Shown here: positions 1-46,929 of the stretch, piece after piece
Layout of the letters: every line of letters starts with the position of its first letter
Position numbering within the stretch: position 1 is the first letter of the stretch
Assembly: GCF_014696715.1 (NCBI RefSeq)
Contig: NZ_JACJQO010000005.1
Location: forward strand, 1,250,352 to 1,297,280
Reading direction: 5' to 3'
Length of the DNA stretch: 46,929 bases
Origin: Pseudanabaena sp. FACHB-2040
Lineage (GTDB): Bacteria > Cyanobacteriota > Cyanobacteriia > Phormidesmidales > Phormidesmidaceae
Position numbers and translations under genes: made by a program
Notes under the pieces: model-generated
Database searches by the model: none
Seen by the model: only the letters and a program-made list of their open reading frames with translations
Told to the model about the DNA's origin: nothing

Positions 1-71
1 TCTGAAGAAGACGCCTCAAGCTCCTCTAGAGAAGCTTCAGACAGTACCGTAGCCACTTCTTCCAGGATCAT
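1..71 (-). CDS. Start of the next gene in the chemotaxis operon (partial, probably CheW/PilI-like)
   Basis: The window edge cuts this gene after 23 codons, which read MILEEVATVLSEASLEELEA and continue with serines. The ATG at 71 is preceded by AGGAG at a good distance, and only 12 bases separate it from the stop codon of the response regulator upstream, so it is a genuine co-transcribed gene. In Pil/Pix/Tax-type operons of cyanobacteria a PATAN regulator and a CheY-like regulator are followed by a CheW-like adaptor and then an MCP. That order is the only basis for the functional guess, because too little protein is visible to identify a domain. Confidence 0.6.
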   Translation of the reverse strand, partial: MILEEVATVLSEASLEELEASSS

Positions 72-83
72 TTAACTGCTCCT

Positions 84-455
84 CTATTCTTTTTTCTTGA
101 CCAGGTTATTAACGATTTGGGTCAGCTCTTCTTGATTAATAGGCTTAGCCAAATAAGCATCTGCTCCCTGCTTCATACCCCAAAATTTGTCCATTTCAGT
201 GCCTTTGGTAGAGCACATAATGACAGGAACTTTTCGAGTTGTCTCAGCATCTTTAAGCTCTCGACAAATCTCGAATCCGCTCCGATCTGGCAAGACCACA
301 TCTAAAATAATGACGTCAAACTGGTGGCTTTTAATTTGGTCAAATGCCTCTTCTGCGCTTTTGGCGGTTAATACAGTGATGCCGCAGTTTTCTAAGCATA
401 GCGACAAGACTTCTTTATCAGTCAAGCTGTCTTCAACAATCAGAGCTGTTCCCAT
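84..455 (-). CDS. CheY-like single-domain response regulator (PilH/PixH type)
   Basis: This 123-residue protein is a bare receiver domain with no output domain. The acidic pocket (Glu8, Asp9), the phosphoacceptor Asp52 in the ILDVVLPD motif, Ser82/Thr83 and the conserved Lys104-Pro105 are all present, so it should be phosphorylatable. It follows the PATAN-receiver gene by 123 bases and precedes another gene by 12 bases. This matches the PilG-PilH-PilI order of cyanobacterial type IV pilus chemotaxis operons, where the regulator is phosphorylated by a CheA-like kinase and controls twitching motility or phototaxis. The assignment to motility comes from gene order; the receiver fold is certain. 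Confidence 0.9.
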   Translation of the reverse strand: MGTALIVEDSLTDKEVLSLCLENCGITVLTAKSAEEAFDQIKSHQFDVIILDVVLPDRSGFEICRELKDAETTRKVPVIMCSTKGTEMDKFWGMKQGADAYLAKPINQEELTQIVNNLVKKKE

Positions 456-578
456 GTCTCACCTTTTTTGTAAATATGAAAAACTTAGTAGATTTAGTCC
501 AAAGCAGATCTGATGGCTCGCAGCAGTATTTGCAAATAGGCCTCTTTGAGACAACGGCTAGCTGAGCATTTTGTAGCG

Positions 579-1775
579 CTACACCATCGCTATCTGCCCC
601 AGATACTTTTGAATAACGCTTAGAATAACAACAGGCTCCATTGGCTTACTGAGAAAATCTGTTGCCCCCAATAGGCGAGCCCGCACTTGATCGACCAGGC
701 CATCGTTGCCACTCAAGATAATGATCGGCGTTTCCTTAAATAAAGAGATCTTTCTCAACTGACTACAGATTTCATAGCCATTAGTATCGGGCATTACCAG
801 GTCAAGAAAGATCAGGCTGGGCCTCTTGATTAACAACATTTTGATTGCTCTAGTCGCCTCCGTAATAGAAATAAATTCATAGCCTGCAGATTTAATCACC
901 TGCCCTACAGACTGACAAATCATAGGACTGTCATCAATACAGGCAATTAGCGGGGCAGATTTGCTGGAGGGATTACGCTTCACTTCTGTCCCGCCTGGAA
1001 CAGAAGGATGGTCAGGAATCTTAATCAGCTCTAGCCAGCCCGCTTCTAGATAGGGTTTTAGCGCCTGGGTAAACTGTAAAATCTCTCGTTTTGTCTTAGT
1101 TGCAAGGTCACGCAGGCTCTGTTTCCCATCTAGCAACACAGTTAGCCCTCGATATGCTTGGGGTGATACAGCCGCTTGCATCGCTTCGGGGTTGACAATA
1201 ATAGGTGCGAAGGAGGGAGAATAGCTCTCCAGACCTGAGCCGGACCAGTCTTGCCAGAGAGTTTTAACAGTCTCAACTACCGTCTCTTCAGGAATAGCAA
1301 ACCTAGTATTTTCAAGCGAAGGATCTTCTGTTTTGTAAAGCTCATGCCTAACGGTGTCTACTTGAACTACGTCAAATAGAATTTCACTGATAATTTGGCG
1401 TATAAACTTGGCATGGTCCGCTGCAGCAAATCTTTCCTGCTCTACCCAGCTAGACAGCAGACTATATTCCTGTAGTGCCGCATAAATCAGCTCTGGCGTC
1501 TCTGCAGTATCAGCCGTCAATACATTCAACTCATGGCATAAAGGCGCGTATTGAGGCTGAAGATAGCGGTAGCGCCGTCGCCGAGGATGTAAACCTCCCG
1601 CTGCATATAAGATGTCACCAGAGCTAAGCAAAAACACCCACTGCTGGCCTCTAGGTGACGACCAGATGAGTTGACCACTAAAACGCAGCCGACTGAGAAC
1701 CTTCAATAGCTGTAGGCGGTTAGTTCTTGAGAGACTTTTGAGATGGTGATAGGTTTGAGTGTTGTCTAATTTCAT
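579..1775 (-). CDS. PATAN-domain response regulator (PatA/PilG/PixG type)
   Basis: The 398-residue protein has an N-terminal PatA-like (PATAN) region, about residues 1-260, and a C-terminal receiver domain, about 274-398. In the receiver, Asp281-Asp282, phosphoacceptor Asp325 (FLDLVMPD) and Lys377-Pro378 are intact. This reversed arrangement, with the receiver at the C-terminus, is typical of cyanobacterial PatA, PilG and PixG proteins, which act in heterocyst patterning or in pilus-based motility. Because a CheY-like gene and then another short-spaced gene follow, a motility operon is more likely than a heterocyst role. The phosphodonor kinase is not in the window. Confidence 0.88.
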   Translation of the reverse strand: MKLDNTQTYHHLKSLSRTNRLQLLKVLSRLRFSGQLIWSSPRGQQWVFLLSSGDILYAAGGLHPRRRRYRYLQPQYAPLCHELNVLTADTAETPELIYAALQEYSLLSSWVEQERFAAADHAKFIRQIISEILFDVVQVDTVRHELYKTEDPSLENTRFAIPEETVVETVKTLWQDWSGSGLESYSPSFAPIIVNPEAMQAAVSPQAYRGLTVLLDGKQSLRDLATKTKREILQFTQALKPYLEAGWLELIKIPDHPSVPGGTEVKRNPSSKSAPLIACIDDSPMICQSVGQVIKSAGYEFISITEATRAIKMLLIKRPSLIFLDLVMPDTNGYEICSQLRKISLFKETPIIILSGNDGLVDQVRARLLGATDFLSKPMEPVVILSVIQKYLGQIAMV

Positions 1776-1900
1776 GTCTATGCATTGCAGTCAAGAGTCT
1801 CGAAACAACCAAATGATTTTTAGGTAGAGGAATATCTGTCCTAAGCCAATCTATTTGTAGAGCGAGAGCCTCAGCAGAATTGTGAGGAATCGGAAGGGAA

Positions 1901-2026
1901 ATGCCTACCTCGAATATCGAAACTCAATCTGCTGAGCCACCGCTAATGTTACGGCCGTCAATTAAGGCAGCAGCAAAAAAGGTATCTAAAAGAACTCTAT
2001 CGGCGATAGCAGTGTCTTCTAGTTAG
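1901..2026 (+). CDS. Possible 41-residue small ORF
   Basis: An ATG at 1901 follows a purine-rich stretch (GGAAGGGAA directly upstream, GAGG a little further), and the frame stays open for 41 codons to TAG at 2024-2026. The product is serine-, alanine- and lysine-rich, with a basic middle (IKAAAKKVSKRT) and no membrane segment or known motif. It lies alone in a spacer. Such an ORF can easily arise by chance. The only support is the ribosome-binding-like sequence. Confidence 0.2.
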   Translation: MPTSNIETQSAEPPLMLRPSIKAAAKKVSKRTLSAIAVSSS

Positions 2027-2307
2027 AGCAAGCCAACTGACTCCAATGAACGTACGACTTGGTAGGAGCAGCTTGATTTTGGTTAAAAGATAGGGCAATA
2101 AACGGTAGAGGTGCTTATTCGTTGGCCAGAGCTGATTGATTTATTAATTACTGTAATACTCTCAGCTACAGCCTGTTTCACCAAGGAAACACCCTTAAAC
2201 TTTGAAGGGAATTTATTTTCAGTAAAGCAATATCAAGAGAATGTTTGTTTTTGCTTTCTTTTCAGGTTTTGTAATTTCGGCAATTTTAGCTTTTCAGAAC
2301 TGACTAA

Positions 2308-2328
2308 CTGAGGGGTCAGACCCCTCAG
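2308..2328. promoter_or_regulatory. 21-bp palindrome just upstream of the 2354 gene
   Basis: CTGAGGGGTC and its exact reverse complement flank a single central A. The element ends 25 bases before the ATG at 2354, immediately upstream of the AAGGAG ribosome-binding site. It could be an operator, a leader hairpin that affects ribosome access, or a terminator for transcription entering from the left. The T-tract expected of a terminator is missing. Confidence 0.45.
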
Positions 2329-2353
2329 GGGATGTGTTGCAAGGAGTCGGTAA

Positions 2354-2818
2354 ATGGCAGCGGAAAGTTCATTCAGCCCAGCAGAACGTTTGGAATCGCT
2401 AAAGGCAGCAGTACTCACGGGCTTTAATGCCGGAGTTGTAGCGGCCCTACTGCTAGTCGCTCACCGGACCCAGAGCTTAGGTTGGGCTGCCGCCTTTGCT
2501 TCGACCACTGCAGCTGGATTAAGTGGTTGGGGATTTTGGGTCGGGGTTGCCATCTCAGCTTTTTCCGGCAGCCTCTTTGGTTTGACCTACCGGTATGCCG
2601 TCCGCCGAGATTCAAACCCCCAGCTTAAATTGGGGGTGGTGCTGGCCTTTGTGCTGGTCAGGGGGTTAGCTCAGGTAGATATTGGCTCAGCTCTAGCCCA
2701 GCGGGGGTGGCCCTTTTTAGCAGCCCTGACCGAAAGTCTGCTGCTGTTTGCTACTGCCGGAATTTTGTTGGACCTGGCTTTGCAAAATCACTGGATTAAG
2801 CCCTTTGGCAGTGATTAA
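2354..2818 (+). CDS. Small integral membrane protein of unknown function
   Basis: The 154-residue product has about four hydrophobic segments: roughly 22-37, 42-72, 90-104 and 119-140. Short polar ends and the basic loop YRYAVRRDSN separate them. I do not recognise the family. It looks like one of the conserved cyanobacterial inner- or thylakoid-membrane proteins without assigned function. The start is supported by AAGGAG seven to eight bases upstream. It lies 68 bases ahead of clpP on the same strand and may be co-transcribed, but nothing in the sequence ties it to proteolysis. Confidence 0.7.
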   Translation: MAAESSFSPAERLESLKAAVLTGFNAGVVAALLLVAHRTQSLGWAAAFASTTAAGLSGWGFWVGVAISAFSGSLFGLTYRYAVRRDSNPQLKLGVVLAFVLVRGLAQVDIGSALAQRGWPFLAALTESLLLFATAGILLDLALQNHWIKPFGSD

Positions 2819-2886
2819 AGAGCCAAGACGGTTTTCCGCCCACCGATGTGCCCAAATGAGTCGGTAAAATCAGAGTAAATAGTGCG

Positions 2887-3507
2887 ATGGATATCAGCTC
2901 CATGATCCCAACCGTTATTGAACAGTCTGGCCGTGGCGAACGTGCCTTTGACATCTACTCTCGCCTACTGCGGGAGCGCATCATTTTCCTGGGCCAGGAA
3001 GTAACCTCCGATTCGGCCAACCTGATCGTTGCTCAAATGCTCTTTCTGGAAGCTGAAGATCCTGAGAAAGATATCTATCTCTATATCAACTCCCCTGGGG
3101 GCTCGGTGACAGCTGGTTTGGGTATTTACGACACCATGAACCATATCCGTCCTGATGTCTCCACTATCTGTGTGGGTCTTGCGGCCAGTATGGGGGCTTT
3201 TCTGCTGACAGCTGGCAAAAAGGGTAAGCGTATGAGCCTGCCCAACTCGCGGATTATGATCCACCAACCCCTTGGCGGTGCTCAGGGACAGGCCACTGAC
3301 ATCGAAATTCAGGCCAAGGAAATTTTGTACCTGAAGCAAAGGCTCAACGAGGCTCTAGCTGCTAATACCGGGCAGCCTTTGGAGAAGATTGCCTATGACA
3401 CCGAACGGGACTTCTTCCTGTCTCCCCAAGAGGCGATGGAGTATGGCCTGGTGGATCAGGTGATTGATCGGCAGTCGGTGGGTAGCCGCCCTCTGCCCAT
3501 AGGCTAG
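2887..3507 (+). CDS. clpP: ATP-dependent Clp protease proteolytic subunit
   Basis: At 206 residues this is a full-length ClpP, the serine peptidase that forms the barrel of Clp proteases in the cytosol. The triad is visible: Ser101 in GLAASMGAF, His126 in IMIHQPLGG and Asp175 in ERDFFLS. That separates it from the inactive ClpR paralogue. The C-terminal VIDRxxxGSRP ending resembles ClpP1 of Synechococcus, though that is from memory. An alternative start at Met6 (MIPTVIE) would give the more usual N-terminus. No clpX or clpR is adjacent, consistent with the stand-alone clpP1 arrangement. It converges with the next gene with only 20 bases between. Confidence 0.95.
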
Positions 3508-3527
3508 GTACGGGCTTGTCCCGCAGA

Positions 3528-4295
3528 TTAGCGTTCTATGGGAGACGGTTGAGTCTCTAGGAACAGCAGAAATTCTAGCAGTTCCTGATCAGTGAGATCG
3601 TGGCGCGACCGCTTCCCGTAGGTCCTTTCTAAAAATTCACGCCCCTGCCCTACAGTCCACCCTAATCGCCGCAGTTCTACATCTGTTTGAGCGATGATAT
3701 CTGAAAGATCAACCGGACTAGCAGTACCTATATGCTGTCCTGCGGTAGGTTCATTTGGGGTCGGCCTATCTGGCGGTGGGGGCGGGGCGGGTTTAGGCTG
3801 AGTGAGGGGTTCTGGCTCAAGCTCTGAAGTTGGAGCGGAACTACTTGCCCAAGGTGCTGTTTCTGTCATCGACAACAGAGGGAGAGCAGCTTTTTCTGGC
3901 AAGGGCAATGGGGGCACTTCGACCGGATCTGGGGTCAGGGTTGGGGTTGGGGCTGTCCATGGCGGCTGTAGCTCAGTTCCCCCGTTAGCCTCGATGAGCC
4001 CAGGCGCTGGGAAGGGAGTAGCTGAACTAGAAACAGCTGGTTCAAGGCTGAGTTCGACAGAGTCTGCTTCTGGGCTTGAATTCGGCAAACTCAGGCACTG
4101 TAAGGTCCGTAGGCAGGCCCTGTCTTCTGCGGTTTCTAGGACAGGGTCGGCGGCCATTGCGCTGGCTAGCAGTGCTCCCTCAACCCAAACCTGGGCTCTG
4201 ACAACATACTGATTGTCATGGATCGCTAGCAGATCCGTTCTCAGGCAGGCGGTTGGGTATTGGCGGCGAAACTCGTCAAGTTGGGGAATGGGCAC
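3528..4295 (-). CDS. Proline-rich protein with conserved C-terminal domain, function unknown
   Basis: This 255-residue protein has three parts. An N-terminal block (about 1-70) contains the motif YVVRAQVWVEG. A long Pro/Glu/Ala/Ser-rich, probably disordered linker covers about 70-190. A C-terminal block of about 60 residues is charged and helical (LGWTVGQGREFLERTYGKR, then LTDQELLEFLLFLE). I have the impression that similar C-terminal blocks occur at the ends of other cyanobacterial and phage-type proteins, but I cannot name the family. There is no signal peptide or membrane segment. The gene is convergent with clpP and divergent from terC, so it is probably transcribed alone. Confidence 0.75.
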   Translation of the reverse strand: MPIPQLDEFRRQYPTACLRTDLLAIHDNQYVVRAQVWVEGALLASAMAADPVLETAEDRACLRTLQCLSLPNSSPEADSVELSLEPAVSSSATPFPAPGLIEANGGTELQPPWTAPTPTLTPDPVEVPPLPLPEKAALPLLSMTETAPWASSSAPTSELEPEPLTQPKPAPPPPPDRPTPNEPTAGQHIGTASPVDLSDIIAQTDVELRRLGWTVGQGREFLERTYGKRSRHDLTDQELLEFLLFLETQPSPIER

Positions 4296-4445
4296 GGGCC
4301 GTTTTGACCTTCTGCGGGCTAGAGACTATCCGATCTATTCTAAGGACACGGGGCAATCGCGATGCTGATTCATACCTGGTTCATGGCATCGGTTTGAATA
4401 ACCCTTTAAGATATTTAGCCGTTAGAGACTGTAGGACCCAACTGA

Positions 4446-5255
4446 ATGCTGGATAGACTGCTCGAACTTTCCAACAACATTGGGGTAGATACCCTGCTGC
4501 TGCTACCGGTGCTGATCGCACTGGAAGCGATTTTATCAGCAGATAATGCGATCGCACTGGCTGCCATTGCCCAGGGCCTAGAATCAGAAAAGCTACAGCG
4601 CAATGCCCTAAATCTGGGCTTGGTCGTTGCCTTTCTGCTGCGAGTAGGTTTGATTTTAACCGCCAAATGGGTTTTACAGTATTGGCAGTTTGAGGTAATG
4701 GGAGCGGCTTATCTGCTGTGGCTGGTCTATCAACATTTCATGACCGACAGCACAGACGCTGAAAGCTCTCATCACGGTCCTCGATTTACTACGGTCTGGC
4801 AAGCCATTCCCACCATTGCTCTGACAGATCTGGCCTTTTCCCTGGATAGCGTCACAACGGCCATTGCCCTATCTCGCGATATTTTCGTGGTGCTCCTGGG
4901 TGGCATGATTGGCATTATCACCCTGCGCTTTATGGCCGGTCTCTTCATCCGCTGGCTGGATGAATATGAGCACCTGGAGGATGCAGGCTTTGCTACCGTG
5001 GCCTTCGTTGGCGTTCGCCTGCTGCTGCGGGTTGTGAATCCAGACTGGGTGCCGCCCGAGTGGATCATGATTTCCTTTATCGCCGTCCTGTTTACTTGGG
5101 GCTTCTCCAAGCGCATTGAGGTAACTACCGCTGATGGTGCTGCAGCCTCTTTACCAGAGGGTGAAGCTGAGCGGGGTGCTCACGATATTGACAACGCAGA
5201 AAAAGATGCTGAAGAAGCATCTCAGTCTGATGTGGAATTTGTAGAGCAGCCCTGA
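4446..5255 (+). CDS. TerC family membrane protein
   Basis: The 269-residue protein carries the TerC signature: two acidic membrane-embedded motifs, ALEAILSADNAIALA near the N-terminus and LTDLAFSLDSVTTAIA in the middle, in a set of about seven hydrophobic helices. The last 45 residues or so form an acidic hydrophilic tail. TerC/Alx-type proteins are linked to metal-ion (notably manganese) export or to membrane-protein insertion; the plant homologue is needed for thylakoid biogenesis. Which role applies here cannot be read from the sequence. An AGGA sequence lies upstream of the ATG. A perfect 22-bp hairpin follows the gene. Confidence 0.88.
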   Translation: MLDRLLELSNNIGVDTLLLLPVLIALEAILSADNAIALAAIAQGLESEKLQRNALNLGLVVAFLLRVGLILTAKWVLQYWQFEVMGAAYLLWLVYQHFMTDSTDAESSHHGPRFTTVWQAIPTIALTDLAFSLDSVTTAIALSRDIFVVLLGGMIGIITLRFMAGLFIRWLDEYEHLEDAGFATVAFVGVRLLLRVVNPDWVPPEWIMISFIAVLFTWGFSKRIEVTTADGAAASLPEGEAERGAHDIDNAEKDAEEASQSDVEFVEQP

Positions 5256-5281
5256 GAGGCTCTACTCTACTTACTCTAAAG

Positions 5282-5341
5282 GTGAAGCACTGCAGCCATC
5301 GTTCCAGCAAACTCGCTAAAACGATGGCTGCAGTGCTTCAC
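5282..5341. terminator. Perfect 22-bp inverted repeat between convergent terC and sigma genes
   Basis: The arms 5282-5303 and 5320-5341 are exact reverse complements (GTGAAGCACTGCAGCCATCG and so on) around a 16-base loop. It lies 24 bases after the terC stop and 22 bases after the sigma-gene stop, so it could end both transcripts. Neither side has a long T-tract, so it may act as a processing or stabilising hairpin, or be a repetitive palindrome element. The structure itself is seen directly. Confidence 0.7.
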
Positions 5342-5363
5342 ACCTACGAAACAAATGCTTTGC

Positions 5364-6320
5364 CTAGCTAGCTAGATACTCCCGAATAACGGCCTGGCGC
5401 TTTCTTAGCTTAAGCAGAGCCTCGCGCTCAATCTGGCGGACTCGCTCGCGGCTGATGTGGAGATGGTCACCAATTTTTGCCAGAGTCATCATCTGTCCGT
5501 CTGCTAGACCAAAGCGCATTGAGATGACTTCTCGCTGCTGAGGTGTCAATTCAGCCATTAGAGCTTCAAGGTCTTGGCGCAGAGAGGTTTGAGTTGCAAA
5601 CTCTTCCGGCGATTGGCCCATGTCTTCCAGCAGCTCGCCCAATTCAGTGTCCTGGTTATCTCCGACCTTGAGATCGAGAGAGAGCGGTGTCCGTGATTTC
5701 TCTAGAAAATCGCGTACCTGCTTGGGAGTGAGCTCTACTTCTTCTGCTAGTTCGGCAATGGTCGCTGCTCGACCAAACTCCTGCGCTAGCTGGCGTTGGG
5801 CTTTCTTCAGCTTGTTGAGCTTTTCGGTAATGTGGATGGGCAGGCGAATCGTGCGGCTCTTTTCTGCGATCGCACGCGTAATTGCCTGGCGAATCCACCA
5901 ATAAGCATAAGTTGAAAAGCGGTAGCCCTTAGTCGGGTCGAACTTTTCAACGCCCCGCTGCATCCCAATTGTGCCCTCTTGAATCAAGTCCAGCAGGTCA
6001 ACGTTGCGCTTGATATATTTCTTAGCCACAGAAACAACCAACCGCAGGTTAGCCTCTACCATCTTTCGTTTGGCTACCTGACCGGCCTGAAGCACGCGGT
6101 TGAGTTCGGCCTCCCTTATCTGGGCAGCTTCTGCCCACTCTACCGGGGTCGGCTCCCGGTCTAGCTGCTCTTTGAGGGCTTCCCGCTGCGACTCGAGAGC
6201 GACAAGCTGCTGCACCTGCTTGCCGTACAAGATTTCCTCTTCATGGGTCAACAGTGGAACCCGCCCAATCTCTTTCAAGTAGGTACGGACTAGATCCGTC
6301 GAATTTTGTGCAGTTCTCAT
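5364..6320 (-). CDS. Group 2 sigma-70 factor (SigD/RpoD3-like)
   Basis: The 318-residue protein has all regions of a primary-like sigma factor: region 1.2 ([20 protein letters not shown]), region 2 with the -10-melting core ([16 protein letters not shown]), region 3, and region 4 with its helix-turn-helix ([14 protein letters not shown]). It lacks the long acidic N-terminal extension of the housekeeping SigA, which puts it in group 2, the non-essential stress and light-response sigma factors of cyanobacteria. The EKSRTIRLP variant and the [13 protein letters not shown] end look more like SigD/RpoD3 than SigB, but I am not certain. A 46-codon ORF and an HLR1-like element lie upstream, which fits high-light control. 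Confidence 0.93.
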
Positions 6321-6393
6321 AACCAGTCCACCTAAGTTGGCAACAGCAATTCCCTACGGACGAAGACACGCAGCTTAAAAAGCTTGAATAGAA

Positions 6394-6534
6394 CTACCGC
6401 AACCTGCGGCGCTCTTTCACAGGAATAGGAACTAAGACAGGCTCTGACTCAGCAGACTGCTCAGCTTCACGGGCGATCGCGCCTAAGCCAACTAAAATTG
6501 CCAATCCAATCAGGGTTTCTAACAGAGTTTCCAT
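6394..6534 (-). CDS. Small 46-residue protein, single hydrophobic segment
   Basis: An ATG at 6534 opens 46 codons ending in TAG at 6394-6396. The product begins METLLETLIGLAILVGLGAI, a likely membrane-anchoring or amphipathic helix. A short acidic stretch and a basic tail (VKERRRLR) follow. It lies 73 bases upstream of the sigma-factor start on the same strand, downstream of the HLR1-like site, so it would be in the same transcript leader. No strong Shine-Dalgarno is visible. It may be a real small protein, or an ORF whose translation influences the sigma gene. Confidence 0.45.
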   Translation of the reverse strand: METLLETLIGLAILVGLGAIAREAEQSAESEPVLVPIPVKERRRLR

Positions 6535-7129
6535 GATGCTGTCTTATTCATTTGTTGCAATCTATGTAAACAAGTGTAACATTTATGAATGAAACGGGGA
6601 ATGAACAAAAATACCTACTCCTTTAGGCAGAGCAGTTAAGTAGCTGTAAGAATAGGCTAGCAAAGGGTTGGGTGTTGCATCGGGGGCAACAAAAAATCGC
6701 TAAAACCAGAAGAAAAGATTAAAATTTGCGGGAAACATTAAGAAACAAAGCGTCAGAAATCCATTAATCTGAGATTCTGCGGCTAATTCTTTTAGGATCC
6801 GCTGCCCAAAATCCTCCGTTTGATGGAGCGATAGGAAGGGGCTCAGTTTCTGATCGTTTCTGTCCCTCCTCCTATAGAAAGAGGCAGCCCTTCAGGTAAA
6901 TCTCTAGAGCTTAGTGAATAACCACGGAAGCATCTGTCAACACCGATGCCTACCATAACAAATTCAGTACATTAGAACTATACATCGAGCTGCTGATTTA
7001 TACCATTGCCCAAAGTCAGGCTATAGATCACCCTGTAGAAGCTTAGGGGTCTATATGTATGCAGCAGTTGCAGCGTTAATAGGAAAAACTGGTTTCGCGG
7101 CGAATTTTTCTGCATTTCATCAAACAGCT
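6535..7129. other. Spacer upstream of the sigma operon
   Basis: This AT-rich stretch of about 600 bases has no convincing gene. It contains the HLR1-like site (6563-6580) and a 6-bp hairpin at 6673-6691 (TGTTGC/GCAACA) followed by an A-run on the plus strand. The promoter for the small ORF and sigma gene is expected at its left end. The rest shows nothing I can assign. Confidence 0.5.
6563..6580 (-). promoter_or_regulatory. HLR1-like RpaB binding site
   Basis: On the minus strand the sequence reads GTTACACT-TG-TTTACATA: two 8-base direct repeats with the exact 2-base gap of the HLR1 element, (G/T)TTACA(A/T)(A/T). Only one base in the first repeat deviates. RpaB binds HLR1 in cyanobacterial light-responsive promoters, including that of the group 2 sigma gene rpoD3 in Synechococcus. 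This site lies 29 bases upstream of the 46-codon ORF and about 240 bases upstream of the sigma start, on the correct strand. The match is seen; binding is inferred. Confidence 0.6.
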
Positions 7130-7160
7130 TTAGCGCGGCAGGTATGGCCTGCCGCGCTAA
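7130..7160 (-). terminator. Strong hairpin downstream of the phosphoketolase-family gene
   Basis: The arms TTAGCGCGGCAGG (7130-7142) and its exact complement (7148-7160) surround a 5-base loop. The hairpin lies about 100 bases after the stop of the leftward gene ending at 7264. It is very GC-rich but is not followed by a T-tract in the direction of transcription, so it may be an RNA-stabilising hairpin or a repetitive palindrome rather than a classical terminator. Confidence 0.5.
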
Positions 7161-7263
7161 CATCCAGAATATTCGAAGATGGGATTTAGAAGCGAGACGA
7201 ATCCTGTCACTAAATCCCGCCATGTCACTACCGGAGTTGGCTAGATTAGGCCGTCATCGCCAC

Positions 7264-9471
7264 CTAGCCCAGCAACCCCTTGGCCCGTGCCACAAAGTTC
7301 TCAGCTGTAATGCCATTAAAGGCCATGACTTGGGCTGCGGTTGCTGCCGTTTCTCCCCGCTTCCAGGCAAACACGTCGCGAGGCAGGGTGCTGCGCAGCA
7401 TTACAGGTTCCAGCATCGCTGAGGTGCCGCCAGTTACGCCGATTAAAGCGTCCCCGCCAAACAGCCGCTCAAACCCAGCATCGTCTAGGAAATCCCCATC
7501 AGCTTCAGAGCAGGTATCCCAGGCAGTATCAGTGGGGCGATAGAGGCGACGGGGGCTAACAATTGAAACAATGCGACTGCCAATGCCTGCGGTAGCCAGT
7601 TGCTTAGCGGCCTCAAGCACCGGAATCAGCGTCATGTCCCCAATTACGGCAAACACAACGGTTTTGGCCCCAGAGGTAGACTGAACGACGACACCGCCTT
7701 CCTGGAGCGCCTGTCGAGTCTGATCAAAGGTTGTGTAGACAGGCAGGGCCGACTTACTGGCCGTAATGGTAACGCCCTTATTGCGGGTGCCCAGTGCCCA
7801 TTCATAACAGACCTGAATGCTATTGGCATCGGTTGGGAAAAGAGGAAATACGTTGCCATTGCGCATCATGGCCGCAAAGTAGTTTTCGATTTCCGGTCGC
7901 TGGTGAGTCCAGCCGTTGCGACCCTGCTCTAGGGCTCCGGCAGTAAACAGGGTGATGGTTGAGGGCGTAGGGCGGCGCAGCTCGGCCATTGCCTGGGTAA
8001 CGGTTTGCCAGATCGGTAGGCCATTGACTGCAAACGATTCGTAGGAGCACCAGAGGGTACGGGCCCCAAAGAGCGCCTGGGCTGCAGCCAATCCGGCGCA
8101 CGCATCTTCACTTAGCGGTTCATAGACTTGACCGCTAGGCCCCTGGTAGTAAGTGTCGTCAGGGGTGGGGTGAATGATTTTAAGCGCCTGGTTGATGTTG
8201 TTGATGCCAGAGGCAGCGTTGCCGTCAGCATTGGTCACAACGAACTGCGGGTCTTTTTGGCCCACATCTCCCACCAGCACGCCCATGGCTGTGGTTGCGA
8301 CTTTTTTCTCCCCATCTACAGCGAACTCTTCTAGGGGCAATTGGCCTAGATCAGCTAGGGGCAGCACCGATTCGGTAACGGCGGTTTGAGCGGCAGGGCC
8401 TCCAGCTGAGCGCTCATAGTTGGTTCGCACCAGATTCCAGGCGGCAGGGGACAATGCCCGAGCACTCAGGGCATTGACAATATAATCACGGGTGAGGGAG
8501 TCGCCAGGGTAAAGGTTGTGAGACTGAGCACCGCGCTTGTGCACGCCTGCCCCTTTGAGCTGCTTGATAATCAGGGCGGTAAGAGTGCCGCCTAGGGCAG
8601 ATTTTGCAGCTCTGTCGGTGGCTTCTAGTACGGCTTGGGTAAAGGCTAGGCGTTGCTTCAAAGAGAACGCAGTGCTGTCAACGTAGTCACCGGGCTGGTT
8701 GGCATCGTCGTAGTCTTTGGCATTCACCAAAATCACTTCTTTGAAGCCGTTGCCACGCCAGTAGGCGACCATCTCTTCATTGGTCTTGGTGGAGACCATA
8801 CTGTGGTGCTCTTGAGAGTAGCCGTTCCAGACCAGGATGGGCAGGAAATTAGTGGCGTTGGGGTAGGCAGTATTGAAGTGGCCGAAGCTGCTCATGATGT
8901 AGGGTTCGCCCAAGCCACCGTCGCCGATGGTGACAGGAAAAAGGGTGCCGGGGTGGAGCTTGGCTCCTGCCATGGCAAAGTGCTGACCCTGGCCCAAAGG
9001 ACCAGCAGGGCTAAGCAGTCCAGGCATCTGGCCTGAGAGGTGGCCTAGCAGGCCATGGGTTTCGCGAAAGCGATCGCAAAGCTGCTGCACCGTCTCAATC
9101 CCCATCACTTCTAGGGATCGATCGAGAAAGACGTTGCTGTAAAAGCCGGGGGCGTGGTGGCCGACTTCGGTGGTGATGTTCTTGTAACCCAGCATGACCA
9201 GGGAGGCAATGCCCTCGGCTACGCTGGCAAACCCGCCAGGGTGGCCCGACTCTTTGCTGGCGGTCACTTGCAGGGTGAGGTAGCGCAGAGCATCGGCAGC
9301 TAGCAGGGTTTGGTAGACCGCCGCAGGGTCGCTGGGAGATGCGATCGCATTTGCTCCCTCGGCAATGGCCGGAGCCTGTCCATAGGTGTCAAACTCTGGC
9401 ATTGCTTCGCCAAAGTGCTGAATACCATCGCAGAAAGCGGGAGTTGCGGATTTAGTGGTTACAGCCGTCAT
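7264..9471 (-). CDS. Transketolase/phosphoketolase-family ThDP enzyme (Xpk2/Sll0529-like)
   Basis: The 735-residue protein has the layout of a thiamine-diphosphate enzyme: SGHPGG (75-80), an HxAPGF motif, and the ThDP/Mg loop beginning GDGG at 183. It continues with a phosphoketolase-like middle and C-terminus (HKRGAQSHNLYPGDS, LWCSYESFAVNG, FPTDANSIQ). It lacks the N-terminal region of classical Xfp enzymes of about 800 residues, which split xylulose-5-phosphate or fructose-6-phosphate with phosphate to acetyl-phosphate. I compare it with the second, less understood phosphoketolase-like protein of Synechocystis (Sll0529), from memory. A role in central carbon metabolism is likely; the exact reaction is open. 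Confidence 0.8.
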   Translation of the reverse strand: MTAVTTKSATPAFCDGIQHFGEAMPEFDTYGQAPAIAEGANAIASPSDPAAVYQTLLAADALRYLTLQVTASKESGHPGGFASVAEGIASLVMLGYKNITTEVGHHAPGFYSNVFLDRSLEVMGIETVQQLCDRFRETHGLLGHLSGQMPGLLSPAGPLGQGQHFAMAGAKLHPGTLFPVTIGDGGLGEPYIMSSFGHFNTAYPNATNFLPILVWNGYSQEHHSMVSTKTNEEMVAYWRGNGFKEVILVNAKDYDDANQPGDYVDSTAFSLKQRLAFTQAVLEATDRAAKSALGGTLTALIIKQLKGAGVHKRGAQSHNLYPGDSLTRDYIVNALSARALSPAAWNLVRTNYERSAGGPAAQTAVTESVLPLADLGQLPLEEFAVDGEKKVATTAMGVLVGDVGQKDPQFVVTNADGNAASGINNINQALKIIHPTPDDTYYQGPSGQVYEPLSEDACAGLAAAQALFGARTLWCSYESFAVNGLPIWQTVTQAMAELRRPTPSTITLFTAGALEQGRNGWTHQRPEIENYFAAMMRNGNVFPLFPTDANSIQVCYEWALGTRNKGVTITASKSALPVYTTFDQTRQALQEGGVVVQSTSGAKTVVFAVIGDMTLIPVLEAAKQLATAGIGSRIVSIVSPRRLYRPTDTAWDTCSEADGDFLDDAGFERLFGGDALIGVTGGTSAMLEPVMLRSTLPRDVFAWKRGETAATAAQVMAFNGITAENFVARAKGLLG

Positions 9472-9717
9472 GCTTCAGATACCTAACGAGCGCCAGCAAA
9501 AGATTATGAAAAGAGTAGTACTTATCCGACCCAAGAAGGAGAAACGCTCTAGCCATGAAAATCGGCACTCGGGCTTGAAGCTGCCGAATGGCCGGGACTT
9601 GTGACCTTTGCAGGCCTGGCTAATGTTCTTGGCCCTGTTATAAAACGATCAAATTTACTCTTTCAGTAAACACCATACCAGCAAACTTGACTCAGTTAAA
9701 TACTGAGAGCCTAGCTC

Positions 9718-9733
9718 ATTGATTTTTATCAAT
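9718..9733. promoter_or_regulatory. FNR/CRP-family-like operator
   Basis: The sequence ATTGATTTTTATCAAT contains TTGAT-N4-ATCAA, the exact consensus of the FNR anaerobox. It lies about 250 bases upstream of the phosphoketolase-family start and between two other dyads. Cyanobacteria possess several CRP/FNR-family regulators, but the best known, NtcA, uses GTA-N8-TAC. The site is therefore suggestive only. Confidence 0.35.
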
Positions 9734-9789
9734 TTATCCAACGATAGCTGTACCTGATGTTAACCAGAGATATAAAGCTTCCTACGGCA

Positions 9790-9813
9790 ATGGAGGGTGC
9801 TCGCACCCTCCAT
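9790..9813 (-). terminator. GC-rich hairpin downstream of wrbA
   Basis: ATGGAGGGTGC and its exact complement are separated by only two bases, so a realistic stem would be about nine base pairs with a 6-base loop. It lies about 185 bases past the wrbA stop. No clear T-tract follows. It could be a terminator or a repetitive palindrome. Confidence 0.4.
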
Positions 9814-9996
9814 CGGTACCTTCAGTTCTGAAGCCTCTTGGTAGGGCTAAGGCTACCCACATACCTTCAACACAGGCAATGCCTGAGCCCTATCCCACCA
9901 GGCTCTCAACGCAGCATAGGCTAAGAACTTAGCAGTTTTGGCACCACCTGTTCATACAGCGGTAATTCAAAGCCTTGTCTATGCGAACAGACGCAT

Positions 9997-10629
9997 TTAG
10001 GCCTGCAGCTTAGTTGCCACTTCAGCGACTCGTTTACCTAGGGCGCGTGCGATCGCAAGATCCTCCGGCGTGGGCTGCAATTCCCCCTGTCCCCCAGCCG
10101 TAGTTGAAGGCCCATAAGGCGTACCGCCCCGACCCTCAGTGTGAATCATGCCTTCTACCGAGTAAGGCACGCCCATGACAATCATCCCTAGGTGCAACAG
10201 CGGATGCATCATCGTAATCAGCGTCGTTTCCTGCCCGCCGTGGGTGCTAGCCGTCGAGGTAAAAACTCCACCGGGCTTGCCTTCCATCTCACCGTTTAAC
10301 CACAGGCCCGACATCGTATCAAATAGCTGCTTCATCTGCGCCGCCATGTTGCCAAAGCGAGTAGGCGAACCAAAAATAGCACCATGAGCCGCTCTCAAAT
10401 CATCCAGCGAACACACCGGAATCTGCTGCTGCTCCTGCCAGAGCTGCTCCACTGCCGGATTCCCTTGAATCGCCTTCTCCTTAACAATGTCAAATTCCTC
10501 AACTCGACGGAGCATCGTCTCTACACCGGGAACCCCCTTTGCGCCCTCTTCAACTGCACGAGCTAATTGCAGAGTGTGGCCGTACAAGGTGTAGTAAACG
10601 ATCAGGATTTTTACAGAATTCTCAGCCAT
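9997..10629 (-). CDS. wrbA: NAD(P)H:quinone oxidoreductase, flavodoxin-like
   Basis: This 210-residue WrbA-type flavoprotein reduces quinones by two electrons and is usually cytosolic and stress-linked. Seen are the FMN-binding N-terminus (ILIVYYTLYGHTLQLA), the GSPTRFGNMAAQMKQ motif and the GGQETTL/THGG region. I chose the ATG at 10629 because GGAG lies eight bases upstream and the family's N-terminal strand begins right after it. The frame is open for another 41 codons upstream, but those only translate a low-complexity heptamer repeat. The gene lies between the phosphoketolase-family gene and an acetyltransferase, all leftward, with long gaps, so it is probably monocistronic. Confidence 0.93.
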   Translation of the reverse strand: MAENSVKILIVYYTLYGHTLQLARAVEEGAKGVPGVETMLRRVEEFDIVKEKAIQGNPAVEQLWQEQQQIPVCSLDDLRAAHGAIFGSPTRFGNMAAQMKQLFDTMSGLWLNGEMEGKPGGVFTSTASTHGGQETTLITMMHPLLHLGMIVMGVPYSVEGMIHTEGRGGTPYGPSTTAGGQGELQPTPEDLAIARALGKRVAEVATKLQA

Positions 10630-10694
10630 TTTAGCTCCATTTTGGCGTTTTTCTTCGTATTTAGGATAAAAGCCGTAATCACTTTGCCCCTCTT

Positions 10695-10806
10695 TCTGTG
10701 GGTAGAGGATAGGAGAGAGGGTATAGGGTAAAGGGTTTAGGGTACACGGCAACGATTTCCCCTTATACCTTGTACCTTACGCCTTACACCCTCTTCCCCC
10801 ACCCTC
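10695..10806. repeat. Opposed heptamer repeat arrays (GGGTWWA and CCTTAYR)
   Basis: Between wrbA and the acetyltransferase gene, the plus strand shows GGG at 10719, 10726, 10733 and 10740, each separated by four A/T bases, giving a 7-base period. After a short gap come CCTT heptamers starting at 10761, 10768, 10775 and 10782, the rough inverse. Purine-rich and pyrimidine-rich flanks extend the pattern. This resembles the short tandemly repeated repetitive (STRR) heptamers known from cyanobacteria, arranged head to head. The left array also meets the standard four-tract G-quadruplex pattern. Confidence 0.7.
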
Positions 10807-10813
10807 TACTCGC

Positions 10814-11371
10814 TTAAACCTCCCGCACCACCCGACACGGATTCCCCACCGCTAACACCCCTGCCGGAATGTCCTTCACAACTACGCTGCCTGCACCAAT
10901 GGTGGTGTCTTCGCCGATGGTTACACCGGGGCAGACAATCACACCGCCGCCTAGCCAGCAGCGAGAGCCGATGGTAATAGGCCGAGCCGACTCGGGGCCA
11001 GCTGTCCGTTCCGCTGCATTGAGGGGATGGGTGGCGGTTAAAAGCTGCACATTAGTCGCCAAATAGGTTTGTGCGCCAATGTGAATAGAGGCACAGTCGA
11101 GAAAAACGTTGTTCATATTGATGTAAACCCCATCTTCTAGAGTGATTTGGGTGCCGTAGTCGCAGTAGAAGGGCGGCTCTACCAAAACATCGGTGCCGAG
11201 GCTGCCCAACAGGGTTGTGAGAAGTTCAGTGCGTTGGCTTTTCGCTTCGGGGTCGGTGGCGTTGTACTGCTGCCAGAGTCGTCTGGCCCGGTTTCGGCCC
11301 ACTACCAGTTCCAGGTCTCCGCCGAGGTAGAGATCGCCTCTCAGCATTTTGTCGCGTTCAGTATCGGCCAT
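10814..11371 (-). CDS. Hexapeptide-repeat O-acetyltransferase (maltose/galactoside acetyltransferase family)
   Basis: The 185-residue protein starts with the short helical Mac domain (DKMLRGDLYLGGDLELV). A left-handed beta-helix of hexapeptide repeats follows (GVYINMNNVFLDCASIHIG, RCWLGGGVIVCPGVTIGED). It ends with the family hallmark VVVKDIPAGVLAVGNPCRVV. The catalytic His of the family is probably in TATHPLNA. Members transfer acetyl from acetyl-CoA to sugars or Nod-factor-like oligosaccharides; the substrate cannot be told. It stands alone on the minus strand upstream of the heptamer repeats. Length and motifs are typical and nothing appears truncated. Confidence 0.9.
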   Translation of the reverse strand: MADTERDKMLRGDLYLGGDLELVVGRNRARRLWQQYNATDPEAKSQRTELLTTLLGSLGTDVLVEPPFYCDYGTQITLEDGVYINMNNVFLDCASIHIGAQTYLATNVQLLTATHPLNAAERTAGPESARPITIGSRCWLGGGVIVCPGVTIGEDTTIGAGSVVVKDIPAGVLAVGNPCRVVREV

Positions 11372-11680
11372 TTTGGCTGCCCTAAGCCTATTTACTCCTG
11401 AATTGTAGTCAGCCGTGCTGGGGAAGCTAAATTCTCAGGATCAAAGTTAGGCCATCAAGGAGGCGATCAAAGCAAGTTCCTGCCGCTGCTCGCTTTTTCT
11501 TCCTGTAACAAAATCCAGTCCTTACGTTGCGGTCTTCAAACCTGTGCAAAGTTTCTTGCTGTTGCCCCCCAAGCCTGACTGGCTCTGATACAACCAAGGA
11601 AATAGGCTCGTCGTTGTACATGGCCCATCCTGCCGGGAATTGCCAACCGGTCACTCTCGGCAGGTGTTTCATTTTTAAAC
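11372..11680. other. Divergent spacer, with a weak 81-codon frame
   Basis: This 309-base spacer separates the leftward acetyltransferase from the rightward gene at 11681. The minus strand from 11672 to 11427 is open for 81 codons, with a Cys/Arg-rich product I cannot match to a family and no clear ribosome-binding site. I regard it as probably non-coding but cannot exclude a small gene or a remnant. Promoters for both flanking genes are expected here. Confidence 0.35.
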
Positions 11681-12577
11681 ATGGTTAAATCTCCCCTCGC
11701 CCGGTCACGACGCACGGCACCTGCCGCCTCGCTTCAGGAGCAAATTCAGCTAGCGCTGGCGCTGGCCGATGAGGGCAGCTTGCGATCGCTCCTCACCGAT
11801 AGTCTGCCAGCCATCGCCCGACCCCATGAAATCGATCAGGTGCGGGCCGAGGTTGGCATTCCGGTGCCGGGTGCCAACAGCCGCTGCGTAGATGGTTTAA
11901 TTCGCTTTGAGCAGATCCGGTGTGTGCTGGCTGGTTCGCGGCCCGATCTAGCCCTGCCTCGACTAGCTGAGCACCCTAACTATCAGCACTTAACAAACTG
12001 TCAGTCTGAGCTGGTGACCTTAGCCCAAAATATTGCGCTCTCTGATGCGATCGCACTGCTCTCCCATGCCGGGTTTGATGCCAAGCAAATTTCTCAAATC
12101 TTGCACTTGCCCAGTCAGGCCTGGCACAAGTCCTGGTGGTTCATGGCTGACTTTGAGGGCAGTTTGACCATTCCCTTTCAGCGGCTGATGCGGGTGCGCC
12201 ACTTTGGCGACGGCACCCTCACACTTCAGTACAAAGACTTTTACGCCCAAGAGCGCCCCCCCGAATTCAAAGGGCACCTGGTTCACGTCCCGGTCGTGAT
12301 CCGCCAGCCGTCAGAGGGGTTTTTCGCAGTCTTAGAGCGGATCAACGTCACTCGTCAGGCATTTGGTACCCCACAAGTCATTCTGATTACAGAGCAGATT
12401 TCAGAGCTAGAAGCCGAAGGCCTCATCCGCCAAAACGTGAGCCTGTTCACAGCTCAAGACAGACTGCGAATACCGGAAACAGCAGACTGCAGCCGTTGCC
12501 AGCAAAGCACCTGTCCGCTTCAGGGAGAGACTCATTCACCCGTAGTTAAGTGCCGTGCCTTTATCACCCAAAAGTAG
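11681..12577 (+). CDS. Conserved hypothetical protein with C-terminal Cys cluster
   Basis: I do not recognise this 298-residue protein. The N-terminus is basic and proline/alanine-rich. The middle (about residues 100-250) contains helices resembling a DNA-binding or regulatory fold (SHAGFDAKQISQILHL) and a beta-rich part (LTLQYKDFYAQERPPEFKG, VHVPVVIRQ). The end has four cysteines in the pattern CxxC-x4-C-x13-C (CSRCQQSTCPLQ and a later VKC), which could bind a metal ion or an iron-sulfur cluster. No signal peptide or membrane segment is seen. The gene is followed by a hairpin terminator and converges with the Hlip gene. Confidence 0.75.
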   Translation: MVKSPLARSRRTAPAASLQEQIQLALALADEGSLRSLLTDSLPAIARPHEIDQVRAEVGIPVPGANSRCVDGLIRFEQIRCVLAGSRPDLALPRLAEHPNYQHLTNCQSELVTLAQNIALSDAIALLSHAGFDAKQISQILHLPSQAWHKSWWFMADFEGSLTIPFQRLMRVRHFGDGTLTLQYKDFYAQERPPEFKGHLVHVPVVIRQPSEGFFAVLERINVTRQAFGTPQVILITEQISELEAEGLIRQNVSLFTAQDRLRIPETADCSRCQQSTCPLQGETHSPVVKCRAFITQK

Positions 12578-12661
12578 GGTAGTCAGCCTGCCCAGTATCT
12601 AAGCGATCGCGCCAAAGTTGCTGTAAGAATCCGGAACGCCTCAAGTTATTGCCCCTTCACG

Positions 12662-12687
12662 GACAGGTCTAACCTGATAGACCTGTC
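12662..12687. terminator. Hairpin between convergent genes (unknown protein and Hlip)
   Basis: GACAGGTCTA (12662-12671) pairs exactly with 12678-12687 around a 6-base loop. It lies 84 bases after the rightward gene and 19 bases beyond the stop of the leftward Hlip gene, so it may serve both. There is no T-tract on either side, so termination efficiency is uncertain. Confidence 0.55.
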
Positions 12688-12706
12688 GAAACGATCCGAG
12701 CGACGC

Positions 12707-12877
12707 CTAACCTAGCCCCAGCCAGGTCAAAACGCCTTTGCCGGTCACTAGCTCAATCAACACCACCAGCACGAAACCCACCATCGCAGCGCGACCGTTG
12801 AGGCGCTCAGCATAGTCATTAAACCCTGCCTTGGGCCGCTGAATATTAGGAGTGACGGTAGGGTTTAGGTTAGCCAT
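12707..12877 (-). CDS. High-light-inducible protein (Hlip/SCP), one-helix CAB-like
   Basis: This 56-residue gene encodes a typical single-helix chlorophyll-binding protein of the thylakoid membrane. The signature is AERLNGRAAMVGFVLVVLIE: the Glu/Arg and Asn residues of the chlorophyll-binding motif ExxNGRxAMxGF are all present, followed by a hydrophobic helix and a short GVLTWLGLG tail. Hlips bind chlorophyll and carotenoid, protect newly made photosystem II subunits and quench excess energy. The gene is divergent from ald. A direct repeat GTTACTTA lies immediately upstream of the start, where a classical Shine-Dalgarno is absent. It is probably monocistronic and light-regulated. Confidence 0.95.
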   Translation of the reverse strand: MANLNPTVTPNIQRPKAGFNDYAERLNGRAAMVGFVLVVLIELVTGKGVLTWLGLG

Positions 12878-12882
12878 TGTTC

Positions 12883-12905
12883 GTTACTTAACTTTGCGTT
12901 ACTTA
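12883..12905. repeat. Direct repeat GTTACTTA at the Hlip translation start region
   Basis: GTTACTTA occurs at 12883-12890 and again at 12898-12905 (plus-strand reading), a 15-base period. The first copy ends five bases before the Hlip start codon on the opposite strand. The repeats resemble but do not match the HLR1 element, which has a 10-base period and TTACA core. They lie in the leader of the Hlip mRNA. Confidence 0.4.
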
Positions 12906-13029
12906 CAGTTCTATTCTCATAATCCGCTTCCCAATCGTCAATACCGATTTGCCGATCAGCCTTGGTCTGCAATACCGCCAATCTGCTTGAAGAAACCTCG
13001 ATAAGCTAGGGATAGTACAGGAGAAATCC

Positions 13030-14109
13030 ATGAATATTGGCGTTCCTAAAGAAATTAAGGATCAGGAATTTCGAGTCGGTCTCAGCCCTAGCAGCGTCAA
13101 AGTTCTCAGCGATCGAGGGCACCGAGTAGTCGTGCAGACAGAAGCCGGCTCGGGGGCGGGGTTCACTGATGCAGATTACCAGGCCGCCGGAGCAACCCTC
13201 ACTGACTCGGCTGAAGATGCCTGGAATCAGGCATTGGTAGTCAAAGTCAAAGAGCCTCTGCCCGCCGAATACTCGCTAATACAGCCAGGACAGCTTCTCT
13301 TCACCTATCTGCACCTGGCTGCCAACCGCACCCTCACAGAGAGTTTGATCAAGAGTGGGGCGCATGCGATCGCATACGAAACCGTTGAAGTCAATCACCA
13401 GCGCCCGCTGCTCACCCCCATGAGCATCATTGCCGGACGGCTCTCAGTTCAGTTCGGGGCTCAATACTTAGAGCGCCAACGAGGCGGGCGGGGCGTTTTG
13501 CTCGGCGGCGTCCCCGGCGTTCGCCCTGGCAATGTCGTTATTTTGGGCGGCGGAGTCGTCGGCACCGAAGCCGCCAGAATGGCTGTAGGCCTAGGCGCAC
13601 GCGTGCAAATTTTTGATGTCAACGTAGAGCGGCTAGGTTATTTAGAAACCCTGTTTGGCTCTCGGGTAGAGTTGCTCTACAGCAGCGCACCCGAAATTCA
13701 AAGCGCTGTACCCACCGCCGACTTGGTAATTGGGGCCGTGCTAGTACCCGGTCGTCGCCCACCGATTCTCGTCTCGCGCGATCTGGTAGCCCAGATGCGC
13801 CCCGGCTCAGTTATTGTTGATGTCGCCGTCGATCAGGGCGGCTGTATCGAAACTCTGCGCCCCACTTCCCACAGCGAACCCACTTATGTTGAGGCAGGTG
13901 TGTTGCATTACGGCGTGCCTAATATGCCGGGGGCTGTTCCCTGGACCGCTACTCAGGCGCTAAACAACAGCACGTTGCCCTACGTCATCAAGCTTGCCAA
14001 CGAGGGATTAAAAGCACTAGACAGCGATGCGTCTTTAGCGGAAGGCCTAAACGTCACCGAGCGTAAGCTGATACATCCGGCTGTTAAAGAAGTCTTTCCA
14101 GATCTGTAG
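13030..14109 (+). CDS. ald: Alanine dehydrogenase
   Basis: The 359-residue enzyme converts L-alanine and NAD+ to pyruvate, ammonium and NADH, or the reverse, in the cytosol. The family signature at the start ([18 protein letters not shown]), the catalytic Lys in VKVKEPL, the His in TYLHLAANR, and the nucleotide-binding [18 protein letters not shown] are all present. So is the end [18 protein letters not shown]. Length is as usual for the family. AGGAG lies just upstream of the ATG. It is divergent from the Hlip gene and followed by a T-tract terminator, so it is probably transcribed alone. It may link nitrogen status to pyruvate supply. Confidence 0.97.
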
Positions 14110-14139
14110 GCAGTTTCTATCGAGTACCTTTTGCCCAGA

Positions 14140-14171
14140 CTGTAGAGCTATTGCACTACAGCGGCTCTTTT
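14140..14171 (+). terminator. Rho-independent-like terminator after ald
   Basis: Two alternative stems are visible 30 bases after the ald stop: CTGTAG/CTACAG (14140-14145 with 14156-14161) and AGAGC/GCTCT (14144-14148 with 14164-14168). The second runs directly into a T-tract (TTTTTT). The hairpin is weak but well placed. Confidence 0.5.
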
Positions 14172-14252
14172 TTAACCCAGCTGATTCCGGAATAGCGATT
14201 CACCGTGTAGTATTTGTATTATATGTAGTTTATCAATCCGGAGGGTAGGTCT

Positions 14253-14483
14253 ATGCGTACTCGTCCCCAACGGTCCATTCTGTTTAGACTGGCAACTCAC
14301 CTTCTGCTGTACGCCATCTTGACCCTATTTGGCCTAACCCTGTTCGCCGGATTGTCCACCATTTTTGCCGGACAGGTTCTGGTCGAGTGGTTGGCCTACT
14401 GGGTTGGCTTCGGCATCTGGCGAGTTGCGATCGTGATTCTCTGCCTGCTGGCCGGAGGCGTTTTAGCAGAGTCGTTACGGTAA
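14253..14483 (+). CDS. Small two-helix membrane protein, function unknown
   Basis: The 76-residue product has a basic N-terminus (MRTRPQRSILFR) and two hydrophobic segments, about 17-40 and 47-70, typical of a small inner-membrane protein. I do not recognise the family. GGAGG lies ten bases upstream of the ATG. Its stop codon shares one base with the start of the acetyltransferase gene (TAATG), so the two are translationally coupled and probably work or are regulated together. Confidence 0.75.
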   Translation: MRTRPQRSILFRLATHLLLYAILTLFGLTLFAGLSTIFAGQVLVEWLAYWVGFGIWRVAIVILCLLAGGVLAESLR

Positions 14484-14941
14484 TGGCACTCAGCCTTGAT
14501 GCCTGTCTAAGACAGGCCACGCCTGCAGATCTAGAAGTACTCCTGACGCTTGTTCAGGAGTACTACACCTACGACCAAATCGATTTCGAGGAGTCGCGCC
14601 AGCGAACAGCCCTGACAGGGCTGCTGCAAGAACCGTCCCTAGGCCAAATATGGCTGCTGGAACAGGGCCAACCCTTTGGCTATGCAGTACTCACCTTCGG
14701 CTACGCCATCGAGTCCGGTGGTCGCGATGCCATCTTAGATGAACTGTACCTGCGTGAGGCTTATCGAGGGCAGGGCCTTGGCTCCCAGGTGCTTGCTTTT
14801 ATAGAATCTTTTTGCCGACAGGCAGGACTCACTGGACTTTACCTGGTCGTTGAACGCAAGAATCTCCGTGCTCAGTCGGTCTACCGCAAGCTCAACTATG
14901 TTGAGTCAGACCGACTGATTTTTGGCAAGTTTCTAGATTGA
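14483..14941 (+). CDS. GNAT-family N-acetyltransferase
   Basis: This 152-residue GNAT enzyme transfers an acetyl group from acetyl-CoA to an unknown amine. It shows the family core: beta strand and helix (AILDELYLREAYRGQGLGSQ) with the acetyl-CoA loop RGQGLG, and the C-terminal ERKNLRAQSVYRKLNY motif typical of GNATs. I chose the ATG at 14483, which overlaps the previous stop codon in TAATG. An upstream in-frame extension exists but would lie inside the preceding gene and does not resemble the family. The substrate could be a small molecule, an antibiotic or a protein; nothing distinguishes these. Confidence 0.9.
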   Translation: MALSLDACLRQATPADLEVLLTLVQEYYTYDQIDFEESRQRTALTGLLQEPSLGQIWLLEQGQPFGYAVLTFGYAIESGGRDAILDELYLREAYRGQGLGSQVLAFIESFCRQAGLTGLYLVVERKNLRAQSVYRKLNYVESDRLIFGKFLD

Positions 14942-15030
14942 GAGACTGAATTAGCCTTGTAGCAATGACCGTCCTTGAAATCTAGTGGGGCTGTTGATCA
15001 CAATAAAAAGGTAGGCTCTCAATTCAGCTG

Positions 15031-15324
15031 ATGCCTGACTGTGTGAACTGCCAGCTTTGCAATCGCACCCTTCCCTCTCTTACCGTTCACCACCTCATTC
15101 CCCGACAGCACACCAAACGCCGCAAACAGGACCCCGGCCCCACAGTTGATATCTGTGCCGCCTGTCACAAGCAAATCCATACCCTCTTCGACAACCGTTA
15201 CCTGGCTCAAGAACTCAATACCCTAGAGAAGCTGCGAGATCATCCCCAAGTGACCAAGTTTATTGCCTGGGTACAGAAACAAAATCCTCAGAAGCGGGTC
15301 CGTAGCTTTCGCAGGACGGGCTAA
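15031..15324 (+). CDS. Small HNH endonuclease-like protein
   Basis: The 97-residue protein has an HNH fold: a zinc ribbon with Cys7-x2-Cys10 and Cys42-x2-Cys45, the catalytic-type His pair in VHHLIPRQH (His20-His21), and a closing CHKQIHTLFDN with His50 and Asn55. These stand-alone proteins of about 100 residues are widespread in cyanobacteria. Most have no known role; nicking activity is predicted from the intact motif. There is no intron, homing element or restriction gene beside it. The basic tail (KRVRSFRRTG) is consistent with nucleic-acid binding. Confidence 0.88.
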   Translation: MPDCVNCQLCNRTLPSLTVHHLIPRQHTKRRKQDPGPTVDICAACHKQIHTLFDNRYLAQELNTLEKLRDHPQVTKFIAWVQKQNPQKRVRSFRRTG

Positions 15325-15426
15325 TACCAATTCAGAAAGTAGATGGGGGTGGGGAGAGTGGATGGGTGGATGAGTAGCAGCTATTTAGAGAATTGGTGCA
15401 ACCCGAAAAGGTCAAATGGTGCAAAA

Positions 15427-15455
15427 GAAGACCCGATGGATACCATCGGGTCTTC
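15427..15455 (-). terminator. Strong terminator of the nucleotide-sugar operon
   Basis: GAAGACCCGATGG pairs exactly with 15443-15455 around a 3-base loop, giving a 13-bp stem. In the leftward direction the stem is followed by a T-rich tract (TTTTGC). It lies 41 bases after the ugd stop. This is a textbook Rho-independent terminator for the minus-strand operon. Confidence 0.85.
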
Positions 15456-15496
15456 CTCATAGATCGGGCTAATTCATTTAGTGATCAGAGACCACC

Positions 15497-16834
15497 TTAC
15501 AGCCCAACCCCCTCATACCGGGCAATAGAGGACTTGTCCAGCATCCGGCGACCGTCTACCACCAGCGGCGGCTCGGCCAAAGTGCTCAACATTTCAGGCA
15601 GTGCATTGAACTCGGCCCAGCGAGTCATCACCAGGATGGCGTCAACTCCCTCAATGGCTTCCGCCAGAGATTCGCAGTACTGGATCGGCTCGTTCTCAAA
15701 CAGTTTCTGGGCCTCATGGGTCGCTACTGGGTCATAGGCTTTGACCTTGGCAGATCCCTTGAGCAGTTCCTGCACTACAGGGATAGCGGGAGACTCTCGC
15801 ATATCGTCAGTACCGGGCTTAAAGGCCAGGCCCAAGACAGCGACCTTAACCGCATCCAGGTTGGGGAAATGCTTATAGAGGCGAGTCATCACCTGCTTGT
15901 ACTGCTCTGCATTGACCGCAATGACTGACTCTAGCAGCTGCATTGACTGGCCTTGTTGAGCCCCAAAGACGTTGAGCGCCTTCACATCCTTCGGGAAGCA
16001 GCTGCCGCCGAAACCGCAGCCCGCTTCAATATAGGTGGTAAACGAAGGAATGATACGCTCACCGCTGTCGAGAATTGGAGTCAGACGCTTGTCTAAATGC
16101 ACACCGCGCATGACTTCTACTACGTCAATACCGCCCACTGCTGCACTCAGGTTGCCAATCTCATTGGCGAAGGAAATCATCGTGGCTAGCAGGGAGTTGG
16201 CTGTGTACTTGATCATCTCTGCAGTTTTGCAGTTAGTCTCAAGCTTATCGACCCCTTCAAAGACGTCGTACAGCTCACGCAACAGCGCGATGCTTCTCTC
16301 GTCAATCCCACCCAGAACAATCCGGTCGGGATTCATGAAGTCTTTGATGGCTTCCCCTTCCTTCAGAAACTCAGGGTTCATGCCAACCCCAAAGTCAACT
16401 CCGGCCTTTTTGCCAGAGGCTTCTTCCAGGATAGACAGCACCACTTCATCAGAGGTACCCGGCACTACTGTGCTCTTGACCACCACTAGGTGATAGTCAT
16501 CTTTATCCTTCAAGACGGTGCCGATCTGGCGGGCAACTTCCTTCACGTATTTGAGGTCAATCTCATCGCCCTTAAAGGGAGTGCCTACCGCAATCAGAGA
16601 AATCTGGCTGTTGAGCACCGCATCGCGCAGATCGGTGCTGGCCGTGAGACGAGTACCAATATTAGCCTTCAGCAGATCCTCTAGACCCTCTTCATAGATG
16701 GGAGGAATGCCCTGGTTGATCTTGTTGACTTTATTCTCATCGATGTCAATGCAGACAACCTGGTGCCCTTTGGCAGACAGACAAACGCCCGATACCAGAC
16801 CAACGTATCCTGTTCCAACGACTGAAACTTTCAT
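15497..16834 (-). CDS. ugd: UDP-glucose 6-dehydrogenase
   Basis: The 445-residue enzyme oxidises UDP-glucose to UDP-glucuronate in two NAD+-dependent steps, providing acidic sugar for surface polysaccharide. Seen are the dinucleotide loop VGTGYVGLV (6-14), the NPEFLKEGEA motif, the catalytic Cys279 in GGSCFPKD, and the C-terminal domain with GLAFKPGTDDMRESP. A GDP-mannose dehydrogenase is the main alternative in this superfamily, but the short motif details favour UDP-glucose. It is the last gene of a five-gene operon; its ATG directly abuts the upstream stop codon, so coupling is tight. Confidence 0.93.
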   Translation of the reverse strand: MKVSVVGTGYVGLVSGVCLSAKGHQVVCIDIDENKVNKINQGIPPIYEEGLEDLLKANIGTRLTASTDLRDAVLNSQISLIAVGTPFKGDEIDLKYVKEVARQIGTVLKDKDDYHLVVVKSTVVPGTSDEVVLSILEEASGKKAGVDFGVGMNPEFLKEGEAIKDFMNPDRIVLGGIDERSIALLRELYDVFEGVDKLETNCKTAEMIKYTANSLLATMISFANEIGNLSAAVGGIDVVEVMRGVHLDKRLTPILDSGERIIPSFTTYIEAGCGFGGSCFPKDVKALNVFGAQQGQSMQLLESVIAVNAEQYKQVMTRLYKHFPNLDAVKVAVLGLAFKPGTDDMRESPAIPVVQELLKGSAKVKAYDPVATHEAQKLFENEPIQYCESLAEAIEGVDAILVMTRWAEFNALPEMLSTLAEPPLVVDGRRMLDKSSIARYEGVGL

Positions 16835-17974
16835 TTATGCGTCCTCCGCCTCACGATTATCTTGGTACCAAACCATCGACCGCTTCAAACCCTCATCGAT
16901 GGTGATGCTGGGGTCATATCCCAGATCAGCACGGGCCTTGTCGATGATCGGACAGCGGCGGTTGGGGTTGTCCACCAGGTAGTCCTTATCGGCACTGGCC
17001 TGACGCACTACCTTGCCCTCGTAGCCCCAAAGTTCTTTGGCCAGGGTGACCACCCGCTCAGCCAACTCGGCCATAGAAATTTCGGGAGTTTCCACGCCGA
17101 TGTTGTAGGCTTCGCCGGGCCGACCTTTGGCCAGAATTTTGTAGTAGCCCACGATCGCATCTGCAATGTAGCAGAACGTGCGTGTAGGTGCGCCATCGGA
17201 GAGCATAACAATGTCGCGGCCATTGAGCACGTCCCGCACAAAGTCAGGCAGCACCCGGCGATCGGTGATTTTGAGGCCAGGGCCGTAGTTGTTGAAGGGG
17301 CGCGCCGTTTTGATCGGCAGGTCGTACTGCTGAGCAAAGTTGACACACAGGGTTTCGCCGTAGCGCTTAGACTCGTCGTAGCAGGCCCGAGGCCCGGTGC
17401 AGGAGACATTACCCCGGTAGGTTTCGGGGGTGGGGATGTCACCTGGCGTGGGGTCGCCATAGATCTCGCTGGTGGAGTAGAAGAGGAAGCCCTCTACTGG
17501 GGTACCAGCTTCTTTTTGTTGGCGGCAGTACTCTAGCAGGTACCGCAGACCGTTGACGTTGGCATCCATCGTCTCGATCGGATACTTCCGATAGAAGATT
17601 GGGGAAGCAATGGAAGCAGCGTGGATGATGAATTGAAAGTTGCCGATGTCAGCCGGTAAGGGGTTGGTGATATCGTGCTTCACCAGGGTCAAGTTGGGGT
17701 TGTCCTTAAGGTTAGTCAACCAGTCAGGAATACCGCGAATAAAGTTTTCGTAGATAGTCAGTTGAATGGGCGGCTGACTGGGATGAATCGTATTCCAGTG
17801 AAATACTGATTGAACCAGGTAATAGCCCAAGAATCCGGCTCCGCCTGTAATCAGAAGCTGCTTGCCCGACATGGCAGCGAACTCTTCTTTTAGATGATCG
17901 CAGATGTAATTAAGATCTGCCTCAATGACGTCTTGAGCCGTGTTTAGCTCAACTAAACTGGGTGCTTGAACCAT
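16835..17974 (-). CDS. NAD-dependent sugar epimerase/dehydratase (extended SDR, UXS-like)
   Basis: The 379-residue protein is an extended short-chain dehydrogenase acting on nucleotide sugars. It has an N-terminal extension of about 38 residues, the NAD loop TGGAGFLG (43-50), the serine motif FYSTSEIYGDP, the catalytic YDESK (Tyr199, Lys203), and the substrate-side RPFNNYGPG. The motif set resembles UDP-glucuronate decarboxylases and related CDP/GDP-sugar enzymes. Because ugd follows immediately, UDP-glucuronate decarboxylation to UDP-xylose or a related branch is plausible. Because rfbF leads the operon, a CDP-sugar substrate is the alternative. The start is the ATG at 17974. Confidence 0.85.
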   Translation of the reverse strand: MVQAPSLVELNTAQDVIEADLNYICDHLKEEFAAMSGKQLLITGGAGFLGYYLVQSVFHWNTIHPSQPPIQLTIYENFIRGIPDWLTNLKDNPNLTLVKHDITNPLPADIGNFQFIIHAASIASPIFYRKYPIETMDANVNGLRYLLEYCRQQKEAGTPVEGFLFYSTSEIYGDPTPGDIPTPETYRGNVSCTGPRACYDESKRYGETLCVNFAQQYDLPIKTARPFNNYGPGLKITDRRVLPDFVRDVLNGRDIVMLSDGAPTRTFCYIADAIVGYYKILAKGRPGEAYNIGVETPEISMAELAERVVTLAKELWGYEGKVVRQASADKDYLVDNPNRRCPIIDKARADLGYDPSITIDEGLKRSMVWYQDNREAEDA

Positions 17975-18067
17975 TGCTTTAATAACTCCTTATACCTGGT
18001 TGAAATTAAGCTATAGATTGACTGCGAACTCTAGGGAAGAGGTTTGTACTCCTCCCAGAGAACCTGT

Positions 18068-19378
18068 TTATACGGTGGCTGGAACTTTGCGGGTAGCAAA
18101 GTAGGCGTCTTGCTCTACTCGCAGCCGATGGGCTGTCCGGCCCTCGGGTAGTTCAACATCGTCATAGGTGAGCACCTGATCTTTGGGCACATCCCGCTTT
18201 AGGCGGCAGCCCTCAGCCAGCCCCATCGGCAACAGATTGTCAGAGGCGACAAGCTCTGAGTTTTCGCACATGCCGTAGGTCAGGTAACCCCCAAGGCCGT
18301 CTAAGGTCTCTCCAGCTTGGAGATTAATTTTGGCAGTGGTGATAACGTCTACCACTGGTGCGCCAAGGGGGGCAATGACGACATCGCGGAACAGCACAGC
18401 GCGGGCAGCCGAGAGGGGCACCTCAAAGACAGTGAGGTGGTAAGGCACATAGAAGCTGTAAAGCGGGCCTCCCCCAAGTTTGCCGTAGTTCAGGTAGTGG
18501 GCCTGGACGGGATCGTCGTGGGTGGCGTAGACAAATACGCCAGGGCTGGGCTTGGTGCCAACGACGTATTCCACAATGCCGCCTAAGGACTTGAGCTGCT
18601 CGACATCGTAGCGATCGACCATGTCGTCGATGTGGCCGTCGTAGTGATACCCCAACATGCCCCGCTGAGCCACCTTCATCCCAGTCGCGTTGGCAACGAT
18701 GGCCTGCTCAAAGGAGATTTTGGTGCCGTCAGCAAAGCTGGTGACCATGTGAGCGGTCTGGCCCCACTGCTTGGCAAAGCTTTCTTGAGTGGTGGGGTTG
18801 CGGTAGCGATCTTGCAGACCTTTGATATTGCCACACACAACTGGAGTCAGGCCGATGCTCTGCACAAACCGGTAAAGGTTCATCTGCACACCGGGTTGGT
18901 CACCGTCGCAGCCGGTCAGCACGACTCCGGCCTGATCAGCGTATACCTTCAGGATGGGGCCTACGGTGGCATCGAGCTCAGCATTCATCAAGACCATGTG
19001 CTTTTTGTGCTTAATGGCCTCTAGCGTGACCTGAGCGCCATACTCCACATGCCCTGTGGCTTCGATTAGAACGTCGATGCTTTCTGACTGGCAGAGGATG
19101 CTGGGGTCATCGGTGACGGCATATTGCCCTTGGGCAATGGCATCTTCTAGCTCGGCAACCGTTTTGACCTCTTTAACGTTTTCAACGCCCACTTTGGTGT
19201 AGGCATCCATTGCGTTGGAGACGGTGCGGTTTGCGATCGCAACCAGTTCCATACCTGGAATGTAGTTGGCAATCTGGTTAACCACTCCACGGCCCATAAA
19301 GCCTGCGCCAATCATGCCGACTCGCACCGGATTGTTTGCTTCGTGGCGAGCCTTCAGGGCAGTATCTACAATAATCAT
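18068..19378 (-). CDS. NAD(P)-dependent oxidoreductase with SAF domain
   Basis: The 436-residue protein begins with a Rossmann fold (VGMIGAGFMGRGVVNQI, about 19-35) similar to homoserine dehydrogenase. It ends with a SAF-type domain (about 360-430, NLLPMGLAEGCRLKRDV). Proteins of this kind recur in cyanobacterial and rhizobial polysaccharide clusters next to rfbF and rfbC, but their reaction is not established to my knowledge. The 4-base overlap (ATGA) with the upstream rfbC gene indicates translational coupling. It probably reduces or oxidises an intermediate of the activated sugar made by this operon. Confidence 0.82.
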   Translation of the reverse strand: MIIVDTALKARHEANNPVRVGMIGAGFMGRGVVNQIANYIPGMELVAIANRTVSNAMDAYTKVGVENVKEVKTVAELEDAIAQGQYAVTDDPSILCQSESIDVLIEATGHVEYGAQVTLEAIKHKKHMVLMNAELDATVGPILKVYADQAGVVLTGCDGDQPGVQMNLYRFVQSIGLTPVVCGNIKGLQDRYRNPTTQESFAKQWGQTAHMVTSFADGTKISFEQAIVANATGMKVAQRGMLGYHYDGHIDDMVDRYDVEQLKSLGGIVEYVVGTKPSPGVFVYATHDDPVQAHYLNYGKLGGGPLYSFYVPYHLTVFEVPLSAARAVLFRDVVIAPLGAPVVDVITTAKINLQAGETLDGLGGYLTYGMCENSELVASDNLLPMGLAEGCRLKRDVPKDQVLTYDDVELPEGRTAHRLRVEQDAYFATRKVPATV

Positions 19379-19926
19379 AGGTAAACCTCTGGTTTAACGG
19401 AGTTGAGCAGGGGCCATGCAGTGTCTTTCTCAGAGATTTCGGTCACCGGCAAAGGCCATTTGATATTAAGGGTTGGATCGTCATAGCGCAGCCCTCGTTC
19501 ACAGCCCGGCGTATAAAACTCGCTTACCATGTAAAACGCTTCGGAGCCGTCGGTGAGCGCCTGATAGCCGTGGGCAAACATCTCTGGAATATACAGAGCA
19601 CTTTGGTTATCAGAAGATAGCTCGATGCCAAAATGCTGCAGGTACGTTGGAGAGTTGGGGCGCATGTCAGCGATGACATGATAGTTAGCGCCTTTAATGC
19701 AGCGAAACAATTTAGCTTCGGCAGCCGGGGGAACCTGATAATGCATTCCCCGCAGAGTGCCTTTGACAAAATTGCCAGCCAAATTACACTGCACCCCCAC
19801 AGGCTTTAAGCCATGTTCCTCAAACTCCTTAGAACAAAAAGCGCGCGAAAAAAAGCCTCGGTGATCTTCCTTCTTCTCCAAAGAGATGACAAAGGCACCA
19901 CTCAGATGGGTTTCTTCAAAAATCAT
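19375..19926 (-). CDS. rfbC: dTDP-4-dehydrorhamnose 3,5-epimerase family protein
   Basis: The 183-residue cupin-fold enzyme belongs to the RmlC/RfbC family, which epimerises C3 and C5 of a 4-keto-6-deoxy nucleotide sugar. It has the usual length and motifs: DHRGFFSRAF, GTLRGMHYQVPP with the catalytic-type His, and IPEMFAHGYQALTD. Its neighbours are a cytidylyltransferase and an oxidoreductase, with no rmlA, rmlB or rmlD. It may therefore act on a CDP-sugar rather than dTDP-rhamnose, as in CDP-tyvelose or -paratose type pathways. It overlaps the next gene by four bases. Confidence 0.9.
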   Translation of the reverse strand: MIFEETHLSGAFVISLEKKEDHRGFFSRAFCSKEFEEHGLKPVGVQCNLAGNFVKGTLRGMHYQVPPAAEAKLFRCIKGANYHVIADMRPNSPTYLQHFGIELSSDNQSALYIPEMFAHGYQALTDGSEAFYMVSEFYTPGCERGLRYDDPTLNIKWPLPVTEISEKDTAWPLLNSVKPEVYL

Positions 19927-20017
19927 AAAGGGTTAGGGTTAGCAGAATTTTGACAGCCTTATTTGACAGCCTCAAAGGAGGCTAAACCTACACAAGAATT
20001 CCCTAACTAGCCACGGG

Positions 20018-20791
20018 CTACCAGACTTTCCAGGGAGCTTTACCCTTTTTCCAAAGATCTTCTAGATAGTTTTTATCGCGTAGCGTGTCCATGGGCTGCC
20101 AAAAACCGCTGTGGCGATAAGCGGAGAGCTGATCCATCTGGGCCAACTTTCGCAGGGGTTCCTGTTCCCAAATGGTTTCGTCGCCTGCAATAAAGTCGAT
20201 TACCTGGGGCTCTAGCACAAAATAGCCACCGTTAATCCAGGCACCGTCTCCCTCAGGCTTTTCTTGGAAGGTCGAAATTTTGGTTTGCCCTTCTGTCAAA
20301 GAAATCGCCCCAAATCGCCCAGGAGGCTGAACTGCCGTCAGGGTAGCCAGGGTGCCTGCTTCCTTGTGGAAATCGAGCAGTTCCGTGACATTGACGTTGC
20401 TGACGCCATCGCCATAGGTGAAGCAAAAGGTTTCCTGACCGATGTGCTCTCGAACCCGCTTGAGACGACCTCCGGTGAGGGTTTCCTCGCCTGTGTCCAC
20501 CAGAGTTACCCGCCAGGGCTCTGCTTTACCGTGGTGAATATTCATTTGATTGAAGCGCATGTCGAATGTGACGTCTGACATGTGCAGAAAGTAATTGGCA
20601 AAATATTCTTTGATGACGTAGCCTTTGTAGCCGCAACAAATAATAAAGTCATTGATACCGTGGGCTGAGTAGGTCTTCATAATGTGCCAAAGAATTGGCC
20701 GCCCACCCACTTCAACCATTGGCTTAGGTTTGATACTGGTTTCCTCGCTTAGACGAGTACCCAGCCCACCTGCCAAGATGACTGCTTTCAT
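20018..20791 (-). CDS. rfbF: Glucose-1-phosphate cytidylyltransferase
   Basis: The 257-residue enzyme joins glucose-1-phosphate and CTP to give CDP-glucose and pyrophosphate, the entry to CDP-deoxysugars. The nucleotidyl-transfer loop [12 protein letters not shown], the lysines in [21 protein letters not shown] and the closing [18 protein letters not shown] are characteristic. Length is as in the Salmonella enzyme. It is the first gene of the leftward five-gene operon, so the promoter must lie in the spacer to its right. No good ribosome-binding site is seen at the ATG. The usual partner, CDP-glucose 4,6-dehydratase (rfbG), is not present as a clear gene. Confidence 0.95.
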
Positions 20792-21238
20792 AGAAGGAAC
20801 CCTAATTTGAAAGGATAAAATTTGGGGTTGAAACTCGCAGCTCTCTAGCTGATTGTTCTCAGTAGCTGCATCAAGATAAAACTTACTGGCTTTCGAAAAC
20901 TATCCCCAGAAAAATTTCGCAAGGCCTCAAACTTCAAGACATTAAAGACTAGACGGCCTATGGGAATCAGTCACAAAAGTCAATTAAACAACAGGGAACA
21001 TATCCAAGACTGGAAGACGTTGTTTATTGTTTCCTGTCTTATGCTGAGCGTAACAGGAATTTCAGAACGGGTTGTGAGGTCACGATAAACAAAGCCTCTC
21101 TCTATGTGAAAACCCTGTAAAAAGCGCATTGAGGTAGATTTTCGCCCCTCAAAAAATAGTCCTCCAAGCATCTCAGAAGGGAGTTGGAGGAGCATTTTTT
21201 ATCAAGATTTCGTGGGTTGAAGGAGCGATCGTAGCTCT
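20792..21238. other. Spacer upstream of the nucleotide-sugar operon
   Basis: This stretch of about 450 bases is AT-rich and contains the promoter side of rfbF and the strong terminator at 21153-21198. An open frame of 71 codons on the minus strand runs across the terminator hairpin and is not believed. Nothing else is recognised. Confidence 0.5.
21153..21198. terminator. Bidirectional-looking terminator closing the olefin synthase operon
   Basis: TCCTCCAA (21160-21167) pairs exactly with TTGGAGGA (21184-21191) around a 16-base loop. The minus-strand reading is followed by CTATTTTTTGAGG, and the plus-strand reading by GCATTTTTTATC, so both directions have a T-tract. It lies about 50 bases after the stop of the leftward gene at 21239, as expected for the end of the ols operon. 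Confidence 0.8.
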
Positions 21239-22171
21239 CTACGTGATACTTACATGAATTTCTGAAATATCCCTAGTTAGGGACAAGACATCTTTGGGGT
21301 GAACCCGTAGAATATATGCTCCCTTTTCTGTCATGGCTTGAGTGGTGTGCTGCGTCTGGGTGACGGGGTACCAGTCCAAGGGAAAGCAGTCTCTGGTGTA
21401 GAGGCTCAAGAAAAGGCTGTGGGTGTTGAGCAGATCTGGGGGAACCTCTAGTCTGACCGCTTCGTCTGTATTTAAGGCACCGTAGTAGAACTGCGTCTCG
21501 GGGTTGGGCACTGGAAGAAAGGTCTGCTTGACGAAGGCTGAGGGGAGCCAACGGCGGTAGCGCAGCAGGGGATAGACATAGAAGTTCAGCCAGGTGTAAA
21601 GCCAGCCCCGACGGTGAACTAGGTTTCGGTAGAACTGGTTGAAGTTAGCAGGAGCCGTCAGCGGTTGAGCGGCCAAGGCTGGCTGGTCATCAACCTGAAT
21701 CGCGGGCAGCTGAATGGGGTCACTCCACTGATAATGGCGAACACCAACCAGATAGCGACCTGGGGGCAGCTCAATACTCTGCCAGTCGCGATCGGTAGGG
21801 ATGCTGAGGGAGCTGACGCTGGTGATAGTTTTGTAGCCCTGGAGGGTATAGACTACCGCTGTCCAAGACTTGGCCGAGCGATTGAGAGCGGTCAAGTCTA
21901 GAGACAGGGAGCTGCTGACGCTGAAGGGGCCTGCGATCGCAATCAGCGAGTGCAGGTTCCAGCGGGCTCGGCTCATGGTCCACAGCAGCTTGACTGGCCC
22001 CTTGAGAAACTCCGCAGACACCACCTGCCACTCTGGCTGGGAGCGCTGGCTAGCTGGGTTGTAGTAGCGGCTGACGAAAGTCAATGTCCACTTAACAACC
22101 CGAGAAAACAGGTAAGACAACACCCCTAGAGGGACTTCCCACAGCGCTTCGAGTTCAAATCCCTGCTTCAT
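21239..22171 (-). CDS. Unknown protein co-encoded with the olefin synthase
   Basis: This 310-residue protein is not an enzyme I recognise; it recalls cyanobacterial proteins labelled DUF6208, but from memory only. The N-terminal 35 residues are hydrophobic and may contact the membrane (LGVLSYLFSRVVKWTLTFVS). The region around 70-170 is beta-rich, and an aromatic/basic stretch (RGWLYTWLNFYVYPLLRYRRWLP) near 190-215 could be a second membrane-associated segment. No catalytic motif stands out. The start codon overlaps the Ols stop (ATGA), so the two are translationally coupled. A role in handling, exporting or membrane-targeting of the alkene product is inference. Confidence 0.8.
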   Translation of the reverse strand: MKQGFELEALWEVPLGVLSYLFSRVVKWTLTFVSRYYNPASQRSQPEWQVVSAEFLKGPVKLLWTMSRARWNLHSLIAIAGPFSVSSSLSLDLTALNRSAKSWTAVVYTLQGYKTITSVSSLSIPTDRDWQSIELPPGRYLVGVRHYQWSDPIQLPAIQVDDQPALAAQPLTAPANFNQFYRNLVHRRGWLYTWLNFYVYPLLRYRRWLPSAFVKQTFLPVPNPETQFYYGALNTDEAVRLEVPPDLLNTHSLFLSLYTRDCFPLDWYPVTQTQHTTQAMTEKGAYILRVHPKDVLSLTRDISEIHVSIT

Positions 22172-25100
22172 GAATGATTTCCTGAGAGTTGATTCAGCAT
22201 CAGTGCCGCGATTTGGCCGGGCACTTCAGCAGGCAGATTGTGGCCGCCCTCTAGCATAATCCGCTGAGCTTGGGGCAGCGCTTCTTGTTGCAGGGCCAGA
22301 TCTTCAGGCCGGTTGAACTGGCTGTGGCTGCCGTAGACCAGAAGAGTCGGCATCTGGATTTGCTGCAGCAGCTGTTCGTACTGCTGGCGGCTGAAGGCAC
22401 CGCCGATGCCAAGACTGGTGCGGGTCTGCAGGCGAGCATCCCAGCGCCAGCGAACGCCCTCTGCATGGGGTTCGATCAGCCGCTCTGCCAGCTTTAGAGC
22501 GGCGGCTTCGGGCAGAGCCGAGTTAAACTGCCGCAGCCGGGCCGCAGCCGCAGCCAGATCGGGGAAGGTGGGATGGGTGGGAGCCTGAGCCAGGTAACCC
22601 AAGTGCGCCGTTAGCTGACTAGCCACCGATTCAGCCGCACCTGTACCGGGCACAACTGGTTCAATTAGCATTAGCTGCTGGAAGCGTTCAGGCCGGAGGC
22701 TGGCCAGGGTCGCTGCCAGCACTGCCCCCATCGAGTGACCCACCAAAACCAAGGGCGTCTCCGGCAGATCCCGCAGCAGAGCATCGATATCGCCCAGGAA
22801 GTCGAGGAACTGGTAGCTGCTGTCGAGGCCAACATGGCTGGAGCGGCCATGCCCACGCAGGTCAGGAGCAATAATGCGGTAGCCTCGGTCGGCCAGGGGA
22901 GATGCAATCGCATCCCACGCTGCCCCCTGGTCTAAAATGCCGTGCAGACAGAGAATTAACTGCCCTGCTGATAGCCCCCAAGTGCAGAGGCCGGTCTGCA
23001 GCCCGCGTAGCGTGATTGTTTCCTCGCGCATTGTGGCTAGCGGTTCACCAACTTGAGGCAGCTCTGGGCGAGGTGTAGTAGCCGCTGTAGATTCTCGCGG
23101 CAGCTCGTAGCCAAAGTCGGCAGATAGGGCCTGGGTCGGTGCAGTCAGAGTCAAGGGCAGCTCGACCGCTCGCCACGCCTCTGCTAGATTGGCCTCAATT
23201 CGGCGGCGCTGCCGGAAGTTAGGGTCATCAACCGCCATTGAGTTAGCGCGAACACCATCAGTCATGCGCTGGCCTTCGTAAGGCGTGAGCACAGCCGGAT
23301 CAAAGGGTAGCTCTAAGAACGCACAGAGCTGCCGCATAGCGGTTTCTGGGTCGGTGACTAGGTCTTCGTAACGCAACACCTGCTGCCGCTGTGGATCGAC
23401 CTGCTGCAGGAAGGTTTGAATGTTGCGATTGCTAACGTCCCAGACCTGTTCGGCCAGCTGATACGGGTTTTCCGGCTCCAGGTTAAAGATTTTGTGCATC
23501 CGATTCTTTACAAAGGAGTCGATTACCGCGTAAGGATGCCGCACCAGATGAATGAATCTAGCATTTTCAAACAGCAGTTCAGACCGCTGCAGGGTTGCTA
23601 GGCTGAGGCTGTAGGTGGGCGACTTGTCCACCAAGAGACGATCTCCGGCTAGCTGCTGCAGCTTGTCATAGATAGCTTGAACCGGGGCGTTGTGCTCCAT
23701 CCACTCACTCACTAGGCTTTGAGTGGCATCGGCATCTAGCTGCATTAGCTCCATGAGTGCCCGCTGCAGTCCTTCCTCCAGATAGCTACCGCCTAGAGCT
23801 GCATGGCGATCGCCCAATGTATCAAAGGGCAGTAAATGCAGTTCGGGCGGGCAGAACAGCTGGGGATGACCCGCCAGCATCACGCGCAGCAGGGTAGAGC
23901 CGGAGCGGGGGCTGGAGAGCAAAAAGACCATGCTGCGGTTGCGCTGGGGGGGGGCTTCTGGAAGGGCATGGCTGGTCCAGAAGCCTTCGGGGAGGGGGTC
24001 GGAGGGTGGAGGGGTAGAGGGGTGGAGGGTTAGAGGAGTGGGGGTGGGGTGCGATCGCACCAATTCCTTAGCCATGTACTGGGCTAGGGCTTGGATTGTT
24101 GGGTGGGCAAAGACTTCGCGGGGGTACAGGGTAATTTTCAAATCTCGCTTGCAGAGATTTAGCAAGTCCACTGTCATTAAGGAGTCGATACCTAGATCCA
24201 GCAGGGGTCGATCTACCGGGGCTGTGCCCTGCAAGCCCAAAACCTGGCCCACCTCTCGCTGCAGGTAGGTAGTCAGTTCGGCTTCTCTGTCCGGGGTGGG
24301 CAGCGTCAGTAGGTGGGCAAGCAGCTCTGGCTGTTTGGGGACTGCTGGGCTGGCACTTGCTGCGGTCGGGGCCGCTGGCTGGGCCTGTTTCTCAAGCACT
24401 CGGCTGAGCAGAGGAGGCAGATCAAAGGGTGAGCTTTGTGCGATCGCAGCCCAGTCAATCGCTGCTAGTCCTAAATGGGGTTGGGGTGCCGTTAGCGCTT
24501 GGCGCAGCAGGGCCAGCCCCCGCTCTGAGGAGAGCTTTTGCAGGCCGCGTAGGCTTTCTGTTCCGGCGTCTTCGCCAGCAGCCATACCTGCACCAGCCCA
24601 AGGGCCCCAGCTAAGACTTTGAGCGGGCAAGCCCTGCTGCTGTCGGTAGTGGGCCAGCGCATCTAAAACGGCATTAGCGGCAGCATAGTTTCCTTGCCCT
24701 GGCGAACCGAGCAGGGAGGCAATGGAAGAGAAACTGACAAACCAGTCAAGCGCATCTGCCAGGGTAGCTTGATGGAGATTCCAGGCTCCCTCTACTTTGG
24801 CCGTCATCACTTTAGTAAACTGAACGGCAGTGAGATTTAGCAGCGTGCTATCGGCCAGGGTGCCTGCTGCGTGGAGCACGCCTCGCAGGGGTGGAAGCTG
24901 CTGTCGCACTCGCTGGAGCAGCGCCTCCAGTGGGGCCGCCTTGGCGACATCTGCTTGTTCAACCCATACCGCAGTCCCGGTCTGTCGCAGAGCTTCTAGT
25001 TCGGGCTGATGCTGGGCTGAGACTCCGCTACGGCTAACTAGAACCAGGGAGCGTGCCCCCTGAGCGACCAGCCAGCGAGCTACTATCAGGCCCAAAGCTC

Positions 25101-28100
25101 CGGTTCCCCCGGTAATCAGGTAGGTTCCTTCGCCGTGGACCGAGAGTGGGGCAGAAGCCTCAGGTAAGGTCACGGTTTCTAGCCGAGCGACGTGCCGCTG
25201 CCCTTGGCGAAAAGCAGCTTCGTCCTCCCCATCCTGGGCAAGCAGATGCTGCACTAGCACTTGGGCAGACTGCGCTGGACTGTCTAGGGCATCTGCATCT
25301 AGATCGACTAGCCCACCCCACAGTTCAGGATGCTCTATTCGCAGGGTGCGCCCCAAGCCCCAAAGAGCGGCTTGGCTGGGATGGGTCAAGTCAGTTTGCT
25401 GGGTGACGGCCTGAGCCGATTGGGTAACTAGCCAGAGCTGAGGCAGGGGTTGCCACGAACCTGTCAATAGGTGCTGCAGTAGCGTCAGCAGCGCCAGACT
25501 GGCGCTGTGGTCTGCTGGGTTGGCACGATCTGATGTGTTGGCCAAACCCCATAGGTAGAGAGCGCCGCTCCAGGGCGCATCAGCATCGGCAGATAGGCTC
25601 TGGAAGAGTTGCGAGTAGTCCTTAGGCTGGGTGGGCGAGAGCTGAAACTGGTCGGTGGCCAGCCTGCAGAAGCCGTCCCCTGGCCTAATCTGAATGGCCT
25701 GGCCACCGGCAGCCTGAATTTGGGCTGCTAGGGCCTCGCCTAAACCATTAGGGTCAGAGAATATCAGCCATCGCCCGCTGATCGCTGGGTTTGCAGAGGT
25801 TACTAGGGGTTGAGGTTGCCAGGCCAGCTGGTAGGCATTCTGAGCAAAAGATTGCTCAGGGACTGTTCTAACTTGAGCCGCAGGTAGCTCGGTTGTCGGG
25901 GGCAGAGCCACAGGCAAGTCAATCCAGTAGCGCTGCCGCTGGAAGGGATAGGTAGGCAGGGAGAGCTTGCGCCGCTGGTAAGGCTGATCAAAACCGGCCC
26001 AGCTGATCTTGACGCCCTCGCAGTAGAGACAACCCAGGCTAGCCAGCAGCGTTTCCCACTCATCGGTGCCTTTGCGGAGAGAGGGTAGCCACTGCATTGC
26101 CGGATCGGCGATGCAGCGTTTGCCCATAGCGCTCAGGATAGGCTGCGGGCCAATTTCCAGAAAGACTCGGTAGCCCGCCTGCTGCAGGGTTGCGATCGCA
26201 TCGCCAAACCGCACTGGCTCCCGCGCCTGACGTCGCCAGTAGGCTCCATCTAGCACTTCTCCCGCTGCTAAAAATTGCCCGGTCAGGTTCGACACTAAGG
26301 GAATTTGAGCAGGCTGACAGGGAACGCGCCGGGCCGTGTGCTCAAACAGATTCAGCACCGGATCCATCAGGGGTGAGTGAAAAGCGTGGGACACATCCAA
26401 GGAGCGGCTGCCAATGCCCCGCTCCCGCAGCTGAATTAGCACCTGCTGCACGTCCGCTTTAACTCCGGCAATGACGGTATTTTCAGGGCCGTTGAGAGTG
26501 GCTAGGGAGACTGTGTCGGCAAACGGTGCGATCGCTTTTGCTACGGTGGCTTCATCAGCAAAGATCGCGGCCATGCCGCCGCCTGCGGGCAGAGACTGCA
26601 TCAGCTTGCCTCGCTGGGCGATCAGCCGCAGCCCGTCCTCCAAGCTAAATACGCCAGCGATGCAGGCCGCGACATACTCACCGACGCTGTGCCCCAATAC
26701 GGCCGCAGGTTCTACCCCCCAGGTGCGCCAGAGCTGGGCCAGGGCATATTCAATGGCAAACAGCGCGGGCTGGGTGTACTGGGTCTGGCTCAAATCTCCG
26801 TCGTCTGCCTCAAACAGCACGGCCAGCAGAGATCGACTGAGATAGGGCCGCAGCAGCTCGTCGCAGCGCTCCAGGGCAGCGCGAAAGTCAGGCTGAGTTT
26901 CGTAGAGCTGTCGCCCCATCGCCCAGTACTGCGACCCTTGCCCGGTAAAGAGAAACACGACTTCCGGTGCCGTCGCCTCAGAGGCCTGGCCTAGGTGCCC
27001 CGTGGTTAGGGAGTCTCCGGCGGCGAGGGGGGCTAGCTGATCGGCTAACTGGGTAGGGCTGGTGCCTGCGATCGCAAGCCGGTGAGAAAACGCCGTTCTG
27101 CCCACGTTGGCTGTGTAGCAGATAGAGGCCAAGTCAGCCGCATCGGCCGTCTTGAGAAAAGCACTGAATTGATGAGCCTGATCGCGCAGGGCAACGGCGG
27201 TCGGTGCAGACAGCGTCAGCAGATGGCGGGGCCGCTCTGGCTGGGCAGCTACCGGCTTAATGTCTGGCACCGCCTGGAGCACCATATGGGCATTGGAGCC
27301 GCCAAAGCTAAAGGAGCTAACCCCGGCCACCGGCAGCTGGCCTGAGTCGGTCCAGGGTTCCTGAACCTGCTGCACTCGGAGCGGCAGCCGATCAAAGGGA
27401 ATGTAGGGATTGGGGGTATGGAAGTGAATGCTGGGCACCAGGGTGCGGCGCTTCAGGCAGAGGGCAACTTTGATTAGGCTGGCAACCCCGGCAGCCGCCT
27501 CTGTGTGACCAATGTTGCTCTTGAGCGAGCCAATTCGCACCGGGTTTTGCAAAGACCGTTCAGACTGAAAGACATTGCCCAGAGCTTTGGCTTCAATGGG
27601 GTCACCGAGCAGGGTGCCGGTGCCGTGGGCTTCGATGTACTCTACCTGACGCAACGCCACGCCTGCCTGCTGATAGGCCTGCCGCAGCACCGCCTCTTGG
27701 GCTTCGCGATTGGGCGCAGTGAGGCCGTTGGTGCGGCCATCCTGGTTGACAGCACTGCCTCGGATCAGGGCATAGATGCGATCGCCGTCGGCCAACGCCT
27801 GAGACAGCCGCTTCAGGACCACTACGCCCACCCCTTCTGATCGCACAAAGCCGTTGGCCGAAGCATCAAACGCCTTGCAGTGACCGTCGGGGGAAAGAGC
27901 CGTCAGCTTGCTAAAGCCTACCGTCAGCGCTGGCGTCAAAATCAGATTGACGCCCCCTGCTAGGGCCAGGTCCGTTTCTCGCCGCCACAGGCTCTGACAG
28001 GCCAGATGAGCCGCTACTAGGGAAGAAGAACAGGCCGTATCAATGCTGAGGCTAGGCCCGCGCAGGTTGAGCAGGTAAGACACCCGATTGGCCAGCATGG

Positions 28101-28632
28101 TCGAGGCCAGACCAGTGGTCGTGTAGGTGCCGATGGTCTGAGAGCCGTGCAGCAGCAGCTGACCGTAGTCTAGGGTAGAAGATCCGGCAAACACACCGGT
28201 CTGGCTGCCGCCTAGCTGCTGCGGGACAATCCCAGCATCTTCCAGAGCCTCCCAGACAACCTCTAGAAACAGGCGCTGCTGCGGATCGATGTAGGGCACT
28301 TCGCGGGGAGCGATGCCAAAAAACTCAGGGTCGAACTGATCTACCTGGTCTAAAAAGCCACCCCAGCGGCAATAGCTTTTGCCCGGTGCTGCTGGATCTT
28401 CATCGTAGAAAGTCTCGACATCCCACCGGTCGGGGGGCACTTCCCGCACCGCATCGTGGCCTTCGCACAGCAGCTGCCAAAACGCCCGAGGATTCTCTGC
28501 ACCCGGCAAACGGCAGCCCAGACCCACAATCGCAATGGGTTCGGGCAAACCTTTCTTCTTTTGCAGCTCTATTTCTAATAGCAGCCGCTTCTCTGGCGAA
28601 AGATTGGCAATTCGCCGCGCGAGATCCTCCAC
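22168..28632 (-). CDS. ols: Olefin synthase, extension and termination part (KS-AT-KR-ACP-ST-TE)
   Basis: This 2154-residue type I polyketide synthase has, in order: an N-terminal docking-like helix (1-30); ketosynthase (32-455; Cys201, His336, His376); malonyl-type acyltransferase (555-850; Ser649, HAFH 749-752); ketoreductase (950-1400; TGGTGALG at 1174, Tyr1316); carrier protein (Ser1484); sulfotransferase (1565-1840; SSPRSGST); and thioesterase (1880-2150; Ser1967, His2131). No dehydratase or enoylreductase is present. This is the Ols pathway: one malonyl extension, reduction to a beta-hydroxyacyl, sulfation, then hydrolysis with decarboxylation to a terminal alkene. The start is GTG at 28632, preceded by AGGAG. 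In Synechococcus PCC 7002 the loading part is fused to it; here it is separate. Confidence 0.96.
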   Translation of the reverse strand: MEDLARRIANLSPEKRLLLEIELQKKKGLPEPIAIVGLGCRLPGAENPRAFWQLLCEGHDAVREVPPDRWDVETFYDEDPAAPGKSYCRWGGFLDQVDQFDPEFFGIAPREVPYIDPQQRLFLEVVWEALEDAGIVPQQLGGSQTGVFAGSSTLDYGQLLLHGSQTIGTYTTTGLASTMLANRVSYLLNLRGPSLSIDTACSSSLVAAHLACQSLWRRETDLALAGGVNLILTPALTVGFSKLTALSPDGHCKAFDASANGFVRSEGVGVVVLKRLSQALADGDRIYALIRGSAVNQDGRTNGLTAPNREAQEAVLRQAYQQAGVALRQVEYIEAHGTGTLLGDPIEAKALGNVFQSERSLQNPVRIGSLKSNIGHTEAAAGVASLIKVALCLKRRTLVPSIHFHTPNPYIPFDRLPLRVQQVQEPWTDSGQLPVAGVSSFSFGGSNAHMVLQAVPDIKPVAAQPERPRHLLTLSAPTAVALRDQAHQFSAFLKTADAADLASICYTANVGRTAFSHRLAIAGTSPTQLADQLAPLAAGDSLTTGHLGQASEATAPEVVFLFTGQGSQYWAMGRQLYETQPDFRAALERCDELLRPYLSRSLLAVLFEADDGDLSQTQYTQPALFAIEYALAQLWRTWGVEPAAVLGHSVGEYVAACIAGVFSLEDGLRLIAQRGKLMQSLPAGGGMAAIFADEATVAKAIAPFADTVSLATLNGPENTVIAGVKADVQQVLIQLRERGIGSRSLDVSHAFHSPLMDPVLNLFEHTARRVPCQPAQIPLVSNLTGQFLAAGEVLDGAYWRRQAREPVRFGDAIATLQQAGYRVFLEIGPQPILSAMGKRCIADPAMQWLPSLRKGTDEWETLLASLGCLYCEGVKISWAGFDQPYQRRKLSLPTYPFQRQRYWIDLPVALPPTTELPAAQVRTVPEQSFAQNAYQLAWQPQPLVTSANPAISGRWLIFSDPNGLGEALAAQIQAAGGQAIQIRPGDGFCRLATDQFQLSPTQPKDYSQLFQSLSADADAPWSGALYLWGLANTSDRANPADHSASLALLTLLQHLLTGSWQPLPQLWLVTQSAQAVTQQTDLTHPSQAALWGLGRTLRIEHPELWGGLVDLDADALDSPAQSAQVLVQHLLAQDGEDEAAFRQGQRHVARLETVTLPEASAPLSVHGEGTYLITGGTGALGLIVARWLVAQGARSLVLVSRSGVSAQHQPELEALRQTGTAVWVEQADVAKAAPLEALLQRVRQQLPPLRGVLHAAGTLADSTLLNLTAVQFTKVMTAKVEGAWNLHQATLADALDWFVSFSSIASLLGSPGQGNYAAANAVLDALAHYRQQQGLPAQSLSWGPWAGAGMAAGEDAGTESLRGLQKLSSERGLALLRQALTAPQPHLGLAAIDWAAIAQSSPFDLPPLLSRVLEKQAQPAAPTAASASPAVPKQPELLAHLLTLPTPDREAELTTYLQREVGQVLGLQGTAPVDRPLLDLGIDSLMTVDLLNLCKRDLKITLYPREVFAHPTIQALAQYMAKELVRSHPTPTPLTLHPSTPPPSDPLPEGFWTSHALPEAPPQRNRSMVFLLSSPRSGSTLLRVMLAGHPQLFCPPELHLLPFDTLGDRHAALGGSYLEEGLQRALMELMQLDADATQSLVSEWMEHNAPVQAIYDKLQQLAGDRLLVDKSPTYSLSLATLQRSELLFENARFIHLVRHPYAVIDSFVKNRMHKIFNLEPENPYQLAEQVWDVSNRNIQTFLQQVDPQRQQVLRYEDLVTDPETAMRQLCAFLELPFDPAVLTPYEGQRMTDGVRANSMAVDDPNFRQRRRIEANLAEAWRAVELPLTLTAPTQALSADFGYELPRESTAATTPRPELPQVGEPLATMREETITLRGLQTGLCTWGLSAGQLILCLHGILDQGAAWDAIASPLADRGYRIIAPDLRGHGRSSHVGLDSSYQFLDFLGDIDALLRDLPETPLVLVGHSMGAVLAATLASLRPERFQQLMLIEPVVPGTGAAESVASQLTAHLGYLAQAPTHPTFPDLAAAAARLRQFNSALPEAAALKLAERLIEPHAEGVRWRWDARLQTRTSLGIGGAFSRQQYEQLLQQIQMPTLLVYGSHSQFNRPEDLALQQEALPQAQRIMLEGGHNLPAEVPGQIAALMLNQLSGNHS
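23990..24050. repeat. G-rich repeat / G-quadruplex motif inside the ols gene
   Basis: On the plus strand (template of ols) GGAGGGTGGAGGGGTAGAGG and its neighbours repeat in 7-8 base steps, giving at least five runs of three or more G with loops of 3-5 bases. In the protein this is the Pro/Thr-rich linker between the carrier protein and the sulfotransferase (about residues 1528-1548). It resembles the heptamer repeats near 10700. Confidence 0.6.
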
Positions 28633-28651
28633 AGGTTAGCTCCTAGCTTTA

Positions 28652-30922
28652 CTAGTTATTTTGCTGGCCCAGCAGCGCTTGAATTTCTGCGTCTGACAGC
28701 ATTTCTAATTCTCTGACGAGCTGATCGACCTCAATGTCCCCCATCTCAGGAGCCGATTCAGTCACAACAGACGCAGTTGCGGGCGTTTCCTGGCGGGCCA
28801 AGTGGCGAGCCAGGGCTTCAATGGTGGGGTATTCGTAGGCTAGAGTTGGCTCCAGGGTGAGGCCCAGAGCAGTTTCTAGAGCATCTGCCAACTCCACTGC
28901 AGTGACAGAGTCCAAGCCATACTCGGCAAAGGGCCGCCGGACATCAATAGTGGCTTCAGGAGTTTGTAGAGCCTGAGCCAGCCAGCGCACCATCCAACGC
29001 TGAATGTCCTCAGCACTAGAGAGGGTGGCGGCTTTGACCACCGGGCCGGGGGACGGCGATGCGATCGCATCTGCAAGCCGCTCCTTAAACACCGCACTAC
29101 TCGCCTGCCGCTCCTCAGGCTCCTCAAGGACGCCTTCCGACTCCTCAAACGATAGGCTAGAGAGCGTCTCCGATTCCCAGGTATAGACCGCATCGAGCTG
29201 TCGGTCCAAAAAGCCGCTGCGACAGAGAAAGCGCTGAATCTTACCGCTAGAGGTCTTGGGCAAACTGGTGGTCTTGAGCAGCACAATGGCCGACACCTGC
29301 AGCTCATGCTGCTCGGCCACACTGCGGCGGATAGCACTACAGACGGCCTCATGATCGGCCTTACGCAGCTGACTGCGCTCAAGTTCCTGCACAACCACTA
29401 GCTGCTCCGCATTGCCTAAATCGACCGAAAAAGCGGCCCCAGCGCCCGCTCGTAGAGCTGGGTGGGCCGCTTCTACTGTTGCTTCAATGTCTTGGGGATA
29501 GTGGTTGCGGCCCCGGATAATAATGAGATCCTTGAGCCGACCAGTGACATAGAGCTGTCCTTGGTGTAAAAAGCCTAGATCGCCCGTTCGCAGGAAAGGC
29601 CCTGTGCCGCCCTCCACCAGTTCTGCCGCGAAGCTGTACTCGGTTGTATCCGGTCGCTTCCAGTAACCCTGAGCGGTACTGCGAGAATGGGTGACCCAGA
29701 TTTCTCCAATCATGTCTTCCGGGCAGGGCTGCCGGGTTTGCGGTTCGACGATCTGCACCTGCTCTGGGCTGGCTGGCTGGCCGCAGCCTACCAGCCATCG
29801 CACCTCATGGTTTTCCTGCGGTGGCTTCACCTGGTTGAGCTGCAGGGCTTTGGCGTCAGCTTGGCGCACCTGCGGCGGCTGCCCTTTCTCAGTACCAGTC
29901 ACCATCAGTGTGGTTTCGGCCATGCCGTAGCAGGGGTAAAACGACTCCCAGCGAAAGCCAAAATTACCAAAAGTTTCGACAAACCGCTGCAGAGTTTCGT
30001 GGAGAATCGGCTCTGCGCCGCTAAAGGCCAAGGTCCAGCTCGACAGGTCTAGATCTTGCCACTGATCGGGCGTGGTTTTACGCACACAGAGGTCATAGGC
30101 AAAATTGGGGCCGCCGCTGGTGGTCACCCCGTAGTGGGAGATAGCCTGTAGCCAGCGAATGGGCTTTTGCAGAAAAGCCACCGGGGGCATGAGCGTCATC
30201 GGAGCACCGACATAGAGCGGCTGCAATAGCCCTCCCACCAGCCCCATATCGTGGTAAGGCGGCAGCCATGAGACGCCCGAACTGGCGGGAGTATCTTGAA
30301 AGAACTCATTGATCAGGCTGGAGTTGTGCAGCAGGTTGTCGTGGCTGATCATGACGCCCTTGGGCGCGGCTGTTGAACCTGAGGTGTACTGCAGCAGGGC
30401 CAAACTCTCTGCCCCGATGCCGGGTCGCTGCCAGGCATCTGATAGCTGCTCATTTAGAGCATCGGTGCTGAGCCAGTAGAGCGATCGCAACTCTGGGCAC
30501 TCAGCAAACCGCTGCTCTAGCTTAGAAAGCACAGCTTCTTGGGTAAGGGCCACCGTCGCGCCTGAATCTTGGATGATGGCCTGGATCCGCTGCAGCGAGC
30601 GGTTGGGTCGGGGCGGATAGGCCGGCACTGCGATCGCACCTGCATACAGGCAGCCAAAGAAAGCCGCCACATAGTCTAGCCCCGCCGGATACAGCAGCAC
30701 CACCCGCTGCCCCTGGCACTGGAGTTCGTTTAGCAGAGTTGCGATCGCCCTAGCCCGGCAGTCAAGATCGCGATAGGTCATGAGCACCTCATCGCCAACC
30801 ACCCCCTCCGGCAAAAACCGATAGGCTATTTGATTAGGTTGCTCTTGGGCTCGCCAGTGCAGCAGATCGACGAAAGTGGTTAGCTCAGGAGATATCTTAG
30901 CCGGGCCTCTACTCATGGACAC
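28652..30922 (-). CDS. ols: Olefin synthase loading protein: fatty acyl-AMP ligase with carrier protein
   Basis: The 756-residue protein activates a free fatty acid as acyl-AMP and loads it on its own carrier domain. The FAAL part (about 1-580) has YTSGSTAAPKGV (179-190), WLPPYHDMGLVGG, YGMAETTL, TGDLGFL (Asp448) and the lysine of SSGKIQR (Lys561). The carrier domain follows, with phosphopantetheine Ser672 (GLDSV). The last 25 residues (VDQLVRELEMLSDAEIQALL) form an amphipathic helix typical of a docking segment. The gene ends 19 bases before the GTG of the next one, so the two are co-translated partners. In PCC 7002 the two are one polypeptide. Confidence 0.95.
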   Translation of the reverse strand: MSMSRGPAKISPELTTFVDLLHWRAQEQPNQIAYRFLPEGVVGDEVLMTYRDLDCRARAIATLLNELQCQGQRVVLLYPAGLDYVAAFFGCLYAGAIAVPAYPPRPNRSLQRIQAIIQDSGATVALTQEAVLSKLEQRFAECPELRSLYWLSTDALNEQLSDAWQRPGIGAESLALLQYTSGSTAAPKGVMISHDNLLHNSSLINEFFQDTPASSGVSWLPPYHDMGLVGGLLQPLYVGAPMTLMPPVAFLQKPIRWLQAISHYGVTTSGGPNFAYDLCVRKTTPDQWQDLDLSSWTLAFSGAEPILHETLQRFVETFGNFGFRWESFYPCYGMAETTLMVTGTEKGQPPQVRQADAKALQLNQVKPPQENHEVRWLVGCGQPASPEQVQIVEPQTRQPCPEDMIGEIWVTHSRSTAQGYWKRPDTTEYSFAAELVEGGTGPFLRTGDLGFLHQGQLYVTGRLKDLIIIRGRNHYPQDIEATVEAAHPALRAGAGAAFSVDLGNAEQLVVVQELERSQLRKADHEAVCSAIRRSVAEQHELQVSAIVLLKTTSLPKTSSGKIQRFLCRSGFLDRQLDAVYTWESETLSSLSFEESEGVLEEPEERQASSAVFKERLADAIASPSPGPVVKAATLSSAEDIQRWMVRWLAQALQTPEATIDVRRPFAEYGLDSVTAVELADALETALGLTLEPTLAYEYPTIEALARHLARQETPATASVVTESAPEMGDIEVDQLVRELEMLSDAEIQALLGQQNN

Positions 30923-31552
30923 GCTTCTCTATAACCTTGATTTAGTGCTTTCTTTCTAAAACTCACTCTACAGTTGCGACCCTTGGGCCGCAGCAGTCTT
31001 CCAAGCAAAACCGTTGACCAGGCTGATTTAGCCCAACGACCTGCCACAAGTCTGCACTCTGCAAAACGCCTTAAATATATCCACGACCCATTCCAAGCAA
31101 CTCAGTTCCAGCCTCAGGTCAAACAACAGCCCGAAATTCAGAATAATCCTAGATCCTATTGTCCTAGATTTAAGGCTGAACTGCCTCAAATACCTCAGTC
31201 TATAGAAGCGCGATAAGTTGTTTTTCAGTATAAAGGGCGAGATTGAGCCCAGTGCTGGCAGCCATAGGAGATTCTGTCAGCGGGCGAAGCCAAGGTCAGA
31301 AGCCGCTCGTTCTAAATGGAACCCTAACGCCACCTGACATCGAGCAATTTTAGACACAGCCGAGAATAGCGGGCATTTTGAGCATTAGGTTAGATGTAGA
31401 TCTATTACTCCTCACCAGCAAGAGTTTTTGCCTATACCAACAGGGGGAATTCCAGAAGTGGTAAACTAGCATCTCACCAGGGGCGCAAGTGATGCAGTGA
31501 ACTAGATGAACTGGTGTTTCGGGCTTTCCCAGTGATTACTGATGGTTGAGGC
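30923..31552. other. Divergent spacer between ols operon and accA
   Basis: About 630 bases separate the two divergent start codons, enough for both promoters and long leaders. Several short frames exist but none has a convincing start or composition. The text ACTCCTCACCAG at 31407-31418 only partly resembles the Yfr1 core and is not accepted. I see no clear -35/-10 pair. Confidence 0.5.
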
Positions 31553-32536
31553 ATGGCAACAACTGAGCGACGACCCATTCTGCTGGATTTTGAGAAACCG
31601 CTGGCTGAGCTAGAGGCCCGAATTGCCCAAATCCGGGATCTGGCTGAGGAGAACGAAGTTGATGTTTCAGCCGAAATTCGCAAACTAGAGTCGCGCGCCA
31701 ATCAGCTGCGGCAGGAAATTTTCACCAGCCTCACCCCGGCCCAGCGCCTACAGGTCGCCCGCCACCCTCGCCGTCCTAGTACCCTGGACTACATTCAGGC
31801 GATGACCGACGAATGGATCGAACTGCATGGCGATCGGCGCACCGGCAAAGACGATCCGGCTCTAGTCGGCGGCGTAGCTCGATTGCAGGGCCGTCCAGTA
31901 GTTATGCTAGGGCACCAAAAGGGCCGAGACACTAAAGACAACGTGGTTCGCAATTTTGGCATGGCTTCCCCTGGGGGTTACCGCAAAGCGATGCGGCTGA
32001 TGGAGCACGCCAACCGCTTCAAAATGCCGATTATCACGTTTATTGATACGCCAGGAGCCTACCCTGGCTACGAAGCTGAGGAGATGGGCCAGGGAGAAGC
32101 AATCGCCTACAACCTACGGGAAATGTTTGCCCTGGAGGTGCCTATTTTGTGCACTGTCATTGGAGAGGGCGGTTCTGGAGGAGCCTTGGGGATTGGTGTG
32201 GGGGACCGGCTGATTATGTTTGAGCACTCGGTCTACACGGTGGCTAGCCCCGAAGCCTGTGCCGCAATTCTCTGGAAAGATGCCTCTCGTGCCGCTCAGG
32301 CAGCTGAAGCACTCAAAATTACGGCCTGGGATCTGAAAAATCTGGGCATTTTAGACGACCTGCTGCCAGAGCCGGTCGGCGGTGCTCATGCCGATCCGCT
32401 TAAAGCAGCAACCATTCTCAAAGACGCCTTGCTGCGGCACCTAGAGGATCTGTCTAAGCTGTCACCGCAGGAGCTCCAGCGTCTTCGCTATGAGAAGTTT
32501 CGGCAAATTGGCGTTTTCTCTGAAACCGTGGGCTAG
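31553..32536 (+). CDS. accA: Acetyl-CoA carboxylase, carboxyltransferase alpha subunit
   Basis: The 327-residue subunit, with AccD, transfers CO2 from biotin to acetyl-CoA, giving malonyl-CoA, the first committed step of fatty-acid synthesis. Typical motifs are [14 protein letters not shown] at the start, [35 protein letters not shown], and [19 protein letters not shown]. Length is normal for bacteria. The neighbouring ols operon uses malonyl-CoA as its extender, so the two opposite operons share a metabolite. accD is not in the window, as usual in cyanobacteria where the subunits are scattered. Confidence 0.98.
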
Positions 32537-32796
32537 CGCCCCGACTGGTGCCCGTTTTAAGCGGCCGTTAATCTCTTTGGGTTCCAAGACGGAGTATTCT
32601 AGCGAGGAGACCGAACTTCGGGAATCAGACAAAAGCTTCTAATATTCTCGTAACGTTTGTTAACATATTCCATAGCAAGCGGCGATCAGGGCTGCAGTTG
32701 AGTCATGTTCTCCATTGAGATCTCCTGGCTCTAGGTTTCCTGAGTCCGTACCGTTGCCGCTTTCCCCACAAACGGTGTGTTGATTTGGACAATTGG

Positions 32797-33522
32797 ATGA
32801 ATCCCAGTACCCCCCACCGCGCTCTGATTACGGGCGCTAGTAGCGGTATCGGCAGGGCTACTGCGATCGCATTTGCAAAGTCAGGCTTTGACGTAGCGCT
32901 GGTCAGCCGCTCCCTAGAGAAGCTACAGGCCGTCGTTGCCGAACTAGCAGATACCGGCATTAAGGCCAAAGCCTATGCAGTTGATCTGGCAGATGTGGAC
33001 CACGTTTCTGCTGAGATTCATCAGGTGTTGGCAGATTTCGGGACCGTCGACGTGTTGGTTAACTGCGCCGGTATGGGCTACACAGGCTCGCTGGCAACTA
33101 TGTCCCTAGCTGACTGGCAGCAGGTCATAGGGCTCAACTTAACCAGCATCTTTCAGTGCATTCAGGCCGTTTTACCTGATATGCGGCAGCAGCACCGGGG
33201 CACCATTGTTAACATTGCCTCGATTGCTGGGAAGTCTGCTTTCCCGGATTGGGGCGCTTACAGCGTCAGCAAAGCCGGTCTGATGTCCTTGTCCCGCGTT
33301 TTGGCCGTTGAAGAGCGCGCACATGGGATCCGAGTTGTGACTGTTTCTCCAGGGGCCGTGAATACGGCTATTTGGGATACCGCCACCGTGCAGGCAGATT
33401 TCGATCGCTCGCGCATGCTCACGCCGGAGGTGGTGGCCCAAACCATCTTGAATACCGTTGTCCTGCCCGAGTATGCCGTCATTGAGGACCTGACACTCAT
33501 GCCCAGCGGTGGAGCCTTTTAG
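32797..33522 (+). CDS. Short-chain dehydrogenase/reductase
   Basis: This classical SDR of 241 residues has the NAD(P) motif TGASSGIG (12-19), NCAGMG, and the catalytic set Ser, Tyr and Lys in NIASIAGKSAF and YSVSK. I start at the ATG at 32797 rather than a TTG four codons upstream, since the ATG gives a normal SDR N-terminus. It lies 81 bases before folE on the same strand. An SDR beside a GTP cyclohydrolase could be a sepiapterin- or dihydropterin-type reductase; a 3-oxoacyl-ACP reductase-like role is the other common annotation. The substrate is not visible from the sequence. Confidence 0.88.
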   Translation: MNPSTPHRALITGASSGIGRATAIAFAKSGFDVALVSRSLEKLQAVVAELADTGIKAKAYAVDLADVDHVSAEIHQVLADFGTVDVLVNCAGMGYTGSLATMSLADWQQVIGLNLTSIFQCIQAVLPDMRQQHRGTIVNIASIAGKSAFPDWGAYSVSKAGLMSLSRVLAVEERAHGIRVVTVSPGAVNTAIWDTATVQADFDRSRMLTPEVVAQTILNTVVLPEYAVIEDLTLMPSGGAF

Positions 33523-33603
33523 GTCAAGCTGCCGCCAGGGTATCGTCAGTCACAAATGATGGCTTGACTTTCTTGTGTTTATTTGGAGTTACAAAGAATC
33601 ACT

Positions 33604-34323
33604 ATGACTATTGCGTCATCAAATGGCTTCAACGGCAATCCAACCGCAACTCCTCTAGGCAGCAGCGGTGCCAAAGAGGTTCAGCCGGTAGTTCGCCCTG
33701 ATCGGACCACCAGCCACGGTCACGAGGCCTACCCCTATCCTATCCCCGAAACGTCTCAGGACGATATGCAGGACGCCGTCCACACCATTCTGCGATCAGT
33801 CGGGGAAGACCCAGAGCGGGAGGGGCTGCTCAAAACTCCTAAGCGGGTTGCGGAAGCTATGCGCTTTCTCACCAGCGGTTATCAGCAGTCACTCGACGAT
33901 TTGCTGAACGGGGCCATTTTTGACGAAGGTCATAACGAGATGGTGCTGGTGCGAGACATTAACCTGTTTAGCCTGTGCGAGCACCACATGCTGCCGTTTA
34001 TGGGCCGCGCCCACGTTGCCTACATTCCCAATCAGAAGGTGGTGGGCCTAAGCAAGCTCGCCCGCATTGTGGAGATGTACTCCCGTCGTCTGCAGGTGCA
34101 GGAGCGGCTAACCCGTCAGGTGGCTGAGGCGATTCAGGAGATTCTAGAGCCTCAGGGAGTGGCAGTGGTGGTAGAAGCCAGCCACATGTGTATGGTCATG
34201 CGCGGCGTGCAAAAGCCTGGTTCATGGACGGTGACCAGCGCTATGTTGGGCTCTTTCCAGGATGACTCCAAAACCCGTGAAGAGTTCTTGAGCCTGATTC
34301 GCCACCAGCCCTCATTCTTCTAA
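33604..34323 (+). CDS. folE: GTP cyclohydrolase I
   Basis: The 239-residue enzyme converts GTP to dihydroneopterin triphosphate, the first step of folate and pterin synthesis. The zinc ligands are seen in LCEHHMLPF (Cys125, His128) and SHMCMVMRG (Cys196). The motif [20 protein letters not shown] and the [14 protein letters not shown] region are typical. The N-terminus has an extra, low-complexity segment of about 50 residues. I use the ATG at 33604; a TTG seven codons upstream is possible but adds nothing. A strong terminator follows. Confidence 0.96.
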
Positions 34324-34370
34324 AACCAATTTGGTAGCCTAATCCGTTTTAGGTGTTCCGTTTTAAGTGT

Positions 34371-34405
34371 ATAGAGACGCGATCAATCGCGTCTCTATTT
34401 TTTTT
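34371..34405 (+). terminator. Rho-independent terminator after folE
   Basis: ATAGAGACGCGAT pairs exactly with ATCGCGTCTCTAT (34386-34398) with two central bases, and eight T follow. It sits 48 bases after folE. The palindrome also resembles a widespread cyanobacterial intergenic repeat, so it may be a repeat acting as a terminator. Confidence 0.92.
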
Positions 34406-34409
34406 GGGA

Positions 34410-35060
34410 CTATTCTTCCAACCACGGCCGCAGCCGCTCAAACAGCCGCTTAACCTGGTCTAGGTCTTTGACGCCAGGAGAAACTTCCACGCCGCTGGAG
34501 AGGTCAATGCCGTCGGGAGAGAGCTGAGTTAGGGCATCAACAACATTGTCAGGCGTTAGTCCACCCGCTAGCAGCCAAGGACAGGCCGGATGGAAGGATT
34601 GCAGGGAGGCCCAATCAAGGGTCTTGCCCGTACCGCCGAGGAGCTGGGGGTGGTAGGCATCGAGCAGCAGGCCATCGACCTCAGGCTCAAAGCGAACTGC
34701 CTGAATTAAGTCTTGAGCAGATCGAATTCTCAGCGCTTTAATAATGGCGATGCCGGGCAGCTGCTGCCGAATCAGCTGGCATAGTTCGGGAGACTCATTG
34801 CCGTGAAGTTGAATGCTGCTAAGTTGGCCCGTTTTAACGGTGGTTTCTAATGTCTTGAGGTCAGCATCTGCGAAGACTCCGACCGTTTCTAGAGAGCGCT
34901 GAATCGTATCTTTAAGCGCTTCTCCAATATTGCCAATGTGTTCTGGGGTAATGTAGCGGGGCGAGGCCGGAACACAAATGAAACCAAGGGCTGTAGCGCC
35001 CAAATGTGCGATCGCAACCGCCTGGTCTGCCTGAGTAATGCCGCAAATCTTAACCCGCAT
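34410..35060 (-). CDS. trpF: Phosphoribosylanthranilate isomerase
   Basis: The 216-residue TIM-barrel enzyme catalyses the Amadori rearrangement in tryptophan synthesis. The catalytic Cys is in the opening [25 protein letters not shown] follows, and the catalytic Asp is in the [20 protein letters not shown] block. The phosphate-binding end is [10 protein letters not shown] and GIDLSSGVE. Length is normal. It stands alone, convergent with folE and divergent from psaK, so trpF is unlinked from other trp genes, as is usual in cyanobacteria. Confidence 0.97.
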
Positions 35061-35104
35061 GTTAACTCTATTAAACAGTTCGCAAGATTGATTCTACGGC
35101 TCTT

Positions 35105-35137
35105 TATAATCCTTAGTGTTTAGCAAATATCGATATT
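35105..35137 (+). promoter_or_regulatory. psaK promoter -10 and downstream palindrome
   Basis: A perfect TATAAT (35105-35110) lies 47 bases upstream of the psaK start, with only a weak -35. Between it and the start is the 12-bp palindrome AATATCGATATT (35126-35137). The palindrome could be an operator or simply part of the leader. Confidence 0.45.
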
Positions 35138-35157
35138 ATTTGCGGGGGGATTAGACT

Positions 35158-35430
35158 TTGTTAACTTTTGCTATTTTACTGGCTCAATCTGTGCCCACCA
35201 CACCTCAGTGGTCACCCAAGGTCGCCATTGTCATGATTGCCTGTAACTTATTTGTTTTAGCAATCGGCAAATATGCGATTAGAAAACCGGGAGCCGGGCC
35301 TGCTCTCCCGTTTCAAATGCCCATGCTGTTTGAAGGATTTGGTGTGCCCGAACTGCTGGCCATCGCGAGCTTTGGCCACATTTTAGGGGCCGGTATGATT
35401 TTGGGCATGGGCAACGCTGGTTTGCTGTAG
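35158..35430 (+). CDS. psaK: Photosystem I subunit PsaK
   Basis: This 90-residue protein is a two-helix thylakoid subunit at the edge of photosystem I that binds chlorophyll. The family pattern is visible: helix 1 (WSPKVAIVMIACNLFVLAIGKYAI), the polar loop RKPGAGPALPF, then helix 2 (GVPELLAIASFGHILGAGMILGM). The only possible start before helix 1 is TTG at 35158: a stop codon lies two codons upstream, no ATG or GTG precedes the first helix, and GGGGGGA sits eight bases upstream. It is divergent from trpF and followed by a terminator. Confidence 0.95.
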   Translation: MLTFAILLAQSVPTTPQWSPKVAIVMIACNLFVLAIGKYAIRKPGAGPALPFQMPMLFEGFGVPELLAIASFGHILGAGMILGMGNAGLL

Positions 35431-35514
35431 CTCCTGAGCACTGTAGTCCTCAAAAGCGGCTTCAGGCAGTCATTTCAAGCTCATCCTTCACACTCCAAGC
35501 CGAACCTGCTCCAG

Positions 35515-35544
35515 GGAGGTACCTCTGCGGCACCTCCTTTTTTT
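35515..35544 (+). terminator. Rho-independent terminator after psaK
   Basis: GGAGGT (35515-35520) pairs with ACCTCC (35532-35537), followed by seven T. It lies about 85 bases after the psaK stop. An internal palindrome (GAGGTACCTC) offers an alternative fold. Confidence 0.75.
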
Positions 35545-35664
35545 AGGTGAGGTTATCCCCAAAGTAGCCTCTCTTAGCCCACCGTTAGAATGGGGCTAGG
35601 GCTGTGAGGGCGCTGGTCACACCACTCCTAAGCAACCCCATCAACGAATTCAGGATTTCAGCCT

Positions 35665-36864
35665 ATGCAATCGGGTTGGCGCGTTGGCTCCCTGTTTGGC
35701 ATTCCCTTTTTCATCGACACCTCCTGGTTGGTCATTCTCCTATTGGTGACCTATTCCTATGGAGTTGACCCTGTGTGGCAGAGCGCTTGGGGCACTTTAG
35801 CTTGGGGCATGGGCCTGCTGCTGGCCCTGCTGCTGTTTAGCTCGGTGCTGCTGCATGAATTAGGCCATAGCCTAGCTGCCAAGAAGCAGGGCATTCAGGT
35901 CAACTCGATTACCCTCTTTCTCTTTGGGGGAATTGCCGCCATTGAGCAGGAGTCTAAAACGCCGGGAGAAGCATTTCAAGTTGCGATCGCAGGCCCTCTA
36001 GTCAGCTTTGGCCTGTACCTGTTGCTGTCTGCCCTAGGCACCCTGCCCGCCTTGCCAGAACCAGCCCAGGTGGTTGCTACCAATGTGGCTCAGATTAACC
36101 TGGTGCTAACCCTATTTAATCTAATTCCAGGACTGCCCCTAGATGGCGGTCAGGTGCTCAAAGCGCTGGTCTGGAAGATTACCAACAGCCGCACCAAAGG
36201 AATCCGCTGGGCCGCTCGTTCTGGGCAGTTGCTAGGCTGGCTGGCGATTTCCCTGGGGCTGTTTGCCGCCCTGGTATACCAAATCTGGTTTGGCCTGTGG
36301 ATTGCCGCAATTGGCTGGTTTGCCCTCCGCAATGCGGCCACCTATAACCGGGTCACCGACCTGCAGGAGGCAATGGCTTCCCTCACCGCTGCCGATGCGA
36401 TGGGGAGAGAGTTTCGGGTGGTTGATGCCAACATTACCCTACGCCAATTTGCCGACGACTACGTGCTTCAAGAAAAACGCACTCCTGTGTATTTCGCCGC
36501 CTCCGACGGTCGCTACCGAGGTCTAGTAGCAGCAGACGACCTGCGCGAGATTGAACGCAGCGAGTGGGAAACCCGCACACTACACAGCATTGCCCATCCC
36601 TTGCTAGAGATTCCCTCAGTGCGTGAGCAGACTCCCCTGCCTGACGTGATCAACGCTCTAGAAACTAACCTGCTGCCGCGCATTACCGTGCTCACACCAG
36701 CCGACGCTGTTGCTGGCGTTGTGGATCGAGGAGACGTCGTCCGGGCACTGGCCGGGCAACTTGGATTTGCCATCTCAGAGAGCGTGATTCAGAACATCAA
36801 GGAAGAGGGCAAGTATCCGCCGGGCCTGCAAATTCCGGCCATTGCCAAGGCTGCTCTAGAGTAA
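35665..36864 (+). CDS. Site-2 protease family membrane metalloprotease with CBS domains
   Basis: The 399-residue protein belongs to peptidase family M50. The zinc motif HELGH (64-68) lies in a membrane helix, and the third ligand motif LPLDGG has Asp160. About six hydrophobic segments fill residues 10-225, and the remainder (about 240-385) is a pair of CBS-like modules (TAADAMGREFRVV, LTPADAVAGVVDRGDVVRAL), which usually bind adenine nucleotides. Such CBS-S2Ps cleave membrane-bound regulators in bacteria and may sense energy status; the substrate is unknown. It converges with the lipoate ligase gene with 31 bases between. Confidence 0.93.
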   Translation: MQSGWRVGSLFGIPFFIDTSWLVILLLVTYSYGVDPVWQSAWGTLAWGMGLLLALLLFSSVLLHELGHSLAAKKQGIQVNSITLFLFGGIAAIEQESKTPGEAFQVAIAGPLVSFGLYLLLSALGTLPALPEPAQVVATNVAQINLVLTLFNLIPGLPLDGGQVLKALVWKITNSRTKGIRWAARSGQLLGWLAISLGLFAALVYQIWFGLWIAAIGWFALRNAATYNRVTDLQEAMASLTAADAMGREFRVVDANITLRQFADDYVLQEKRTPVYFAASDGRYRGLVAADDLREIERSEWETRTLHSIAHPLLEIPSVREQTPLPDVINALETNLLPRITVLTPADAVAGVVDRGDVVRALAGQLGFAISESVIQNIKEEGKYPPGLQIPAIAKAALE

Positions 36865-36895
36865 GGTTCTAAAGGGGGCTGGTTAGGAGAACCGT

Positions 36896-37660
36896 CTAAA
36901 CCGGCAAAGAAAACGCCTCTACTGCCGCCTCTACCTCTGCTTCCGTCAACGCTGCCACGTCGAAACAGGTATTAAAACAGCGTTCAGCGGCTGATTTTAG
37001 CTCCGCGATCAGCCGCTGAATTCGGATTTCTTCAGGCAGTTCCGCCAACGCTTGCGGCAATGGACAGACCGAATTTCCCGGTTCCCCAAAGACCTCTCGA
37101 TATAGCTCACTATCAGCAGAAAGCCGAATTGAGCCGTGCTGTAAAAGATAACCGGCACTCCAGAACTGAGCACTGCCTATTATCTTCTGGGCTGGATCTG
37201 CCGCCCCAACTAAATCAGCTCCCGTTGCAGTGCCAAAGCAGCTGGGATTGTGAATGTAGCCCCGCCCTGCTGCCCCCAACACAAGCCGCACACCCAAAGC
37301 CTCTAGCCCCTCCACCAAAAACTGACAGACCTGTCGGTACACCTGCAGACGTTCTCCTTTAAAGCCAGAAGCCACCAGGGCATAGGTCAAGTCCCCTGCG
37401 TGGAGTACAGCCCGTCCACCACTGGGTCGCCGCACGAGGTCTACCGGCTGCCCCTGCCAAACTAGGTTGCGCCACGACTGGGGCCAGCGCCGCTGATGAT
37501 AGCCCAGGGAAATTGCCGCCGGAGACCAGGTATAAAACCGCAAAACAGGAGGAGATTGGCCTTGCTGGTGCTGATGCAGCAGCCAGCGGTCGACAGCCAT
37601 CTGCACGGCTCCAGGAGCCGCCATAGGGGGAATAAAACGCCAAGGCTCGGTCAACGCCAA
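36896..37660 (-). CDS. Lipoate-protein ligase family protein (BPL/LPL fold)
   Basis: The 254-residue protein has the biotin/lipoate ligase fold: RRPSGGRAVLHAGDLTYAL (77-95), the lysine loop KIIGSAQFWS (Lys159), and the HGSI motif. These proteins attach lipoate or octanoate to acceptor domains of 2-oxoacid dehydrogenases or the glycine cleavage system. Whether this one is a ligase (LplA-like), an octanoyltransferase (LipM-like; Cys141 is a candidate) or a related enzyme cannot be decided by eye. No other lipoylation gene is adjacent. Confidence 0.88.
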   Translation of the reverse strand: MALTEPWRFIPPMAAPGAVQMAVDRWLLHQHQQGQSPPVLRFYTWSPAAISLGYHQRRWPQSWRNLVWQGQPVDLVRRPSGGRAVLHAGDLTYALVASGFKGERLQVYRQVCQFLVEGLEALGVRLVLGAAGRGYIHNPSCFGTATGADLVGAADPAQKIIGSAQFWSAGYLLQHGSIRLSADSELYREVFGEPGNSVCPLPQALAELPEEIRIQRLIAELKSAAERCFNTCFDVAALTEAEVEAAVEAFSLPV

Positions 37661-37765
37661 TCCTTCAGGTATGCAGCTTCAGCGCAGGAAAAGAGGGATT
37701 TTTCAACCCCCTTTTCAGAGGGCAGAGGGGATTGCTAGAAAGCCATGCTCTGCTCGATTGACCCC

Positions 37766-38206
37766 TTAAACAGCACCATACTCTTCAGCCAAAGCCTCAT
37801 CGTTATCGTCGGCAATCGTTGCGACAATCGTCATGAGGCGAGAAATTTCAGCCGGAGTAATCCCCTGCAAAATACGGCTAGACAGCACCACTACCTGCTC
37901 ACCCAAAATACCGAAACAGGCTTCAAAGGTTTCTCCGCAATTCATCTCAAGCAGGTGCCGCATGAGCCGAGTTTCTTCTCGGGCAGGTAAAGACAAGACT
38001 GGAGACCACACAGTGAGCGTGTCGGTTTCCTCAGTGCCGGTTAGCTGGACATAAACCTCTACGCTGCCGTACTTAAACTTCCAGAGGTGGCCGTCTTCCG
38101 TATGGCTGACCAGAGCGCTATTGTCCTGGTCGAGACTAGAAATAACAGTCTCGATAACATCGATATGGTTGGCAGTATCAGCCTCAGAAATTTCTTCCAT
38201 CAACAT
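37766..38206 (-). CDS. YbjN/T3SS-chaperone-like domain protein
   Basis: This 146-residue acidic protein has a single alpha-beta fold of the YbjN or CesT-like type: a first helix (ANHIDVIETVISSLD), central strands (LWKFKYGSVEVYVQLTG, TLTVWSPVLSLP), and two helices (ETRLMRHLLEMNCGETFEACFG, ISRLMTIVATIADD). Members are widespread in cyanobacteria and plastids. Most have no defined biochemical role, though some are needed for photosystem or pigment protein assembly. The start may be the Met two codons downstream. It is separated from the methyltransferase by about 200 bases containing a distant 10-bp inverted repeat (38230-38239, 38293-38302). Confidence 0.8.
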   Translation of the reverse strand: MLMEEISEADTANHIDVIETVISSLDQDNSALVSHTEDGHLWKFKYGSVEVYVQLTGTEETDTLTVWSPVLSLPAREETRLMRHLLEMNCGETFEACFGILGEQVVVLSSRILQGITPAEISRLMTIVATIADDNDEALAEEYGAV

Positions 38207-38405
38207 GATCAGCGTAGTTCCATCGCGTAAGTTGGCTTAAGCCACATCCTACACAGGCAAACAGCAAGAAGCAGTCACCCAAAGGCATGACCTAAGCCAA
38301 CTGTATCGCTAGATAGCGTTTTTGCCTGGGGGTCTGTAGATATTTTTTTGCGGCTAGAGTTTCCTAGTGCCGATGCTCTACAGCTTCCCCAACAAGTTTC
38401 CTTGC

Positions 38406-39542
38406 CTAGGCAGGCTTACGACAGATCCAGTACTTACTCATAAAGTGAACCTGGTTTGTGACTGCCTCAAACCCCGCTTCGCTCAGGCGTACATTCAGGT
38501 CGTCCGTCACATAATGCCGGTAGTAGGGTTCATGGAACAGGGAGGGGAAGTTTTCCATCGTCACCTTCAGCTCCGGCGAATCGCTTACCTGAATGGAGTC
38601 ACAAATGACAAAGGTGCCTCCTGGCTGAGTCACCCGGAAGGCTTCGTTGATGACGTTTTGACGGGCAGCCGCGGGCAGCTCGTGGAATAGGAAGACGCTC
38701 GCTGTTGCCTCAAAGTAGTTGTCTACGAAGGGCAGCGACTCGGCGTTGGCCTGCACTAGCTGCGGCAGCACACTGGGCTTTTGAGACAGCGTTTGGTTAG
38801 CCTTACGCAGGTAAGCCGGGGAGAGGTCAACCCCATACAGCGACGCCTTGGGCAATGTTTCGCGGATCATGTTCAGGGTACGCCCTGTGCCGCAGGCAAT
38901 GTCTAACACCTTGCCACCGCCGGACGGGCTGAGAGCCATTAGTCCCTGTTTGAGGGGCGCTAGAATGCGGCGACGCATAGCGTCAGCCGTGCCATTAAAG
39001 AGAATCTCGACCTGCAGATCGTACAGATTGGCCGACAGGTCGCTGAGATAACCGTTGGTCTGGTGGTGGAAGTTTTGCAGATAGTACTTGGGATAGCCCG
39101 ATGTATCAATATCTGAGTCAAACCGATGGTACTCACGATTGTTGGCCCGATCCCAAATCATGGGCGTATCGAGGCACATGAGCGGGTAGTAGCGAAAAAA
39201 ATCGTCCCAGGGATTGTCAAACAGGAGATCTTTGGGATAGACCCCAGCTTCGGCATCCTGCCAGTCTGTCTCTAGCAGAGTCTCCATACGACCGTAAATC
39301 AGCCTCAGCAGGTCTGGATCAAGCGGCTTGGATTGGATAGCTTTGGGCGGACTAACCATTTGTAGAAGCTGAGCGCTCACAGTTTTATGAGTCAACCCAA
39401 AGAAGCTTTTTCCCTGCTGGAAAGTTTGATAGGCCAGCTTTGTCAATGTGTCGGGCATATGACCAGATCGATGTAATTCGGTGAGGAACTTTCCTTCTGT
39501 AAAAGATTGTAACGAGAATCTCTCAGAACTGGGGTCTCGCAT
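38406..39542 (-). CDS. SAM-dependent methyltransferase (class I)
   Basis: The 378-residue protein has a C-terminal Rossmann methyltransferase domain (about 205-375) with motif I VLDIACGTGRTL, the acidic end of strand 2 (YGVDLSPAY), ANAESLPFVDNYF and FHELPAAARQ. The N-terminal 200 residues are an extension, rich in aromatic residues and Asp (LLFDNPWDDFFRYYPLM), without a motif I recognise. Methyl acceptor is unknown; quinone, lipid or chlorophyll-related substrates are the usual guesses in cyanobacteria and cannot be ranked here. It lies downstream of glnA on the same strand but behind a terminator. Confidence 0.9.
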   Translation of the reverse strand: MRDPSSERFSLQSFTEGKFLTELHRSGHMPDTLTKLAYQTFQQGKSFFGLTHKTVSAQLLQMVSPPKAIQSKPLDPDLLRLIYGRMETLLETDWQDAEAGVYPKDLLFDNPWDDFFRYYPLMCLDTPMIWDRANNREYHRFDSDIDTSGYPKYYLQNFHHQTNGYLSDLSANLYDLQVEILFNGTADAMRRRILAPLKQGLMALSPSGGGKVLDIACGTGRTLNMIRETLPKASLYGVDLSPAYLRKANQTLSQKPSVLPQLVQANAESLPFVDNYFEATASVFLFHELPAAARQNVINEAFRVTQPGGTFVICDSIQVSDSPELKVTMENFPSLFHEPYYRHYVTDDLNVRLSEAGFEAVTNQVHFMSKYWICRKPA

Positions 39543-39560
39543 AGTCCCTCAAAAGACAGA

Positions 39561-39589
39561 AATAGGGACGTGGTCATCACGTCCCTATT
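39561..39589 (-). terminator. Terminator after glnA
   Basis: AATAGGGACGTG pairs exactly with CACGTCCCTATT around a 5-base loop. In the leftward direction the stem is followed by a T-rich stretch (TTTCTGTCTTTTG). It lies 52 bases after the glnA stop. The palindrome is similar in design to the one after folE. Confidence 0.85.
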
Positions 39590-39641
39590 ACAGGCCCCTA
39601 TTGCGGGCTATGAGTGCCGAAGTTACAGCTTGTAAAGAACC

Positions 39642-41060
39642 TTAGCAGTCGTAGTAAAGCGCCAACTCATAGGGATGGGGCCGTAGACGCATGGGGTTGA
39701 CTTCGTTGTCGAGCTTGTATTCGATCCAGTTGCTAATGAAGTCTTCGGTGAAGACACCCGTGCTGGTCAAGAAGCTGTGGTCGGCTTCCAGTGCCTTAAG
39801 GGCGTCCAGCAGCGAGCCGGGGGTCGAAGGAATCTTCGCTAGCTCCTCGGGGCTGAGGTCATAGATGTCTACATCTAGCGGATCGCCGGGGTCGATTTGG
39901 TTTTTGATGCCGTCGATACCGGCGCAGAGCATCGCTGCAAAGGCCAAATAGGGGTTAGAGGTGGCATCCGGACAGCGGAACTCAAGGCGCTTGGCCTTGG
40001 GGTTGTCGCCAGACAGCGGAATGCGCACAGAGGCCGAGCGGTTGCCCTGGGAGTAGGCCAGGTTTACCGGCGCTTCAAAGCCGGGTACCAAGCGCTTGTA
40101 GGAGTTGGTCGTGGGGTTGGTTAGAGCCAGCAGCGCCGGAGCGTGCTTGAGGATGCCGCCGATATACCACAGGGCCATTTGGCTTAGCCCAGCATACTGA
40201 TCTCCAGCAAAGAGGGGCTCACCATTGTTCCAGATGGACTGGTGGGTGTGCATGCCAGAGCCGTTGTCGTTAAACAGCGGTTTGGGCATGAAGGTGACGG
40301 TTTTGCCCCACTTCTTAGCAACGTTCTTGATGCAGTACTTATAGATCATCAGCCAGTCGGCGGCTTCGATCAGACGACCAAAGCGAATACCCAGCTCACA
40401 CTGGCCGCCGGTAGCCACCTCGTGGTGGTGCTTTTCGATGGGCACGCCCAGCTTGGCCATGGTCAACAACATTTCGCTGCGCATGTCCTGCGAGGTGTCG
40501 GTGGGGGCGACAGGGAAGTAGCCCTCTTTGTAGCGGGGTTTGTAGCCCAGGTTGCCGCCTGCTTCTTCGCGACCAGTGTTCCAACGGCCCTCGACGCTAT
40601 CGACGTAGTAGTAGGCGGAGTGCTCGTTCTGGTCGAAGCGTACGTCGTCGAAGATGAAGAACTCAGCCTCAGGACCAAAGAAGGCGGTGTCGCCAATACC
40701 GGTGGACTTGAGGTATTCGATCGCCTTGGTTGCGATCGCACGCGGGCAGCGGGAATACAGTTCGCCGGTACGGGGCTCTTTGATGGTACAAATCATGCTC
40801 AGGGTCGGTTCCGCCATGAAGGGGTCGAGCCAAGCGGTGTTGGGGTCGGGCACCATCATCATGTCCGACTCATTAATGGCCTTCCAGCCGCGAATGCTAG
40901 AGCCGTCGAAGGCCACCCCATCGGTAAAGCTGCTCTCGTCAATCTGGCTTTTGTGCAGGGTAAGGTGCTGCCAGATACCGGGCATGTCGATAAATTTCAG
41001 GTCAATTAACTGAATGCCGTCATCCTCAATCCACTTCAGGATGTCTGCTGGGGTTGCCAT
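39642..41060 (-). CDS. glnA: Glutamine synthetase type I
   Basis: The 472-residue enzyme joins ammonium and glutamate with ATP to glutamine, the main ammonium assimilation step in cyanobacteria. Canonical pieces are [11 protein letters not shown], the metal-site [22 protein letters not shown], the [23 protein letters not shown] loop and [16 protein letters not shown]. The Tyr of the adenylylation-type loop ([12 protein letters not shown]) is present, although cyanobacterial enzymes are usually controlled by small inhibitory proteins instead. Length is normal. AAGGAG precedes the ATG. It is divergent from apcF across a spacer of 700 bases. Confidence 0.99.
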
Positions 41061-41762
41061 GAATTACTCCTTAACCTCTCTAGCGTTCAAAATTCAGGAG
41101 AAAACGTGATTTTCAGACTCAACGGGTGCCTGGATGCCGTGCGACGGTTAGGAGCCAGCTGGCGACTTGCGACGTTGCCTGTCTCTAAATCCATGCCCAT
41201 AGCGCCGAACCCTGGGGCGAAAAGCAGCAGATGCAGGACTGGTAGGCCAGCCCTGCCGTCCGTTTGCTGATCAACGTCCAGGCATTTACTCATCTGACAT
41301 ATGGTAGGAATAGGGTTACACCAGTTTTGTATCAGAAATCACACTTTTTCACGAGTATGCCAGTCAGTCCTCCAAAAGCCTTGATATCAGAAGATTACAG
41401 GCTTCAAGGCAGGCCTTTAAAGGTTTTGCCACGCAGGCTTTACACCTGAGGTCGCCGCCGCTAAACCTCATTAAGTGCGAGAAGGGGTAATATCTTTCAG
41501 GTATTCCTACTCATTCAAGCTGACATCCTAAACTGGGGAGCGCAGCTTTTTGTTTGGGTTGGATTATTGCAAAAATTTTCGGATTGTAACAATCCACTCA
41601 TTTAAGCCGTTACCTTCAGGGACTAAGGCGGTTTGCGCCTAATCCAGCGTGATAGACTGACTCCTGGTAAACCTAGAACTACCCGCTGGGCAGGCTGACA
41701 GCCCCGGATTGTTAACGTTGACACGACCGTTAATTAGTCAGTTTTAAGAAAATCATTGCTGT
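41061..41762. other. Divergent regulatory spacer between glnA and apcF
   Basis: No gene is seen in this 700-base stretch; two short open frames have no good start. Elements noted are a GTA-N10-TAC dyad near 41304-41319 (not NtcA-like in spacing), a 15-bp palindrome GGATTGT-A-ACAATCC at 41581-41595, and a dyad plus TTGACA near 41712-41733 upstream of apcF. Both genes are highly expressed, so long leaders with regulation are likely. Confidence 0.5.
41712..41747 (+). promoter_or_regulatory. Candidate apcF promoter with overlapping dyad
   Basis: A perfect -35 hexamer TTGACA (41718-41723) is followed at 18 bases by a poor -10 (TTTTAA). It is embedded in a dyad TTAACG-N10-CGTTAA (41712-41733). The element lies 70 bases upstream of the apcF ATG. 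The dyad is well placed for an activator or repressor overlapping the -35. Confidence 0.35.
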
Positions 41763-41792
41763 TTGCTGAACGAGAGTTGGGAGACTATATCA

Positions 41793-42302
41793 ATGCGGGA
41801 TGCCGTAACGACGCTCATCAGAACCTATGACAACACAGGACGCTACCTCGATCGCAGCGCCCTAGAGTCCCTCAAGTCCTACTTTGATACAGGTCTAGAT
41901 CGGGTGAAGGCGGCTGCCGTTATCAGCGCTAACGCCGCTCAGATTGTCAGAGAAGCCGGGGCTAAGCTGTTTGAACAAGTGCCTGAGTTGATTCGGGCCG
42001 GTGGCAATGCCTACACCACTCGCCGCTACGCAGCCTGCCTGCGCGATATGGACTACTACCTGCGCTATGGCAGCTACGCCCTAGTAGCCGGAGACCAAGA
42101 CGTTTTAGACGAGCGGGTGCTCACCGGCCTGCGGGAGACCTACAACTCCCTCGGTGTACCCATCGGCCCTACCGTCATGGGTATCCAGATCATGAAGGAG
42201 ATTGTGAAGGCCAAAGTCGAGGAGGCTGGTGTGGCCAATGCGGCCTTTGTAGAGCAGCCTTTTGACTACATGACCCGCGAACTGTCTGAGAAAAACGTGT
42301 AA
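41793..42302 (+). CDS. apcF: Allophycocyanin beta-18 subunit
   Basis: The 169-residue phycobiliprotein is the beta-18 subunit of the phycobilisome core, which lies near the membrane linker and passes energy to the photosystems. The start MRDAVTTLIRTYDNTGRYLD, the chromophore Cys82 in AACLRDMDYYLRYG, and the methylatable Asn72 in GGNAYTTRR are typical. The end MTRELSEKNV is typical of ApcF rather than ApcB. I start at the ATG at 41793; an upstream TTG would add ten residues not seen in the family. It is monocistronic, with a hairpin behind it. Confidence 0.97.
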   Translation: MRDAVTTLIRTYDNTGRYLDRSALESLKSYFDTGLDRVKAAAVISANAAQIVREAGAKLFEQVPELIRAGGNAYTTRRYAACLRDMDYYLRYGSYALVAGDQDVLDERVLTGLRETYNSLGVPIGPTVMGIQIMKEIVKAKVEEAGVANAAFVEQPFDYMTRELSEKNV

Positions 42303-42342
42303 AACCCGACGAACCACAGCTTTCTGCGGTGAAGGTAGCCAG

Positions 42343-42364
42343 TGGGGCATCTGAGGATGCCCCA
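42343..42364 (+). terminator. Terminator hairpin after apcF
   Basis: TGGGGCATC pairs exactly with GATGCCCCA around the loop TGAG. It lies 40 bases beyond the apcF stop and ends 31 bases before the next start. Only a short T stretch follows. Confidence 0.7.
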
Positions 42365-42395
42365 TTTGCGTATCTAGGCATATTTAGGACGGCCA

Positions 42396-43676
42396 ATGAA
42401 CATAGATTTGGCACTGGGAATTGACTTCGGTACGTCTGGAGCCCGGGCTGCTGTGCTAGACAGCGATTATCAGGTGGTTGAGGAGGTTCGCTGCGCCTAT
42501 CCCTCTACCCAAGCTGATGAGCTGGCTGAGGGCTGGAGAAAAACGCTATTTGCCCTACTGAACCAGCTCTCCCTTGAGTGGCGACGGCGGGTGGGTGCGA
42601 TCGCAATTGATGCCACCTCTTCCACAGTCCTGCTGTGCGATACCCAAGGACAGCCCCTAACCGCGCCCCTACTCTACAACGATGCGCGGGGACGCTCCCT
42701 CGTACCTCAGGTGGCCCAGGTAGCTCCATCCGGCCACACCGTTTGCAGCAGCACCTCCAGCCTGGTAAAACTGCTCTGGTGGCAGCAAACCCTGCCCCCT
42801 GAAGTCTGGTCGCAAGCCCGCTTTTTGCTGCACCAGGCTGATTGGCTAGGCTTTTTGCTTCATGGGCAGTTGGGCCTGAGCGACTATCACAACGCCCTCA
42901 AGCTGGGCTACGACGTGGGCAGCTTGCGCTACCCTGACTGGTTATTGAACTTGGAATTCAGCCATCTGCTGCCAGAGGTAAGGGAGCCGGGAGATGCGAT
43001 CGCACCCCTATCCCCCGACATTGCTGCCCACTATGGCTTTCCAAGCCAATGCCAGGTCTGTGCTGGGACTACCGACAGCATCGCCGCCTTTCTCGCCAGC
43101 GGGGCCAGCCAGCCCGGCGATGCCGCCACCTCGCTGGGGTCTACCCTGGTGCTAAAGCTGCTCAGCACCACCCGCGTTGATGACAGCCACTACGGCGTTT
43201 ACAGCCACCGGCTAGGCGATCTGTGGCTGGTAGGAGGCGCTTCAAATACGGGGGGAGCAGTGCTGCGCCAGTTCTTCTCAGGTGAAGAATTGACCCAGCT
43301 CAGCACCCAGATTGACCCTGACCGAGCCAGCTCTTTGGACTACTACCCACTGCTCCAGCCCGGTGAACGGTTCCCTGTTAACGATCCAGATCTGCCCCCT
43401 CGACTAACCCCATCGGCAGACTCTCCTGTGGCGTTTTTACACGGTTTGCTGGAGAGCATGGCCCGAATTGAACACCAGGGCTACCGCCTATTAGAAGATC
43501 TAGGGGCCAGCCCTGTGCAGCAGGTCTATACAGCCGGAGGCGGGGCCCAAAACCCTACTTGGACCGCTATTCGGCAGCGCCTTCTACAGCGGCCTGTCAG
43601 CACAGCTCGCTACCCAGAAGCAGCGATTGGATCAGCCCATCTAGCTCTACAAAAGCTCAGAGGAACTACCTCATAA
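42396..43676 (+). CDS. FGGY-family sugar kinase (SePSK / D-ribulose kinase-like)
   Basis: The 426-residue protein has the ATPase-like fold of FGGY kinases. The phosphate loop is GIDFGTSGARAAV (Asp10, Thr13), and the catalytic Asp227 lies in CAGTTDSIAAFLASG. The end has GGGAQNPTWTAIRQ and IGSAHLALQKLR. Its size, and the correspondence of Asp10, Thr13 and Asp227 with Asp8, Thr11 and Asp221 of the Synechococcus protein SePSK, suggest the same group, which phosphorylates D-ribulose. It is shorter than bacterial xylulokinases. It follows apcF by 95 bases, with a terminator hairpin in between, so it is probably under its own promoter. Confidence 0.9.
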   Translation: MNIDLALGIDFGTSGARAAVLDSDYQVVEEVRCAYPSTQADELAEGWRKTLFALLNQLSLEWRRRVGAIAIDATSSTVLLCDTQGQPLTAPLLYNDARGRSLVPQVAQVAPSGHTVCSSTSSLVKLLWWQQTLPPEVWSQARFLLHQADWLGFLLHGQLGLSDYHNALKLGYDVGSLRYPDWLLNLEFSHLLPEVREPGDAIAPLSPDIAAHYGFPSQCQVCAGTTDSIAAFLASGASQPGDAATSLGSTLVLKLLSTTRVDDSHYGVYSHRLGDLWLVGGASNTGGAVLRQFFSGEELTQLSTQIDPDRASSLDYYPLLQPGERFPVNDPDLPPRLTPSADSPVAFLHGLLESMARIEHQGYRLLEDLGASPVQQVYTAGGGAQNPTWTAIRQRLLQRPVSTARYPEAAIGSAHLALQKLRGTTS

Positions 43677-43698
43677 AACTCACCCCTAAAAATAAAAA

Positions 43699-43727
43699 AT
43701 TCCGCCCGGTTTAAACCGTGGCGGAAT
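43699..43727 (-). terminator. Terminator of petG (may also serve the kinase gene)
   Basis: ATTCCGCC-CGGTTT pairs with AAACCG-T-GGCGGAAT with one bulged base. In the leftward direction the stem is followed by a long T-rich tract (TTTTTTATTTTT). It lies 25 bases after the petG stop. Confidence 0.88.
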
Positions 43728-43751
43728 AGTGCCTTAAAGCTTAAGCCTGGT

Positions 43752-43865
43752 CTAAAGGCCGAGCTGATCGCCCCGGCGATACTGCTGATAGGCCGCCACA
43801 AACAGGCCCAACAGAGTGATGGGAATCAGACCTAGCACAATTCCAGACAGTAAGGGTTCTACCAC
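43752..43865 (-). CDS. petG: Cytochrome b6f complex subunit PetG
   Basis: This 37-residue single-helix subunit of the thylakoid cytochrome b6f complex is shorter than most gene callers expect. The sequence [18 protein letters not shown], then [17 protein letters not shown], is the canonical PetG sequence almost without change. The start codon is GTG at 43865, with TAGAGGAG eight bases upstream, and the following Val-Glu-Pro matches family N-termini. The gene is opposite to the kinase gene and cytM, and is followed by a good terminator. Confidence 0.97.
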
Positions 43866-44098
43866 GCCAGTTCTCCTCTAAATTGCTTTAGCAACAGTTA
43901 GCATCTGGTTCAGCTGCTTCTCAGTTTTAGTGTAAAGGGAAATGCCCTCCTTTCGGGAGCCTATTTAAGGCTTTAAGCCAGTGACAGCAGAAATCCTGGG
44001 CCGCCCCTTAACTGAGAATCCTTAAGATTCTGTAGCAATCCCCCTGGGTATTCTTTAAAATGCGTAATCATAACGAAACGTAACTCAACGGCTCAGGC

Positions 44099-44488
44099 TT
44101 GACACAGGAGACCTTCGAAGAACAGCCTTCAGAACTCACAGTGCTGCTGCAAAAAGTGGCCCGGGTGCTGGTTGTGCTATTTGCAGCTGTGCTGACGGCA
44201 ATTCTTTTGAGCCGTTATCTAGAGGCAGCAGACCCCTATATTCATCAGGTTTTGGCGCTTGAGGGAAGCCACAATCGAGGTGAGGCTATTTTTAGAATGA
44301 ATTGTGCTGTTTGCCACGGTCTTGAAGCAAGTGGGGAAGTTGGCCCCGACCTTCGAGGCGTTTCAGACCACAAAACCAAAGTCAACCTAATCAAGCAGGT
44401 CACGAGTGGCAAAACGCCTCCCATGCCCCAGTTCCAGCCCAATCCTCAAGATATGGCCGATCTGCTGGAGTATTTGGAAGGACTTTAA
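44099..44488 (+). CDS. cytM: Cytochrome cM, membrane-anchored class I c-type cytochrome
   Basis: The 129-residue protein has an N-terminal anchor (about 15-37, hydrophobic), then a c-type domain with the heme-binding CAVCH (Cys69, Cys72, His73), VGPDL and the axial Met109 in PPMPQF. The NCAVCHGLEASGEVGPDL pattern with the uncleaved anchor fits CytM, a low-potential cytochrome linked to stress conditions and respiration. The start is TTG at 44099; the frame is closed six codons upstream by TAA and no ATG precedes the anchor. The gene converges with the peptidase gene with 36 bases between. Confidence 0.9.
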   Translation: MTQETFEEQPSELTVLLQKVARVLVVLFAAVLTAILLSRYLEAADPYIHQVLALEGSHNRGEAIFRMNCAVCHGLEASGEVGPDLRGVSDHKTKVNLIKQVTSGKTPPMPQFQPNPQDMADLLEYLEGL

Positions 44489-44524
44489 CTTGCCCCACCA
44501 ATTCTAAGTTTGATTTCGGGTCTC

Positions 44525-45820
44525 TTATTTCCAGGTTCCGGCTTCACAGGTCAGCAGCTTATCTAGAGTTGTCACATCTCCTAGAAGCCGGTTTGTGGCC
44601 GTTACATCCACCTCTACCTGCCGAATCTGCGCCTCTACAGCCACGTTCACTAGCTCCATCCGCAGGCGCTCAGCATAAGCTTGCCGAATATCATCACTGC
44701 CGCTGATTCGCTGGCCCAATTGGTTTTGGCTGAAGGACTGGCTCAAGGCAAACCCTAATTCCTGCGCTAACGATTCAACCACAAACCGCTGCTCTGGGCG
44801 GGCGGTCTGTAGACTGTCAGCCAACGGGCGGGAGATCGCCTGCTGCACAAGCGCCTCAGAAGCCTGCCGCTGTAACCAAGCTTCTGACGTAGAAATCGGC
44901 AGATCCGGCGTGACGGCATCGACTTTAGAGAAGGCATGGGCTTCGGCAAAGGACACTTGGCCGTTTTGGTCGTAGTCGGCAGAGGGAACCGGGTCGCCAA
45001 TGCGATCGCGCCCGCTCAAGCCCGCAAAAAAGCTGGAGCTGTAGTCTTCATAGTCAGACTCATTCACCAGCGGCGTGCAGCCTACCGAAGGGCGAGTTTT
45101 AACCGTGGCAAAGAACCCACAGCGGGTCTGCAGCGCCACCGGACGATCTGAATCACCATTCTCATAAATCAAGTTGGCAAAAGATCCGGCATAGCACTGG
45201 GCCATCATCGTGACAAAGGGCTGGTCTGCTGGCAACGTATCTAGCTTCTGGGCCAGTTCTTGAACCGATAAAAAGTCTTCACCCCAGAGAATCATGGCAT
45301 TGTTGTCTGGGTTTTCTCGGTTCAACGCACCATGCCCTGTGAAATAGAAAAAGGTTGGGCAGGCTTGTGATCTCAAATCCTCAAACCAACCCATGACGTT
45401 ATCCCAGGTAGCTGCCCCCAGCAAATGGGGAACTTCCGGCACCTTAAACTGCTCTCGCCCTAAAAAATCTAGGTAGCGAACTGTAGCCTGCCTATCATCA
45501 CCATTGGCAAAGTAAACGCTAGCAGCTGCCGGATCAATGCCCAACTGGGTCAACGTCCGCTGGAAGTAGTGAACATTTTTTTCGAGCGCGATTTCGTTGT
45601 ATGCCGGAGCACCACCCCCAGCCACCACCAAAAACCGAGTCTCTGGAGAAGCGGCAAAAACACCTGCAGGCTCAATGGCTAGGTGACCCTCGCGAGCCTC
45701 ATCGGGTAATCCCGCAGCATCAAGCCAATGGCTCGCCACAAAGCCGCAGCCCGCAATAGTTCCTAATGCTGCGACAAAAACTTTCCAGCTAACCCTTAGC
45801 AGCATCCTAACCTCACTCAC
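44525..45820 (-). CDS. Predicted lipoprotein, caspase/legumain-fold cysteine peptidase with EF-hand loop
   Basis: The 431-residue protein starts with a signal segment ending in the lipobox TIAGC (Cys25), with an alternative start at Met6. The next part, about 60-240, has the clan CD layout: FFYFTGHGAL with His163 and TMMAQCYAGSF with Cys209, the expected catalytic pair of caspase-like and C13-like peptidases. At 282-293 the sequence DYDQNGQVSFAE is a perfect EF-hand calcium loop. The C-terminal 110 residues are helical and charged. The fold resembles cyanobacterial orthocaspases, but membrane anchoring and the EF-hand are unusual. Substrate is unknown. Confidence 0.8.
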   Translation of the reverse strand: MSEVRMLLRVSWKVFVAALGTIAGCGFVASHWLDAAGLPDEAREGHLAIEPAGVFAASPETRFLVVAGGGAPAYNEIALEKNVHYFQRTLTQLGIDPAAASVYFANGDDRQATVRYLDFLGREQFKVPEVPHLLGAATWDNVMGWFEDLRSQACPTFFYFTGHGALNRENPDNNAMILWGEDFLSVQELAQKLDTLPADQPFVTMMAQCYAGSFANLIYENGDSDRPVALQTRCGFFATVKTRPSVGCTPLVNESDYEDYSSSFFAGLSGRDRIGDPVPSADYDQNGQVSFAEAHAFSKVDAVTPDLPISTSEAWLQRQASEALVQQAISRPLADSLQTARPEQRFVVESLAQELGFALSQSFSQNQLGQRISGSDDIRQAYAERLRMELVNVAVEAQIRQVEVDVTATNRLLGDVTTLDKLLTCEAGTWK

Positions 45821-46029
45821 TCAAGGGTTCTCTTACCCGGCCTCACCCAGCACATCATTCGCCAAGCTCCAGATCAAGGTTTATTACTGAGAGCTTCGGT
45901 CGCTGCACGTTCGGCGGCGCTCTCAGTTTTGGCGCTTCCCTCTAGCGCTCTCATTTTTAGTGTAGCAAGGGGGGCATATCCAACCGGGCAGCCTCTCATC
46001 TGTGCCCTCAAGCCCAAGTGTCAGAGGTT

Positions 46030-46048
46030 GTTACAGGTTTGTTACAGG
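46030..46048 (+). repeat. Tandem GTTACAGG repeat upstream of psbA
   Basis: GTTACAGG occurs at 46030-46037 and 46041-46048, with TTT in between (11-base period). It is close to the HLR1 repeat, which has a 10-base period and A/T at positions 7 and 8, but departs from both. It lies about 210 bases upstream of the -35 element. Confidence 0.5.
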
Positions 46049-46257
46049 CTCTGGGAAAAATATCTCAGGCCGTAAATCTTTCTCTAGAGGCTAGAAATAA
46101 TCATTAATCTCCTTGGAAGAGGGAAAATCTGCCAAATCAGCTATACCGGCTGTCCCAATCGCTAAAAAATGCTCACAGTCTCGGCTTTAAGCCCTAGCCT
46201 CACCCTGGGCCAAACTAACCGATTATGAGAAAGGTAACTCTTTTCAGCAGGTTGGGC

Positions 46258-46287
46258 TTTACAAAACTCCATGCTTTGCTTTAATAT
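46258..46287 (+). promoter_or_regulatory. psbA: psbA promoter (-35 TTTACA, -10 TAATAT)
   Basis: TTTACA (46258-46263) and TAATAT (46282-46287) are separated by 18 bases, a near-consensus sigma-70 promoter. Transcription would start near 46294, leaving a leader of about 64 bases, similar to other psbA genes. TTTACAAA also equals one HLR1 half-site. The ribosome site is probably AAGGA about ten bases before the ATG. Confidence 0.7.
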
Positions 46288-46357
46288 TCAGTTACGCGGA
46301 AGCACATAAGTTCATCCGCTTACCTTGAAACTAATAAATACCAAGGAATTATCCATC

Positions 46358-46929
46358 ATGACGACTACTCTACAGCGGCGCGAAAGCGCCAACCTGTGGG
46401 AGCAGTTCTGCCAGTGGGTGACCAGCACCGACAACCGCCTCTACATTGGCTGGTTCGGCGTACTGATGATCCCCACTCTGCTAGCTGCAACCGCTTGCTT
46501 CGTAATCGCCTTCATCGCCGCTCCTCCTGTTGACATCGACGGTATCCGTGAGCCCGTTGCGGGTTCTCTGATGTACGGCAACAACATCATCTCTGGTGCT
46601 GTTGTGCCTTCTTCTAACGCCATCGGCCTGCACTTCTACCCCATCTGGGAAGCAGCTTCTGTCGATGAGTGGCTCTACAACGGTGGCCCTTACCAACTGG
46701 TCATCTTCCACTTCCTGATCGGTGTATTCGCATACATGGGTCGTGAATGGGAACTGAGCTACCGCCTCGGCATGCGCCCTTGGATCTGCGTTGCTTACTC
46801 TGCTCCTGTAGCAGCAGCTTCTGCAGTCTTCCTGATCTATCCTCTGGGTCAAGGCTCCTTCTCTGACGGCATGCCTCTGGGCATCTCGGGCACCTTCAAC
46901 TTCATGCTGGTGTTCCAGGCTGAGCACAA
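46358..46929 (+). CDS. psbA: Photosystem II D1 protein, high-light (Glu130) form, partial
   Basis: The window ends after 190 of about 360 codons. The visible part is a standard D1: the opening [20 protein letters not shown], three membrane helices, TyrZ at 161, Asp170 (manganese ligand) and His190 as the last complete residue. Codon 130 (46745-46747) is GAA, so residue 130 is glutamate, the form made under high light in cyanobacteria with several psbA copies; the low-light form has glutamine. D1 carries most of the cofactors of water oxidation. The promoter and leader are well defined. Confidence 0.98.

Follow-up and report, generated by a model that had tools for sequence, protein, structure and literature searches.

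A DUF6208 protein accompanies sulfotransferase-containing release modules of olefin synthases and related polyketide synthases

Results

The ols operon and its third gene

The window, that is, the whole stretch of DNA analysed (46,929 nucleotides of contig NZ_JACJQO010000005.1 of Pseudanabaena sp. FACHB-2040), carries a minus-strand operon for the olefin synthase Ols, with the following features.

21161..21179, minus strand: terminator-like hairpin and U run after the operon (terminator scan, fold)
21239..22171, minus strand: DUF6208 gene, 310 aa, third of the ols operon (open reading frame with ATG start; PF19713 match)
22168..22171, minus strand: ATGA overlap of 4 nt between the DUF6208 start and the Ols PKS stop
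22168..28632, minus strand: Ols part 2, KS-AT-KR-ACP-ST-TE (ST, sulfotransferase; TE, thioesterase), 2154 aa (family scan)
28652..30922, minus strand: Ols part 1, FAAL-ACP (FAAL, fatty acyl-AMP ligase), 756 aa (AMP-binding and PP-binding matches; the name FAAL follows the Ols literature)
31553..34323, plus strand: accA, short-chain dehydrogenase and folE, divergent neighbours (recognized by eye)

Because the FAAL-ACP gene is separate from, and 5′ of, the Ols PKS gene, from which it is 19 nt apart, Ols is in two pieces here and the DUF6208 gene is the third of the operon, as the preliminary description had held. The ATGA overlap reported there was also found; of the span it gave for the gene, 21239-22175, the start is right, the end lies 4 nt too far (the real one being 22171), and the strand had been omitted. 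The DUF6208 gene is presumably co-transcribed with ols. As had been suggested, a hairpin and U run are present ∼60 nt 3′ of its stop codon, and the minus-strand fold of 21135-21215 reaches −21 kcal/mol (z −2.43); since the terminator scan returned 11 sites overall against 9.1 expected from shuffling, it is position and fold that argue for this terminator. Of 45 homologous pairs measured, with start codons picked by script, 33 have a DUF6208 start no more than 300 nt from where the ST gene stops, and 7 show the 4-nt overlap, among them two gammaproteobacteria and one near-copy of the window.

DUF6208 is a conserved family without enzyme matches

The protein belongs to Pfam family DUF6208 (PF19713), with E 1.9e-87 and 293.5 bits (cut-off 25), residues 8-299 aligning to positions 5-295 of the 316-position profile. 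Our alignment A2, in which all 75 sequences match PF19713, comprises the window protein and 74 of 80 loci; omitted were L162 (broken frame), L142 (388 aa), L084 (a near-copy of the window), L098, L106 and L123. Sixteen columns are invariant across the 75, and they include R70-W71-N72, Y108, Y140, R145, Y147 and R289, which are retained even in homologues from other phyla with 25-39% identity to the window protein; H74 is replaced by N in 3/75. The gene had been described as lacking a catalytic motif, which agrees with the absence of any enzyme family match in Pfam or NCBIfam for the window protein and the 75 members, the invariant columns notwithstanding. NCBIfam gave no match for the window protein and scattered chance-level rows for the 75 members; among the Pfam families listed, the members showed no convincing match beyond DUF6208, and thus none to a lipid-transfer or lipid-binding family; and the 75-sequence profile returned a single chance-level row among PDB chains (5iku, E 1.2).

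The AlphaFold2 model of the window protein (pLDDT 92.1) consists of a long N-terminal amphipathic helix and two β-sandwiches with a helical insert. This bears out the β-rich core proposed earlier, and the hydrophobic ends proposed with it in half: residues 18-36 form an amphipathic helix near the N terminus (moment 0.51), and the protein ends in a β strand. The best fold matches of the model are 3u07 (VPA0106), 2p3y/3vb9 (VPA0735) and 6ans, DUF1254/DUF1214 proteins, with VIA Z of 10.6, 9.4, 8.9 and 8.8 over 219-244 residues at rmsd 5.1-6.8 and the next row at 6.1; the model of a distant Sporocytophaga homologue finds the same four entries (Z 10.6, 8.7, 8.7 and 8.1; next 5.4). Because a best VIA Z of 7-8 is attained even by models that lack a clear relative, this resemblance is moderate. 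Of these proteins, 3u07 and 2p3y/3vb9 are linked to DUF1214 by sequence, via proteins with Pfam DUF1214, and 6ans is not so linked; these proteins also go by the name DUF1254. Their two-domain β-sandwich fold is common to both DUF6208 models, but their sequence profile is not: hhalign against eight DUF1214 proteins gave a probability of 0.3%, with no sequence relationship detected, and neither DUF1214 nor DUF1254 is among 25 of the 28 Pfam families listed for the 75 members at E ≤ 1. The likeness lies in the fold and does not prove common descent. The fold search advised earlier yields a β-sandwich resemblance but no function, since the best structural neighbours are uncharacterized; the literature titles searched revealed no function for DUF1254/DUF1214, and no lipid-transfer or lipid-binding fold was recognized among the structural matches listed.

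DUF6208 co-occurs with ST-TE modules in cyanobacteria

In a sample of 386 genomes of the phylum, a full-length Ols-type sulfotransferase-thioesterase (ST-TE) is present in 12, and DUF6208 in the same 12 and one more; in 63 genomes of the order, ST-TE is present in 19 and DUF6208 in 19, with both in 18. Fisher tests give p 7e-22 and 1e-13, respectively, but they ignore shared ancestry, and we therefore do not use these values as probabilities; since the phylum scan scored three candidates per genome, an ST-TE copy may also have been missed. The preliminary description had seen in this gene a tight partner of Ols beyond the known Ols domains, to be doubted if its homologues proved to occur mostly without ols; this did not happen, as ST-TE accompanies it in 12/13 (phylum) and 18/19 (order) DUF6208 genomes. 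The two genes are unlinked in 7 of the 12 phylum genomes that have both, lying 215 kb to 1.55 Mb apart on one contig in five and on separate contigs in two.

A further comparison covered 35 genomes behind named DUF6208 loci, of which 33 showed no ST in the DNA fetched and two were sulfotransferase-condensation (ST-C) loci; at least six of these genomes repeat those of the samples. Of the 35, 32 match ST at E ≤ 1e-20, 26 as ST-TE (three in pieces) and 6 as ST only. In a set of 20 genomes, 10 carry full ST-TE loci, 12 loci in all, and DUF6208 lies inside the 1.5-kb flanks of 10 of these 12, L194 being counted by a partial 28% match on the other strand, with another DUF6208 copy ∼3 kb on.

Trees and Mantel tests were made with 47 of the 80 loci, those with an ST match. 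Distances among DUF6208 proteins correlate with those of ST (0.81, n = 47), TE (0.79, n = 42), KS (0.72, n = 31) and FAAL (0.85, n = 22); because the value for FAAL is as high as that for ST, the Mantel tests single out no domain, and we rely instead on paralogues. Two Symploca genomes have two ST-TE/DUF6208 pairs apiece, and in both the DUF6208 and the ST tree these copies cluster by PKS type, not by species. In the second PKS type, L136 has a FAAL-like match at its edge, and the DNA of L141, L144, L152, L157 and L158 ends ≤10 kb upstream; we base nothing on FAAL in this group.

Exceptions to the association

Both exceptions in the order sample are situated at contig ends: G047, a genome 73% complete, has DUF6208 without ST-TE, the gene beginning 317 nt short of where its contig ends, and G026 has ST-TE without DUF6208, the match starting at base 3 of its contig. 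The two ST-TE loci of the 20-genome set with no flanking DUF6208 (L187 and L188) are likewise close to contig ends, at 55 and 781 nt. The 3 of 35 genomes without an ST match are G784, which is the same locus as G047; G793, where 998 nt separate the DUF6208 gene from the contig's end; and G797, a MAG, for which we have no other explanation than that status. In G464 there are only ST matches without TE, and DUF6208 is 283 nt from a contig end. In the additional DUF6208 genome of the phylum sample, G219, the gene belongs to a PKS cluster that encodes a TubC_N-thioesterase and a methyltransferase at the place taken by ST-TE in a related cluster; no ST-TE was found among all its candidates scored.

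Six phylum genomes (G081, G104, G157, G311, G366 and G388) have shorter ST matches only and lack DUF6208, so that DUF6208 is not the partner of every Ols-like ST. In the two that were scanned, G104 and G157, the ST is mid-chain in an NRPS protein, and some STs therefore do without DUF6208. An AMP-ligase-ACP-ST-C protein in two genomes (one scanned, the other similar in domain matches) has no adjacent DUF6208, and each genome has DUF6208 elsewhere.

Partners beyond Ols and beyond cyanobacteria

DUF6208 also occurs with multi-module PKSs ending in ST-TE, and with ST-TE in a planctomycete (L135). ST-C proteins accompany it in Planctomycetota, in Verrucomicrobiota (reading frame broken) and in two gammaproteobacteria, where they measure 761 and 806 aa; in Sporocytophaga (Bacteroidota) ST-C is ∼24 kb from DUF6208. 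By record titles, the association spans five phyla, and what the partners have in common is a sulfotransferase where the chain is released. Since these partners include other ST-TE PKSs and ST-C modules, DUF6208 is not confined to Ols alkenes; the handling of an alkene specifically, as first envisaged, is not supported by these partners or by G219, where no ST was found. In Picosynechococcus, where the gene is unlinked and, in Picosynechococcus sp. PCC 7117, more than 1 Mb away from ols, we considered a tie to the nonadecadiene desaturase gene; none of the four neighbours scanned (nuclease-domain, peptidase M15, TrkA and TrkH) is a desaturase.

The comparison of Ols with the alternative ADO pathway that had been advised gave ADO in 0/19 DUF6208 genomes of the order, against 40/63 overall (p 1e-12), as expected if DUF6208 and ADO exclude each other, and in 3/13 of the phylum (p 0.15, not significant); these Fisher tests, too, ignore shared ancestry. 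The three, G219, G322 and G360, carry a different PKS cluster, which showed no FAAL.

Discussion

The window operon has the same domains as the cyanobacterial Ols (FAAL-ACP-KS-AT-KR-ACP-ST-TE), in split form; available portions of PMC3903477 describe split Ols for Moorea and Leptolyngbya PCC 6406. The passages of the Ols literature searched portray Ols as one multidomain enzyme and mention no further component. CurM (curacin A) and HlaB (haliamide) likewise release a terminal alkene by way of ST-TE, according to the accessible parts of PMC3903477 and PMC6274090, the latter mentioning no DUF6208 gene in its haliamide text; nothing on CurN together with CurM in curacin was found in the literature searched. 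DUF6208 itself is not mentioned in the literature searched, and in Pfam PF19713 is a family without assigned function, to which the present study adds a tie to ST-release modules. A second protein accompanying the release module in five phyla suggests that current descriptions of the Ols pathway may be incomplete; DUF6208 has probably been overlooked as a working part of the alkene-making machinery.

Our tentative proposal, to which we give slightly less than an even chance, is that DUF6208 is a dedicated accessory of polyketide or fatty-acid synthases that end in an Ols/CurM-type ST and a release domain (TE or, in other phyla, a condensation domain), and that it handles the chain or product. 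From the association we infer a mechanism in which the N-terminal amphipathic helix would place DUF6208 on the cytoplasmic face of the membrane, where it would dock to the synthase at its release end and accept either the long, greasy chain in its sulfated form or the released product, which would thereby pass to the bilayer instead of blocking the enzyme. DUF6208 would then be required in the cell, although the ST and TE reactions as such could proceed without it. In the excerpts of PMC3903477, the CurM and Ols STs both took substrates giving long-chain hydrocarbons, which suggests that the ST works without DUF6208. Given its partners, a role tied to the ST, the release end and a greasy chain is more likely than one tied to a single hydrocarbon.

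DUF6208 could instead be catalytic, acting on the sulfated intermediate or by-products, for example by binding sulfate or PAP or by aiding elimination. Such an enzyme would use the invariant arginines and aromatic residues, whose identity in 75/75 sequences, distant relatives included, is in its favour, as is the presence of DUF6208 beside the ST whether TE or C comes next; we nevertheless judge it unlikely, given the lack of enzyme family matches, the replacement of H74, the retention of DUF6208 in G219 and its absence with the mid-chain NRPS STs. A partner for folding or scaffolding, which would stabilize the megasynthase or anchor it to the membrane and leave the chain untouched, would account for the reading-frame overlap that some genomes show between DUF6208 and the PKS gene, for the agreement of the DUF6208 and ST trees and for the amphipathic helix. 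Yet a stabilizer need not be limited to ST-release modules, and the small gammaproteobacterial ST-C partners are not megasynthases, which makes this a rather improbable explanation. That DUF6208 is simply a conserved neighbour carried along with ols would fit its adjacency in many genomes, but co-occurrence persists in the phylum genomes where the genes are unlinked, and the association extends across five phyla; barring a sampling artefact, the unlinked genomes refute chance linkage, which we regard as extremely improbable.

In its broadest and distinctly doubtful form, the accessory proposal would make DUF6208 a missing, generally required membrane component of ST-dependent release, without which ST-TE and ST-C modules could not off-load long insoluble chains in the cell. 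If so, the ST-C/DUF6208 operon of marine gammaproteobacteria would be a minimal, undescribed two-gene route converting 3-hydroxyacyl thioesters to terminal alkenes or sulfated lipids. DUF6208 offers a specific gene for inclusion when Ols is transferred to other hosts to make 1-alkenes, and the exit of a new hydrocarbon from a soluble synthase becomes a directly testable question: because the Picosynechococcus gene is unlinked from ols, it can be removed without polar effects.

The other flank of the operon offers a separate observation. The gene order ado-aar-accA-SDR is described in the part of PMC4094844 available, and accA, the short-chain dehydrogenase gene and folE adjoin ado in most of the ADO-bearing relatives fetched. 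In the host's family (Phormidesmidaceae) the ols operon adjoins accA, where relatives have ado, and accA is beside ols in Leptolyngbya PCC 6406 (G046) as well.

The DUF6208 gene and its operon

The stretch flagged in the preliminary description contains a single gene, the third of an operon on the minus strand:

28652-30922, minus: AMP-binding ligase and ACP, olefin synthase (Ols) part 1, before the PKS gene (domain scan)
22168-28632, minus: KS-AT-KR-ACP-sulfotransferase-thioesterase, Ols part 2, directly before the DUF6208 gene (domain scan)
21239-22171, minus: DUF6208 gene, 310 codons

The first two genes are a split olefin synthase, a form that PMC3903477 describes in Moorea and Leptolyngbya PCC 6406. 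The DUF6208 gene start overlaps the stop codon of the 22168-28632 gene by 4 nt, and a terminator-like hairpin lies 3′ of the gene. The protein matches Pfam DUF6208, a family without assigned function, over its full length; the name was not found in the literature searched.

DUF6208 accompanies releasing sulfotransferases

In the phylum sample, DUF6208 is present in 13 of 386 genomes and a full-length Ols-type sulfotransferase-thioesterase (ST-TE) in 12, all among those 13; six more genomes have shorter, weaker sulfotransferase matches and lack DUF6208. In the order sample each is present in 19 of 63 genomes, with 18 in common, and both exceptions lie at contig ends. The proposed partnership with Ols is thus borne out (ST-TE in 12/13 and 18/19 DUF6208 genomes), in counts that ignore shared ancestry. 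DUF6208 adjoins ST-TE in only three of the 12 phylum-sample genomes (G000, G193, G420) and lies 14 and 21 kb from it in two (G322, G360). In the other seven the two are unlinked, being 215 kb to 1.55 Mb apart on one contig (G118, G120, G145, G207, G248) or on separate contigs (G132, G272). That co-occurrence persists without linkage suggests a functional tie, with the caveat that the unlinked cases come from few clades. ADO, marking the alternative alkane pathway, is present in 176/386 and 40/63 genomes. The suggested comparison of ols with ADO genomes gave a clean separation within the order (ADO in none of 19 DUF6208 genomes) but not across the phylum, where three of 13 (G219, G322, G360) have ADO; these three hold another kind of PKS cluster.

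The 80 named DUF6208 loci from a scan of GTDB genomes were then subjected to domain searches. Many cyanobacterial loci have ST-TE followed by DUF6208, as do a planctomycete (L135) and multi-module PKSs of another type, in the Calothrix plasmid, Okeania and second Symploca clusters, where FAAL was not seen within about 10 kb of DNA. Three loci, one from another planctomycete (L150) and two from assemblies of uncultured gammaproteobacteria (L160, L161), have a condensation domain (C), not a thioesterase, after the sulfotransferase, and this domain retains the HHxxxDG motif; a verrucomicrobial MAG (L154) shows the same order, although its reading frame is broken. L160 and L161 each encode a free-standing ST-C protein directly before DUF6208 with a 4-nt overlap, and no KS match was found in either locus; these two-gene operons span L160:6587-9783 and L161:7584-10921. 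In the family of L161 (Alteromonadaceae by record title), only that genome of 295 has DUF6208, which fits horizontal gain. Sporocytophaga has its DUF6208 gene some 24 kb away from a PKS that terminates in ST-C. The preliminary suggestion that the protein handles an alkene is therefore too narrow. A contig labelled Candidatus Gracilibacteria (L125) also bears DUF6208, with a full ST-TE in its 6-Mb assembly, and is probably a mis-named cyanobacterial MAG.

As a control, genomes with a sulfotransferase mid-chain in an NRPS protein lack DUF6208: domain scans gave FkbM-ACP-ST-C-A-PCP-C in G104 and ACP-ST-C-A-PCP in G157, which the proteins of G081 and G311 resemble by ORF start and length. This argues for a sulfotransferase at the chain-releasing end as the partner of DUF6208. 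There are, however, two counter-cases. In G219, DUF6208 heads a PKS cluster related to that of G322, but a TubC_N-thioesterase and a methyltransferase replace the ST-TE. The other is a protein without adjoining DUF6208:

L198:4025-8476, L202:8179-12552: AMP-ligase-ACP-ST-C type protein, about 1,460-1,480 aa (Moorena bouillonii, scanned; Limnofasciculus, by domain matches)

We know of no such sulfotransferase architecture. The related clusters of G322 and G219 (L058, L061, L078) both begin with DUF6208 and have EF-hand proteins upstream; that of G322 ends in ST-TE, that of G219 in the TubC_N-thioesterase and a leucine-carboxyl-methyltransferase-like protein. Each genome has two ADO matches. Putative APS kinase genes, recognized by eye close to ST-bearing clusters (L059:3767-4333 in G360, L172:15707-16285, L175:1828-2406, L176:6590-7204), plausibly supply PAPS to the sulfotransferase.

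Co-inheritance with the synthase

The main groups of the DUF6208 and sulfotransferase trees (47 pairs) are concordant. Six rows of the second PKS type (L136, L141, L144, L152, L157, L158) form one clade in each tree, with support of 100 and 98. The four ST-C rows likewise group outside the ST-TE rows in each, but on long branches that drew a program warning. Symploca SIO1C2 and SIO2C1 each have two ST-TE/DUF6208 pairs, the second of which clusters in both trees with Okeania, Calothrix and Nostoc, apart from its own genome's Ols pair; DUF6208 thus tracks its synthase, not the species. The trees conflict in placing the sulfotransferase of the Symploca Ols pairs beside the second PKS type but their DUF6208 with Coleofasciculus and neighbors, and in the positions of L135, L138, L139 and L156.

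Predicted structure and possible function

The AlphaFold2 model of the window protein (75 sequences; pLDDT 92.1, pTM 0.88) predicts a helix (7-37), a β-sandwich, a helical insert (177-218) and a second β-sandwich, "sandwich" being read from strand order and fold matches. The model of a distant Sporocytophaga homolog (pLDDT 86.6, pTM 0.86) has a similar order. Fold searches with both gave the same top four, 6ans, 3vb9, 3u07 and 2p3y (Z 8.1-10.6; next rows 6.1 and 5.4, respectively), of which 3u07 and 2p3y/3vb9 are sequence relatives of DUF1214 proteins. The suggested fold search thus found a match, but to a family without assigned function; because no sequence relationship between DUF6208 and DUF1214 was detected either, the resemblance would at most signify kinship. 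Amphipathic character is seen in the N-terminal helix (mean hydrophobicity 0.15 and moment 0.51 over residues 18-36; family means 0.31 and 0.43), as would be expected if the protein lies on a membrane. Sixteen alignment columns, three of them arginine, are invariant in 75 sequences from five phyla, as assigned by record title.

We tentatively favor a model in which DUF6208 is an accessory that would sit at the membrane surface, act where synthases with an ST release their chain, and take over the long greasy chain or product. Its presence where such a chain is released, its absence where the sulfotransferase acts mid-chain and its independence of TE as such are consistent with this. In published work summarized in PMC3903477, moreover, the CurM and Ols sulfotransferases turned over substrates from which long-chain hydrocarbons arise, which disfavors an essential catalytic role. 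A catalytic or sulfate/PAP-binding role is less likely than the accessory role, and a purely scaffolding one slightly less likely again.

ols and ado at the accA address

In the window's family, the ols operon adjoins accA in 12 of 13 genomes with judgeable ols flanks (the window, G005, G009, G022, G023, G024, G025, G032, G033, G041, G046, G058; exception G039); six loci too close to contig ends were left out (G008, G010, G026, G027, G037, G049). SDR and folE mostly come next. Near ADO, accA and folE occur in 10 of 11 loci examined, from an order with 40 ADO genomes, and SDR in 9.

Window 28652-34323; L254-L264, L266, L267, L269-L271, L278: ols operon beside accA, at the site where relatives in this family carry ado

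Replacement between ols and ado at a single address may explain why both rarely co-occur in this family. The ado-aar-accA-SDR neighborhood has been reported (PMC4094844, in which neither "ols" nor "olefin" occurs), and other papers name olefin synthase, accA and ADO together, so no novelty is claimed for the swap. In Leptolyngbya PCC 6406 (G046; L265, L278, L065), ols adjoins accA and DUF6208 lies >2 Mb away; PMC3903477 judges the ols of this strain, from its GC content, a likely horizontal transfer.
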